A stretch of 64,000 nt of DNA, taken from contig JAHLKI010000004.1 of NCBI GenBank assembly GCA_025602905.1, forward strand, positions 806,001 to 870,000. The letters run 5' to 3'. Shown here piece after piece: positions 1 through 64,000 of this stretch. Each line of letters begins with the position of its first letter. The stretch's first letter is position 1. The stretch is from Phlyctochytrium arcticum. Its lineage: Eukaryota; Chytridiomycota; Chytridiomycetes; Chytridiales; Chytridiaceae. Both the position numbers and the translations under genes were made by a program. A model generated the notes under the pieces. It was given only the letters and a program-made list of their open reading frames with translations. It was not told the origin of the DNA and searched no databases.

Positions 1-622
1 CGGAAGACGCTCCGTATTGCTCAATCTTCTTGACAACATCCATGCCGGCAGAGACTTTGCCAAACACAACGTGCTTGCCGTCCAGCCATGGCGTCTGCGT
101 TGTGCAGATGAAGAACTGCGAGCCATTGGTGTTACGTCCAGCGTTGGCCATCGACAAAACCCCCTCTCCAGTGTGCTTCAACGTAAAGTCCTCATCCGCA
201 AACTTCTCTCCATAGATGGACTTGCCACCGGTACCATCACCCCGAGTAAAGTCTCCTCCCTGGCACATGAAGTTTGGGATAACGCGGCTGTTATGTAGGG
301 TAAGACATTTGACAAAGGGATGAAAGATTACAAACAAAAGACGTACTGGAAGGAAGACCCAGCATATCCAAAGCCCTTCTCGCCGGTGCACAGGGCGCGG
401 AAGTTTTCTGCAGTCTTGGGGACAACATCATTTCGCAACTATTCAAAGATTTTCTTTAGGAACAGGACTCATTCACAGTTCGGTTTTGGTGCATACCTCC
501 ATCTCGATCCGGCCAAGCGCTTGTCCGTTTGCAGTCATGTCAAAAAAGACTTTGGAGTTGGCAACCCTTGACTGAAGGGTCGCGGCAAAGCGAAGAGCAG
601 CGCTGCTACGGAAAGGGCTCAT
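1..622 (-). CDS. Cyclophilin-type peptidyl-prolyl cis-trans isomerase (3' end off window)
   Basis: Catalyses cis-trans isomerisation of peptidyl-proline bonds. Three exons are visible: 497-622, 347-438 and 1-287, joined by phase-consistent GT-AG introns of 58 and 59 nt. The spliced protein contains the cyclophilin landmarks [18 protein letters not shown], then [24 protein letters not shown] and [12 protein letters not shown]; the catalytic Arg of FHR and the binding-site residues are present. The start at 622 is followed by about 20 residues rich in Ser, Ala and Arg ([15 protein letters not shown]), which resembles a mitochondrial presequence, so a mitochondrial or dual-located form is likely (inference). 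The last residues lie outside the window. The MULE left end sits only 65 bp upstream of the start codon, so the native promoter has been displaced by about 13 kb. Confidence 0.95.
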
Positions 623-687
623 GGTTGATGTTTTTGATTCTGAGAAGGTTGGAATTGGAGGTGGTGGACAACCATCTCCCCAAAGTC

Positions 688-725
688 GGGAGCGTCTCGG
701 GCGAGGTAATATCCGGTTCCAATCG
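688..725 (+). repeat. Left terminal inverted repeat of the MULE
   Basis: Begins gggagcgtctcgggcgaggt. The 38 bp are identical to the reverse complement of 14090-14127, and the preceding 8 bp are the target duplication. Confidence 0.93.
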
Positions 726-864
726 CTCGCCGGGGGGAGACAACCAAGCCACCTCCGGACCGACAGCTCGGTAACAACGTCCAGACCAAGGAATTCGAAA
801 TACAAGTTCACAACATATATTGCCAACCAAAAAAGTTTAAACTATCTATTCGCTCTTCTATCTT

Positions 865-2409
865 CTATTTCTTTGTAGTCTGACTAGTATAGCCTTCTAA
901 TTGAGCTAAGAATCGTTCCATCATCGCTTCAAAAATGGGGTTTGCTTCAAGGTGGTCCTCGAGCTTGAAATGGAAGCTTTGAAGTTGCTCCAAAGCTGCC
1001 TTTACGCGGGTTTTGCGGTGGTTCTTCTTGACCTGCGCCGGAGTCACCACAATTTCCCTGACAGGCGCCGTTCCTCGGCCCCAATAAAGCTCAAATCCCG
1101 ATTCTTCAAAATCTCCAATAAACCTTTCCCACGCGGCGTCGGTGAAAGTGGTCTCCTCCGCGCACATGTCTTGGTGAAAGAGATGGACACACGGGAGCAT
1201 ATACTGGCGGGAAAACATGCAATTGCAGTCGAGGTTGTCGATTTGGGGCACTGGCTTACCCTTTTCGATGCGAACGGCGACCATCATAATCTGATCGACC
1301 ACAAGACGTTGTAATGGATGCGGTAACTTTGCTGGAGCAGGATACTGGGCAGTGTGAGTCAAGCGCTTACGGCGGAACGTGTAATCTTGCTGTGCCGCGT
1401 TTTTAGCGTAGCGCTCGTTGACATTCACAATAGTTTTGACCGCCCCACAAAGTGTAGCAGTTGGCTTGCCAACATCCTTTAATTGCTTGTGGTAGGACTC
1501 GAGAGCGTTGGTCGACGTTATCTGCAGGAGCACTGGCGAATGCTGCCTTGCACCCATCGACCAACATTCAAGATGATCCATGTTGGTCCAGTTTCTTTTA
1601 AGATATGTCGCCATATGTGCAGGAGCTCCGGCGATTGCTTCGTCGACCAATTGACGGCAACCGAGGCGGGTCCTCTTATTAAGAGCATGCATCATCTTGG
1701 CGTATGTCGCACGGTGACTGGTCAAATGCTTCATAAACGTACGCATGACGTGAACCTGGAATAGTGAACGTCAGTCTCTCTCCTCGTTAGCCTCTTTCCT
1801 GAATGCCACATTAAACAAGGAAAAAGCATGCCAAACCTTGCAATAATAAATACGGGGTGTTTCTTCACCAGCTGCCATGCCTGGAAAAGCCTTCCGGATG
1901 CCAAGGTTCTCAATATGAGATTGGTCAATCATCACATTGTTTGGAATCCACTTCTTTCCAGTTTCAGCGAGAACAAGATTTCGCAAGGCATTAAGCCCAG
2001 AGTACACACCCTCGCCGTTTTCTCGCTGAGCAAAAAATTGTCCGGCTGGAACCCAAGACCCTGTTTTATTCCGCACCATGCACGTAAATAGCCTCCAGTC
2101 CCAGCGGTTCGTCTTGTGGGTGGAATCCATCAACACAAGATAACTACATTCCTGCAGTACCTTCAATTCTTCTTTTCTGCCAAATGCTAATCCTTCAGTG
2201 GCACCAATTTCGTCAGTAGGGGCAACAAGAAAGCGCTGGGTGACATATCCAGCCTTTTGTAGTTCTTGTTCTGCCTCAACTACATCTGGATCCTGAATTT
2301 GCGATTCGGGGTTTGTTTTGAATTCAGGGTCTCTTCTTTTGGCATTCCAGACAGTTTTAGCTGTCAAAAGATCGACACCCAGTGTCGCGAAATATTGTGG
2401 GTCAAATTC
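865..2409 (-). pseudogene. MULE transposase, C-terminal part (gene split by Ty3 insertion)
   Basis: This is the C-terminal three quarters of the transposase whose N-terminus is at 13378-13920. Two exons, 1837-2404 and 865-1755, flank an 81-nt intron with a gctaac branch site; reading straight through would hit a stop at 1771. The catalytic core is present: Asp in LVLMDSTHKTN, Asp in VMIDQSHIENLG and Glu in STNALESYHKQL. A SWIM-type zinc finger (CNC then CVH, residues DCNCMFSRQY and LPCVHLFH) follows. Removing the Ty3 insert and one duplication copy restores one uninterrupted frame of about 668 codons, so the gene was intact when hit. As it stands it cannot make a full protein. Confidence 0.9.
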
Positions 2410-2743
2410 TGCAGTGGAATCGGGGTCGGCTACTAGAAAGAAAGAGAGAGAGGGAGAGAGAGACAATGGACAGATATGCGGCTTCCCAGGCCGCGGTGAG
2501 TTCGGGTAGTGTATTCTCGCAGAGGAAGAGAAAAGTGTCAAGAACAAGAATACAGATGCGAGACGTGCTTTTATACAGAAGAAAAAGGAAGAAAAAAAGA
2601 CATCACGTGTAAAGGTCGTCGGTGGTTGGCTGGAACACCAAGACACCAAGACACCGAGACACTAGGACACTAAGATGTACTGCGCGACGCGTTGCGCAGC
2701 AGCGCAGTAGCGCAGTCACTCATCAAACCACGAACCCGCTACA
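2410..2743 (-). repeat. 3' LTR of the outer Ty3 element (334 bp)
   Basis: Read on the minus strand it starts TGTAGCGG and ends CACTGCA, the usual TG...CA form. It matches the 5' LTR without visible mismatch except for about 155 bp (roughly 2437-2591) missing from the 5' copy. That extra piece holds a TATAAAA box (2569-2575, minus strand) and a purine-rich run. Confidence 0.93.
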
Positions 2744-3418
2744 CCCCCCTCAGACTCGACGGTCTGAGTTCCTGGAAAGAGCGCGAGTCTAAAGATCAGG
2801 GTTTGTGTGTCAGCAACAAGATTGAAGTTTCCGTTTACCAGCGCAACCTCACCGGGCCTCTATATACCGGTCTCGCCAGACGTATATAGATACCACGCGG
2901 TGCAAGTGAGCCAGACCGGACACACGCCAAGGCGTCTGGTTACTTGAGTTGTGAAGGGGCACGTATCCAGCAATCTTGCTGTGGCACGAGTGAGTAGCTG
3001 TGATTGACAGCTGTCCCGAGACTCTCTTGCAGATTGTGCAAGTTCAGGTGTGTATGTGTTTCCTTACGTTGAAGGTTATAACGCGTAATAACGGGAAGAC
3101 CTTAGTCTTGCTGTCCCGGTCTTTCATCATCAATGCACTGACAATGCATCCACTCGGCTCAGGCTGATCAGGCCTACCAGAGTCCTGTCGGGCAAGACGC
3201 ACCGTCAGCAAGGGGCAACCTTGGATGTAATCTCAGTGATTTTGAGATTGTAGCACGCGTGCGTTATGTCATGATGCAGGGTGGGAAACCCAAAGAGTGA
3301 TATCAAACACACTCGCTGCTGTTTGAGCAGTGTTAACATGTTTTTCCTGTTTCGGAATGTTAACAGGCGCATCGGGTCCGTGATTGACGGAGAAACACAT
3401 ATTCCTGTTCACCACAAC
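2744..3418 (-). other. 3' non-coding part of the outer Ty3 element with polypurine tract
   Basis: No reading frame here can be supported. The segment follows the integrase stop and ends with the polypurine tract GAGGGGGG (2744-2751, minus strand), directly before the 3' LTR, as needed for plus-strand priming. Confidence 0.7.
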
Positions 3419-5269
3419 TTACGCACTTCTGCGCTTTTTGCGTTGTGATCGATTCAATGGGGCTGTTGCTGACTGACTGTCAGTAACCACGGCTGGTTCT
3501 TGAGCCTTCTTGCGCTTTGCCGGTCGCGCAGATGGACCCTTCGCTACTGAGGGGTTTGCTGCTTCCCAATTTCTCAGTGCGTCGGTTTCCTCGAGGTTCT
3601 CACGCGGCTCCCAAGTCGCGTCATCGGGCCCAAAGCCTTCCCATTGAACAAGGTACATCCGCTTACGGTGACGGACCTTCTCGTCCATAATGCGGTCTAC
3701 GAACCATAGTTCTTCGCTGTTAAGCAGCACAGGTTCAGGTGCATCCTTCGTGGCACGATGGGCTATAGAGCCTGGTTTGTGCCATGCCTTCAGGATGTCG
3801 ACATGAAATGTCGGGTGTACCATACGCATTGGATGCGGCAATTCCAATGTGTAAGTATCGGGATGTGGACCGGCTCCTTTGACCTTGAATGGGCCGAGCC
3901 AATCTTGGCGGAGTTTCTCCGGCAGCTTCCCTAACGCTGGGATATGAATTCCCTTGCGTTTAAGCAAGACTAAATCGCCTTCTTTGAATGCAAGCGGCCG
4001 ACGACCCTTGTCGTGGTTTCTTGCTTGAGCATCCTGTGCATCGCGTAAACGCTGTTGCACAACCCGTTCGATCTCTTGGACGGACTCAACAAATTTGGAA
4101 ACTTGTTCCTTTGTTGGCTTGGAAACATCCTTTAGACCTTCCCGGGTATGGTATCCAGCGGATACCTCGGGGAGACGGCCTTTGTCGATCATGAACGGGG
4201 CATAGCCGGTGCTTGATGGTGTAGAGTTCAAGTGAAATTCCACCAAAGGTAGAATGTCAACCCAGTTCTGACCATCTCCGTCTATGTAGGCCTTCAGCAC
4301 GTTCTTGACAGACTTGATCTTGCGTTCGCATTTTCCGTCTGTCTGCTGATGTCGAGCGGTTGCGACCTCTAGCTTAATACCTAGTGCGGCAGTGAATGCT
4401 TGCCACAATTCGGACAAGATTCTGCTATCGCGGTCGCTGACAATGACCTTGGGAGCACCTTCGTTCTTGAAGAAGTGCTGTATAAAGAGAGACGCGAGCT
4501 CTGTACTTGAAACCTCCACGTTACAGGGGATCAAGTACACACGTCCTGACAGGTAGTCAACAATGACAAGGGCGGCATCGTAGTAATCGCCGTTATGGCT
4601 AGTCCTTCCCCCCCACGATTCCGTCCTTGGCAGTGAGACAAAGTCCATGCCAATGGTGTGCCAGCGCTTGTCAGGCACTGGGAGCGAGCGTAACAGTCCT
4701 ACACCTCGTGCGGGACTACGGAATCGTTGACATGTCGCACAAGTGCGGACATAGGCTGCAACGTCCCGTTCCATAGTGGGCCAATGGTATTTTTGCAATA
4801 AGCGACCAAAAGTCGTATGCTTACCAGTGTGGCCACCGGTGACCAACGTATCGTGGTATTGCGCAAGCAAAGCACTACGTAGGGCATCGGGCACATACAG
4901 GCGATCCTCGTATCGGAGCAACGTCAATGTTTGACCTGTGTTGCTTTTCTCCGGAAGGACTTCTACAGAGTATCGCCGTTCTGGAACGGTCATGGTCTCT
5001 GGCGCAGAAGCCTTGTCTTCGAGAGTCTTTTGCATCTGGAGAGCAAAATCGTCTGTAAGTAACAATTCAGCCCAGACTGACATGTCTACGGGGAGTTCGA
5101 ATTGTTTTGTCGCCTGTGCAATCTGTTTCGATGCACGCTTTTTGGCACGCGCAGCATTGACCGTCACTACAAGACTAGACTTGTCGCGAGGTGTGCTGGC
5201 GGAATGCACGGCGATGGCGTTCAGGACCACGCGCTGAGCGCAGTCCGCACATCGCGGGGCATAGTATGG
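3419..5269 (-). CDS. Outer Ty3 pol, C-terminal part: integrase with chromodomain
   Basis: Continues the pol frame interrupted at 5270-9185. The first residues join the RNase H end to a short Cys motif (CADCAQR). Integrase domains follow in order: the zinc-binding region (HDTLVTGGHTGKH, then CATCQRF), and the catalytic core with Asp in IGMDFVSLP, Asp in VIVSDRDSR and Glu in QTDGKCERKIK. The C-terminus is a chromodomain (WFVDRIMDEKVRHRK, then YLVQWEGFG and DATWEPREN), which in chromoviruses targets integration to marked chromatin. There are no stops before 3419. Confidence 0.93.
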   Translation of the reverse strand, partial: PYYAPRCADCAQRVVLNAIAVHSASTPRDKSSLVVTVNAARAKKRASKQIAQATKQFELPVDMSVWAELLLTDDFALQMQKTLEDKASAPETMTVPERRYSVEVLPEKSNTGQTLTLLRYEDRLYVPDALRSALLAQYHDTLVTGGHTGKHTTFGRLLQKYHWPTMERDVAAYVRTCATCQRFRSPARGVGLLRSLPVPDKRWHTIGMDFVSLPRTESWGGRTSHNGDYYDAALVIVDYLSGRVYLIPCNVEVSSTELASLFIQHFFKNEGAPKVIVSDRDSRILSELWQAFTAALGIKLEVATARHQQTDGKCERKIKSVKNVLKAYIDGDGQNWVDILPLVEFHLNSTPSSTGYAPFMIDKGRLPEVSAGYHTREGLKDVSKPTKEQVSKFVESVQEIERVVQQRLRDAQDAQARNHDKGRRPLAFKEGDLVLLKRKGIHIPALGKLPEKLRQDWLGPFKVKGAGPHPDTYTLELPHPMRMVHPTFHVDILKAWHKPGSIAHRATKDAPEPVLLNSEELWFVDRIMDEKVRHRKRMYLVQWEGFGPDDATWEPRENLEETDALRNWEAANPSVAKGPSARPAKRKKAQEPAVVTDSQSATAPLNRSQRKKRRSA

Positions 5270-5274
5270 GTTTC

Positions 5275-5513
5275 TGTAACAAGCTGACTGCGCATTCCCT
5301 TGTTAGTTTCAAGACGCGTCGCGCGACGCGTGCTGCGCAGTGTCTGCCGTGTCTTTTCTTTCCTTCATTTTACAAGTATATAGCCTACGGTAGTTTTCCC
5401 CTCCCCCGTAGCTTAACCGACAACCCCCACAGAATAGTACTAGTCAACTGTACTTTACACTGAACAAAGTTATACCTCACCAATGGAACATCGTCCCTGC
5501 TAATCCTGTTATA
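5275..5513 (+). repeat. 5' LTR of the inner Ty3 element (239 bp) and adjacent primer-binding site
   Basis: Starts TGTAACA and ends TGTTATA. It contains TATATA (5377-5382) and an 18-bp perfect palindrome at 5314-5331 made of two ACGCGT boxes. Immediately after it, 5514-5525 reads TGGTAGCACCAC, a tRNA 3'-end complement; the outer element has the same 12 nt at 13182-13193. Confidence 0.95.
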
Positions 5514-5560
5514 TGGTAGCACCACCCATTCGATTCCTTGCCTAATAGTACCAACACCGA

Positions 5561-5648
5561 CCCACTGAATCCACTGAACCCACTGAACCCACCGAACCCA
5601 CTGAACCCACTGAACCCACCGGACCCACCGGACCCACCGACCCACTCA
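5561..5648 (+). repeat. Short tandem repeat in the inner element leader (9-bp unit)
   Basis: About nine imperfect copies of cccactgaa / cccaccgga lie between the primer-binding site and the gag start codon. The long Trp/Val-rich reading frame on the other strand is a by-product of this repeat. Confidence 0.85.
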
Positions 5649-5677
5649 ACCCATTGACCGTTCGACTTCCATCAAGA

Positions 5678-6700
5678 ATGACAACACCCACCGAACTGAC
5701 GGCAGAGCAAGCGATGGCGAGACTCATTGAGTTGACCCAACAACATACTGACCTTCAAAACTCCTACCGCCAAATGCAAGAAATGACGGCCACCCAAGGA
5801 GCGAGGATGGACAGCATGTTTGCCGCCATGCAGAGCATGCAGTCTGCGTTGAGCAACCAAACGACTACACCCCCTGAGAGACCTAATGCACCCACCTCGT
5901 CGCCCCCGGACTTAGTCAAAGTCCTGCACGGTCGTCTCAAATCGTACAAAGGCCAACGTAGCGCAGCAACCATTCGAACCTTTTGCACCAACCTGGACAA
6001 GTATTTCGAAGCCACCAACATGACGGAATACGACAAATTGTCCATGGCCACTGTTCACCTTGAAAGTCTCGCTGAAGTCTGGTGGCAAAGACATTGTCAT
6101 CAAAACCCGGAGACTTCTGGCACCCGCATTACCACTTGGCTTGATTTGAAAGTTGCCCTCAAGAGAGATTTTTCGCCAATCAACACCAAGAAGAATGCCC
6201 GTGATGAGATCACAGCATTGAAACAGATTAAGTCAGTTCAAGACTATAAAAACAAATTCGACGCTTTGGCTCTTGAAATCGACGACTTTTCGGACGCGGA
6301 ACAACTTGACAAATTTCTCCGCGGATTAAAACCCCACATCCAAAAACAACTCGAGCTCAACAACAGAGTCAGTAGCTACAAGGAAGTCGCCGACGAAGCC
6401 GAGAGGCTTGACCAAATCGAGAATTATCACCAGAAAGGACGCAAGACGGACTATGCCTCAAACACCAGGGAAGGCAGCTCCGCGACCTATAGTTCTCCCA
6501 CTGTCGACAACGGCGGCGTCCAACCAATGGATCTTAATGCAGTAACAGGAAGTCAAGCACCCGAACTTCAGAAACTCTCGAACGAAGAACGAGAGCGACT
6601 CAAAAAGCGCGGCGCTTGTTTCCGATGCAGACAGACCGGACACACTTTTACCCAATGCCCTCTGAACAACAAGATGCAGGGAAACTCCAAGTCGACATAA
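5678..6700 (+). CDS. Inner Ty3 Gag (capsid and nucleocapsid)
   Basis: The first ATG is at 5678; the frame is open further upstream without one. The protein has about 340 residues, with a glutamine-rich N-terminal helix, a capsid-like middle (typical [12 protein letters not shown] and [10 protein letters not shown] segments) and one CCHC zinc knuckle near the end ([14 protein letters not shown]). The stop at 6698-6700 lies just after the slippery site, so most ribosomes would make Gag alone. Confidence 0.92.
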
Positions 6701-6729
6701 GTGCAAGTAGGCAATGCCTTATGGACGAC
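6679..6729 (+). promoter_or_regulatory. -1 ribosomal frameshift signal, inner Ty3 gag-pol
   Basis: The heptamer GGGAAAC at 6679-6685 is in the correct zero-frame phase (GGA AAC are Gag codons). Five nt downstream a stem forms from GTCG+CATAAG (6691-6701) with CTTATG+CGAC (6718-6729), with a smaller AGGC/GCCT hairpin in its loop. The pol frame is exactly -1 relative to gag and the frames overlap here. Confidence 0.85.
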
Positions 6730-8919
6730 ATCCAGCCCCCCGACGATCACACACTGGTAACAATTACTGATACAAACAACACCCTGACTTCACCGACTCC
6801 TGACGAAACCCCCGACACCCCCGAGATTCCCTCCCGTCCACCGTTGATTGACGTGGTTCCATACTGCCTGACAAAATTCAACACGACAGCCGTCCCCGAC
6901 CACGAGCTGTTATTGTTCAAAGGCACTTTGAAGGCACAACGGACACGCCCAATTAACATTTTGGCCGACAACGGAGGAAATCAAATGTATATTAGCCGCC
7001 ACTTGGTTAGAGAACTCAACTTGGAAGTGAAGCCTCTACCCGACGCAGTTTTCTCGATGGCAGATGGTTCAAGCAAACTGTGCGACGGCTATGTGAAGAA
7101 CGTTCACTATGCTGTGGGAACGCATACCGAACAAGGCGATTTTATCGTCGCCGACATCCGATACGACATCATCTTGGGAATTCCTTGGTTCAAATGGCGG
7201 GACCCTAAGATAGATTACAACAATGGCACACTGAAGTTTAGCAACAACCAAGGCAAATTGGTGCGATGGCACGCGCAACGACCGGAGAAAACCCCACAGA
7301 CACCAGCGACACTCAACTTGATCTCAGCAAAGGCAATCAAGCGACTCGTGAATAAGAAGAAGAGTCAATTGTATGCCGTTTTTCTCAAGACCGATCAGAA
7401 CGCACGCCATCAGACCCTAAATGCTAAGTTGGATGCTTTACTCCAGGCATTCAACGATGTTTTCACCGATGAATTACCTCCTGGACTACCACCTGAACGA
7501 TCTGTTGATCACACCATCCCACTCTCAGACGAAACAAAGACCCCCTGGAGACCAACGTACCACTTGTCACCACTTGAGTTAGAGGAACTACGACGCCAAC
7601 TCGCTGCATTACTCGACGCTGGATATATTCGCCCATCCAGTAGCCCGTATGGCGCCCCCATCCTTTTCACCACCAAAAAGGACAGCAAAGATTTACGCAT
7701 GTGCGTAGATTACCGGGCCTTGAACAAACTGACCATCAAGAACCGCTATCCATTGCCACGAATGGATGAGCTTATGGACCGCTTGAATGGCGCAAAGGTA
7801 TTCAGCAAGATTGACCTGAAGGCTGGCTACTGGCAGATACGCGTTGCAACCCAAGATATCCCAAAGACCGCATTCAGGACGCGTTATGGCCATTACGAGT
7901 TCCTTGTTATGCCTTTTGGATTGACGAATGCCCCAGCAACCTTCATGAAACTTATGAATGATGTTCTACGACCCTTCCTGGACATATTCTGCATTGTTTA
8001 CCTCGACGACATTTTGATCTACTCGACATCGGAGGATGAGCACCTCCACCACATTGAACAAGTCCTCCAAGCACTGCGAGATCACAAATTGTACGCTAAC
8101 CAAAAGAAATGCGACTTCTTCAAGGATGAAGTTGATTTCTTGGGTTATGTGGTCTCAGCCGAAGGAATCAAGCTGGACCCAAAGAAAGTGCAAGCAGTCA
8201 AGGACTGGCCCCGACCCGAGAGCGTTGCTGATGTTAGATCCTTTATGGGACTTGTCAATTACTTCCATGCCTCCCTCAAGAATCTGGCTTCACTCGCTAC
8301 CCCTCTCACTGACCTCCTTCGAAAGGAACAACCTTGGATCTGGACACCGGAATGCGAAAAGACCTTTATTGCCCTGAAGGACTTAGCCACATCCGCACCC
8401 GTCCTACGCACATTTGACCCTCAACTACCCACTGTTGTCTACCCCGATGCCTCTGGCTTTGCTATCGGCGCATGGCTCGGCCAGGATGACGGCAAATCCA
8501 TTCGACCCGTTGCATATCACTCACGCAAAATGACCTCTGCGGAACTAGGCTACGATACTCGCGAACAAGAACTCCTCGCCATTCACGATGCTCTCAGAGT
8601 CTGGAGACATTATCTGGAAGGAAGGGAATTCAACGTAGTATCCGACCACGAATCTTTGAAATGGTTGCAAGACCAACACCATCTGACACGACGCCAAGTT
8701 AGATGGGTCATGGAGTTTCAATCATATGATTTCCGCATCGGATATGGACCAGGCAAACTGAACACCGTTGCAGATGTACTCTCTAGGAGAGCAGATCTTG
8801 CGCCCAAATGTACCAAATGTCGAACCCCACTCAACAATTACGAGCCAACACAGAACTTCAAAGGACCTGCAGCCATTCAGATCCTTCGCGACTACAAGAC
8901 CAAGAACAACATACGCTGA
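6685..8919 (+). CDS. Inner Ty3 Pol: protease, reverse transcriptase, RNase H; no integrase
   Basis: Expressed by -1 frameshift from gag. Domains in order: an aspartic protease-like region around 6950-7200 whose catalytic triplet reads Asp-Asn-Gly ([12 protein letters not shown]) in place of the usual DTG/DSG; reverse transcriptase with [21 protein letters not shown] and the YLDDIL active site; RNase H with [20 protein letters not shown] and [11 protein letters not shown]. The frame stops at 8919, about 45 codons after VADVLSRR, where Ty3 elements normally continue into integrase. Only 22 bp separate the stop from the 3' LTR. Confidence 0.93.
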
Positions 8920-8930
8920 CGCTCGCTCCT

Positions 8931-9180
8931 AAGTAGGGGAGTGTAACAAGCTGACTGCGCATTCCCTTGTTAGTTTCAAGACGCGTCGCGCGACGCGTGC
9001 TGCGCAGTGTCTGCCGTGTCTTTTCTTTCCTTCATTTTACAAGTATATAGCCTACGGTAGTTTTCCCCTCCCCCGTAGCTTAACCGACAACCCCCACAGA
9101 ATAGTACTAGTCAACTGTACTTTACACTGAACAAAGTTATACCTCACCAATGGAACATCGTCCCTGCTAATCCTGTTATA
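8931..9180 (+). repeat. Polypurine tract and 3' LTR of the inner Ty3 element
   Basis: aagtaggggag (8931-8941) is the polypurine tract. The LTR is 8942-9180 and reads the same as the 5' copy over its full 239 bp. The gtttc duplication follows at 9181-9185. Confidence 0.95.
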
Positions 9181-11667
9181 GTTTCGGCTCAACACATCGG
9201 CTACCGTATTCCATTCACCGGGAAGATACTCGATGTCAAAGTCAAATTCCTGAAGCATTTCGACCCAATTCGCTTGTCGCCGACTCAAGTGTTGCTGATC
9301 CTGTAAATAGATCAGGGACTTGTGGTCGACGAACGCACGAAAGTGACGTCCCAATAGGAACTGTCGATTTGCCTTCAAGGTTCTGACCAGCGCGAGTAAC
9401 TCCTGTTCGTGAACGGGGTATCGTGTCTCCGCGTCTTGCATCTTTCGCGAAAAGTACAAGACGGGTCGCAGTTTAGGCAGGTTCTTGAATCCGTGTATCG
9501 TCGTAGGGAGAGGAGACGGCATCGGATCATCTGGGTCAACTGGTTGAGCAAGCCATCCACCGATGGCGAAGCCTGATGCGTCCGAGAACACATAGACTTC
9601 CTTCGCAGGATCAAACGGCGTCAACACTGGAGCCGTCGAGATTCTTTCTTTCAACGTAGTGAACGCTGAAATCTCGGCAATACCCCACTTCCACGGATTA
9701 TTGCCAGATTGTAGCTCCGAGAGGGGATATGCTATCCGTGCGTACTCGTCAATGTAAGATGACAAGTAGTTCGTCAGTCCAAGGAAGGATTGAATGTCCT
9801 TGAAGTTCTTGGGCGTAGCAAAATTGTTGACCGCGGCGACTTTGCTTTCAGCAATTCGTGCACCGGATGCTCCCAACATATGCCCACAGAATTCAACCTC
9901 CTGTACTGCCCAGGAGCACTTGGATGGCTTGACGTAAAGGGCGCTTGATTCAAGAGCAGTTAACACAGTTTCAACATGCTTTTGATGTTCTTCAAGCGTA
10001 TCCGAAAACACAAGGATGTCGTCAAGATACGAAATGACGTAGTCATCGTACATGCTCCCGAAAACCTTGTTAATGATGCGTTGGAACGTTGCGGGTGCAT
10101 TGGTCAAACCAAAGGGCATGAAAACATACTCGAAGTGTCCGAATCGCGTCTTGAACGCGGTTTTCTGGATATCACTGCCTCTGATTCGAACGCAGTGATA
10201 GGCATCCTTGATGTCAAGAAGAGAGAAGTACTTCTTGCCGACGGTACGGTGACGCAGCTCTCCTAGATGCGGCAATGGGGTACGGTCCTTCTTTGTTTGC
10301 TTGTTCAACCCCCGATAGTCGATACAACAACGCAAAGTCCCGTCCTTCTTGGCAGCAAATAGAACAGCTGCACCCCATGGACTTGACGAATGTCTAATCC
10401 ATCCTTTGGCAAGCAACGTCGTGATCTGACGCTTCAGTTCTTCCAGTTCGCTCGGACCCATAGACCGCAAGGGAACTGACAGCGGCTTTTCTACGCCCTC
10501 GATTTCAATCTTGAAATCATCCTCCCCTCGAGAAGGTGGTAAGGTGCGTAGCTCTGTGAACACCGTCTTCTTGAATTTCTTGAGAATGGCCAACAGTGGG
10601 TTGTCCTCAGGAATGGACGCCAACGGATCTTCATCCGGAGCTTTTGGTCCGTGAGCCGAACTGTCGGTACCGGAGCTTGCAGCCACGGTAACGCGCGCGG
10701 AGGCTGGGGCAACTCGCACACGTCCATTTCCGTCGATCCACTCAAGAACGTTGACGTTGACGGCAAAAACCGAAGCGAATTCCTTCTTCCGCAGAGCTCG
10801 AAGAAACTTCTCAGCCTTCAGGTGGGTCTTGATGTCCTTGACTGAAGCGAGAGGTGACTTGAGGCGGGGAGATTCGAGTGGGCAGTCGAACGTTCGCAGG
10901 TGAGCGGCATTGCAAGACGGACGTACTTCCTCACGTTTCCGTGATACGGGTCTTGCTTCGCAAATCCGACGCATGCCGTCAAACATGAAAGACATGCGCG
11001 GGCGTTGGTCGGCTTTGTCGATTTGGAGTCCTTCAAGGTCGAGGATGAAAGGGAGGCCGACAATGGCATCTACTCTGAGCGGCGCGACAATGAACGGTAG
11101 TTCACCGAACGAGCATTTGACGCGGTCACAGTAGAGGTCCAGGTGGCCGATCATCATTCTTTCGGACTTGAAGGTTTCTCCATCGTCTCCCCATTCTACT
11201 TCAATAGCAGAGGATGGACGATATGTTGGAAATTTGTGCTGTCGAACCCATTTGTCGTTGATCATTAAGGTGTCACAACCTGTATCAACGAGGATTCGTG
11301 CCATTTTGCCATTCAGCTTCGCATGAACAACAAAGGCATGTTCAGCAATTACTGGTTCAGGTCCACAAGTAACACGTCTTGGGGCATACCGACCGTCATC
11401 GTAGGAGGCATCAACCTGGGTAGCCCGGACCGAGCCTGACGGCTGGGATAAGGTTGGATGTTCCATAGATTCGGGTTGTTTACCATTCGACGGTGAACCT
11501 GGGGTTTGAACTTTTCCAGTACAACTGGACACAGAGTTGAGGGAGACCGATTCTTTAGAATTAGAAGAATTTAATACAGAAGCTGGTTGAGCTAAACTAA
11601 GACTAAGTAATTCTATCGGTGCCTCGTTCGACGGGCGACCTGTGTCGCCTTCTCCCGTCGAAGCTAG
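9181..11667 (-). CDS. Outer Ty3 pol, N-terminal part: protease, reverse transcriptase, RNase H
   Basis: Entered by -1 frameshift at the gag stop; no ATG is needed. It has a protease with ARILVDTGCDTLMIND (canonical DTG), reverse transcriptase with [21 protein letters not shown] and the YLDDIL catalytic motif, and RNase H with [19 protein letters not shown] and FVDHKSLIYL. The frame reaches the inner element at 9181-9185 (DVLSRN) and, with that element removed, continues in register into the integrase part at 5269. Confidence 0.93.
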
Positions 11668-11673
11668 TTTTTT
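11627..11673 (-). promoter_or_regulatory. -1 ribosomal frameshift signal, outer Ty3 gag-pol
   Basis: On the minus strand the canonical heptamer AAAAAAC (11673-11667) is immediately followed by the gag stop TAG (11666-11664). One nt later a strong two-part stem begins: TTCGACG (11662-11656) pairs with CGTCGAA (11633-11627), and GGCGAC (11649-11644) pairs with GTCGCC (11639-11634) around a 4-nt loop. Pol is in the -1 frame, as this signal predicts. Confidence 0.88.
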
Positions 11674-13124
11674 GGGTCTCTGTGCTTGGCGTCAGGGCAG
11701 CGAGCGGTCCAGTGGTTGCCGCTAAGCCCACAAATGTAACAATGCATCCGGGGATCATTCCCGTTATGTTGGTCATTGGGGTTCTTCTTGGCGGGCCTCT
11801 TGTCGCTGTCCTTGCCCTTGGAGCTGGAGGGTCCGGAGGTGGGGTTGCCGCGGTTGTAGGGTTTGCCGCGGTTGCTGACATTCGCTGCGCTGACATTGGA
11901 TTTGGGGCTCTTTCCTCCCCCGCTCTTGGCTGGCTGATTGAGCTCAGTGGTGGCGGTGGCAGGTCCCTTTCCCTTTCTGTCAATGGGTGCGCCAGCGATA
12001 GCGAGATATTCCCCATCGGAGTTGCATCCCCAGTCTTGCAAGTGTTGGGCGGCGGCGGTTTGGATTTGGGTTAAGCTTGACCCTCGATTACCCCCGAAAA
12101 CATGTTTCACGAGTAAAGACCAGAACGGGCCACCGCGCTCGAGACCGTCGCGGAAGTACCGCCGAATCTCCTCCCCATCGACGTGCTCGCGTCCTCCACT
12201 GGCCGTCAGTTGCGCGGTCAGCTTGTTGAATTCGGCTAAGTAGGTCGAATAGTTCCTGCACGTCAATTCGCGCAGGTTAGCGAGGATGGATTCGCGGGGG
12301 TTCTTCGGCTCAAAGCGGTCCCGCAGCATAACTTCGAACTCCTGACGGGTCCGAGGGCGTTCCCTCGGTGTCATCGAAGTAAACCAGTCCTTCGCCGTAC
12401 CCTCAAGTGCTCGGCCGATGTAGTCCACGAAGGAGTCGCCGCATCGTTCATCGGGGGTGGCGAGGGACTTATCCAGGTAGTCGTAGTGCTTTTGAAGAAA
12501 GTCACGGATAGCCGTGGCGCCCCCTTCACCTACTTCACCGGAAAAGCATGCCTGTGCAGCCCGACGCTGGAGGGTCTTTCTTTCATCCAACTGGAAGGAG
12601 GATGAAGTACCCTGTTGATGGTCACGGTTTTCACCACCAGAGGCAGTCTGGGCTGCTTTCTCGGCTTCCAACGACGCCACCTGCCCCTTCAAGGAAGAGA
12701 GCTCGGACATCATACGTTGCAAGTCGGCAGCGCTGAACGGGTTCTGACCACCAAACAAAAGCGTTTGCTTGGGCGTGGCGTGTCCAGACAAGGACATTCT
12801 AGCCATTTCCTGCGGAAGGCTGGCTGAGCCTGCGCTGGTGTGTGGGTTGGTTGACCCGGTGCCCGCCACGTCCTTCTGGGGTTGGTCGACATCCATGTCG
12901 TCGCCGCCAGCGTGGGGGTCTTGGTGGGGAGCCGTAGCTGCAGTTTCCTCGGGGTTGGTCAATCCGCCCGCTTTTCCTCCTTCTTCCTGAACGGAAGTGG
13001 CGGCGGCAGCAGCAGCGTAAGTGACTTTTCCCGTCTGAGCGGGCTCTCCAGAGTCTGAGGTGCCTTCGTCAGTTGCTTTGCCTTTTCCTTTGGCTTTGGC
13101 GGAGCGGTTGTTGCTGGGTCCCAT
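11664..13124 (-). CDS. Outer Ty3 Gag
   Basis: The start is the ATG at 13124, 57 nt downstream of the primer-binding site. The protein has about 486 residues: a Ser/Gly/Thr-rich N-terminus, a short coiled coil (LQRMMSELSSLKGQVASLEAEK region), a capsid-like middle (DWFTSMTPRERPRTRQEF) and a CCHC knuckle near the end (CYICGLSGNHWTARC). Pol is reached by frameshift at its stop codon. Confidence 0.92.
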   Translation of the reverse strand: MGPSNNRSAKAKGKGKATDEGTSDSGEPAQTGKVTYAAAAAATSVQEEGGKAGGLTNPEETAATAPHQDPHAGGDDMDVDQPQKDVAGTGSTNPHTSAGSASLPQEMARMSLSGHATPKQTLLFGGQNPFSAADLQRMMSELSSLKGQVASLEAEKAAQTASGGENRDHQQGTSSSFQLDERKTLQRRAAQACFSGEVGEGGATAIRDFLQKHYDYLDKSLATPDERCGDSFVDYIGRALEGTAKDWFTSMTPRERPRTRQEFEVMLRDRFEPKNPRESILANLRELTCRNYSTYLAEFNKLTAQLTASGGREHVDGEEIRRYFRDGLERGGPFWSLLVKHVFGGNRGSSLTQIQTAAAQHLQDWGCNSDGEYLAIAGAPIDRKGKGPATATTELNQPAKSGGGKSPKSNVSAANVSNRGKPYNRGNPTSGPSSSKGKDSDKRPAKKNPNDQHNGNDPRMHCYICGLSGNHWTARCPDAKHRDPKN

Positions 13125-13193
13125 CGTGCAGTAGGAAGAGACAAAGGAGGAAGGTAGTATTGAGGTTCTAGTAAGCAACAAGTGGTGCTACCA

Positions 13194-13372
13194 TGCAGTG
13201 GAATCGGGGTCGGCTACTAGAAAAAAAGACATCACGTGTAAAGGTCGTCGGTGGTTGGCTGGAACACCAAGACACCAAGACACCGAGACACTAGGACACT
13301 AAGATGTACTGCGCGACGCGTTGCGCAGCAGCGCAGTAGCGCAGTCACTCATCAAACCACGAACCCGCTACA
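13194..13372 (-). repeat. 5' LTR of the outer Ty3 element (179 bp, internally deleted) with primer-binding site
   Basis: Same ends as the 3' LTR but 155 bp shorter; the join falls in an agaaa/gaaaaaaa microhomology. The lost part contains the TATAAAA box of the 3' copy. The primer-binding site TGGTAGCACCAC follows directly (13193-13182, minus strand). Confidence 0.92.
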
Positions 13373-13377
13373 AATTC

Positions 13378-13920
13378 CTTGGCAACCATTACAGGTAAGA
13401 CGCCTGCGATTTCCTTGGACTGGTAGGGCTTGAAAGCCTCGCTATTGATGATCTCCTGTGCAGCAGCGCATATTTTGCGTCGATCGACGTCTTCCAATGT
13501 ATGGTGTAAGTGCTTTGTTCCATACTGCGGCTGAAGATCGACCGAAACCATGGCGGTCTGAGTATCCTCCACAACGCGCAATCTAACGGGACAATCTATA
13601 GGAATGTGAGTCGAAGTTACTCGTCTCTTGATTGAGCCAGTATCATCTTCACGGGGTCCCGAAGAATGAGGCTGTCGCTTCGCTGCCATTCGACAGGTGT
13701 ATATTGTCGTGACTTTAACGGACCTTCTCGTGCCGGCTGATGCTTTCTTGTTGAGTCTAGTCCACATGTTATCCGCCACTTGCCACTGCTCATCAAACTC
13801 TTTCTTGGTCAGTGTAAACTTTGCAGCGGGTTGGTAAAGTCGTTCTCGGACTTCTTTGAGGAGTAAACTGGACTGGGTCATTTTCTTGAAACAATTGGTC
13901 AAATAACAGACCAAAGGCAT
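13378..13920 (-). pseudogene. MULE transposase, N-terminal part (gene split by Ty3 insertion)
   Basis: The ATG at 13920 opens a frame that runs 181 codons to the target duplication of the outer Ty3 element, where codons continue in register at 2404. It contains a conserved Cys at IDCPVRLRVV and a His-rich GTKHLHHTLED segment, consistent with the zinc-binding DNA-recognition region found ahead of the catalytic core in MULE transposases. Beyond the insert boundary the frame reads a few residues of LTR and stops. Confidence 0.85.
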
Positions 13921-14089
13921 GTGTTGCTGTAACGTTACCTATGCACAGGACTATTGGCGAATTGTACAATTGCGATGTATCGTGAGATCTTGGCAATGTG
14001 TGTCGGAGTCGCTTCGCGCACTCTGAAATTCGCGCACTTTGAAATTTTCGTTTGTTTAGATCTGACCGAGAGGTCGGCTTGTCTCCCGG

Positions 14090-14127
14090 CGATTGGAACC
14101 GGATATTACCTCGCCCGAGACGCTCCC
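14090..14127 (-). repeat. Right terminal inverted repeat of the MULE
   Basis: Reverse complement of 688-725 over 38 bp without mismatch, followed by the ccaaagtc target duplication at 14128-14135. Confidence 0.93.
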
Positions 14128-14135
14128 CCAAAGTC

Positions 14136-15534
14136 ATATTTTTGGCCCAAAATCAAGCACGTGACCTTGGGAAAATGGTGGGAATGGTGGGAATGATGGG
14201 ACTTTGATGCCTCGAAGTGACTGTCCAATGTCCAGCACTGTCCATACACTCCGATCTAGAGTAAAAAGGGTGCAGCCGATGCACCAAAAAAGGAGCAGGA
14301 TTCCGGCTCCTCCCCTACTGGAGTTCCATTGGAGGGCGCAAAACTGAGACCGTTTCGCATACATCATCTTTAGCTATGGGCGCCGCGCACGCCGAAGTGG
14401 AACTGGCATGGGTATCTCTCAGGAAGCAGCGCAAGCGATGGAGCAGGATCCTCCCCTGCTGAAAGATTCCTGCTGGCATTGTTCAGAACGACTTTGCGAC
14501 GCACACGCAGACCAGAATGATTTTGGCAGTTTCGAAGACTGTCAGAGCCATGTATTTCATCCTTTATCTTTATCAAGTTGCTTGGGCAATGGAAAGAATT
14601 GTACGCGGAGAGGCGTACCATCTTTGTACCAAAAAGATGGCTTACTGCCTTCCACAGGCATGCGGTGACACGCCAGGGATCGCTTTTACATTAAACACTA
14701 GCGCAACATAGTCATCATAGACGTATCTACTACTGCATTGCGACTCTGTGTATGTGTTGATGGCAACCAGAACAGCCAGATGCATCAATCAGAGAGCCAG
14801 AGTGTACGATGATCAGCAACGAGATCAAGTGTACAATCGAGAACCCGAATATCGGCAAAAAGATGTCCTTAGCACCGGAGCCCAAGGAGAATGCTTGATT
14901 CTGTTGTGGGGAAATCATTTAGAATACGCCAAAGGGAAAAAATGATCATCCAGCAACATGCAGATGTAGTGCTCAGCGAAAAAAAGTTTCACCATTCTTG
15001 GCATATATAGCCTCAGGATTAGCATAGAATATAATTCTAACATCTTTGCACTACATTTGCTTCTGCAGCGGATTGCGGAAACATACCTATGGGATGCCAT
15101 CGTCGTTGTTGTTGGAAGGATCGGATCAGTTGACGGGGAAATTGCAAAGGAGTCGGAGCACGCTCGGATTTTTTATAGCAAAAAAATTAGATATGGCGCA
15201 GCAGGTCACATGGTCCAGAGTTCTGCCAGCTGCTGCGCAAGACTGCGCAATGGGGAACTCTATGCCATAACGCAAGTCGCTCACTTGTACTGACGATTAT
15301 CCGAAAAAGAGGCTCATCTGGTATTTTGCGGATGTCTATGCGCCAAATGATATTATGTCGCACTGCCAGCAGTACAAAGATTGATCTACATGAATAGTGC
15401 TGCAAAGATGGAAGTGGAAGGAACTTTCGGGGTATGATAAGAGCGATGAAGCCGGCGAAGCCAATGGGGGCAGATTGAGACCAACGGAATGAAATATCAA
15501 ATGCCATCGATGAAAGATGCTTTGCAACCAACGC
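14136..15534. other. Intergenic, no gene supported
   Basis: Frames here are short and show no family motif or convincing splice pattern. The first 60 bp, which before the MULE inserted continued into the cyclophilin 5' flank, include a CACGTG box (14159-14164) and short ggtgggaat repeats near 14175. Confidence 0.6.
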
Positions 15535-16503
15535 TTAGTGCATGGCATGTTTGCCTTTCCCGATGCGGTTTTCCCAGCGAATATCATCATCCATAAAGCT
15601 GTAGAGTAGTGGAATCAGCGGTATTGTTGCTGCATGCCACAGCGCATGCGCATCAATGGCCCACTTCCATGGAGGAAAATCAAACAATTCCAGAGACATG
15701 GCGGCCATGATGAGAATAATGACAGTTGCCATCTTCCAAGCATACGGTCGTTGTCGCCAGTGCCGAAGTATCCACAGACCCCAAACTGCGTTACTTAATA
15801 GCCCAATTGTCACTCCGGCGGCCATATTGTATCCATAATCGAATGGCCAAAGTGAGAGGTACGTGACATGACTAATGTAAAAGCCGGCTGCCAGGGTCGC
15901 AACGATCAGATTCTCACGATAGTGCTGATCCAATCTGAACACTCGAACTGCCGCAACGTATGCCCCAAAAAGAATGGCAAGAATGGCAGAGAAGTAATCC
16001 ATCTTTTCTGTCAGTGCTGTATCGCGTGTGTGGAAAATCGATGACCAGATCCAGACATTGAGGCCAAGCAAGGAGTTGATGAGATAGAGCCGCCGAAGCG
16101 GGAATCGGCGAGGAATGTTGTGTCGAAGCATTCGATATCCCCGCCAATGCATCACCCCATTTAGTATGGAAAAAATGACTGAGGCTGGTTCCTGAACTCC
16201 CAAAACTCGCTTGAAAGGCCATTTTCCATAGAATTGTTGAACATGGCCGCCCGAGGCTAGACTCGCTTGAGTAATATCATGCATGCATGTATATTTGCAG
16301 TTGTCTCTGCAACTCCACTGCAATAATCGCAGATACAAGGGCAGTGTCGCTTGGCGTTCCGGCCTTGAACATTCGCTGAAAGTGCATTTGTGAAGGCAGT
16401 TAAGAAAGAAAGAGTCTCGGTCTCCAGAAGATGAAAGAACCGTTCCAACAAGGACGGCCAGAATCACGGCTATTGAGCCGATTTGTTGCCGTTGTGAAAA
16501 CAT
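15535..16503 (-). CDS. PER1: GPI-anchor lipid remodelling protein PER1/PGAP3
   Basis: Removes an acyl chain from the GPI anchor of proteins in the ER/Golgi (known for the family). One exon, 322 residues, with a signal peptide (GSIAVILAVLVGTVLSS), a Cys-rich luminal domain (CLHKCTFSEC, then WSCRDNCKYTCM) and about seven membrane segments. Family motifs are EPASVIFSILNG, WIWSSIFHTRDTALTEKMDYF and the C-terminal WAIDAHALWHAATIP with conserved Asp and His residues. It is divergently paired with IND1; start codons lie only 85 bp apart, implying a shared promoter. Confidence 0.95.
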   Translation of the reverse strand: MFSQRQQIGSIAVILAVLVGTVLSSSGDRDSFFLNCLHKCTFSECSRPERQATLPLYLRLLQWSCRDNCKYTCMHDITQASLASGGHVQQFYGKWPFKRVLGVQEPASVIFSILNGVMHWRGYRMLRHNIPRRFPLRRLYLINSLLGLNVWIWSSIFHTRDTALTEKMDYFSAILAILFGAYVAAVRVFRLDQHYRENLIVATLAAGFYISHVTYLSLWPFDYGYNMAAGVTIGLLSNAVWGLWILRHWRQRPYAWKMATVIILIMAAMSLELFDFPPWKWAIDAHALWHAATIPLIPLLYSFMDDDIRWENRIGKGKHAMH

Positions 16504-16588
16504 TGTCGGTCCAAAAGAATGACAAGATCAGCAAGTCGGAAAGGAGCGCGTCCTCAAAGGAATTCATTTCAAGATTCTTTTGCCAAGA

Positions 16589-17673
16589 ATGATATCCTCT
16601 ATTCGCTGTACCGGCAAAGTGCCTTCCCTCCGTCGATCTCTGACTCGTTTCTTGCATAGCAATGTGCAGCTATACTCCCATCAAAATCCTCTTGTATGTG
16701 GACGCACTCCCTCTAGTCAAGCTATTGCTAATATTCATACACAGGGAATACCTAAACCAACCGTAGATGTTCCAAAAGGATCACGGAAGGTGCCCCCTCC
16801 AGGCATACCCCGCATGAGTCGGGGTCTGCCCACCAAGGTGCCAATCGCCGGAGTAAAGCACATTGTGGCAGTAGCTTCAGGCAAAGGCGGTGTTGGCAAG
16901 TCAACGACTGCAGTGAACCTTGCCGTGGCACTTGCTGGGAAAAATCTTGCGGTTGGCTTATTGGATGCTGATTTGTATGGCCCATCCATACCAAGAATGA
17001 TGAACTTGTTGGGAGCAGAGCCAGACATGAACCAGATAGGACAACTTAAACCATTATTCAATTACGGTGTGAAATCCATGTCAATGGGTTTTTTGGTAGA
17101 TCCGGATTCGCCAGTAGTATGGCGGGGCTTGATGGTCATGAAAGCACTGGAGCAAATGCTGCGACAGGTCGATTGGAGCAACACCGATATTTTGGTGATC
17201 GATATGCCACCAGGAACTGGAGACACGCAATTGACAATCACGCAGCAAGTTCCATTGGACGGAGCAGTGATTGTGTCAACGCCACAGGATGTTGCTTTGG
17301 GCGACGCGCGGAAAGGTATCAGCATGTTCCAGACAGTCAACGTTCCGGTATGTTCTTCTATATATCATTTGATCAGTGTTTGCAGATATTCACTTATTAG
17401 CAGATATTGGGCATGGTGCAAAACATGTCTTTGTTTCATTGCCCCAACTGTGGGCACGAAAGTCATATTTTTGGTACCGGTGGAGTTGCTTCCACTGCCA
17501 AAGAGTTTGGCGTAGACCTACTAGCTGATGTTCCATTGCATGCTGATGTCTGCGCAACTTCTGATGCTGGCACGCCCATCGTAATATCGATGCCAGACGG
17601 CGTGCATGCATTGGCATACAAAGCTCTTGCGGACTCAGTAATGGAAAAGATAGATTCTGCGAAGAAAATTTAG
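16589..17673 (+). CDS. IND1: Mitochondrial Fe-S P-loop protein IND1/NUBPL (Mrp family)
   Basis: Delivers Fe-S clusters to respiratory complex I in mitochondria (family knowledge). Two exons, 16589-17347 and 17404-17673, give about 342 residues. The N-terminus is Arg/Ser-rich (RSLTRFLHS), as in a mitochondrial presequence. The ATPase core has the deviant Walker [17 protein letters not shown], a [10 protein letters not shown] motif, DMPPGTGD, and in exon 2 the CPNC pair that bridges the cluster. A conserved complex I assembly factor of this type suggests complex I is present. Confidence 0.95.
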
Positions 17674-18133
17674 CAGTCTTTGCGAAAAGTATATTTATTT
17701 CGTATCCCACCTCCACCATCTGCTCCAACCACTGTACACACTTCTCAGTTTTCGACAAGCATTCAAATAAAGCCGTTGCAAAGGAACGCCTCCACAATTA
17801 TAGATAGATTTTAGCGAGTCAGGAGCGTACAATATACAAATGTCGTAGACCGCTTGGTGAACATTCAGGTAAAGCAAGTGGTGTAAATGGACACAAAATT
17901 GAGCAGTAGTATCTGATCAAGGAGTGATTGTATGTGCAACACCAATCCGCACAAGAGAGTTGCAGGATGCTCAGCCGAAAAATCGAACGCTGTATCCTAT
18001 ACTCTCAAAAATTCATTACCAAAACTAGTTCATCAATAGGGACGGGGCGGGGGAGATGGCGACCGCCTTGTGTAAGGGCTATACTGAGGGGATCGTCGTC
18101 CTATAAAAGTCGATTAACAAAGATCAACAGAAG
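17674..18133. other. Intergenic between convergent genes
   Basis: Only the 3' flanks of IND1 and the RRM gene; no gene supported. Confidence 0.6.
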
Positions 18134-19203
18134 TCATTGTACGCGGAGTTTACCATTTGGAGGGGGAGGGGATCGACCTCGCTCCCGGCCACCTTCAACG
18201 CTCGGACCACGGGCTGGCTTGTGGACAGACTTTATCTCATCTTTCTGATTCAAACCAATGTCCCAATCAATCTTCAGACGTCGACCTTCAACCGTGAAGC
18301 CATCGTATCTACAAAGGGGAATGAGCCACGGAATGCACACAAACTCGTGGTGAACAATCTTACTTATTCTTTGCATCATCGGCATCGCGTCGGTCCTCGT
18401 AAGCCACAAAAGCGAAACTGGAAAGGAAGAGTAAGCAAATGAGTATGAACAACGGAGAATTGTAAAGACTAGACGTACCCCTTGTTCCGGCCAGTAAATC
18501 GGTCGTGGGGAACAGATACACTGGTGAGCTTTCCATAACGATCAAAGAGATCACGAACTACAAGACGGTCAACCCGAGTTCAGATACCATTTCGAGAATT
18601 GTTCCTCACCATCTTCCTCTCGGAAACTGTACGGGAGGTTACCAACATACAGGCAGGAGGTTGTTTCCCTCTGCTCGTCATTTCCTCTACGAAAGGACAG
18701 AATTAGCATCGGCGTCATCGTCCATGGATGCCATTTCGGACGCACTTTATCACATCATATCGTCTTCGGGGAGGGGGACTTCGACGTCCACCGCCGCGAC
18801 CACCGTATCCTCCTCCATAACCCCTTCCTCCTTCATGCCGTGGGCCGCCGTACCCATCGCCACCGCCGCCGTAGCCCGAGCGAGAATTATACCCTTCGCG
18901 GTCGTAACCTCGATCGTACGAACCACCTCCATAACCTCGGTCATGAGAATCGTAACCGCCGCGGCTGGGATGAATAGGAGGTCCACGTGCATCATTGTAG
19001 TGGCCGCCAGGTCGGTTATCACGAGGAGACATGGAGCGGCGCCCGCCTCGGGGGGGCGAGGGAGATCTACGGTGCGGTCGACCTGGGGAGCGAGACCGTC
19101 CTCTTCCTTCATGTTGCGAAGCTCCGTATGGAAGAGGTGGGGGTGGAGGAGGGCCTGGTGGGGCCGGCGAACCTCCCAGCGAATGTCTATCGTACGCCAT
19201 CAT
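18134..19203 (-). CDS. RRM and SR/RG-rich RNA-binding protein
   Basis: Likely a splicing or mRNA-packaging factor. Five exons (18746-19203, 18610-18686, 18479-18557, 18364-18417, 18134-18308) give about 280 residues. The N-terminus has a proline stretch, an SR-type segment (GRSRSPGRPHRRSPSPPRGG) and Gly-Tyr-Arg repeats (GGYGGRGGGRR). One complete RRM follows, with RNP2 LYVGNL and RNP1 KGFAFVAY, then a short basic tail. The order low-complexity then RRM is the reverse of classic SR proteins and resembles SRSF10/Tra2-like or RSP arrangements. The exact orthologue is not assigned. Confidence 0.88.
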
Positions 19204-19553
19204 ACAAGCAGTAGTCTATCGAAGAGATTTGCGGATTTCGCAAGGGGTTGAGCCTGGTCGGTTGCGTCGACCCAGCGGGAGTGTCAGGCCAGCCCTGGCC
19301 TTGTTACCATGACCACCACTGTGGGATTATCAGATCGCCCGTTCACCTCGGCTGTCTTTTCCTGTGTCTTTCCTGGAAAACAAAGACGCACAAGATGGAA
19401 GAGGAATCCGTCTGGGTGTAATGGAAGAGCACTATACTGAAATCCAAGGTTAAATTCTGATCTGAAGAGGCATATTGCTCTATCGGTCAGGAGGGTATCT
19501 ACGTACACTACGCTAGGTCTAGTGTAGTGCAACCGAAGTCCTGCCTAAACCTA
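19204..19553. other. Upstream region of the RRM gene
   Basis: 350 bp between two minus-strand genes; no further gene seen. Confidence 0.5.
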
Positions 19554-22130
19554 CTATGAAGTTATCTTTGTGCATTTGCCGATGTGCTCTTTCAACTTTG
19601 GCATGTTGGAGCACTCCAGCTTGCATCTGTGACACCGCAGAGGAGATTTGAGCAGCTCTTCAAATTTCTTTTCGTCAAACTATCCGAATTTGGATGAGAA
19701 AAGAGCATTCGGTGGCGGTTCCCATGGACTTAACCTACCTTTATTCGACCATTGGTCTCAAGTTGCAGACGGAATTTTTCAAAATCGATGAAAAAATCAG
19801 TCGTGAAAGAGTTCCAATGTTTCTTATGTTTCAGAGACGGTGATTCAAGATCTTGACTGATGACATGCATATGAAGTTGTCTAAGATGGTGTTAGTGAAT
19901 GCTGCCTTATAAGGATAGTATAGGTGGTACCTCATACTGGGAACTGCGTGAAATCCCTCGCGAAATGTTTCCGAACTTGTTCCACGCAGTTTGGTGATCA
20001 CCATTTGACCGGTATTATGTAACCGATCTAATAGAGGAAGATGCTCTTTTCCAAGTGGAGAGAACCCATCAATGGGGGTTCTTGGCATCAATAGTAAGTG
20101 ATAGCGAGCCTAAACTATCCAATTAAAGGATACATCTCGCAGCCGCGCATACGATGCTCTGAATACCTTGGGGTATTTGTCCCGTACTACAACAATTTCC
20201 GTGTCATAACTTAGTACATCATTCGGATACTTTTCTGGGTTCAAACAGTATGGAAGCAACAGGTCATTCCAGTTTGAACGTTGAGGAGTAGCAGCCTTAG
20301 GAGCTGACATGACTGCTGCTTTAGCGCTGCCACGCATTAATTCAACTGGCAAGGGATGTATGAGTGCGTGAGTGAAATGATGATTTATGATTGACAGGTC
20401 AGATTACGTACAGGCACTCCGCTTGACAGGTTCATTAGTCTCTATGGAGAAAGTCAAGCCCTGCGAGGCCGCAAACTGTCGGAAGATCTCAATATAAAGG
20501 TTACTTAGACTCTTGACCGCCTCTGCTTCTTCAGATATACAGTCTGGACGTTTGGGATTCATGTTGGGACCAACGACAAAGAAAACCTAAACACGCGCCA
20601 TTGTTGAGCTGTTGTAGCTAAGTGAATAGTCGACTGCACAATACGAACCTGGGAGACATGTTCTTCTTGATGAAGCAGCGAGTCCGATTCAACTTTTACG
20701 GGATACACTACTCCTACCTTTGCAGAGGACGAAATGAGGGAATGCGTCGTTTCTCTTTGTGCAGAGTCCCTTACCGAAGCTGTTTTACTATGTGTTTGTG
20801 AAAGTGTCTGTTGCAAGGCGGCTCCTGCGCGATTATGTATAGCCAAACAAGGAACCGTTGCCGCTGATGAAAATCTTAGCATACCCTCACGCATAAATCA
20901 GAGTCAGACATACACTGTCTCCAGCGCCACGATGTTTCCGCAACAATCGTGTCGGCCTCCAAGCCATGACGCGTATGTAGGTGAGATATGTCGCCTACCA
21001 CTGCCGAGAAACCGGGGACTGCAGAAAGTTCCTGCAATTTCAAAATACTCAATTATGGTTATCCCACTTTCTTGTCAGTCGGTCAACTTACCTTGCGAAA
21101 GGATTCAACCGTCACTTGGTTTGTGTCAATGAGGTTGAATCGCACATCAGACCATCCGTTTTGCGCCAAGGTTTGCCTGATGATAGCAGAGACAGCGGTC
21201 ACGGCATGCCCCAAATTGACGGCACCCTCTTCTGTCGAAATTGATGGAAAAGCAAGAAAGGCTGCGACAAGGAAAATTACTTCACTGAGTTCATTGCCCG
21301 CGAAAACAAATTTTTTAGATACCTCTGTGCTGATTTGTCGGTTTATCATCGCTTGCTTTAGGAAGGCTTTGTAACACAATATTGGCCATTTCAGACTTCT
21401 CCTGTTCTGCGATTGAACTTTCTGGCAGGCGCCGTGGACTAAGAGTTGGTTCTTGGGACTGATCGCGCAATCCGTTATTTAGCTTGTCCGTTTCAGTATC
21501 ATGGGTAGGGTGTCCAGCATCATCACCCGAATTTGACCTCGATGGTGATCCGGACGCGGTTCTAGATGATTGATTTCGTGATTGGTCGTCTTTGTTTTGT
21601 GTTTCGGTCTTGGCGATAGAACGACTGGGATCATCTACGGAATTTGACCTTGACCTTGATGTATTCAAAGGAGACCTGGTAGACGCACCAATTTGACCGG
21701 TGGGAGTGATGTAGGTAGATGTTTTCACATGGGGCCGGGACGAAGTTTGTAACGGGGGCGTTGGCGAACCTCTAGGCGAACCTGAAACATCCCTTGCCGG
21801 CCTCCCGGTACTGTTGACGGAGGGTTGCCGCCTACTACTGGTCGCTGCTTTGTCGTGTTTGTCCACAGATGTATCGTCTTTAGAAAGCCATGGGTGGGCA
21901 AACTCTTGGAAATGAGCTGGGTTCCTCCTATAACACGATGTGCCGTACTGACAAACTCTTGGTGCTTTGTTGTTTGCGTTGCCGTGCGCTCGCAAACGTT
22001 TTGATCCGGATGAAGCAACTTGATCATCGTCTTCAATGTCGGAATCCTCAAAGTCGGGGTCACTGGCATTGGAATCATCATCATCATCGGATGCCACTCT
22101 ACTCGCTGCATTTGCCCTTAGTATCGTCAT
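19554..22130 (-). CDS. HNT3/APTX: Aprataxin with N-terminal PBZ finger and macro-like region
   Basis: Aprataxin removes AMP from abortive DNA-ligation ends. Ten exons: 21323-22130, 21092-21261, 20914-21031, 20775-20863, 20649-20717, 20412-20586, 20167-20345, 19931-20109, 19739-19880, 19554-19679; about 684 residues. In order: an acidic N-terminus; a PBZ zinc finger (CQYGTSCYRRNPAHFQEFAH); about 180 Ser/Thr/Arg-rich residues; a macro-domain-like region (AFPSISTEEGAVN, VVGDISHLHTR, LAIHNRAGAAL, FFVVGPNMNPKRPD); the HIT domain (NPEKYPNDVLSYD, DKYPKARYHLL, SMRQLHMHVISQD with the catalytic histidines); and a C2HC finger (CHRCKLEC, HIGKC). The macro-plus-HIT arrangement matches plant aprataxins of the bHLH140 type; the PBZ finger would bind poly(ADP-ribose). 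All exon phases agree. Confidence 0.9.
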
Positions 22131-23055
22131 CACAGCTGGCTCAGAGGTGCTTACACACTTTTCTGTCGCTTTGCACGCGACTGGACACGATGATCTTTCC
22201 CAGTTGATTGACTGTCACTGCTGACAACAAATCTATGCTGGCCTTCAAGCTAGCAGCTAATTAGGTATGGGTTGAACGAATATGCGACAAGGAAAGGTAC
22301 CAAACTGAATGCATCCCCAACACTCAATTGAACATTGGCACCTCGGCTCAAAAGCTGAGGCTGCTGGCCCGCTACTTCGTAGGTAGAGGGATTCGGCCCC
22401 CGTTGCGTCAGATTGATCTTGCCATTATGAAAATCAATTTGTAGATGGACTGTTCATTTCATTAATTACTGGCGGGTTCCCTAAGAGCAGAAACTAACCT
22501 TGCTCCCGGCTACATCGTTTCGTCTCAATACCCCACACATTCCTGCCAATGATGAATTCCCCCGTAGTCCCCCGGTCAGGGACCAGCTGGTGAGAAGTGC
22601 CCTGGTCGTCTTTTAGAAATAGGTTTGGCATGGGTGGATTGTGGATATTGTGATCTTGGTGATTGGGCTAAACTCTGAGTTGACGGCGTAAAGTAATAAG
22701 CTCCTCACGACGCTATTGGTCCTTTGCCAGCAACTGATCGCACCCAAGTGGGAAGAAAGTTGTCTTTTGCATGCAGGTGGCTTGAAGATCGCTGCTTTAC
22801 GGGTTGTTGCCGTCTTTCCGCTTGTCTCAACGTTCGGTCCAATCGCAGGTGTAAAAGCTCAGGAGACAGAACCTCTCGCGCGAAACCCAATATTCACAAA
22901 GACGGAGAGAAAGTTCGGCAACCAGCACTCAAAAACAGACCTTGTTCAAGAAGAAGTGTCGCAACTTTTTCCTGCGGATTGTGAATCTTGCACATTTAGG
23001 ACGGTTGGCCAAACTTCGAAAGAGTATACTAGGGGTCGTCTTGGAACTCGACGCC
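22131..23055. other. Divergent upstream region between aprataxin and CDC34 genes
   Basis: 925 bp with only short unconvincing frames. An imperfect hairpin (cctcggct/agctgagg) lies near 22343-22365. No RNA gene could be confirmed. Confidence 0.5.
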
Positions 23056-24007
23056 ATGTCGAATGGAGCACATCATGCGCTGCAGCGGCAGCTCAAGGGT
23101 GCGTAGAGTGCATGTCCTATGCCTACTGACCTCCGAAACTAAGAAACTTCGCATTATCCCTTCAGATCTGATGAAACATCCGATTCCTGGATTTACAGTG
23201 GAGATGAAAGACGATGACATTTTCGTATGGAAGTAAGTTAAATAACTGCAGTGATAGCTCCCATGATATCAGTCATCTGAGCATTCCACTTCCGTCTACA
23301 GGGTGGGCATAATAGGTCCATTCCGCACTGCCTATCAAGGAGGATACTTTCTGGTAGGACGAGTCAATGCATTCCACGGATTTTGGCAAGTTTTTTTTAA
23401 CTTCATTTTTATGTTTTTTGTTTGATAGGCCACCATCAAATTTCCCAATGACTTTCCCTTTAATCCGCCAACATTCACTTTCGACAATGAATTTTACCAC
23501 CCCAACGTGTACCCCGATGGAAAACTGTGCATATCCATCTTGCACCCACCTGGCGATGATCCAATGTCGGGCGAAACTGCTGCCGAGCGATGGAACCCGA
23601 CCCAATCCGTTGAATCTGTGCTTCTCTCCATCGTGTCACTTTTGAATGATCCGAATTGCTCGTCACCGGCCAATGTCGATGCGGGCGTTCAGTACCGTAA
23701 TGATCGCGCAAAGTTTGATAAGATTGTTGGCGAGCAAGTTGAACGTAGTAAATGTGATATTCCCGAGGGCATGGTGATGCCAACAAGTGGTAAACATCTC
23801 TGCAAGTTCAATCAAAATCGGGCGTTTTGGACTAATTACATTTTTCGGGTATAAACAGAGGCCGATTTCATCGTGAAACCGCCACCACAGACACCAGAGG
23901 ATGAGAATTTTTGGTATGAGGACGATGATGACGACGATGACGAGGAGGAGGACGAAGAAGATGAGGACGACGACGAGGTCGAGGATGACGACGAGGTGTC
24001 TGATTGA
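23056..24007 (+). CDS. CDC34: Ubiquitin-conjugating enzyme E2 CDC34/UBC3
   Basis: E2 that works with SCF ubiquitin ligases in cell-cycle control. Five exons (23056-23098, 23166-23232, 23302-23353, 23429-23789, 23859-24007) give 223 residues. The UBC fold shows FYHPNVYPDGKLCISILH with the active-site Cys, and the CDC34/UBE2R-type acidic-loop insertion DDPMSGETAAERWNP ahead of VESVLLSIVSLLNDPN. The C-terminus is a long run of Asp and Glu, as in CDC34, where it contacts the basic canyon of the cullin. The Ser-rich frame on the opposite strand is a shadow of this acidic tail. Confidence 0.95.
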
Positions 24008-24173
24008 TCATAGATTCTCATGGTGTTATCATTGATGCCGTAGTATTCCGCGACATGACTATATCGTCAAGCAGCGTACTCAGCAATAGAAACATGTTTC
24101 TTTCCGATCATAAACTTTGGCATCTTTACGTCTATCTAAGGCACTATGTCTGCTACCTAATGTGCTAACTACT

Positions 24174-25808
24174 CTAGCCATGTAACGCCACTGTGATGCC
24201 CCATAGTGGCCGCCTATTGGATGACGGAAATGCAGGCTCCTCTAATGTCGGGAAAAACGCAGAGATTGGTCGCCGGGGCATCACCACGGGCAGCGTCACT
24301 GCTATACTATTCTTTCTAAGCTGTCTAGAATATATATCGGCCGTCATGGCATGGCGCTTCCTATATTCTGCAGTTGGTCTTTTTGCCGAGTTGAAGGCAG
24401 AATGGGAACGGTGCGTTGCCGCTTCAAGAGACTCTGGCTGGGGTAAGAGAGTGGGTGTAAAGGAATATCGGCTTTGGGCAAAGGAGAGGGAGAATGGGCG
24501 ACCGGGCGCGTTTGCTACACTAAGACGGTCTTTTTCAGACCATGTCCCGTCACTCTTTCGCATCTTCATATTCCGTAGCCGATTTCGCAAAAACTTGAGT
24601 TCGGATTTGGTCCACCAGCTGTCAATCTTGGGATTGTGGAGCTCGGATAAATCGACTTCTGAATCGGTCGGGAATTCTGTTACAAGTGGTTTGACGTACA
24701 AACTTCGGCGGCGGGGCGGCCGTTGGCGGATCTCAAATGGATCGGCAATGAGTTTTTCAGTCAAATCGGTGGTGCTCGCACTCGTTGATTTCTTTTTTGT
24801 GCTCATGATGGGCTGGCCGGGTGGTGGCCGGATGATTTCCTCGGGTCGGAGAAGGGCCCGGTGAATGATGCTGGGGGGTATATCCAAAAAGTACTTTTCG
24901 CAGGCAGCGATAATTTGGTCGCATTCGCGAAGCTGAAGGTATCGGGCAGGGGTACAGGTTGGTCCATTTACTTTTTTGCGACGATGAGATTTCGGTCGGG
25001 GGAGGCCATTAGCGTCCAAGTTGTTTAGCCGCCGGCGGTTGGGCGGGCGGTATTCGTTACGGCGGGAGGTGGATTGGCCCGGGGGAATGCAGAGAATAGC
25101 CATGAGTTCTTTGAACCCACGGCCGCTGGCAGGTCGTAGACGTGGAGGCTCTTTCGTGCCATCGGTCGTAGCTGGTGTTCCAGTGTTGACAGTAGCACCT
25201 CTGCCGGGGGTAAAAGAATCAGTGGGAATGGTTTGTGGTCGGGATAACCGATCATCTCGTTGCGGGTGGAATTGAGGAGCGGTTGCCGGTTGAGAGCGGG
25301 GTTTACTAGCTGCGACTTTCTTTCTCTGTGTGGGTGCAGAACGAGGGAAAGGAATCTTTAATTTGACATTTTGCTTCATTGACGCTCCCGGAGTTACTCT
25401 TCCCGTGCTAGCAGCAGGAGGGGTACTTGTTGCCCGCCGCTTGCCAGTCCCAACATTGCCAATTGGAAAGGCACCTCTTCTTCCGCGCCTTCTGCTTTGG
25501 GGCGTCGACACCTCGACCGGTGCGGGAGCAACCTCGACTACCTCGATAATCTCTGGAGGAGGGGGCTCCTCTACTTTGGGTGGCTTTCTGATTTGCGGTC
25601 GAGAAAAGTTTGCAAAGAGAAGACGGGTCGTTCGACCCTGTGGATTTCGCTGTCGCTGCGCTTGAATGGCAAGTCGCCGCTGGTGAGATTCCAAAAGGTT
25701 GGGCAAGCGAAATGGAAATGGTTGCTCCTTCTCTTTGACCTGATCCTCCTCATTGGGCCTCTCTGGATCTGTGAGTGTATTCCCTGGCTGTTTCGTCAAG
25801 CCGTCCAT
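24174..25808 (-). CDS. Unrecognised basic, proline-rich protein
   Basis: An open frame of 544 codons from the ATG at 25808 (the frame is open a further 33 codons upstream without an ATG, so a short 5' exon is possible). Codon use and length argue for a real gene. The protein is rich in Pro, Arg, Ser and Thr, with long disordered stretches, a few ordered segments (FKELMAILCIPPG; RECDQIIAACEKYFLDIPPS; WWTKSELKFLRNRLRNMK) and late motifs RPISAFFPTL and SAFNSAKRPTAEYRKRH. I recognise no family. In a flagellated fungus a cytoskeletal role is conceivable, but that is a guess. It is convergent with CDC34 and divergent from carboxypeptidase Y. Confidence 0.65.
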   Translation of the reverse strand: MDGLTKQPGNTLTDPERPNEEDQVKEKEQPFPFRLPNLLESHQRRLAIQAQRQRNPQGRTTRLLFANFSRPQIRKPPKVEEPPPPEIIEVVEVAPAPVEVSTPQSRRRGRRGAFPIGNVGTGKRRATSTPPAASTGRVTPGASMKQNVKLKIPFPRSAPTQRKKVAASKPRSQPATAPQFHPQRDDRLSRPQTIPTDSFTPGRGATVNTGTPATTDGTKEPPRLRPASGRGFKELMAILCIPPGQSTSRRNEYRPPNRRRLNNLDANGLPRPKSHRRKKVNGPTCTPARYLQLRECDQIIAACEKYFLDIPPSIIHRALLRPEEIIRPPPGQPIMSTKKKSTSASTTDLTEKLIADPFEIRQRPPRRRSLYVKPLVTEFPTDSEVDLSELHNPKIDSWWTKSELKFLRNRLRNMKMRKSDGTWSEKDRLSVANAPGRPFSLSFAQSRYSFTPTLLPQPESLEAATHRSHSAFNSAKRPTAEYRKRHAMTADIYSRQLRKNSIAVTLPVVMPRRPISAFFPTLEEPAFPSSNRRPLWGITVALHG

Positions 25809-26070
25809 CGCTCCCGACTTGGCCTTTGCCGTGGTAGATGCCAGTTCATTCTGCGAGAACAGTTTTTGCAACCCATTGTGGGTTTTATTTACGGGTCTGT
25901 CGGTCACCTACCGCGGGTCGGGTCGCGCCGTTCTAATGAAGTTGCGAACCCAAATCCTATTGGACTCCATGGACTACCCCAGTAACCTAACCATCCCACA
26001 TACATGTATCGTATCTACCGCCATAGTCCCCCCAGAAGTATCTACTACATCTAGTCCCAAAAATGTCGCG

Positions 26071-26094
26071 ACGCGTTTCTATATGGAGACGCGT
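26071..26094. promoter_or_regulatory. Pair of ACGCGT (MCB-like) boxes in a divergent promoter
   Basis: ACGCGT occurs at 26071-26076 and 26089-26094 inside a 7-bp inverted repeat (cgacgcg...cgcgtcg). In yeasts this box binds the G1/S factor MBF. The region 25809-26313 separates the unrecognised gene from carboxypeptidase Y and contains no other gene. Confidence 0.45.
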
Positions 26095-26313
26095 CGTGCT
26101 CAAAAGACTCTCACCCTCTCACCGAGTCTCACGTCACAAAGTCACGTGCCCTGATCACCCGCGAGAATCATAGCAGTCGTTTCCCGACGACTTTTCCCCT
26201 GAGCATCTTCCCACTTGCTCATCTTTCTGGTCAATCTGCAATCTTTTTCGAGTCTCTTTTCCTTGTTCGTAGCTACAAAACTCAGTCTTTTCCCGCCGTC
26301 GCCTCATACATTC

Positions 26314-28195
26314 ATGCGCTTTGCATCTCTGTTGGTAGTCGCTACCGCCGCGCTTGCGTCGGCCGTGCGACTGCCTGGCCCTTGGCGCCATCTTGCTCAT
26401 GAAAAACTCTCGTCCCAGACCGGCGCTCCTGCTGATGTATCGTCCGTAAGTGCCAGCGGAACAGTCGGCGCTTGGAACGTCCATCGCCTGGCAGAGTTCC
26501 CGAACTACTCCATGCGTACGCGCGAGGAGGTCAAGCTCTGTGACCCGGACGTCAAACAGGTAAATTGTCATCCATTACAGCCCTGCACAGTAGGCTGGTT
26601 ATTCCTGGCATCTAACACCGTTTCCTGAATGTAGATTGTCGGTTATATTGATGTAGATGGCGGTCGTGAAGACAAGCACGTAAGTTTTACCACCATGTGT
26701 CTAGCTCAGCCTGGGGAGTGTTTAACAAAAATATGTATATATCATAGTTCTTTTTCTGGTTTTTTGAATCTCGCCGCAATCCGGAAAAGGACCCCCTTGT
26801 TCTTTGGCTGAACGGTGGTCCTGGTTGCTCGTCCTTGACTGGGTTGTTTATGGAGCTTGGCCCTTGCCGTGTAAACCAAGGTGGCAACGGCACCACCCTG
26901 AACCCCCACTCTTGGAACAATGAAGCAAACCTGATTTTCCTCGACCAACCCATCAATGTCGGTTTCTCCTACACTGATGGCGACCAGGTCAGCAACACTC
27001 TGGATGCCGCCGATGATGTCTATGCGTTCCTCCAATTGTTTATCACAAAGTACAAGAAGTTCTCCAAGCTTGACTTCCATGTCACGGGTGAATCCTATGC
27101 TGGTCACTACATTCCCGCCATTGGTGCCAAAATCGTGAATGAAAATGACGGCTTGAAGCGTGATGTACATGCCCAGAAGAGCACTGAGAAGCTCGAGATC
27201 AAACTGAAGGGCCTGGCCATCGGAAACGGTCTTACGGACGTATGTATACCTCATATGCTTCATTTCGGTTCATATGCTGAAGATGCCATCTACAGCCCCG
27301 CGTTCAATACCAGTACTACGCCGACATGGCGGAGGACAAGACTTGTAAGCCATGATCAATGTTTTATTTGAAAAGCCATCGCTGAATGCTAACCCCAACT
27401 CATTTTAGACGGCCCCATCATGGACGAGGCCACTATTGAGCAGATGCGCAGCAAGTACCCAACCTGCAAAAGCATGATTGAATCTTGTTACAAGTGGAAC
27501 AGTGCTTTCGCTTGCGTGTAAGTATATGCTGGTAGCATTTAGAAGATATTGGTGATGCTTATATTGCCGTATAGACCCGGCGCCATCTACTGCAACAATG
27601 CCATGATTCAGCCTTTCCAGCAGACTGGGTTGAACATTTACGACATTCGCATGAAGTGCGATCCGTCCAACCCTCTTTGCTACTCCATTCTCAATGACAT
27701 TGAAGCTTACTTGAACCGTGCCAATGTCCAAGACGCCCTTCATGTCGACCGCAAGTACGAAGGCTGCAAGCAAGACATCAACTTGAAGTTTATGATGGCC
27801 GGAGACTGGATGAAACCCTTTGTCCGCGTCATTCCCCCCTTGCTTGCCAAGGGAGTTGAGATTTTGATCTATGCTGGTGACAGTGATTTCATCTGTAACT
27901 GGATTGGCAACAAGGCTTGGACTATGGAGTTGGAATGGGAGGGTGGTGACGGATTCAAGAATGGTAAAGACCATCCCTGGATCTCTGGATCTACTGGCAA
28001 GCAAGTTGGAGAGATTCGTTCCCACAAGGGCCTGAGTTTCCTCCGTGTTTACCAAGCCGGTCACATGGTACGTTCTTCTCATTGTGCTCGACGTGCAACG
28101 GTCGCTAAATGTGCTGTTTACAGGTTCCTTACGACCAGCCGGAAGCATCGTCCGAGATGATCAACATCTGGTTGGACCGCCGCTTCAAGAACTGA
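26314..28195 (+). CDS. Serine carboxypeptidase, carboxypeptidase Y type (S10)
   Basis: Secretory or vacuolar exopeptidase. Seven exons (26314-26559, 26635-26679, 26748-27239, 27296-27344, 27409-27517, 27575-28067, 28124-28195) give about 501 residues. A signal peptide ([17 protein letters not shown]) opens the protein. Family motifs are [17 protein letters not shown], the nucleophile Ser in [13 protein letters not shown], the catalytic Asp in [14 protein letters not shown] and the catalytic His in AGHMVPYDQPE. The propeptide is short compared with yeast CPY. Convergent with the PPP1R42-like gene, 142 bp away. Confidence 0.95.
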
Positions 28196-28337
28196 TTTGC
28201 GCACGAGTAACATCATGTTTTTTTTTGAAATTCCCTGTTGCGTTTCTGGATGTTGATTTTCTGAATTTACAATTATCTGATGTATGAGATTTATAAAAAT
28301 TGTGCATTGTATGCCTTCGGAGTTTGCCTGGATTTTG

Positions 28338-29767
<1,430 letters not shown>

Positions 29768-29886
29768 AACGAAGATCGGGAGGTCGAGTAGCTACGCGTA
29801 AGATTGAGAGCGGAGATTTGGCTTACCGGGTGGCTGGGTAGACCAGAATTGACATACGACACCATTCGATCTATCTCACCTTCAAG

Positions 29887-30911
29887 ATGACACCCAAATT
29901 GCTGGACAACCTACGATGCTATACCCCCCCGCCAGATAGTTTCGGAATGTAATTGGAATCTATTCTGTTGCTACTTTCATTCGCTGATTTACTACCGAAA
30001 CAAGGGAACGACGAGCTGCCGTTCTTGTCCCTTTACGGGAGATCCGACCAACCGCAGAGCTGGAAGTGCTTCTCACGGTGCGGTCCAGCACGTTGCGAAA
30101 GCATGGCGGAGAGGTGGCCTTACCTGGAGGTACGACTCTCTTGGTCAATACCTTCCGTCTAGTTATGTGAGCAGGAAGTAAAGTGTGACTTTAATTCAAG
30201 GCCGTCATGAGGATGGGGATGACATGAACCTTCTTGCGACGGCATTGCGCGAGGCCGAGGAAGAAGTTGGGCTGCCTCAAACTCTGGTCAAGGTTCATAA
30301 TGAGCTTGAATCGAGAAATGACAATCTAGCTGCGGATGCCTAAGCTTTTGCCGCCCAGGGAGTAACAGTATTGCCACCCTTTCTTTCCAGATTCCAGCTA
30401 TTGGTCACCCCAGTTGTGGGTAGGTCAACTCCGCTTCTGAACATTTGACTCTGAAGGCCTGAATGGCGACTTAGGCATCATACCCCGCGATTTTGAACCC
30501 GTACCAAATCCCGAAGAGGTCGCAGAATGTTTCAATGTTCCACTACACATTTTCCTGCACAGCCAAAGCGATCGGACGAAACACGAGTATATTGATATCA
30601 GATGGCGAAACGGGGTTTGGCGACGTCATGCTTTTTGGTGGCGGGATGCTCACGGAAAAGAATTCAAAATGTGTGCCGCTGTTGACATGATGGTTCAGTC
30701 ACCAAAATAAACTAATTCTATTTCTCTCTATAGATGGGGGTTGACGGCTGATATACTGATCCAGGTTGCTCAAATTGCCTATGGCAGGAAAGCCGAGTTT
30801 GAGGTCAGCGCGCCCGACCAACCGCATATCGAATACTTGATTGAAGCGTTGGATGCGGCTGGAACTTTTGGATCGCCCATCATCAGCAAAATCTTCAAAT
30901 CTGCACTTTAA
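29887..30911 (+). CDS. PCD1: Nudix CoA diphosphatase (PCD1/NUDT7-8 family)
   Basis: Cleaves CoA and CoA derivatives, usually in peroxisomes or mitochondria. Six exons (29887-29948, 30005-30129, 30201-30292, 30359-30419, 30475-30670, 30734-30911) give 237 residues. The CoA-specific motif LLTVRSSTLRKHGGEVALPG leads straight into the Nudix box (GGRHEDGDDMNLLATALREA then EEEVGL). Later segments RFQLLVTPVVG and FKIWGLTADIL are typical. The C-terminal SAL tripeptide resembles a weak peroxisomal PTS1 signal, which would fit the family (inference). Confidence 0.93.
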
Positions 30912-31009
30912 TACGCGTGCTTTTCCATCTCGATAAGCCAAACGTGGGAGAATTTGGGGACACCTTCATCCCCTGGTCCACATTTGTCAAAGAGAAGAAC
31001 AACCTCCGC

Positions 31010-32775
31010 CTAGTTAGTCTTTCGTAATGTTTGGCGCTGAATCCCGGGTTTTGGCTTCCTACTCCCGAATGCCGATTGCGTCGTTATAGTAGGTGTAAAC
31101 CACAGTGCAGCAAGCAGACTCAGATGCGCAAAAAGTAAACAGGCGCTAGATGTACTTGTTGAAGGATAGACATTCCACGCCCATTCCACGCCCATCATCG
31201 TCCCTACCCTATATCCCCATACACATGTTAGACAATCGAGATCTACGACCTTAATTGACGTTCCTTACCAGAATAAAAGTGCAACTTTGCTTTGACTTAA
31301 TAATGAAATCCGCCATATCAAATACGGCAATGTATGGGCATACCACGAGTAAAACTGATAATGAAGCGATCTGGCGCATGTAAGGCCGATCAGATTTGTC
31401 GTAAACATGACCGTGAGAAGAACTTTGTGGGAAGCGATTTGTGAGTTTTGGGTGTACAGATGGTTAAACTCCCTGGTGACGTACAGTCTGCAGGTAATTT
31501 GATCGTTCCCCTTCCTGATAATCGTGATCGCAAAAGGCGAACAGCCCCCGCCCCGCTTCCGCCAAGCTCACGGCACCATTTTGCCAGAAACGTGAGCAAA
31601 AGTGTGGCATGCGCGCATAGGAGTACTTTAGCAAATGTACGATCCAAAAACAGATCTTGGCCCAAAAATCGCCAATTGACAGTCCACTGAAAGTTGAATA
31701 CGCGTGAGAATTCAAATGCTCTTGAAAGATATGATGCCGGATAGGTGGTTAGGAATGGGGCAGCAAGTATGACCTGCTCATATCGCGTTCAAGATTGGGA
31801 AACACCATTCGGTAAATGGGCGACTACGCACCTGCACTCCCAGCGCCAAGATCGCGTATGAGGCTGATCGTTTTAATCCGATTCCCAAGAAGCAAAGTAA
31901 CGCAAAGCCAGGCGCGAACAACAAGATGTTCATCTTTACGGATACTGCCAAGCTAGCCGCGCAGTATTGTTTAATACTCTTGTCATCTCTTGAGTGGGAA
32001 ATCAGTTACCTGAACAAGATAGTCGCGGACTTGTATCGGCCCTTGATCATAGCAAGATTGCAGAGGTACAAAGGTAGCATTGCGATGGGGTCATTGAATA
32101 GTCGGAGGACGTAAATTGAGTGCAATCGTTTAGAGAGGATCAGAAATGGGAGTAAGATAGTCGGTCTCTACGAAATCAAATTCTTGGATATCAGTGAAAG
32201 ATCTCATTTCTTCCAAAGCAAAAGACTGACCCGCTGTACTTGGGAATACAGAGCCATAATCACTCCAAGCGTTATGAGATAGATTCCTCCAAAAACGTAC
32301 TGCGCCGTTCGGATGTCGACCCCTCCATCCGTCAAATGATACAGCGCGGAATAAACATAAAGAAATCCCGCTGGATATCTATTGACATAAGTCAAATCAC
32401 AATCTGGACAATGATTGATGGGGGCCGAGAACGTACACTAGCGGGCCTGTATCTCCTTTCAGAAGCGTATAGTCTCGTTCCCCGGATAGGTATCCAGAGA
32501 CTTCTTGCATGTAAGCTTTCCAATCAATCTCTGTGTCTGCCCGGTGACGCATTAGGAGAATAGAAGCCGCAGGGAGTATAGTGAGGGCTCATACAGTTGA
32601 TTTTGTGGATGATGAAGAAAGTTAAAGCTGAGTCTATGAGTATCAACAATATGGAAACGGCCCAGTAAATCCGGTGGTCATTTTCCAAGATCGTTTCGAC
32701 TTTGGCCACGCCGTTGGAAAGTGACTTTCTCCATGATGAGGTAGATACCCGTTCGAGAGTGTTTCCGCCCTTCAT
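31010..32775 (-). CDS. ALG3: Dolichyl-P-Man alpha-1,3-mannosyltransferase ALG3
   Basis: Adds the sixth mannose to the dolichol-linked N-glycan precursor in the ER lumen. Eight exons (32595-32775, 32437-32536, 32231-32378, 32010-32167, 31832-31952, 31485-31773, 31269-31422, 31010-31208) give about 449 residues, the usual family length. Typical motifs are [71 protein letters not shown] and [12 protein letters not shown], spread over about ten hydrophobic segments. The exon 6/7 junction is the least certain; it rests on a GTACGT donor and an aaag acceptor that restore frame. Convergent with the Nudix gene, 98 bp away. Confidence 0.93.
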
Positions 32776-33024
32776 CCACTGTTCATCGTCCTCCGCCGAC
32801 TGTTTGGTGTTGGAGCGTTTTGCACGATCGTGCGGCAGATCGTACGGCGCTGTGTGTGTACCGCGATCTCAGCAAATTGTATACGGTACGGTACAGTAGG
32901 CAGCTTGCCCAGCTGGCAAATATATAGAACATTGTAGCGTGTGTATTGATTGATTTATGTACAGAGTATATAGAGAAAATAAAGATAAGATGTGTGGTAT
33001 GCCATGATTTGTGAATGTGGATTT

Positions 33025-33829
33025 TTAGAAAAGGTCGCCAGGACCGCCCATAATGACCTCTACCGGGTCAGAATTCTGGAGGTAAAGAATCAGTAAATCA
33101 ACAAAAGTAGATGCATCAGAGAGTTTGCCTACCATAAAGGTATCATTTTCGAAATGCAGAACTTCGGAAAAATCATCCGCTGCAATATCGACGGTGCAGA
33201 AACTGCCCAAGAGTTCAAGAAGGTCTTCGTCGTCCTCGCCATCACTTTGGTGATTGACTTCTCGTTCGGCTTGCAGTAGCATTTCACGGTCGTGAGCGGG
33301 TAAAGATTCCAGGTATTGTATTCGCTGTACGACGGCCATCTGCTCTCTTTTGATTTGACGATCCAGTTGGCGGAATGCCTCACGTTTCATCATTTGTAGT
33401 CTTTGATAATCTTTGCCAATGTGAGAATTGCCGAGCTTTTGTTTGCAAGGTTTCGACGAATCAAAGTCTCTTCGTCTCCGAAATACATGGCGTGGAGCCC
33501 GACGGTTCTTTGAGATAGTTGACTAACGAGACAAAAAACGGGTCAGTTATCTCTCACAAGAAGCCGATGCGGCAGCTAAACACAAGACAGGGGCCTACCT
33601 TTGAATTGTGGTTTTTTGTTTTTGAGTGCGCGAGACGACTGATGGATATCTTGCATGGATAGGTGAGACTACCCTTGCTGCCAGTCCGTTTTCCTTCCAT
33701 AGATGGTTGTCTGCGGGTGAAACCAGTGAACCGGCGGCATCCTTGGGAGAAGGATATTGGTTCTGGGGAGGTGGATGCAGAGTTATGCCTGCCATTCGCA
33801 GCAGCAGACTGTGCTAGAGAGGGATGCAT
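33025..33829 (-). CDS. Unrecognised protein, basic N-terminus and acidic helical C-terminus
   Basis: Three exons proposed: 33599-33829, 33133-33522 and 33025-33075, about 223 residues. The N-terminal half is basic and low in structure, with a possible nuclear signal (RHVFRRRRDF). The second half has a long helix (REAFRQLDRQIKREQMAVVQ), then an acidic part (GEDDEDLLELL). The last intron (33076-33132) is 57 nt and has no stop, so its retention would simply insert 19 residues; both forms keep the frame. No family recognised. Confidence 0.65.
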
Positions 33830-34259
33830 TCTTTTGTTTATGTTGGGGGCGGGAGTTATGTGATGCGAATGGAGCCGGTATCAGGTATCAGAGGGAATAG
33901 GATTTGGTATACGCTCTCTCTTAGAGATGCTAAACGAAGAGCCCCACACTGCCAGGCACACAGAAACTGCAAGTGCAACGTCTTTGCAAGTTTTCGGTTG
34001 GGTAGAAGGGAAAAGAGAGTTTCGGAGTCAACTTTGACACCCGGGAAATGGTATATGGGTAGTTATGGAACCAGGAAGTTGCCGTTGGGAAAAACACTAG
34101 CTTCTGCCGACAAAGATCAGTGAAAAATTATATGGGAGAGTGAGTGTGATATGAAGCAAAAAGTTTCGCGGATCTTTGAGTCTGCGAGATTCCACACAGA
34201 CTAAGCCACCGAACTAGGACCCCGAGTTGAGCGGTCCCGTGACCCGCCGTTCACCCACT

Positions 34260-34273
34260 GTTGCCCCGGCAAC
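34260..34273. promoter_or_regulatory. Perfect RFX X-box-type palindrome
   Basis: GTTGCCCCGGCAAC is a perfect 6-bp inverted repeat with a 2-bp spacer, the consensus form bound by RFX factors (Crt1 in yeast; ciliary RFX in animals). It lies 88 bp upstream of the PPR start codon, in a 532-bp divergent spacer (33830-34361) that holds no other gene. Confidence 0.55.
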
Positions 34274-34361
34274 GCGCGAGCTCAATCGGAGTTTGCGCTG
34301 AGTTTGCGGTTTGCGAGGTGGAGGACTTTTGACCACCAAAGAGATCTGCAAACTGATAAAT

Positions 34362-36533
34362 ATGAGCCGCCGGGAGAGACTAGCGGCACTATGCCGGAAC
34401 AGACAGGAAGCACTCCATCAACATACCCGCGGTATCTTATCCGGTGGTTTTCTTGGTCACAGTGGCTGGCTCCTTCAAATACCTACTCCACTATCCACAA
34501 GATACGCAAAGGGGTTTCAGGCTGGCTTCAAGACCACGTCGAAAGCCATGGAGTCTGCAGCACCGAACAAGGCAAGCGGAAGTCGGACTGTGTTTGAGCA
34601 GCGTAGTGATCTCGATGTGAAGTCTGGACGGGGATCGTCAAATAGGGTCTTCATACCAAGGCCGACGAAGCGAGAGGTGAAAGTTCGTCCTGGCTTGCTA
34701 AGCTCTGTAGATCACCAATATCGCCCATCGCCTTCTCAAGACAGCACATCTGTCAAGGATTGGTGGTTCCGTGACTTGGTCGCCCCCTCCCCCCCGCCAT
34801 TCCTGACTTCGAGTGCTTCGGAGGATCTTTCCAAACTCTACCATCTGCTAGCGAGTCCGCTTGATCGGGCCAGGGCAGCAGAACTTGTGCGCTTGTTCAG
34901 GGGCTTCGATGACGGCCAGGTGTCCAACATTGAGCCCTCTTGTGCCTGGCGTGTATTCCAGGTTCTGAACGAGTATGATTCCTTGAAGGCATTGAGAAGA
35001 AAAGATTGGCATCGCCTCAGTAGTCTTGTATTAGCAAACTTTCCTTTTGCGCAACCAAATGACCCAAGTGTGGCGGGAAAAGCCATTACATTGCTGCGCT
35101 CGATGAAAGATGGCGGCTTTGGTCCCGACGATGTGATATATTCCCACCTCTGCCTGGCCTTGAAGGATGACTCCAGCAAACTGAAGGAAGTGCACAAATA
35201 TATGCTGCAGACATTTAACAGCACACCGCAACAGTTGGGGGACGAGGAAATACCCGTACCTGTAGTCTCAGACCAGAGCATTCGGGTATCACTGGCTGTT
35301 TATTTGCGGCGACCGCCCGGTCAACCTGTGCTTTTAAGCAAAGCAAGAGAGCTTTGGGGCGTCATGAAGCGCGCGCGGATTTCTCCGTCCATTGAGACGT
35401 TGTGCGGGTTCTTGGAAGCCTTTAAAATGTACCGTGGATCTGTTCTTGTTGACGGCGCGGGCGTCAACAAGGTGCATCAATTGATATCAGTGATGCGACC
35501 GGAAAAGCGCAATCAGCCCTCAGTCTACGATGCGTTGATTTCGGCCCATGCTGCGTGTGGCAATTCTCAAGCCGTTCAAAGTCTTTTTACCGGCAAGGAA
35601 AGAAGCGGCTTTCAGCTCACCAGTGAAAACTACGAGCATTACTTTCGCGCATTGCCAAATTCAGAATCGGCACAGATCATTCAATCATATCGCAAGCTGT
35701 TGGCCTTTCCCAGTATCGCCATAGATGACTCTGTGTTTGAAGTAGTCACCAAGGCATTCGTGACCAGGAGGGATATATCAGTCCTGGAGCGGGATGTGCA
35801 TCGATTGTTACGCAAACAACTCCTGATGGTGGATCGGCCCCAAACTTCAAACGCAAAGACAGCAACGCAGCCCACTTCAAAATCATATGCTAGTTTGGTT
35901 GAGGCTTATTCGAAATTGAAGGCCCGCGAGCAGACGTTGCTGGCATATCGCGAATTAAGTCTGATCCGGAAGCGAAGCGCACTTGCAGATACTTCTAGTA
36001 CCCCGAACCCACCCACAGCAGGCAACTGGAAAACTCTGGCATCTACCTTACCCAGTCGGAGCTCTCTGTGCCATGTGGTTTCCGTTCTGGCAGAACCTTC
36101 TCGCGAAGCGCAACTGCGCGAGTTTGTCAAGAGTGATGTGCTTACGTCGACGCGACTACAGGTTTACTGGGATCGTATATTGTCTGGCCAGGAAATCTCA
36201 GAGCGAAAGGCTGTAAAGCATGTTACGGCACAGGCCGTTGCTATCAAATCGAAGCGTCCAAATCCCGCGTCCAACGCATCCTCACCCGCTGTGTCGTCGT
36301 CGCCTACAGCTGACCTAAATGGAAAGGTTTCCGTGGGTCTCGATGGTCCCTTGAGAGTTGTCTACGAAACATTGATCGACAAATGGCAACACTGGATCGA
36401 CGAGCACTACGACGCAACGGACAAGGCCGAACAATTCATGCATTTGGAGGACATTTTAAACGAGTTCTATAGTGACGAAGACAAAATTGTGCGCGAAATA
36501 GTAGCCCAGCGTAAGGCAGTCAGCGTAGCGTGA
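34362..36533 (+). CDS. Pentatricopeptide repeat (PPR)-type organellar RNA protein
   Basis: Single exon, 723 residues from the ATG at 34362 (the frame is open upstream without an ATG). The N-terminus is Arg-rich and lacks acidic residues (SRRERLAALCRNRQEAL), as in mitochondrial presequences. Helical-hairpin repeats of about 35 residues can be seen, such as GGFGPDDVIYSHLCLALKD, QPSVYDALISAHAACGNSQA and KSYASLVEAYSKLKAREQT. PPR proteins bind organellar RNA for stability, processing or translation; the target cannot be inferred. The N-terminal hundred residues are disordered. Confidence 0.8.
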   Translation: MSRRERLAALCRNRQEALHQHTRGILSGGFLGHSGWLLQIPTPLSTRYAKGFQAGFKTTSKAMESAAPNKASGSRTVFEQRSDLDVKSGRGSSNRVFIPRPTKREVKVRPGLLSSVDHQYRPSPSQDSTSVKDWWFRDLVAPSPPPFLTSSASEDLSKLYHLLASPLDRARAAELVRLFRGFDDGQVSNIEPSCAWRVFQVLNEYDSLKALRRKDWHRLSSLVLANFPFAQPNDPSVAGKAITLLRSMKDGGFGPDDVIYSHLCLALKDDSSKLKEVHKYMLQTFNSTPQQLGDEEIPVPVVSDQSIRVSLAVYLRRPPGQPVLLSKARELWGVMKRARISPSIETLCGFLEAFKMYRGSVLVDGAGVNKVHQLISVMRPEKRNQPSVYDALISAHAACGNSQAVQSLFTGKERSGFQLTSENYEHYFRALPNSESAQIIQSYRKLLAFPSIAIDDSVFEVVTKAFVTRRDISVLERDVHRLLRKQLLMVDRPQTSNAKTATQPTSKSYASLVEAYSKLKAREQTLLAYRELSLIRKRSALADTSSTPNPPTAGNWKTLASTLPSRSSLCHVVSVLAEPSREAQLREFVKSDVLTSTRLQVYWDRILSGQEISERKAVKHVTAQAVAIKSKRPNPASNASSPAVSSSPTADLNGKVSVGLDGPLRVVYETLIDKWQHWIDEHYDATDKAEQFMHLEDILNEFYSDEDKIVREIVAQRKAVSVA

Positions 36534-36736
36534 AATAGCTGATGTGATTGTGTAGAGTATTGCTCCAAAAATGTACGCTTACAAACTTTTACTCCAAAAA
36601 AACAATTATTTATTGTCCTCCAAGGGAAGAAGCAAACCTTTTTCTAATGTGTGATAGAGACTTCTATTTAGTGTCGTGCGCCGATTACCAACTCCAGAAA
36701 GGTTTCGTGGCTCATGTTTACTAGGTTAAGAATATG

Positions 36737-37889
36737 TCAGTGAGCAAAAACATTGAAGTACTGGCGCAAATAGTTGTAGCACATACCCCAGCCGTCCTGG
36801 ATGGAAATTAGCATGATTAGAAGGTAGAAGAGGATAGAATGGACAAAGACTTACCCTATCTGTGTCAAGCCTCTGAAATGCTTCGGATAAGGATTTCACG
36901 GTGACGCAGCAACATATGAAGGCATCAAACGTGATGTCGACGGCCCCTAGCAAGGAGATAGATCAGAAGACTACAAAAGACAATGTTTCACAGCGCTGGT
37001 TTACCATTGCGAGCAAACTTCTTGATCATCATGTCGACAATTCGGTCACTAACATTGTAGCCAAACGCTTGCAGCGCTTGCTTGAGTTCGAGGCGATCAA
37101 TTCGGCCAGAACGATCGTTGTCAAACTGTTGAAATATGCGCTTCCAGTCCTCTTACAGAAAGGTATTTGAAAAATTGCAGACGTTTCCGCTGAGTTGAAT
37201 AGTTACCGATGTATTTCCAGAGACTCACGAATTCATCAAAGCCTATGGTACCGCTCCCATCCCGATCAAACAACGTGATCATCAGCTGTACTGTCTCAAG
37301 TGAAAAGGGTGACCAGTCCCCTGCGTAAGTGACATGAGTGTTCCATAAGAGTTGGTGCCATTCGTTCGTTTGTAACTTTGTCTTACCGTTAATCAGGGCT
37401 TGCTGCAGTTCCTGGGAGTTGATGAAACCAGAACGATCGGTATCAACAGTCTTGAACCAGTTCCATAGTTGAGGATCCGCTCCTAATGTGTTTACAAGGC
37501 CTTAGTCGCCATGTATCCCGAAGTTTGTCTAAAGTCTAACCTGGAGGCATTTGCAGTCCTGCTCCAGCTGGAGCCGGATACGCGTTGTTGTATGCTGGGG
37601 CACCCCCATAGCTTTGCGGAGCACCAAACTTTTGCGGGGCTGCCGCTTGCGAACCGTACGGCTGCTGCTGGCCAAACGGTGCACCCTGTGGGGCATATTG
37701 CTGCTGCTGCTGTTGACCATACACTGGTGCTGGTTGCCCGTAGCTTTGCGGGACTGAGCCTGGCTGTTGTCCAAACTGTGCGGGACCCGGCTGCTGTCCA
37801 TATGCATACTGAGAAGGAGGTGGAGCGCCAGACGTTGCTGGAGGTCCGTAACCTGGACGTTGTTGCGGTGCTTGATAATTGTATGCCAT
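36737..37889 (-). CDS. Penta-EF-hand protein (PEF1/ALG-2 type)
   Basis: Calcium-dependent adaptor at ER exit sites and endosomes in other eukaryotes. Six exons (37541-37889, 37387-37482, 37207-37320, 37005-37151, 36855-36946, 36737-36796) give about 285 residues. The N-terminus is a long Gln/Pro/Gly/Tyr/Ala-rich tail, as in peflin. EF-hands include DTDRSGFINSQE, DRDGSGTIGFDE and DNDRSGRIDRLE, with weaker ones at NGAVDITFDAF and DTDRDGWGMCY. The ending (NYLRQYFNVFAH) differs somewhat from the usual hydrophobic end. Divergent from eIF4A3 with 190 bp between starts. Confidence 0.92.
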
Positions 37890-38079
37890 CTTGGCCGATT
37901 GTTGGGGAACTTGCGTGTGTGAAATTCTGAGCTTCTCGAAGTTCTGAAAGTCCCGACTCACTCGAACCGGAACGTCACACAAACTCGATCCACATTTGGC
38001 AAAAGTTGGTTGAACTTTCGAGTTGTCTTCTTGAGCGGATCTCCTGGAATTCAGTCTCTGAAGGAAACTCTCAAGCACC

Positions 38080-39654
38080 ATGACTGAAACAGAAAACGAA
38101 CAGCCTCAGGCTGGCGGTATCGACAATGCACTGGATGCGGCACTGGTTTTCGAGACAACGAACGATGTGAAAGTAGTCAACTCTTTTGATCAAATGGGCC
38201 TGAAGGAGGACTTGTTGAGAGGAATCTATGCCTACAGTGAGTTTACACTTACCTGTATTCCAATGAAACAGATCCTAATCAAGAATGACAGACTTTGAAA
38301 AACCTTCTGCAATCCAGCAACGTGCTATTTTCCCCATTATCAAGGGGAGAGACGTAATTGCACAAGCGCAGTCTGGAACTGGTAAAACCGCTACATTTTC
38401 CATCTCTGCGCTCCAGAGTATCGACACCACTGTGCGGGAAACACAAGTACTCATTCTTTCGCCAACCCGCGAACTCGCAACACAGATCCAAAGTGTCATC
38501 CTGGCGCTTGGTGATTACATGAACGTACAATGTCACGCATGTATTGGTGGAACCAGCATTGGGCAAGATATTCAAAAGCTGGATCACGGCCAGCACATTG
38601 TCTCCGGAACTCCCGGGCGAGTGTCTGATATGATCCGGAGGCGGAATCTCCGCACGCGTCATATCAAGATGCTGATTTTGGATGAAGCCGATGAAATGCT
38701 CAGTAAGGGATTCAAGGAGCAAATTTACGATGTATACCGATATTTGCCCCCACAAACTCAGGTCGTCTTGCTGAGTGCCACATTACCGGTTGATGTTTTG
38801 GAGATAACAACGAAGTTCATGCGGGACCCAGTACGCGTGCTGGTGAAGCGTGATGAATTGACATTGGAAGGAATCAAACAGTTCTTCGTGTCGGTTGACC
38901 GCGAGGAATGGAAGTTTGACACGCTTTGCGATTTGTATGACACCCTTACCATCACCCAAGCTGTTATTTTCTGCAATACTCGACGCAAGGTGGACTGGTT
39001 GACGGAAAAAATGCGGGAGGCAAATTTTACGGTCTCGTCCATGCACGGTGAAATGCCTCAAAAGGAGCGTGACGCTATTATGCAAGAGTTCCGTCAAGGC
39101 GCAAGGTACGGTCATCTGCACCCGCATTTGCGAAGGAGCTGTTTTCTAACTTGGGATTTCTATTGCTCAGTCGTGTTCTGATTACTACTGATGTGTGGGC
39201 CCGTGGAATTGTGAGTACCCAAAACTATGAAATTCAAGGTGACATTTTGCTTATTTTGATGTTTGTAGGACGTACAACAAGTATCTCTTGTCATCAACTA
39301 CGATGCGCCAATGAGCCGTGAACTGTATATCCACCGGTAAATTCTTGTTTTTTTTTGGCATCACGTTATAGTAACGCCCGCTAACACTTTTGTACAGTAT
39401 TGGTCGATCAGGTCGATTTGGGCGTAAGGGAGTTGGCAAGTGAACAGAGATTTCTCCACGTCGAATATCCCAACCTAATATGACCTTTAGCGATCAACTT
39501 CGTCAAGAACGATGACATCAAAATTCTGCGGGATATTGAGCAGTATTACAGTACTCAAATCGATGAAATGCCAATGAATGGTTAGTTTGCATTCTCGTTA
39601 TAATAAGGAACGCACCTAATACTTTCTTCCCTCATAGTTGCCGATCTTATTTAG
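38080..39654 (+). CDS. EIF4A3: DEAD-box RNA helicase eIF4A3/FAL1
   Basis: Core helicase of the exon-junction complex; FAL1 in yeast acts in 18S rRNA maturation. Seven exons (38080-38236, 38292-39105, 39171-39210, 39269-39336, 39398-39435, 39491-39580, 39638-39654) give 407 residues. Motifs present: FEKPSAIQQ (Q motif), [38 protein letters not shown] and [13 protein letters not shown]. The eIF4A3-specific ending [19 protein letters not shown] ... MNVADLI is intact. The fifth intron (39436-39490) has a GC donor (G|GCAAGT). A gene of this type fits the very intron-rich genome. Confidence 0.96.
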
Positions 39655-40052
39655 ATATTTTTCGCCTCACCAGGCGAACATCGTCCGACATTATGTAGAT
39701 AGGCTGATTAGCCCGTGCATAGCATTCGTAAAGATTTTTTAATAGGAAAATAAGCTACCATCTGTGAGTTTCTTTATATACGGGCCGTCGCCGGTGCGAG
39801 TCTGACAGCTGTCAGATGGAGCAGCTCGCACAGCCGCTCAGTCGCCGCAGATCACTCCGCTCAGCCCAGGGATCCTTTCAGCCCTTGACATACACCCACC
39901 GCCCCCGCCCCGCTCAGAAAGTCGGAGGCATCTTATTTGCTCAAAAGGAAGGCACTGAAAACCTGCAGCACACGACGGCAACCGGGATCAAAAAGAAAGA
40001 GTGATCTACGACTGAAGGACAACGTGTACAACAAGAAGCTCACGCGGCGAAG
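39655..40052. other. Upstream region of the chitin synthase gene
   Basis: 398 bp with no gene seen; an A-rich purine tract precedes the start. Confidence 0.5.
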
Positions 40053-43000
40053 ATGGATCACTACCAGGCCCTCGAGGAGGACCATGGCAGGTATGGCTTT
40101 TTCTGGTGGTCGCATTCAATAGCTATAAGGAGCTTTACTGATTCTGATGTTGGCAGGCCTTCTCTCAGCCATACAAACTCGTATCGGCCACGCGATTTGA
40201 CTGGGGCTGCCCCAACTCGGTCTGTTACCAAAAAACAAGTTGCTTTGACTCGAGCTGGAAACTTTGTAGTCGACCAGTAAGTTGATTGATGTCACTATTC
40301 CATTTCCAGCGCAGGGCTAAGGTGAATTACAGGGCAGTATCAAAGCTGGTGTTGAAAAATGCGTCCGAGATCCACGGCGAGGAATTCACCCATATGCGCT
40401 ACACGGCTGCTACTTGCGAGCCGGCAGATTTCTCCAAGACATATACCCTACGCCAGCGCCATTTCAAGCGACTCACCAAGGTTGCTTTAGTCATTACCAT
40501 GTAGGATGTCGTTGTGTTCCTGCTACCCAGCAGTCACGTCTTACAATTGGTCCTTGCAGGTATAATGAACCCGACATTCTTTTCGCAAAGTCGTGGTACG
40601 CGGTCATGAAGAACATCGCTTATCTGTGTAGCGATGAATGCCGCTATGGTTGGGGCAAAGATGGGTGGCAAAACTTTGTTGTGGTTATCGTCTCAGATGG
40701 CCGCTCAAAGATCAACCCAAAGGTTCTTACCCGTAAGTACAAGTCCGTCTTAAGGAATTTCAAAAATTCACGGTTTTTCTGTTTCTTCTTGTGATAAGTT
40801 TTGGGTATCATGGGTTGTTATGCGGATGGTCTCGCAAAGAGCACTGTGAATGGCGATGACGTTAAGGCACACATCTTTGAGTATACCACTCAAATCGCAA
40901 TCGACAAAGAATTGTTTCCTCGCTCGGATGCCGCAAAGCTGAAGATGGTGCCTGCACAAGTCATCTTCCTACTGAAGGAAAAGAATGCAAAGAAGGTATT
41001 TGTTGAAATCATCTTTTTCTACGCACGGAATCCCTGATCCCATGAGCAGATCAACTCTCACCGTTGGTTTTTCAATGCTATTTGCACTATTCTGGAGCCG
41101 GAGGTAACCTTCTTATTGGACGTGGGTACTGTTCCAAGTAGTAGCTCGTTCTACCATTTGTACCGAGGTATGTCGAAAACCGTGTCTTCGGCTCGACTGC
41201 CGCCTAAATCTCGTCCACAACCAAGCCTTTGAGCGAGACAAGAACGTTGGTGGAGCATGTGGGGAAATCAAGGCCGAGCTCGGTTCTGGTTGGAAAAATT
41301 TGTTGAATCCTTTAGTCGCAACCCAGAATTTTGAGGTACTTCCAAGTCCACAGTGGTTGCTGTCCTCTCGACTAAGTATCTCGCGTGCTTAGTACAAAAT
41401 GAGCAACATTCTTGATAAGCCCCTTGAAAGTGTGTTTGGGTACATTTCTGTACTCCCGGGCGCTTTCAGTGCTTACCGGTATGAGGCTCTGCAAGGTGCC
41501 CCGCTGGAATGTTACTTTCGCGGAGAGTCGATGCATGGTGGAGCCAACATTTTTGCTGTAAGTATGCCCAACTCTTTTCAAGCGAAGTCTATCTGACAAT
41601 GTGGTGCAGGCCAACATGTATCTGGCCGAAGATCGTATCCTTTGCTTTGAACTCGTGACCAAAGAAAATTCACGCTGGTTGCTCCGCTACGTCAAGGATG
41701 CAGAAGCCGAAACAGATGTCCCGGACCAACTTCCCGAATTGATCTCTCAGCGGCGCCGGTGGTTGAACGGATCATTTTTCGCTGGATTACACGCTGTTTG
41801 GAACTGGAGTAAAATCTTTGTAAGTTCCCATGTAACATCTAGAACCATTCGACCAACACAGACTAATACTCTGTTGTTGTCAGCGCTCCGGTCATTCAAC
41901 GGGAAGAAAGTGTGCATTACTGGTAGAATTCTTTTACAACACAATCAATCTGGCTTTCAGCTGGTTCAACCTCGCCAACTTTTACCTGGCTTTCTACTGT
42001 AAGACATACCTTGTGATACTTGATTCTACAGCCTCACCGACTGACCCTTTTGCTTGACTAGTTTTGTTCAACTCTGCCGGGGACAGTAACAACAACCCTG
42101 ACGCGGATCACCCATTTAAGCAATACCGAAGTGTCGTCTTTCAAGTCGTGCGGGAGGTATACATTTTTGCCGTTGTTTGTGTCTTTATCAGTTCATTGGG
42201 CAATCGACCGCAAGGATCTTTGGTATGTTCAACAAACTGTACTTGTCGAAACAACCAATCGTTAATGGATTTTTAGTGGCTCTACCGCAGTATCGTACTT
42301 GGTTTTACACTCATTATGATCTTGATGTTGTTTCTCAGCGGGTGGACAGTATATCACTCCCTGGACTACGCTGTGGAAGCCTTGGGATCGGAGGAAATAT
42401 CCTTCCGAAAGTATTTCCGCGAGACTCCTGCGTTCCGAGACTTGGTCGTATCTCTGCTGTCAACCTACGGCTTGTACTTCTTTGGAAGTTTGGCGCATAT
42501 GGACCCCTGGCATACTGTGACCTGCATCGTTCAGTACATGCTTCTGCTGCCAACTTATATCAACATTTTCATGATTTACGCATGTAAGTCTCTGCTTCTA
42601 AGTACAACGTGACTGAAATTTGCTAATTCCATTCCCTTTCTATAAAAGTCTGTAACTTACACGATGTATCCTGGGGAACTAAGGGGGATAACGCCCCTGA
42701 TCTGGGTGCCGCTATTGTAAAGACGACATCTGACGGAAAACAAGTTGTGGAGGTCGAGATGCCTGTATCCGATGAAGAACTCGATGAAGCGTACCAACTG
42801 TTTGAACAACAACTTAACCGCCAGCGTGCTGCCCTCCACGCACCGGCAGAAAAACAAGAGACGAATGCAGCCACCCAACAAGAGGACGGTTTCAAAATCT
42901 TCCGTACCCGTGTCGTTCTTGCCTGGATCCTGAGCAACGCCCTCCTCGTCATTGTCTTCACGAACGAACAGATTCTCGCTGCTATTTCACCCACAAAGGC

Positions 43001-43169
43001 CAATGGTGCTCCCATCAACCCATACCTTACATTTTTGTTCTGGAGTGTGGCAGCTTTGAGTTTCGTTCGATTTTCAGCATCCATGGTTTTCTTGGTTGGA
43101 TATTGGAAGACAAGGATTGCAGAGAAGCGAGGAGGCCGGGGTAATGGATTTGCGGATAACGCTGTTTAG
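40053..43169 (+). CDS. CHS: Chitin synthase (division I type)
   Basis: Plasma-membrane enzyme polymerising UDP-GlcNAc into chitin. Thirteen exons (40053-40090, 40157-40276, 40333-40500, 40560-40732, 40799-40995, 41050-41167, 41226-41335, 41393-41557, 41610-41819, 41884-41998, 42062-42222, 42277-42583, 42649-43169) give about 800 residues. Landmarks: [87 protein letters not shown] and the catalytic QRRRW in [14 protein letters not shown]. The C-terminal 350 residues carry about seven membrane segments. The short N-terminus lacks the long extension of class I/II yeast enzymes. Confidence 0.95.
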
Positions 43170-43516
43170 GACCTTTTTTTTGTATTTCTTCTTTAGAAGT
43201 ATCTTGACCTTTATGGAGATGTGCCTTGTTATATAGCTGTTGTAGATAGTAAAACATCTCCCGTTTGTATTTTTCCGTACTGGTTTACGAGACGTATTAT
43301 ATCGTGTCAACTAGGCCGCTATTTGGCTATTTCGGAAGTGCAAGTCACGGCCTAACTCACCCCAGAACTCACCCAGACAGACTACAGATCAGCGGACCAA
43401 TCGCGCCATACCCTCAAACAACTTGGGCCATTACCAACCACTGTGCAACGCCTTTGAGCTAGTAAAGACCAGGAGGAAGGACCATTTACCAACGAGGAAA
43501 GATCTTGAAGTACAAG
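43170..43516. other. Intergenic between CHS and EMC2
   Basis: 347 bp; no gene seen. Confidence 0.5.
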
Positions 43517-44464
43517 ATGTTATCCAAGGACGAACTGGCTGCCCTGCGGGTAGGATTCCTCGACGGAGCCACAACCTCCGGCTCCAAGCGCTCGCTACTA
43601 TATGATCCCCAAGAAGTCTCTATATCCGGTCAAATAGCACTCAAGAAGATACCGCATTTGGAGAAGTACTCGCTGCTGGAGCAACTCGTCGTTTCATCCA
43701 TCGATTCTGGGGATGTGGATAGCGCAAAGATGTACCTCACCGACATTGAAAAGCAATTTCCGTTCAAAGCATCGGTGCGAGTGCAAAAGCTGTTTGGATT
43801 ATTGAAGGAGGCGGAAGGCGATCCGGAGGCCTCGCAGGTTATATACGAGACGGCGCTCAAGCAGGATGAAGCGAATTTGAGCGTGCGCAAACGGCAGATT
43901 GCATTACTGATTAGCCAAGGGAAGCGGACTGAGGCCATTACGGAGTTGATTGCACATGTAGATACTTTTATTTTGGACGTGGAGGCGTGGACTGAGTTGG
44001 CGGCGCAGTATATTGCGACGGGCATGTATGCACAGGCGGCCTTTTGTATGGAGGAGATGATGGTTTTGCGACCACAGTGCCATCTATACCAGCTGCGATA
44101 TGCGGACCTGCTGTATACAATGGGCACTTTTGAGGGGGCAGTCAAGTATTATTGTTTGGCTTTGGAGGGGTGTAAGGACAATGTACGAGGATTGTATGGG
44201 TTGCAGTTGGCCTTGGCCAAGGTTTTAAACGAGTTGGAAGGGCCCGCTACGACTGGGTCAAGCGATGGAAAAGAGAACAAGACGGTGGCACTCAAAGAAG
44301 GCAAGGAAAGCCGGGAGAAGCGACGCCTTGTCTGGAAGCAGTTACAGGAGAAGTCCGCGCAACGGTTATCCAAAGTACTTAATGGCGAATCATCAAAAAC
44401 GAGCAAGACAGGAAGGGGCGCCGTCTCTGAGACAGCTTCAAAATGGCTTGATATTTTGAAGTAA
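43517..44464 (+). CDS. EMC2: ER membrane complex subunit 2 (TPR protein)
   Basis: Cytosolic scaffold subunit of the EMC membrane-protein insertase. Single exon of 315 residues from the ATG at 43517. Tandem TPR helices include LTDIEKQFPFKASVRVQKLF, ALKQDEANLSVRKRQIALL, DVEAWTELAAQYIATGMY and YADLLYTMGTFEGAVKYY, a pattern typical of EMC2/TTC35. The last 60 residues are basic and low-complexity. Convergent with PEX4, 131 bp away. Confidence 0.93.
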   Translation: MLSKDELAALRVGFLDGATTSGSKRSLLYDPQEVSISGQIALKKIPHLEKYSLLEQLVVSSIDSGDVDSAKMYLTDIEKQFPFKASVRVQKLFGLLKEAEGDPEASQVIYETALKQDEANLSVRKRQIALLISQGKRTEAITELIAHVDTFILDVEAWTELAAQYIATGMYAQAAFCMEEMMVLRPQCHLYQLRYADLLYTMGTFEGAVKYYCLALEGCKDNVRGLYGLQLALAKVLNELEGPATTGSSDGKENKTVALKEGKESREKRRLVWKQLQEKSAQRLSKVLNGESSKTSKTGRGAVSETASKWLDILK

Positions 44465-44595
44465 AAGAGCTTCTCATACACAATTAGTCATTTTAATAAC
44501 AGGAGAAGCTATATCACCCTCCATTTTCACCAGCTACTACACTGTACCCTATTTCTGAAACTAGCTATATACATGTGCTCAACCGCCCGTCCTTG

Positions 44596-45266
44596 CTACC
44601 TAAGCGTATGTGTCCCTGGGCTTGCATACAGCTTTGTGTACATTCTTACAAGCGAATTGTATCCTCTTATGTCCCCTGTCCGATGCAAGTTGCCAGCGTC
44701 GCAATTTAGAGGGCTATCAGGTTCCGGTGACTGCATTGGAAGTTTAGTGATGTCAAGCCAGTATCTCCTGGAGTAGATACGTAAACAAGGTAGTCTCACC
44801 GTCAACAAAGCCAATACAGCGACACACAGTGATTGCAGTGTCCAAGCCGGGCTCCACGCCGTTTTCAGAACATCAAGACAAATTTCGCCCGTCTAGACGA
44901 AGTTGAGCAAATATATATGATGCAGTGACAGGCACTGAACCAATACCTTGAAATGGACGTTTGGATGACAGACAGGATGGGAGAAGGTAACTTTGGGGGC
45001 GGCGAGCGGGTATGAGTTGGGGATTTGCATGTCCAAAATAAAAGTTCCGCCTTCTCTTCCTTATCAATATGATTGACGTTGGCCGGTAGATCGTATTTAA
45101 AAATACCTTCATAAGGCGTTCCTGGACCGCCCTGTAGCGTTGCGTGCCAGCGAAACAGATTATCTTCCTCCCGCGGCTGCAGCTCCAGTACTTGCGGATG
45201 ATGGTCGCGGCGAAACTCGCTGTATTCCTTGAGCAGTCGCCGCGAAGCTGCTGTTGTCGTTGTCAT
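44596..45266 (-). CDS. PEX4: Peroxisomal E2 ubiquitin-conjugating enzyme PEX4
   Basis: Monoubiquitinates the import receptor PEX5 for recycling. Four exons (45107-45266, 44947-45050, 44800-44892, 44596-44730) give 163 residues. The UBC fold shows SRRLLKEYSEF, EDNLFRWHATLQGGPGTPYE, VCHPNVHFKTGEICLDVLK with the catalytic Cys, and WSPAWTLQSLCVAVLALL. The C-terminus (SPLNCDAGNLHRTGDIRGYN, then RMYTKLYA) fits PEX4 better than general E2s. No membrane anchor, as expected for PEX4. Divergent from HAC1. Confidence 0.92.
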
Positions 45267-45386
45267 TCCTCTTGATTATTATAGATCTCCACTCTGAAAT
45301 CCTGCGAAATGATTGCCGAAATCCTGGCCGAAATCCGGCAGACAGAATTTCCCGTCGGAGAACCAAAATCTCGCTGCGCCGCTGCG

Positions 45387-45448
45387 GACGTCAGGTCCAT
45401 TGAGTCATAGACTGTGCCGCTGGAACTGGCCAATCATTAGCCTCCACA
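45387..45448 (+). promoter_or_regulatory. bZIP-type and ERSE-like sites upstream of HAC1
   Basis: In the 409-bp divergent spacer 45267-45675 the plus strand holds GACGTCA (45387-45393), TGAGTCA (45401-45407) and CCAAT-N9-CCACA (45430-45448), one base off the mammalian ER stress element CCAAT-N9-CCACG. The grouping ahead of a UPR bZIP gene suggests autoregulation (inference). No other gene lies in the spacer. Confidence 0.45.
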
Positions 45449-45675
45449 CCGCGGCTGAGTTTCGCATATATAGCCGCTCGCCAGGCTGCCACTGCCTCCC
45501 CAAGCAAATTTAAGCAAACCCAGGACGACGAAGACGAAGACCGCACCCGGCGACCGCATATATCAGACTTGCAAGGATCAAAGGAGGACAAGGCTGATAG
45601 AAAAGCAAGTAGGAATAGGGGACGACGACAAGAGCCGACGGACCAAGAAAAAGACTCAGAAAACAAACTCCCCGT

Positions 45676-47087
45676 ATGTCGCTGCTGCCACAAAACACAT
45701 CAACACATACACTTGTGCCGCCAGGGCAGCGGTTACAATCCGACATTGAATCGTATTCTGCATCACCGACCAGTTTGCTCAACCTCTGGGACGCAGAAAC
45801 GTTGGCTTTCCCTGACCTCGACGACCTTGACACTCTATTGGCAGCACCAGCTTTTCCTGCTCCTTTGGGGCCGGTCCCATTAGAAGCGGTTACTGGGGTT
45901 GCCGCTGATACCAATCATCTTGACGCTAATCTCCCACAGAACTATGACTTTGCTAGCCTGGTCCCCTTCTTGTTCAATGAACTCTCCAATTTCCCCACAA
46001 CATATGCCCCGCTCAATGTCTCGCCGCCGAGTAGCGCAACAGACTCTCATCCAATTACTCAAGATTTTGTATTTGGTGATTACCTGGGCGGGACTCATTT
46101 CAAGTCCAGCCAAAGCATCTTACAAACATCAGCGAAACCCCTCTCTCCCAAGACCCTCTCGGTCCCTTCATCAAATCAAATCCCTCTCTCCCCGGTATCC
46201 ATCTCGTCACTTTCCGACCAGTCTGCACCACCACCAGCTCCTATACCCAAGGCTGGACCCCCCGGAAAGAAACAGAAACTATCTCCCGAAGAACGGGAGC
46301 AAAAGTCGCGCGCAAGGTGTGTAAAATTTCGTCTGTTCCTTTTGTCGTGTAGCAACAGATTTATAACACTTTGTACAATAGGGCCATCCGAAATAGGCAG
46401 GCAGCGCAAGATTCCCGAGACAAGAAACGAAAGTTTCTCGACGATCTGGAGGCATCTAATGATCACCTCACTCGTAGAAATCACTACTTGAATGATCGTC
46501 TGGAAAGCGTCGAGCAAGCAAACTCGGCTTTAAAAGCCGAGAATCAAAGTCTTGTCGCGCAACTCGCATCTCTCAACAAACGATTCAAACTCTTGGAATC
46601 GAATCCAAATCTTCTACTTGGCGCTTTGTCATCCGACCCAGCAGCGGTCGCATCCCAGCAGCGGATACTGTCAAAATGGAAGACTTTGGAATCGAAGACC
46701 AGGCCGATTGTGGACTTGAAAGATTCTTCAACTTCGACTCAGGCTCAACATCACCCCGTAGCAGCTACAATAGTGCTGATGCATGTCCTCCATTCGATGA
46801 TTTACCTTATATCGAATTCGGGACTGATCTCACCACTCATTTCTCGCTCGACGACCCTGCAGTCCAAGTCTGAAAATCTAATCTCCAATCAGCATGTTTC
46901 TACTCCCAAGAAGGTTGAACCTTTGCATACAGTGCGAGAAGCCATGCTTTCCTCACATCCCTCCTTGTCCTCCCGCCTCGGATTACTCTCACTACACAAC
47001 AGTCACAAGCAGTGTGCTTCCTCGCCACCGCGTCAAGCTCGTTTTGAGCATTTCCCCGTTTTGAGAACCGTTTGGGCTGGGCTCTAG
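45676..47087 (+). CDS. HAC1: Unfolded-protein-response bZIP factor HAC1/XBP1 with Ire1-type intron
   Basis: Exon 1 is 45676-46316 and exon 2 starts at 46382 (conventional GT-AG intron). The bZIP has KKQKLSPEEREQKSRARA, the DNA-contact motif NRQAAQDSRDKKRKF and a leucine zipper (NDRLESVEQANSALKAENQS). Two readings exist. Unspliced mRNA runs to the stop at 47087, about 448 residues, with a hydrophobic segment (VAATIVLMHVLHSMIYLI). Removal of 46642-46658 (17 nt, between two CNG|CNGN loops) shifts the frame to a stop at 46873, giving about 371 residues with an acidic, aromatic tail (VKMEDFGIEDQADCGLERFF, LPYIEFGTD) like an activation domain. The family is regulated this way in yeasts, filamentous fungi and animals, but usually with introns of 19-26 nt or longer. 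Divergent from PEX4, convergent with ELP6. Confidence 0.93.
46634..46666 (+). promoter_or_regulatory. Twin Ire1 cleavage hairpins bounding a 17-nt unconventional intron
   Basis: Hairpin 1: CGACC (46634-46638), 7-nt loop CAGCAGC, GGTCG (46646-46650). Hairpin 2: ATCC (46652-46655), loop CAGCAGC, GGAT (46663-46666). Both loops fit the Ire1 consensus CNG|CNGN; cuts after 46641 and 46658 remove 17 nt and switch the frame. Confidence 0.85.
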
Positions 47088-47278
47088 TCTGTAGTCTCCA
47101 CCAACTTTTTACTTTTAATTGTTCTTGTACATACTTTTTTTGGTCATTCTTCATTCACTTTTCCAACCAATCTATGATATTCTACGTCTCACAATTGACG
47201 TCCGTTCAGTGTAGTCCAATTTCCCTACCGTCCGAGCTCAGGAATCACACACATTTCTACACGTTTGCAGTGGATGTA

Positions 47279-48178
47279 TCAAATAATACCCGCCGAAAAC
47301 CCTTTTTTGAAAAAGTGGACTCCTCCATCCGCCAGCTTATACAACAAGCACCCAGGAACAAATTCCTTATCTCGTAAGAGAGCCCCTCTACATATTGAGA
47401 TCTGTCCATCAATTCCCTGCGTAGATCCGCTGACCAGAGGATCCACACGGAGTATGTAGTGGCTCAGGTGTTCAACCATGCCGGTCATGCCCGTATGAGA
47501 TGGAGAGGCGTCTTCGTCGGCGTGGAGCCTTATAACTAGCGTTCCGTTGCGCTAAAGAGCAATGAGAAAGGTTGTTTAAGGGGAAGGAATGGGAGGGACA
47601 TACCGAAAATACGAAATCACGGAGTTTGAGGATAAAGGATAAAACCAAGGTGGGGTGAATGCCGGCATAATCCAAAATGGACAGATCGTCGATTATGACA
47701 TGGGGCTTTGATGTCGGTGTTGATGGCGGTGACTTGAAACTTGAGATGACTTGCTCCAGCAATTCATTGAGATCCCTTGGCTCATCACTCTTGTTTATTC
47801 CCCCTGATCCCACACAAGAACTCCCATCCAAAAACTCGAGTTCGCCTCTTGATTCGGCTGCTGGAAAATTTGTACCCTACAAATAAACATGTTTAGCCGG
47901 CTTGAGAGTCGTCCACATGATTGATCACATACGAGTTTTTTGGACACAGAAGCATAATGGGCTTTACTCTGCCCAAATGCGAGGAAAAGAATTTTGGTGG
48001 AGGGGGATAGAGCCCGGGATAGAAAGTAGTGGAGGAGGAAACTACCGGGAGACTCTAGGCGGTCCCGGACTAGAATTAGGCTGGAATTGTCGGATTGGGA
48101 GGAGTGGGGGGTTGGTGCGGGTGGTGTGATGAGGGAGGAGGTCCCCCAATTTAAGGATGTATCTAGACTTGAGAACAT
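47279..48178 (-). CDS. ELP6: Elongator complex subunit ELP6
   Basis: Part of the ELP4-5-6 RecA-like ring of Elongator, needed for tRNA wobble-uridine modification. Three exons (47933-48178, 47604-47876, 47279-47551) give 263 residues. Family-like segments are MFSSLDTSLNWG, LILVRDRLESPGSFLLHYFL, ILFLAFGQSKAHY, IIDDLSILDYAG and the late HYILRVDPLVSG and GVHFFKKGFSAG. It lacks Walker motifs, as usual for ELP6. Assignment rests on remembered family patterns, not a search. Confidence 0.85.
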
Positions 48179-48369
48179 TTGTGGAAGTTCTTTTGCTTTT
48201 CACTCATAGGTTGAGTGCAGGTTGTCGAAACTTGATTTGAGCTCCGGCAAATGAATGGCGCAGTCGATAATGTCACTGCGTTTCTCCGACATCTTGTTGA
48301 TCTTGAGGTCAACATCCAACGGGAGCCCGTCTGCAATCCACCGGGAAGCGTTTTTGCTCCCCTCCGCAA

Positions 48370-49024
48370 ATGCAGCCCGTATACGCCATTTTAACCGTCA
48401 TTTTTCTCATTCTCCTAGGTTTTCTCGGACTGGTAAGATAAGAGGCCTTCCCCTCCCACTCAGTCCCCAGTTCTAAAAACCCCATCCCACAGAGTCCATC
48501 AAGTACAGTCCGGCCCTACCTCCCTCCCCCCCTCCGCGACAACGACAAATTACTCCATTTTGCCTGTTTCACCATCCTCGCTTTTCTCGTCTACCGCACC
48601 TTGAACTTAAAATCTGGGGGAAAGAATTGTTTAGTGTCGGGAGTGCTCCTTGGGGCTGCGAGCGTCGGAAGCGAAGTTTTACAGGGTCTAGTGTCGAGTA
48701 GAATCTTTGATGCAAAGGATATCATAGTAAGCATTTACCCCAGCTTTAAGCATTCTCTTTTGTTTTGTATTTGCCAGTGCGACCTGGACCGCGGGGTGTC
48801 GTTTGCTAACTTTACCCTTTTATTGCACAAAGGCGAACCTGGGTGGTTCTGTCTTGGGGATTGGAATCGCCGCCACTAGCACCTTCCTAAATGTACATTG
48901 TATCCGACGGCACAGAAAGGGCTATATACAGTCTCAACAACCTGATGAAATGCCATTGACTGCCACCTCAGTTGACGAGCATGAAAATGATGACACGTCT
49001 CTTACTACAATCGTAGTACAGTAG
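48370..49024 (+). CDS. VanZ-like membrane protein
   Basis: Three exons (48370-48432, 48493-48726, 48833-49024) give 162 residues. After an N-terminal membrane segment (AILTVIFLILLGFLGL) come the VanZ-like features DKLLHFACFTILAFLVYR, SVGSEVLQGL, FDAKDIIANLGGSVLGIGI. VanZ-family proteins are small polytopic membrane proteins; the cellular role in fungi is not known. The C-terminus is hydrophilic. A diverged copy of the last exon lies just downstream (49170-49283). Confidence 0.85.
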
Positions 49025-49169
49025 TATGCAGAAGATGGGAGAGACAAAAAATGATGATATAGCGTATGTATCTAAATGTGACTATTCTTTACATGGGCCA
49101 TTCTCTGCCACGACCCAACTTTTGAGTATGTCCGTCTTTCCCGCTGTGATTCATTCTTATCACACAAAG

Positions 49170-49283
49170 GCGAATCTGGGAAGTTCAGTCCTGGCGATTG
49201 GAGTCACAGACAGGAGCGCCTTTCTAAATGGACATGGTGGTCCGATGGTGGCACAACGCAACTTGATGAACGCCCGCAGATGA
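49170..49283 (+). other. Tandem copy of the VanZ-like gene's last exon (possible alternative terminal exon)
   Basis: After the same cacaaag acceptor, the DNA again encodes ANLGSSVLAIG in the correct phase and then diverges, ending at a TGA after 38 codons. Similarity resumes at the 3' end (ctacaatcgt...acagtagtatg at 49296-49322, against 49003-49028). It is either an alternative last exon or a decayed duplicate. Confidence 0.6.
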
Positions 49284-49356
49284 TGGCATTGTCCCTGACT
49301 ACAATCGTAACACAGTAGTATGAAACAGAATATATGTGCATGTATGTGTGTGTGGT

Positions 49357-52300
49357 CTACATGGTGGGCCCTCCCATCCCCCTCCCCATTTTTCGCGCAT
49401 GCCCGTCTTTCCGGCTATGGTTGGCCATTTTACTTTTATTGCGTTCTTTTTTGGCAGCAGCACGTTGTCTGTCCTGCTGGGTTGAGGAATTCGATGGGGG
49501 TGAACTTGTATCGCCCTCGTTCTGAGTGCTGGATACGGGCATGTCACGTCTTGGTGCGGGTGATCTTGGAGCATTCTGGGTGGTGCTATCGGCTGCTACT
49601 GGCCCGTCACGCCGTGGTTGTGCGGGCGATCTTGGAGCGCTTTGATTACTACTGGCTACGGGCCCATCACGCCGTGGTTGTGCGGGCGATCGTGGAGCGT
49701 TCTGGTTACTACTGGCTACTGGCCCATCACGCCGTGGAGGTGCGGGTGATCTCGTCGATCCATTACCCTGCTGCTTGCCAGATTTATTGCCAGATCGCTC
49801 ACCCCCATGACGCTGCGCACGTCCTGTTGGCGGCGCGTTCATGGGCCTTTGTTGTTGTGGTTGCAGTGGTGGGGAATCTGTAATAGGTTTATTACCCTTC
49901 CATTCATACTTTGCCAAAATCTGTTTCTTTTTAGGCTAAAAAAACCGGATTTAGCAAATGATTCATAGCAAATACACCCCAAAAGACACTCACATCCCGC
50001 TCAAACATGGAAAACCATCCCTCAATTTGTTCATCCGAGAGTCCAGTCCTCTGCCTCAATTTCGCGCGTTCAGGGTGCCGCCGCTGTGATCGTTGGAAGA
50101 CGGATGGGTTTGATTGGTACAAGGAAATTAGATCAGAAGTATATTCGGCGGCGGGGTCAGCAGGTGGACCATGTTGCTGCTTAACATAGACGATATTTTC
50201 CTCCTCATCGACAAGATGGAGTTCAATCGTTCCGGCCAGTTTGATTTCACTTGTGTCGTATGTATCATCATACCTAAGTGGAAAATGAGATGATGGGGGT
50301 GGGGGAAAGGATGTGATCAACTACTTACTCATCATCCATATCTTCATACTGGGTGGCCAGCAATTCCTCTTTTTGGGATCGGACAAAGTCCTTGTCGTCA
50401 AGGGTATCAAGTGGTGTTCTAAACAAGTTCATTAGTTGGCACTGCGAGCAAGATGGGCACGACCAACATCAAGTCTTACTCTTTCTTGCCAAAAATGACC
50501 GAATTGGGATCCAGTTTTCTCCCCGAAAAGACATCAAATTCGTCCCCGTCATAGACATTACGGCGCGACGACAGGATATCATTCTGTTCAACAAGGGGTG
50601 GTGGTGGGGTGGGTGTTCGTGAGATGGACGCGGGTAGAGTCGGGGGTTCCGGCACCGTCCTAAAAAACATTTTTAGCGTTGTTGGAAAACAAAAGAGAAA
50701 TTCAAGGGATGTAAGAACAAACCTCCGCATTTGGCGATCAAGTTTCTGGACCAGATCGGGCAAATTATCTTCCAGGATACTCATAATGGTCGTCTCGACG
50801 TCATTGTTCATGGCAATCAGACATGCTTCAATGAACCCATCTCCCAGTTCTGGAAACAAGTCTTGGACTTGGGAAATAAGCGATGTGCGGACAACGTCGT
50901 CTTCATTGGGAAGCATGTCCGGCTAATAAAAAAAGGGTAAGATATTGACGTTGGAGGGGGTGGAGAGGGATATACGTACATTGAGGGTAGCAGCACTGTT
51001 GGTTGTCAATAAAGCATTACTGGTCTCTCCTCCGCCCTGTTCGTTTTCCGTGCGCCACCGTTGACGGGCAAGGATCTGCCGTTTAATCTCCGTATTCCCA
51101 CTAAACGTGACCATATGCTCCAACGATGTAATCAGGTAATCCAGTCGAGCATCCCCGTCTTCCGATGCGTTGAAGTGAGTATCCCGCAGGTGTTTCAACT
51201 TGTTTCCGAGCGAAAAGTCGATTTCCAAGTCGACGAGCAAGGGAGCTCCATCCAGAAAGGGGACTGGACCGTCGAATTGGGAGAGTTCGAGAAGCTCCAT
51301 GAGGAAATCGCAGAGTCGCTCTACTGTTTGACTAATGAACATTGACGAGCCTGACACTGTATCGGCTTCGTCGGGTGCGCAATTGAGTGCCTCGAGGAAT
51401 GCATGGGTTATCAAGGCCTCTGTGAAGGCTATGATACTGGCCTTGAAAAATTTTACGGTATGAATTTGATCATCGCTCTGCAGCAGGATGTCAATCACGT
51501 CTTCCGCATGGGATTTGCCACCGTTTTCTTTTCGTTGAGATTGCTGCTGAGATGCCGCCAAGGTGTTTGCAACCTGGTAAATGTCGGTCAGGGAGGAGAC
51601 CAAGTCTCGCCGGTGAAGGAGGCTGTCCGTGACACTCTCTATTCCGAGCAACGCCACAGAGCGTAATGACAACAGAGCATCAGCCAAGAGCTCAACATCG
51701 ACTGAGGCAGAACGTTCCTCAATGTTGTTGGCCATGCTCGCACCGCTACCACCACCTCCCGTAGTCTCTGTCAGATCGGAAACCTCGGCGGCTCGGGCTT
51801 TACCCTTTGAGCCTTTGCCCTTTGTGGCTTTCCCCAGTTTCTTTTGCATCGCGTGGGCGGAATCAATGATAATGTCACTGACATGTTTCAACTCGGTGAC
51901 GAATTGCGGCTGCGCAGATAAAACGGATCGAACAGAGTGTCGGAGTAACGATTCATTGAATCCGGAAAAGAGGCGTAACGCATCGAGTAAAACTGGAATC
52001 GTCAATAATCTCCGCTCATGCAACAAGCTCGGCCACTCTGATTGACTCCACGCTTCCAATCTTTTCAAGGCGGCAGGGTCCTTTGACCCTGCAGGACCCC
52101 CAGAGTCTGGAGCATCAGTCATCTGGTCTTGCTCCTCCTCTTCCTCCAAAGCGGCAGTCGCATTTTGAGCCTCCTCAGCCGCCAACAGCAGCCGACAGAA
52201 TAGAAAAAAAGTCTTTCGAATCAAGGCCGTGTCCTGAACCTTGGATTGTTGGAAGAATGCATCAAGGTATTTTGATATAGAGTATTTGGGATATTTGGGA

Positions 52301-52488
52301 AAGATGGCAGTGCTCCAGAATACGGCAAAGGGTGCCCGAAGCAGTGTTGAAAGTGATCTGAGGTTGTGCTTTAAGACAATGCCGGCAATGTCTGGTGGGT
52401 CCACATTAGTAGGAGCCAGCGGAGGAAACAGCTTTAGCGGCAAGCTGTTGTTCTCGCTGATTGACATTGCGGTATCAGTACTATGCAT
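49357..52488 (-). CDS. ASCC2: ASCC2/Rqt3-like CUE-domain protein (ribosome quality control)
   Basis: The ASC-1/RQT complex splits collided ribosomes; this subunit binds ubiquitin through its CUE domain. Six exons (50980-52488, 50723-50922, 50480-50659, 50329-50418, 49994-50273, 49357-49935) give about 945 residues. The N-terminal 500 residues are helical (FPPLAPTNVDPPDIAG; YSISKYLDAFFQQSK). The CUE domain follows in exon 2 (DLFPELGDGFIEACLIAMN, then ILEDNLPDLVQKL), then the family segment DEYDDTYDTSEI. The tail is basic with four imperfect repeats of about 20 residues (APRSPAQPRRDGPVASS). Divergent from the ABRACL gene with 188 bp between starts. Confidence 0.9.
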
Positions 52489-52676
52489 TCTGATAAATAG
52501 TTTGTATGTACAAATGAAGATCACAGACGATACTTTGGCACAAACCATTTCCACATTCCACAAATTATTATGTGCATCAGCAATTTCGCTCACGTGACAT
52601 TTTATATGACGGACTTGACGGCGGAAATTTGGTGGGAACGGAAACACGTCGCGCTAAAAGAATTTACAAGAACAAG

Positions 52677-52986
52677 ATGGTCAACGTCGACGAAGAGATT
52701 GAGCAGCTCAAGGAAGAGATTGTGCGCCTGGGCGAGAAGGATGCCAAGACGGGCAGGACAAAAGTCAAGTTTGGAATCCTGGTGCGAGATGACCGTTGCG
52801 CCAACATCTGTAAGTGAAACTGCAATCCGCGAGATCCAGCACGCGCTTGACCACTTAAATTGAAATTTTCCAGTCGAAGCGTTAGTTGGAACGCTCAAGG
52901 CCGCCAAAAAGAGAAAGGTCATCCAATACGACGCAGAGATTCTACTCCAGGGACCGCACGACAATGTGGAGATCGAGCTTTTGTAA
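52677..52986 (+). CDS. ABRACL: Costars-domain protein (ABRACL family)
   Basis: Small actin-associated regulator in amoebae and animals. Two exons (52677-52809, 52874-52986) give 81 residues, the exact family length. Landmarks: EIEQLKEEIVRLGEKDA, KVKFGILVRDDRCANIFEAL and VGTLKAAKKRKVIQYDAEIL. The whole protein is one Costars domain. Confidence 0.95.
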
Positions 52987-53062
52987 ACCTTTATTGTACA
53001 TAGACAGAGACTTTACAGAATGAGCAGAATGAGAACTTGAAAGTGTGTACGCGTGAATAAGA

Positions 53063-53989
53063 TTATCGCAGGGTAGATTGACCAGATTGATGACTACTTG
53101 ATCCTGTCCGGCCAGCTCCGTGTCGTTCAAGATCGACTGCCCAAAGTGCTGCTCCGACGACGCTGGTCGCCGAGAAAAAGATGCCAATGACGGGCAATAG
53201 CTGGAGAGCAAAGGCAATGGCACCAAACGCGACATAGCCGCCCTTTTTCTCATTGACAAAATTTCTTGCTTGTTCACTGTTCCAGCCCTTGAGCTCAAAG
53301 TACCGAGAGTGAAGGGACTGACCCATCTTTTTGCCGTTCATGATGAAGAAGACAATGGAGCCGACGACTGGGATAAAGTTGAGGGGGAGCGTGAGGAGAT
53401 AGTGGGCAATGGCCGAGGGTGAGAATCGATCGACTGTGCGCTGGACAGCCTTGGCAATGCCAACCTTTTTTCGGGGCTGGGATGAGACCAAAGCTTGCTG
53501 TCCTTCCTTTTTGAGTGTGCGTTCAAAGAGATCGTCTTGCATGGGGTCCAAGTAAAATGTTCGGACGGCGAGCGACGAAATCATCCATGATTCAATCAAG
53601 ACCAGGACAATGGCGACGGGGACGCCCAGAAATGGAGTGAGAAATAGCGAGAGGACCGTCATTTGGGGAAGCCAGGTGAATATGAGGAGAGCGATTGTAA
53701 TGGCAGCTGAAGTCAGTGCGGCCCGGCCCATGGTGCCTACAATAGGGCGGTATAGATCCGGGTTGCGGATAAAGTACAGGATGCCTTAGTTCATAAAGTT
53801 AGTGGACAGGATGAATACCATTTCGTGAGATGCCAACTTACCCTGAAACGGATAGATGTAGGCGCCGTCGGCCTCGGAGAAGCCGGTCGAGACCTGAGTC
53901 GACATTTCGCGGCCGACATCGGCGGCAAACCCGCTGGGATCTTGCCTGAATTCGCCGACGCGCTGGCGGAGCTCGTGGACGACCGACAT
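53063..53989 (-). CDS. EI24 / RRT8-LDS-type multispan membrane protein
   Basis: Two exons (53842-53989, 53063-53784) give 289 residues. A hydrophilic N-terminus (HELRQRVGEFRQDPSGFAAD) precedes a YPFQGILYFIRNPDLYRPI segment and four to five membrane spans. The late part PLNFIPVVGSIVFFIMNGKK and a second one, FALQLLPVIGIFFSATSVVG, are typical of the EI24/outer-spore-wall RRT8 superfamily, whose members sit at ER or lipid droplets. The precise role is unknown. Convergent with ABRACL, 76 bp away. Confidence 0.8.
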
Positions 53990-54679
53990 GGTTTCTTGGC
54001 TGTAGTTGAGGTTTGAGCGGTTTGAGTGGTTTAGTGCAGTATGTATATACTTGTAGTAAGAGAGGGATGTGTGAGCGTAAGATCGCGGCGGACGGCCAAG
54101 GGCGTCTCTTTTTTATAGTCGGGAAATCCGACGCGAACGCGCATGAAGTCATCGCCATGAGGTCATGCATGGTCTGGCTTTTATCACCCGCATTTATCGC
54201 CAGGCAAGCCCTGGGGATATTCTGAGTATTGGCTGCATTTCCCCACATTTCCTAATATACATTCAAGGCCATAGAAAGTAGATGGATTTTCCTGTTGGGT
54301 TTGAGAGATTTGGGAGCTATTAGATTCAGAGCACTAGGCCAACTTTCCATCGCGGAACAAGTCCCAGGATGTTACACTTACCTAGTGCCTATATTTTCCA
54401 TTCCAGGCATGTACTATTTCTCATTGCCACTGGAAAGTTCATCAGGTATATCTTAAAACATCTATCATTTTATTTTTAAATGTCCGGGCATTGCGACCGT
54501 CCAGTGTGCTATTGATGTAGCATCTGTCTCACGCGACGGGAAGCTGGAAAATGAAAGGGCTGGAATAAACTTACGCGTAAAACACAGTTAACCTTGTGCA
54601 TTCCGCCATAAGCTAGCGAGTTAATTTGCCAATTGGCTATTTGGTGGTAGATCCAACAGGTTAAAGTAGGAGAGGAGAG
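53990..54679. other. Divergent upstream region of the EI24-like and BBOF1 genes
   Basis: 690 bp, no gene seen. A perfect 10-bp palindrome GCCAATTGGC lies about 50 bp before the BBOF1 start. Confidence 0.5.
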
Positions 54680-56936
54680 ATGAGTAGTGCGGGAGCAGCT
54701 CCTGGTGGCAAAGAGCCATCGGCCATTGAAAAGGCTCTCAGCATCGTCAATGAGGCCGGCGCAAAGAATGCGGATAAGAAAAAGAAGAAGGGCAAGAAGC
54801 GGAAAGCTCCCTCTATTCCCAAGGACATGGTCTTGAATGCTCGAGGAGAGCTCATCACCAGCAAAGAGTTTGCCTTGGAGCAGACGTGAGTAATGCATGT
54901 CCAAAAGCTACTTTGCCCCAGTTCATAAATTCACATTTCCCAACGCAACATCAGTCTAGAGGCAACCAGTAAATCGTTGGGCCAGTACAGGGAACGCATG
55001 GACAATCTGTACGTCAACAATGGCCAGATGATAAAACACTAGAATACTCACCACGCTACTCTAGCGTGAATACCAACGAGAATCTCCAAGAAACATGCCA
55101 ACAGCAGGAAAAAGACGCCGTATGTTTCTTGAAGCAATCCCACCTATAACAAACAACTCAAAAAAAACTGTGTTTAGCTGGATGTCATTGCCGCGCTGCA
55201 CCGCGAAAACGAGAAAAAGGAACTGCAGATCAAAGAACTCAAGGGGCAGATTGAATATGAAGTCATCAAAGCCCAGAATGAGCGGGAAGACTTGAACGAG
55301 GAGCATGAGCGAAGAACGTCTGGTAAACCCCATGCTCACCCTTTGCACATACTAGCAATACGACTCACTTTGAAATGCCATAAAGAAATGAATGCTTTGC
55401 TTGCCGAAAAAGAAGCCGCTTTCAACGTCATGCAACAAGAATTTTCCGTCATCAAAGATTTTCGGGTAGGCGTCTGTTGTCCTTGTTGTTCAGATGTCGT
55501 CAGCTAACAGGGAAATTGCATTATCGCAGCGCAAGCGACATGAGCTGTTGAAGGAGCTCGAGCAACAAAAGGCTCAACTGGTAGACACTGAGCGGCGTCA
55601 CAAGGATACAGTTGCCAGGATGGAACGGAAATTCTTTGAAGAAAAGATTCGTCTCCAAAAAGAAGCCAATCGAAAAATCAGCGAACTAGCGACGAAAGCC
55701 CACAAGGCAAGTTCCTTCCTTCCCCCCCCTTTATCCTTATTTTTTGGCAATAATGTTGAATAGTTGCAATTTAGGAAGCCGTGGTGAATCTCAAGGAAAC
55801 CACCAAAGAAGTGTTTCGGCAAAATATTCGGATGGCCGAAGCGTTGCGATATCACGTTGAAGAGGGCGAGGAATTGGGAAAAAGTAATAGTACATTGACC
55901 CAAACCAACAAGTATCTCTTGGAAGAAAAAGAGCTTCATGATGTGATTGTCAAGGAAAAGATTCTCCAATCCAAACAGCAGCACCGGGAGGTGGGTGACT
56001 TTGGCTTCTAGTCTTTAGGTTCGTTCTTGAATGGCGCTGATTTTCCCGGCTGTACATAAGATTAGCGAGTTACATGCCAAAATTCAAAGCATGGAGCATT
56101 CGCTATCCCATGTTGTTCGAGAGTTTGAGCACGAGCGAGAACTGGTTGGACGCCTGGCGCGTCAAGAGTTGGATGATGTTCGGAAAATTGCCCTTGAACT
56201 CAAAGAAACCGTCCGTCGGAAAACATTCGAAATGAAACATATCAAGGTATTGTCCATACCCAAAAGTTCTTGGTCGCATTCTAACTTTTTCGCCCAATGA
56301 AAGAGACTTGCCCAACATATTTTGAACCAACGAACAGACTTGGAGCGTTTCTTTTTGGATTCGCTTGAACACGTCAAATCCCAGATTTTGCACGAGCGCC
56401 AAGAAAGTAAACGCGTACGTCAAGCTGAATATCAATCCAAACTCCGGATGGTACACATATATGACTTTTGCACCACTAAATTTAAAGTCAGCTAATACCA
56501 ACCTTGCCATTCATTCTAGGCACTGGCGATGAAAGGCAACCCAAGCCATGTGGATCACCAAAAGTTACAACCCCTCCGATCCACCGTCCCACTCCCACCC
56601 GGCAAACACCCATCACCCGCAAACGACTCCACCCGAGCTCAACTAGATATCCACGACCTGGCCTGGGAAGATAAAGAAAAGATCCTCCGACTCCTCTTTG
56701 CTCGCATGAACGGCTTATCCCTGGTCGGCACCAAATCCGATCCAAAACCTGAGAGCGACCAGTATGCCAGTGTGGAATCTGAATCGTACCTGTTACGATC
56801 GGCACCGGAGGGACGGGAGGTGGATATTGATGATGATGATGATGGCGAGTATTGGGGGCATGCGCCGCAACAAAGTGAATTTGGGGCCGAACCTATAATA
56901 CCCCGTGGGCAGTCAGATTTAGCGATAACATCATAA
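54680..56936 (+). CDS. BBOF1: Basal body-orientation factor 1 homologue (coiled coil)
   Basis: Vertebrate BBOF1 (CCDC176) is an axonemal/basal-body protein of motile cilia. Ten exons (54680-54885, 54955-55008, 55065-55119, 55178-55322, 55386-55465, 55530-55706, 55775-55990, 56061-56246, 56304-56450, 56520-56936) give about 560 residues, all in phase. After a Lys-rich N-terminus (ADKKKKKGKKRKAP) the protein is nearly all coiled coil. Family-specific segments are RRHKDTVARMERKFFEEK, ISELATKAHKEAVVNL, RTDLERFFLDSLEHVK and the C-terminal DIHDLAWEDKEKILRLLFAR. A taxilin assignment was considered and fits less well. The intron at 55707-55774 has a GC donor. Confidence 0.92.
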
Positions 56937-57252
56937 GGATTTTGCGGTGCATTGGTTGATACTTCTTTTTGGATGTATGTAATGATATCGGTTAGTTTTT
57001 ACCTCTGCATGGAAAAAAAAGCCAATTTCAGAAAAACCGATACGATTGTCAAGATCTGCACACCTCGACCACCGTATATTTACCAGTTCTGGGGATCCTT
57101 CTTCCGTTTCGTTGTCACTATGCACCGGATCTATTGTGGTGATCTGGAAACACGCATTCACAGTGACAAAATCGGTACGGCAAACAACGCTGCTAGCCAT
57201 CTTCCCTCCGCCATTTGATCCCTTCAGACAAACACCTGTTCACAACCGGGCA
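56937..57252. other. Intergenic between BBOF1 and the coiled-coil gene
   Basis: 316 bp, no gene seen. Confidence 0.5.
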
Positions 57253-58739
57253 ATGGCCACCCCGGAAAAAGCTAGAAAGTTGCAGCAGGCCCGATCCAAG
57301 GTAAATAGGCGTCGAGTAAAGCCATGTGCAGATGATCGCTATGAGTCTGACTTGAATTGGAATTGTTTAGCTCGAAAAGTTTCGCGCGACGAGGCAAAAA
57401 CTCCAAGAGCGGGATGCACACCCACCTCCTCCTCCGCAGCGTCATGAGCCGTCTGAGGGGATCATTGAACATCAAGCGCTCCCCGAGGTAAGGTATGGAA
57501 GCTTTACTGGTGTGGTGAGAACAGCGATTTGATCTTCATCAGTAGCAGACTGCAAAGCTGCCGACCCGGGATATAGGATGGGTGGAAACAACGACTTTTA
57601 CTCCTCCGGTTTCAGTTACCGCTGCAACTACTCGGGTCCCAACACTTGAGCCTCTTATCCCATCGGGGTCGGATCGTAGGTCCAACAACTCTGATAAATC
57701 CAGGATACCACCCAACGACACACATTTGGGAGACGCTCTGCCGTCCGGTTCAGATCATGAACGGTCGAACCACTCTGGTTCTTCCTGGATACCACGCAGC
57801 AATACCACGCATGTGGCAGGTGTCTCGCCTGATTTGACCTCACCCATATCCCCGCGCATTCCCGCGGTGATTGACGCACCCCAAGTCCCTAGTGTTGTGG
57901 AGGCAATCACGAAATGCGAGTCGAGCTTTCACATCCCGTCCTCATCCCCCGACCCTGCCGTCACTCCCGATACCATCACCCCGGACCATGATGCTCAAGC
58001 GCGCTTACAGTCACTCGTATGCCTCTTACAAAAGCGAAGTCACCAAATGTCTGCAAAAATAGATCACTCTGAACGGGACAAACTCCGATTGAACCAAGAA
58101 GTAGAGGCACTCAAACGACAGAATTTCGCATTGACCCGTCAGCTGCACGCCTCGCAAGTGGCCCTTGTTGCAATGGCAGATATGACCGAACGTCAGAAGC
58201 GGGATAGTAACCACTTAAAGGCCGAACTGGAGCAACAGGAAATACATTCCTCGAACTTGAAGCGGGCATTACAGGAAACGGAGCAGCGGCATACGAGGTT
58301 TTGTGACATAATTTCACATACAGTCTCTCGCAACCCAGAACAGATGGCCGACTCCAAGACACCATTAGAACAAGACAGGCTCATAAAAGTGCTTCGTTCC
58401 CTAGTTTCCGAACTGGGGAGTTTGCGCAATTCGTTGGATGAAGCCCATACCATTATCGATGCACAACACTCAAAGATTGAGTCATTGTATGAGGGCGCCG
58501 CCCCGACGATGACTGAAGGACAAGGGGTGCAAAGTAGCCCTTCAGAGCCACGAACGTTTACAAAAGAAACGTTGGACGATTCGCAAGTGCCGAATACGAA
58601 AATCCCAAAAGACGTACACTATGTAAATGATCTGGAACGTCAAGTCCATGAGCTCAAAAACATGGTGGTGCTCTTGACAGTGGGAGTTGACGCAGCAGGA
58701 TCGTCCGATACAGGGTTGCGAGTAGATCCATCCTCTTAG
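57253..58739 (+). CDS. Coiled-coil protein with golgin-like N-terminus
   Basis: Three exons (57253-57300, 57371-57487, 57546-58739) give about 452 residues. The first 40 residues (PEKARKLQQARSKLEKFRA, then QKLQER) resemble the basic amphipathic start of GM130/golgin-type proteins. A Ser/Thr/Pro-rich disordered stretch with two similar copies around SGSDRRSNNSDKSRIP and SGSDHERSNHSGSSWIP follows, then about 200 residues of coiled coil (SERDKLRLNQEVEALKRQNF). The assignment is tentative: coiled coils attract false matches. Convergent with HEI10. Confidence 0.75.
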
Positions 58740-58930
58740 CTAGACATTTTTGGGCCACTAATTACACTGAATTGCAATGTGATACATTGATCATGTACTT
58801 TGTCGCGATAAAAAATGCTCCACAGGCATTGATAGCATGCAGTATGATGATGAGTTGCTAGTGTAGATGATACGCAAACCACATTAAGGTTCAATGATTC
58901 ATAGTTTAATAGCCCATAATAGGTCCGGAT

Positions 58931-60189
58931 TCAAAAATATTTCGGATGACGGTCAATCGAAGGAGGCCCCATCACGCTACTATCGCATGTGAACAAAATT
59001 GAAATACAGACGTGTTTAGACCAAGCGCAAAACGCAAACCTACCCAGCGAATCTACTCCCGGCATCCATTCGGGGAGGAGGGATGGGCAACGAAACCAGA
59101 GTTTTGCGCTTTAATCGATCATACAGCATCTGAAAGAACCCAGACGTGAGCAAAAGTCTTCCACTCGCTGAAGCGCATATTTTGCATTGTCTCTTACCTG
59201 AAGTTTCTGATATTGTCGTCCTCTTTCCGCATTTTCTTCCAAAAGTCTTTGACTATGAAGTTGCTCTTTCTCTCGGTCTTTTTGTAGGTCTAAGCGTACA
59301 AAACGTGTCAGAATTGGCATAGGCGAATGGGGTGGAAAGGGTACGAACAGGATAGCTTTGTACGTAAACCTGGAAAAATAGGTTAAAAGCTAAGCAAATG
59401 GGTACAGTTGTATTATTTCGAACTCTGAATTTCCTGATTGGCATCCCTCACGATCTTTTGAACTTGGTTCTCGAGCTGTTCGTTCCGTTCAACGAGGGTT
59501 CGGTACATCTGAAATATCAAATTTTAGAACCGCCGGTGTATGGCTGATAACCAAATACAGAACCATTTGACGAAAGATGGCCTCTTGTGAGGTTTGATAA
59601 ACCCAAAAGCTGGCCTCAGACGTCATCCTATACGCACATGTGCCAAAGCTGCTCAAAGCTAATTCCATACCTCATGGCTCGTCCAGCAATTTCAATAATC
59701 ACTTTGCAGATGTCAAATCAAGACGGCCATATTTCGCACGATTAAACCAACCTTCGGGTCGGAGGCCTGCTAAGACGCTCTGACAAGACACATTTCGAGG
59801 AAATCTTTAACAGATTTGCCTAATTCCACGAAGCGCAAGAAATCTCTTACAGATTTGTAATCTTCGCTTGGATTAAGCTCTGCGAATACGATATCATCTC
59901 GTTCATTCAGACTTGTGTCGCACGCTGGACTGGTAAACTCTGTCAAGCACCACTCAACAAGAGAGAATGTTCTCGTCGACCGCACCAGATCAAAGCCTTC
60001 GAAAACGCAGTTTGAGCACACTCGACACAAAAGATATCTGAAGAAGGGGGTGGTGAATGCTTTGTTGGTTGTAAAAGAATAAGGCGCTCCCGATTTACGG
60101 CTGCAGGTTGTCACACACGCGCGGGTGGTATGAGGAAGGGCTGTCCGACACTGGAGATTGTTGCAGCGAAGGTCCGATTCGGATGACAT
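58931..60189 (-). CDS. HEI10: Meiotic crossover E3 ligase HEI10 (CCNB1IP1)
   Basis: RING-type SUMO/ubiquitin ligase that marks crossover sites on meiotic chromosomes. Ten exons (60099-60189, 59981-60037, 59851-59939, 59752-59779, 59671-59701, 59564-59627, 59424-59508, 59198-59289, 59044-59129, 58931-58979) give about 223 residues. Segments typical of HEI10: LRCNNLQCRTAL, HIFCVECAQTAF, CDTSLNERDDIVFAELNPSE, SVLAGLRPE, IAGRAMR, FWVYQTSQEAIFRQM and the coiled coil NAERGRQYQKLQ. The exon 2/3 junction inside the RING is the weakest point of the model. Its presence implies meiosis in this organism. Confidence 0.88.
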
Positions 60190-61489
60190 TGAGGCTATTT
60201 TGTTTGTCGTGTTCCAATCTTGCAAAGGAGGAGGACGAAGATCTCGCTGGTTTCGGTGACTGCTTGATTGCTGAGGGTTTACCCCGAAGTGTTGTCCGCC
60301 AAAATTATACCGGGCCCAAAATCCTTAACTAAATCACGTACAGTCAACGTGCCAGTACATTTCCGTGGCTACGCCTTAAAAGGCCCTTTTAGTGATGACT
60401 CAAAACGTTACTCATACCGTTACTTTCCGATGGACCCGGCATTTCCCGCCTTAGGAGCACAGTAGGCCTTGGCGGGCCTCATTGAAGTCATCCAACAAGG
60501 ACAAGACAAATGAAAAGGAAAAAGGACAAAGACAAAAACAAGAACGAAAACAAGGACCAAGGCAAAAGACAAAATACAAAGACAAAAACCAGTAAAAATG
60601 ACTGAGAAAGAGACAAGCTCCGGATTTTCCCACGGCAACAAAGATAAAGACTGGACACCTCCGCGCACATCCTACGGTGAAGAGCGACCGGCCTCCTCTC
60701 ACAAGACATAGAGTTGGATTGAGCCAAACCCCCAAAACGGCCATAAGTCGGTGGTTTTCTTCACAAACAGCTCCCTCCCGCCCAGGGGATTAACATGGAA
60801 GAATACTTCATCGGCATCCTTGACTTCCTCGTCAACCTGTGACACGGAATGAACATTGGTCATTCCTTGTGTGATTCATCACATATCATATCTTCCTCAT
60901 TGTTTGCTCCCCTGCGAGGGCCGGCGGCAGGCAAGGGGGGTGCGGGGGTCTCCCCCGCCTCATGAGTAATGAATTTGAACAAGGCTGGACCAAGTGAATT
61001 TTACAAGCTTCTGAACTTCTGAGGGGGGGTGCGGGGGTCTCCCCCGCCTCATGAATAATGACACTGAATAAACTGAGCGTATACTTTGTCACATTTCCCT
61101 GAGTATTGCGGTAACTAAGGACAGTCCACTCCGTGCACATAGATGGAAAATTCCAAACAACATCTAGCCGCCTGCTAGATTGAAAGGATAGCCAACGCAC
61201 ACCCGCGTGCCATGGTCTGATTGAAACTTATAGAAGACAAAGATGGAACGACAGGCAACGATATCTTATAACTTTTACAAAAGTCACAAGCAGAGAAGGA
61301 AATAAATAAAATGATAGTTGACAGCTTATCAGACCCCAGGCTTGCAGTGGAGAGTTTTACTCAAACAAATATCGAATGAACTACCACGATATTTAGCGGG
61401 ATGTTAGGTTCATTCGGGGGCGAATATATGCCACTCGCGCAAGGGAGAGATCAAAAGTTATATATAAGCAGAGGTGTCAAGAAACAACA
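60190..61489. other. Gene-poor spacer with purine-rich tract and hairpin repeats
   Basis: No gene supported. An A/G-rich tract at 60500-60610 encodes only Lys/Asp/Asn low-complexity sequence, and its complement gives hydrophobic Phe/Val frames; both are judged non-coding. Confidence 0.6.
60935..61054. repeat. Two 31-bp direct repeats, each with a 7-bp-stem hairpin
   Basis: 60935-60965 and 61024-61054 are identical over 31 bp. Each contains GCGGGGG-TCT-CCCCCGC (60942-60958 and 61031-61047). The 58 bp between them are unique. Confidence 0.85.
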
Positions 61490-61731
61490 TGTAACAAGTC
61501 GACTGCGCATCACACTTGTTAGTTTCAGAACGCGTCGCGTCGCGCTACGCGTCCGCGCACTCCCAGCCAATCCCCGTCGTGCTCTTTTCTTCCCTTGTAC
61601 ATAGCATATAGCCAGCATAGACAGTCTTCCCCCCGTAACCTAGACCGAGAACTGTACTTGACCATTTGTACATTACACTGAACAACGATACTACTGTCCT
61701 ATGGAAACCTGTCCCTGCTAGCCTTGTTATA
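61490..61731 (+). mobile_element. Solo LTR related to the inner Ty3 element
   Basis: 242 bp starting TGTAACAAG and ending CTTGTTATA, alignable along its whole length with the LTR at 5275-5513 but clearly diverged. The 5-bp duplication caaca lies at 61485-61489 and 61732-61736, so it arose by recombination between the LTRs of a complete copy. It keeps two ACGCGT boxes. Confidence 0.92.
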
Positions 61732-61736
61732 CAACA

Positions 61737-62600
61737 TGATAGTTGTTTGCTTGTAATTCAATATCTTCCTCAAGACAGACATATCGCTTCTTGATTCTGC
61801 TGCAAACTCAAAGTACCCATACCTGTCCTCGCAAACCCTCAGCACTGTTGGTTTGTCGCATCGCAACGAGCCCCAGGATAATATAGCGTGCAGGATGAGA
61901 CGCTTCGCTCCCCCCACCCTGACATTTCACTCTAACCCAAAGAGGTTAAATCGGCGCTAGGGTTACTCGTCTAGCTGGGAGCGCCTCGAATGCACGGTGC
62001 CGATCGCTAAAATGCGGGGTTCTCCCACTGGGGGACGCGCTATATCCTTTTTAGGACAACTTTTTCGTTGGTGTTCGCATTGCGACCTATTGTGCTCCCA
62101 TGTGCGGATGAACCACGGCTTCGGCACTGTCCTTGGCCATCGCAACTTTTTCGTTTAACAACTTTTGTTTATACTCCATTAGCAATCGCTCTCAAATGTG
62201 TGCTATGCATCCGGATCACACTTTCCCATATAAACCACATGTGAACAGAGTACTGACTGAACCAAATGTGAACACTCGCATTGTAAAACGAAAAGAAATC
62301 ATTGTAGTAACTGAATTGCAGTGTATTGAAAAAAGGCGAACTAGATAGTGACGCAAAACCGTTGAAATGTAAACAAAGAACTAGCCTAGTGGTACATGTC
62401 GACGCTTGCTGTTCTGAAAATGAAAGGTTAATAGTAAAGGCATCTGCCAAATCATACCACGTCCGAATCCTTGTCCGAGATGTGGCTCAGCGCTGTTTGG
62501 CAACCAAAACTCCGCTCCGGCCGTCCGATTGCCACTCAGGTTCGCCCCATTCTTCTGAATCGAAGAACCTGTCCAACACCAACACAACACAACACCCGAA
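61737..62600. other. 5' flank of the second MULE transposase
   Basis: No other gene seen. The terminal inverted repeat of the first MULE does not occur here; this element's own end cannot be recognised because its partner lies beyond the window. Confidence 0.5.
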
Positions 62601-64000
62601 ATGGAAGCCGCCAATTCTGCAGACACAGCTATCGCACGCCCCAGCGCAAGACCGCCAACAGAGGTTGCCACTGTGGTCGGGTTGACCCCCGAACAGGCAA
62701 TCGTTCTTCCCAGTAGCCTGGCCGCCCCTCAAGCTGCTTTGGCAAATGCTATCATCGCGCAAGCCGCATCCCGCCACGCTCCATGGTTTCCTCAAGCTGC
62801 GCCGGATGTTGAATTTGCCACGATGGAAAAGGGGATTGACGGTGTTCATCAGTACGCGCTTTCCGAGGGATTTGCTGTTTCTGAGAAGAAAAAGGAACAC
62901 TGGGGCAATCCGAAAATTGTTCGTATGGTGATCTTTCATTGTTGTCAGGGTGGGTCGCCTCCAGCAAACATTCCAAACTCGAAGAGAAAGCGGGAGAGTA
63001 AGAAGGTCGGTTGCACCTACAGAGTCCGTTTAAGCTTGGTTGGAGAAGTTTGGAGGATTGTGAAATTTGGCGACGGGCACGACCAGCACATCAACCATCC
63101 AAAGAGGAACACCGCAGAGCTTGCCAGTCTGCCTGCAGCAAGAAGGGCCACCCAAAAACTTGCAGATGGTGTCATTCTCGCCAAGATTATTGATATGTAC
63201 GCTGATGCCCGTAGTCCCGGTGAAATAGTTCAGTCGCTTGCTGATGACAATCCGGACAGACCGATCCTGATCGTTGCTCGGGATGTCTCCAACATTGTCG
63301 CCCGAATGCAGAGAAAAGAGCTTGGAACTATGACGATGATGGAGGCGCTGTTGACGAGAATGAAACAAAATCATTTGGTGGCGGACTTCACACTGAACGC
63401 CGACCGTACCGTACGTCGTTTGTTTTGGTCAGCCGATGGTAATCCAAACGTTAGGAAGTACGCGGATGTGGTAATTATTGATGCCACTTACCAAACCAAC
63501 AAGTACAAGATGCCAATGATGCATGCTGTTGGATTCACGGCTACCAACAACACATTCTCCATTGCATTTGGAATTGTTGAGCAGGAAGAATGCGGCGACT
63601 ATGTTTGGTTCCTACAGTTGTTGACGCAAGTTTTGGGCAGGGCACCTGACATTGTAGTAACCGACCACGAAAAAGCGTTGATAGGAGCCTTGAAAGGAGT
63701 TTGGCCCCAGACGAAGAGACTCCTTTGCCGGTGGCATATCCTTCTCAACATCAAATCCAACTGCCACAAATACTTTGTGACAGCGTCTGATGATAACTTG
63801 GAAGCATATACATGGGCCAAATTCGAAAAGGACTGGAAGTATATGTTGGAGCAGCCGACAGAAGCCCTCTTCAAACAAGCCTGGAGCGAGATTGCGAAAC
63901 TTGTTAGCCCAGAAACAATTAACTACATCACATCCAACAAGTTACCTTTCAAGGAACATTTCGCCGGCTTCTCTACCAACCAACTCAAACACTGCAGACA
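62601..64000 (+). CDS. Second MULE transposase, FAR1-like (3' end off window)
   Basis: From the ATG at 62601 the frame is open for 466 codons to the window edge. An Ala-rich N-terminus precedes a zinc-binding FAR1/WRKY-GCM1-like region (FHCCQGGSPP, GCTYRVRLSL, GHDQHINHP). The MULE catalytic core has Asp in VIIDATYQTNKYKMPMMHAV and Asp in IVVTDHEKALIGALKGVWP, then RLLCRWHILLNIK; the catalytic Glu would lie beyond the edge. It is a different family from the MULE at 688-14127. No stop or frameshift seen, so the copy may be active. Confidence 0.9.
   Translation, partial: MEAANSADTAIARPSARPPTEVATVVGLTPEQAIVLPSSLAAPQAALANAIIAQAASRHAPWFPQAAPDVEFATMEKGIDGVHQYALSEGFAVSEKKKEHWGNPKIVRMVIFHCCQGGSPPANIPNSKRKRESKKVGCTYRVRLSLVGEVWRIVKFGDGHDQHINHPKRNTAELASLPAARRATQKLADGVILAKIIDMYADARSPGEIVQSLADDNPDRPILIVARDVSNIVARMQRKELGTMTMMEALLTRMKQNHLVADFTLNADRTVRRLFWSADGNPNVRKYADVVIIDATYQTNKYKMPMMHAVGFTATNNTFSIAFGIVEQEECGDYVWFLQLLTQVLGRAPDIVVTDHEKALIGALKGVWPQTKRLLCRWHILLNIKSNCHKYFVTASDDNLEAYTWAKFEKDWKYMLEQPTEALFKQAWSEIAKLVSPETINYITSNKLPFKEHFAGFSTNQLKHCR

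Follow-up and report, generated by a model that had tools for sequence, protein, structure and literature searches.

A HAC1/XBP1-like gene of Phlyctochytrium arcticum with a very likely frame-switching 17-nt Ire1 intron and a conserved unspliced tail

Does the zoosporic fungus Phlyctochytrium arcticum (Chytridiomycota, Chytridiales in the NCBI lineage) possess a HAC1/XBP1 gene whose reading frame is switched by the removal of only 17 nt, and what would be the role of the tail that is lost on splicing? We examined this question in a 64,000-nt stretch of the genome, referred to here as the window, where an initial annotation had proposed such a gene. We consider it highly probable that the gene operates by the following scheme. 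From the unspliced mRNA, a protein would first be made whose tail is hydrophobic and conserved. When the ER is stressed, Ire1 would cut CAG'CAGC (the apostrophe marks the cut) in each of two hairpin loops, releasing 17 nt, and the ends would be joined by Trl1 or RtcB. The ribosome would then read a second frame, and the resulting bZIP activator would be shorter and end in an acidic aromatic tail.

The gene, its relatives and the splicing enzymes

The gene occupies positions 45676-47087 and its exons are as follows:
45676..46316, plus strand: exon 1, beginning at the probable start codon; five chytrid homologues share its frame (e.g. FPDLDD, DFVFG, KLSPEERE)
46317..46381, plus strand: predicted ordinary GT-AG intron of 65 nt; joins the frames into a continuous bZIP basic region
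46382..47087, plus strand: exon 2, read in the unspliced frame; stop codon at 47085-47087, protein of 448 residues, tail conserved in the homologues
46380..46544, plus strand: bZIP domain match in exon 2, PF00170 with 34.4 bits (contig C4:852380-852544)

In the protein-level domain search both PF07716 and PF00170 scored above their cut-offs, and protein matches were obtained in five chytrids: Spizellomyces, Powellomyces (Spizellomycetales by its looked-up lineage), two Geranomyces and Borealophlyctis (Rhizophlyctidales). One of these homologues, P0003, carries the UniRef label X-box-binding protein 1. The domains and the homologues agree with the initial assignment, and on its sequence the gene is HAC1/XBP1-like. 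The basic region presumably resembles that of XBP1 as well. Two further alignment-based protein searches brought up no additional chytrid among the 8000 candidates scored in each, and one scan each of viral contigs and genome contigs brought up no DNA of the relatives.

The closest database protein is P0001 (DFS34DRAFT_364569), the public model of the P. arcticum gene itself. It keeps the unspliced tail, but its N-terminus looks wrong, since its exon 1 frame (45884-46324) is used by none of the five homologues. The gene is flanked by an EMC2-like TPR protein, a subunit of the ER membrane complex (43466-44461, plus strand), by a ubiquitin-conjugating-enzyme-like frame that falls below its cut-off (44873-45272, minus strand) and by ELP6-like exons (47472-48199, minus strand). 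Further upstream, several long frames between 3419 and 13187 resemble, as judged by eye, the gag and pol genes of LTR retroelements. An ERSE-like site CCAAT-N9-CCACA at 45430 was rejected as a candidate, as the window holds six matches with at most one mismatch against 4.04 expected, which is not above chance. The pattern CCAAT-N9-CCACG is present 67 times genome-wide, one copy lying at 1115-1133 of the window, compared to 14 times for its reverse; many copies have the common sequence CCAATAAACCTTTCCCACG and probably belong to a repeat element.

A single Ire1 gene was found in the genome, with matches to the kinase and, spread over two exons, an RNase domain. Joined across the intron, the RNase domain gives hits to solved IRE1 chains with E-values down to 1.8e-29, and its RNKKHH is common to three solved IRE1 chains shown among the matches. 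The fungal-type ligase Trl1, with ligase, kinase and phosphodiesterase matches (contig C1:1047001-1054000), is present in the genome as well as RtcB (contig C3, match 416732-417508).

Twin hairpins and the frame switch

Downstream of the zipper lie the elements that the initial annotation had singled out, together with an outer stem:
46634..46650, plus strand: hairpin 1, 5 bp (46634-38/46646-50), loop CAGCAGC at 46639-46645, cut expected after 46641
46652..46666, plus strand: hairpin 2, 4 bp (46652-55/46663-66), loop CAGCAGC at 46656-46662, cut expected after 46658
46642..46658, plus strand: candidate Ire1 intron of 17 nt between the expected cuts, reading CAGCGGTCGCATCCCAG
46600..46623, plus strand: 5' arm of the outer stem (22 bp) in the constrained fold
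46669..46694, plus strand: 3' arm of the outer stem in the constrained fold
46659..46873, plus strand: stretch read in both frames, both open and with positive codon scores; the third frame has 6 stops

The twin hairpins proved correct to the base; all pairs of their stems are Watson-Crick, and both loops fit the yeast Ire1 rule CNG'(C/A)NGN as it is quoted in PMC8104961. We searched both strands for pairs of 7-nt CNGCNGN loops on stems of at least 4 bp with a spacing of 15-60, and this pair was the only one in the 64-kb window, where 0.05 pairs are expected by chance (first-order Markov sequence from the window, 60 runs). No qualifying pair was present in 15 other loci of the P. arcticum genome (56,388 bases, partly overlapping), which take in 8 of its 14 other bZIP places. 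At the rate of the window, about 25 chance pairs are expected in the whole 31 Mb; therefore, the weight of the pair comes from where it lies, close behind the zipper in a HAC1/XBP1-like gene. When the same peptide was recoded synonymously in 200,000 draws, both stems were kept in 0.41% and stems together with loops in 0.079%.

With the hairpins held, 46600-46700 reached -28.4 kcal/mol, compared to a mean of -18.4 (sd 2.36) with shuffled flanks, and none of 500 shuffles was as low. Left free, the same region had a z of -2.32 (7 of 200 shuffles as good), 46580-46720 only -1.00, and 46626-46671 folded alone had +0.38, a stability no better than that of shuffles. The unconstrained fold of 46600-46700 beats the twin-hairpin fold by 1.7 kcal/mol and pairs hairpin 2 differently; the least pair probabilities are 0.62 for the inner four pairs of hairpin 1 and 0.185 for hairpin 2. 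The Rfam model RF04247 likewise carries an outer stem in its structure line. It aligned over 46622-46678 with 23.5 bits (gathering cut-off 41; E 0.054 in 501 bases) and was the sole Rfam match up to E 10 within 46400-46900. It gave nothing at E 10 among the 73 of 1725 candidates scored genome-wide and no match in 10 other P. arcticum loci. On its own, the RF04247 match would not decide the case for the Ire1 intron.

Translation without 46642-46658 changes the 448-residue protein into one of 371 residues with its stop at 46871-46873, so the proposed shift from a stop at 47087 to one at 46873 is borne out. The new tail of 69 residues has 15 D/E, 3 K/R and 9 F/W/Y, and is thus acidic and aromatic as had been noted; excision would shift the frame to an activator-like tail. 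Over 46659-46873 the codon score per codon is 0.108 in the unspliced frame, 0.148 in the spliced frame and -0.211 in the third (training set: 11 long ORFs of the window, some of them retroelement-like). Beyond 46873 the scores are 0.081, 0.007 and -0.048, respectively. The spliced frame scored 0.076 when training was confined to the 8 ORFs that lie outside the retroelement-like stretch. As a control, we took 3028 windows of 212 nt from these 8 ORFs, which overlap and come from the same genes as the training set. In the spliced frame's own shifted register 193 were open, 31 scored as high and none combined the two. Of the 3028 windows, 41 were both open and as high in score when read in the other shifted register, so the control speaks for the register of the spliced frame only.

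The relatives bear on the two frames differently. The models P0002-P0005 have the unspliced tail, all four with SSDPA at the first hairpin, and the Ire1 splicing scheme would explain why these four public chytrid models and the public P. arcticum model carry only that tail. At the position of PAADTVKMED in the spliced frame of P. arcticum, the Borealophlyctis model has PAADVVKRED. After PAA, 5 of 7 residues agree with the spliced frame (p 4e-5, 200,000 shuffles) and 0 of 7 with the unspliced one, and further downstream FVDFES stands against FFNFDS. Past FVDFES the model turns to the conserved hydrophobic tail; since it starts in the second frame and ends in this tail, it probably mixes both frames. 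Of the two tails that were to be compared with zoosporic-fungal homologues, the unspliced one held up, with a clear alignment to the Borealophlyctis tail (0 of 2000 shuffles as good), but the spliced one did not in an unanchored local alignment (p 0.34), being significant only if anchored at the junction. It gave no significant alignment with the annotated tails of the other four relatives, which use the other frame. Worked out by hand, the Spizellomyces peptide could encode the same 17-nt arrangement and the Geranomyces peptides one of 14 or 17 nt. No such arrangement could be placed by hand in the Powellomyces peptide, where DPAVVRQRDN has no obvious coding for the second loop.

One could argue that the gene is HAC1/XBP1-like but that 46642-46658 stays in the mRNA, with Ire1 sites elsewhere or only the unspliced protein being made, and that the hairpins arose by chance. 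Conservation to the stop in relatives concerns the unspliced frame alone, hairpin 2 has a low probability in the ensemble, and the 41 windows of the other shifted register indicate that such codon scores are not rare in general. However, this explanation has to face two consensus loops that are identical and lie where expected, the rarity of the stems among synonymous recodings, the outer-stem test and a second frame that is open and unmatched in its own register, and we regard it as highly improbable. Even less credible is a functionless origin of the twin motif, be it by recent duplication of 17 nt or by an error of assembly or sequencing. The exact 11-nt direct repeat CCCAGCAGCGG at 46637-46647 and 46654-46664, 17 nt apart, would fit such an origin, but the unspliced frame is conserved on either side of the repeat, Spizellomyces P0002 has PAAVASQQR identical to P. 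arcticum across it, and the six bases after each repeat unit hardly agree. Our preferred reading is that 46642-46658 is very likely an Ire1 intron, as far as sequence can tell. In RT-PCR, the 11-nt repeat could yield a false 17-nt deletion via template switching.

The conserved unspliced tail

The initial annotation had treated the unspliced tail only as the part that is replaced on splicing. This still holds in the predicted scheme, but the tail is also conserved in the relatives in its own right. Its two landmarks are:
46758..46814, plus strand: hydrophobic segment of 19 residues, Kyte-Doolittle 1.84, at the same aligned place in all six proteins
47052..47075, plus strand: C-terminal motif FPVLRTVW; F-P-x-L in six of six proteins, W four residues on in five of six

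The hydrophobicity maximum of the full-length protein, taken over 19 residues, falls at this same aligned place in all six chytrid proteins (HPLAT-VV-----SM-Y or near), with Kyte-Doolittle values of 1.62-1.84 and a low helical moment of 0.16-0.21. A comparable peak appears in 2-8% of shuffles of one tail; its weight therefore comes from its conservation. Fifteen columns of the tail alignment are invariant in all six proteins, including the R, F, P and L of R-x3-F-P-x-L. In an AlphaFold model built with 6 sequences (mean pLDDT 61.4), the segment (exon 2 residues 126-145) and the motif (225-232) are helical at low confidence. The tail profile had no match at E 10 among solved protein chains, and the idea that the C-terminal motif is related to the human arrest peptide was dropped, as no similarity was seen (p 0.49-0.97). 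In the P. arcticum gene the segment sits in the dual-coded stretch, and thus splicing would remove it.

According to the accounts in PMC4138184 and PMC6624018, the mRNA of animal XBP1u is brought to the ER by two elements, the hydrophobic region HR2 and a pausing site at the C-terminus, which in the human protein are separated by 52 residues (PMC6624018). The chytrid segments end 71-90 residues before the stop, far enough in all six proteins for the hydrophobic region to have left the ribosome, as predicted from sequence. The tail has the layout of animal XBP1u without its sequence. By this analogy, its likeliest role, towards which we lean slightly, would be to bring the mRNA to the ER membrane while it is being translated. 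More tentatively, chytrid HAC1/XBP1 may recruit its own mRNA to the ER by means of the nascent hydrophobic tail together with its own pausing motif at the C-terminus. One could argue instead that the tail is a membrane anchor as in plant bZIP60, a degron or an inhibitor, and not a recruiter of mRNA; this concerns the unspliced tail only and is compatible with the Ire1 intron. Hydrophobicity over 19 residues and the low moment would suit a transmembrane helix, and bZIP60u is described as a membrane protein (PMC4891664). However, a conserved motif at the extreme C-terminus, at the position of the animal pausing site, is unexpected for a plain anchor, and we find this explanation rather unlikely.

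If mRNA recruitment by the nascent tail is true, the XBP1u mechanism would be older than animals or would have arisen twice. As outlined in PMC4138184, HAC1/XBP1 mRNA reaches Ire1 via a 3'UTR element in budding yeast and via a nascent hydrophobic tail with pausing in animals; S. cerevisiae HAC1 combines the 3'UTR element with a 5'UTR-intron block (PMC4138184, PMC3154848). The budding yeast system of 3'UTR and translational block would then be a later replacement. With the animal layout, Trl1 as well as RtcB and a compact dual-coded intron in one zoosporic fungus, the question which of the two arrangements came first becomes testable.

Comparison with known systems

Among the papers listed by our literature searches we saw none on an XBP1u-like tail in fungi or on the P. 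arcticum gene. A possible function of unspliced hacA in Aspergillus fumigatus, perhaps at the ER membrane, is raised in PMC7580959, and a catalogue of stress genes of anaerobic fungi names Ire1 and Hac1 in passages that give neither sequence nor length of a Hac1 intron (PMC10512342).

The intron had been called unusually short, which stands for fungi but not in general. The fungal HAC1, hacA and HXL1 genes are Ire1-spliced bZIP genes, as the P. arcticum gene is predicted to be, and P. arcticum has Trl1 in its genome, but their introns are at least 19 nt in the figures of PMC3154848 and PMC6222058: 19-29 nt in mammals and some fungi, 56 in Cryptococcus and 252 in S. cerevisiae (PMC3154848), and 19 to 848 nt in the CTG clade (PMC6222058). 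Contrastingly, XBP1 introns of 17 nt with CNG'CNG loops are reported for Lepidoptera and Coleoptera (PMC13027231, 2026), so the notion of a record length was dropped. These are animals, their introns are predicted by alignment, and the likeness is one of description. A 17-nt intron is therefore ordinary within the XBP1 family and short for a fungus. In plant bZIP60, splicing of a 23-nt intron likewise removes a hydrophobic segment of the unspliced form, but that form is an anchored membrane protein; here too we compare by description (PMC4891664).

The point a specialist would not expect is the conserved XBP1u-like tail. In the descriptions consulted, metazoan XBP1 shares with the chytrid gene the bZIP domain, twin 7-nt loops, a short intron, overlapping frames and an acidic spliced tail, as well as an unspliced tail with a hydrophobic region and a conserved C-terminus; it differs in the C-terminal motif itself, which in chytrids is dissimilar to the human arrest peptide, and in the spacing given above.
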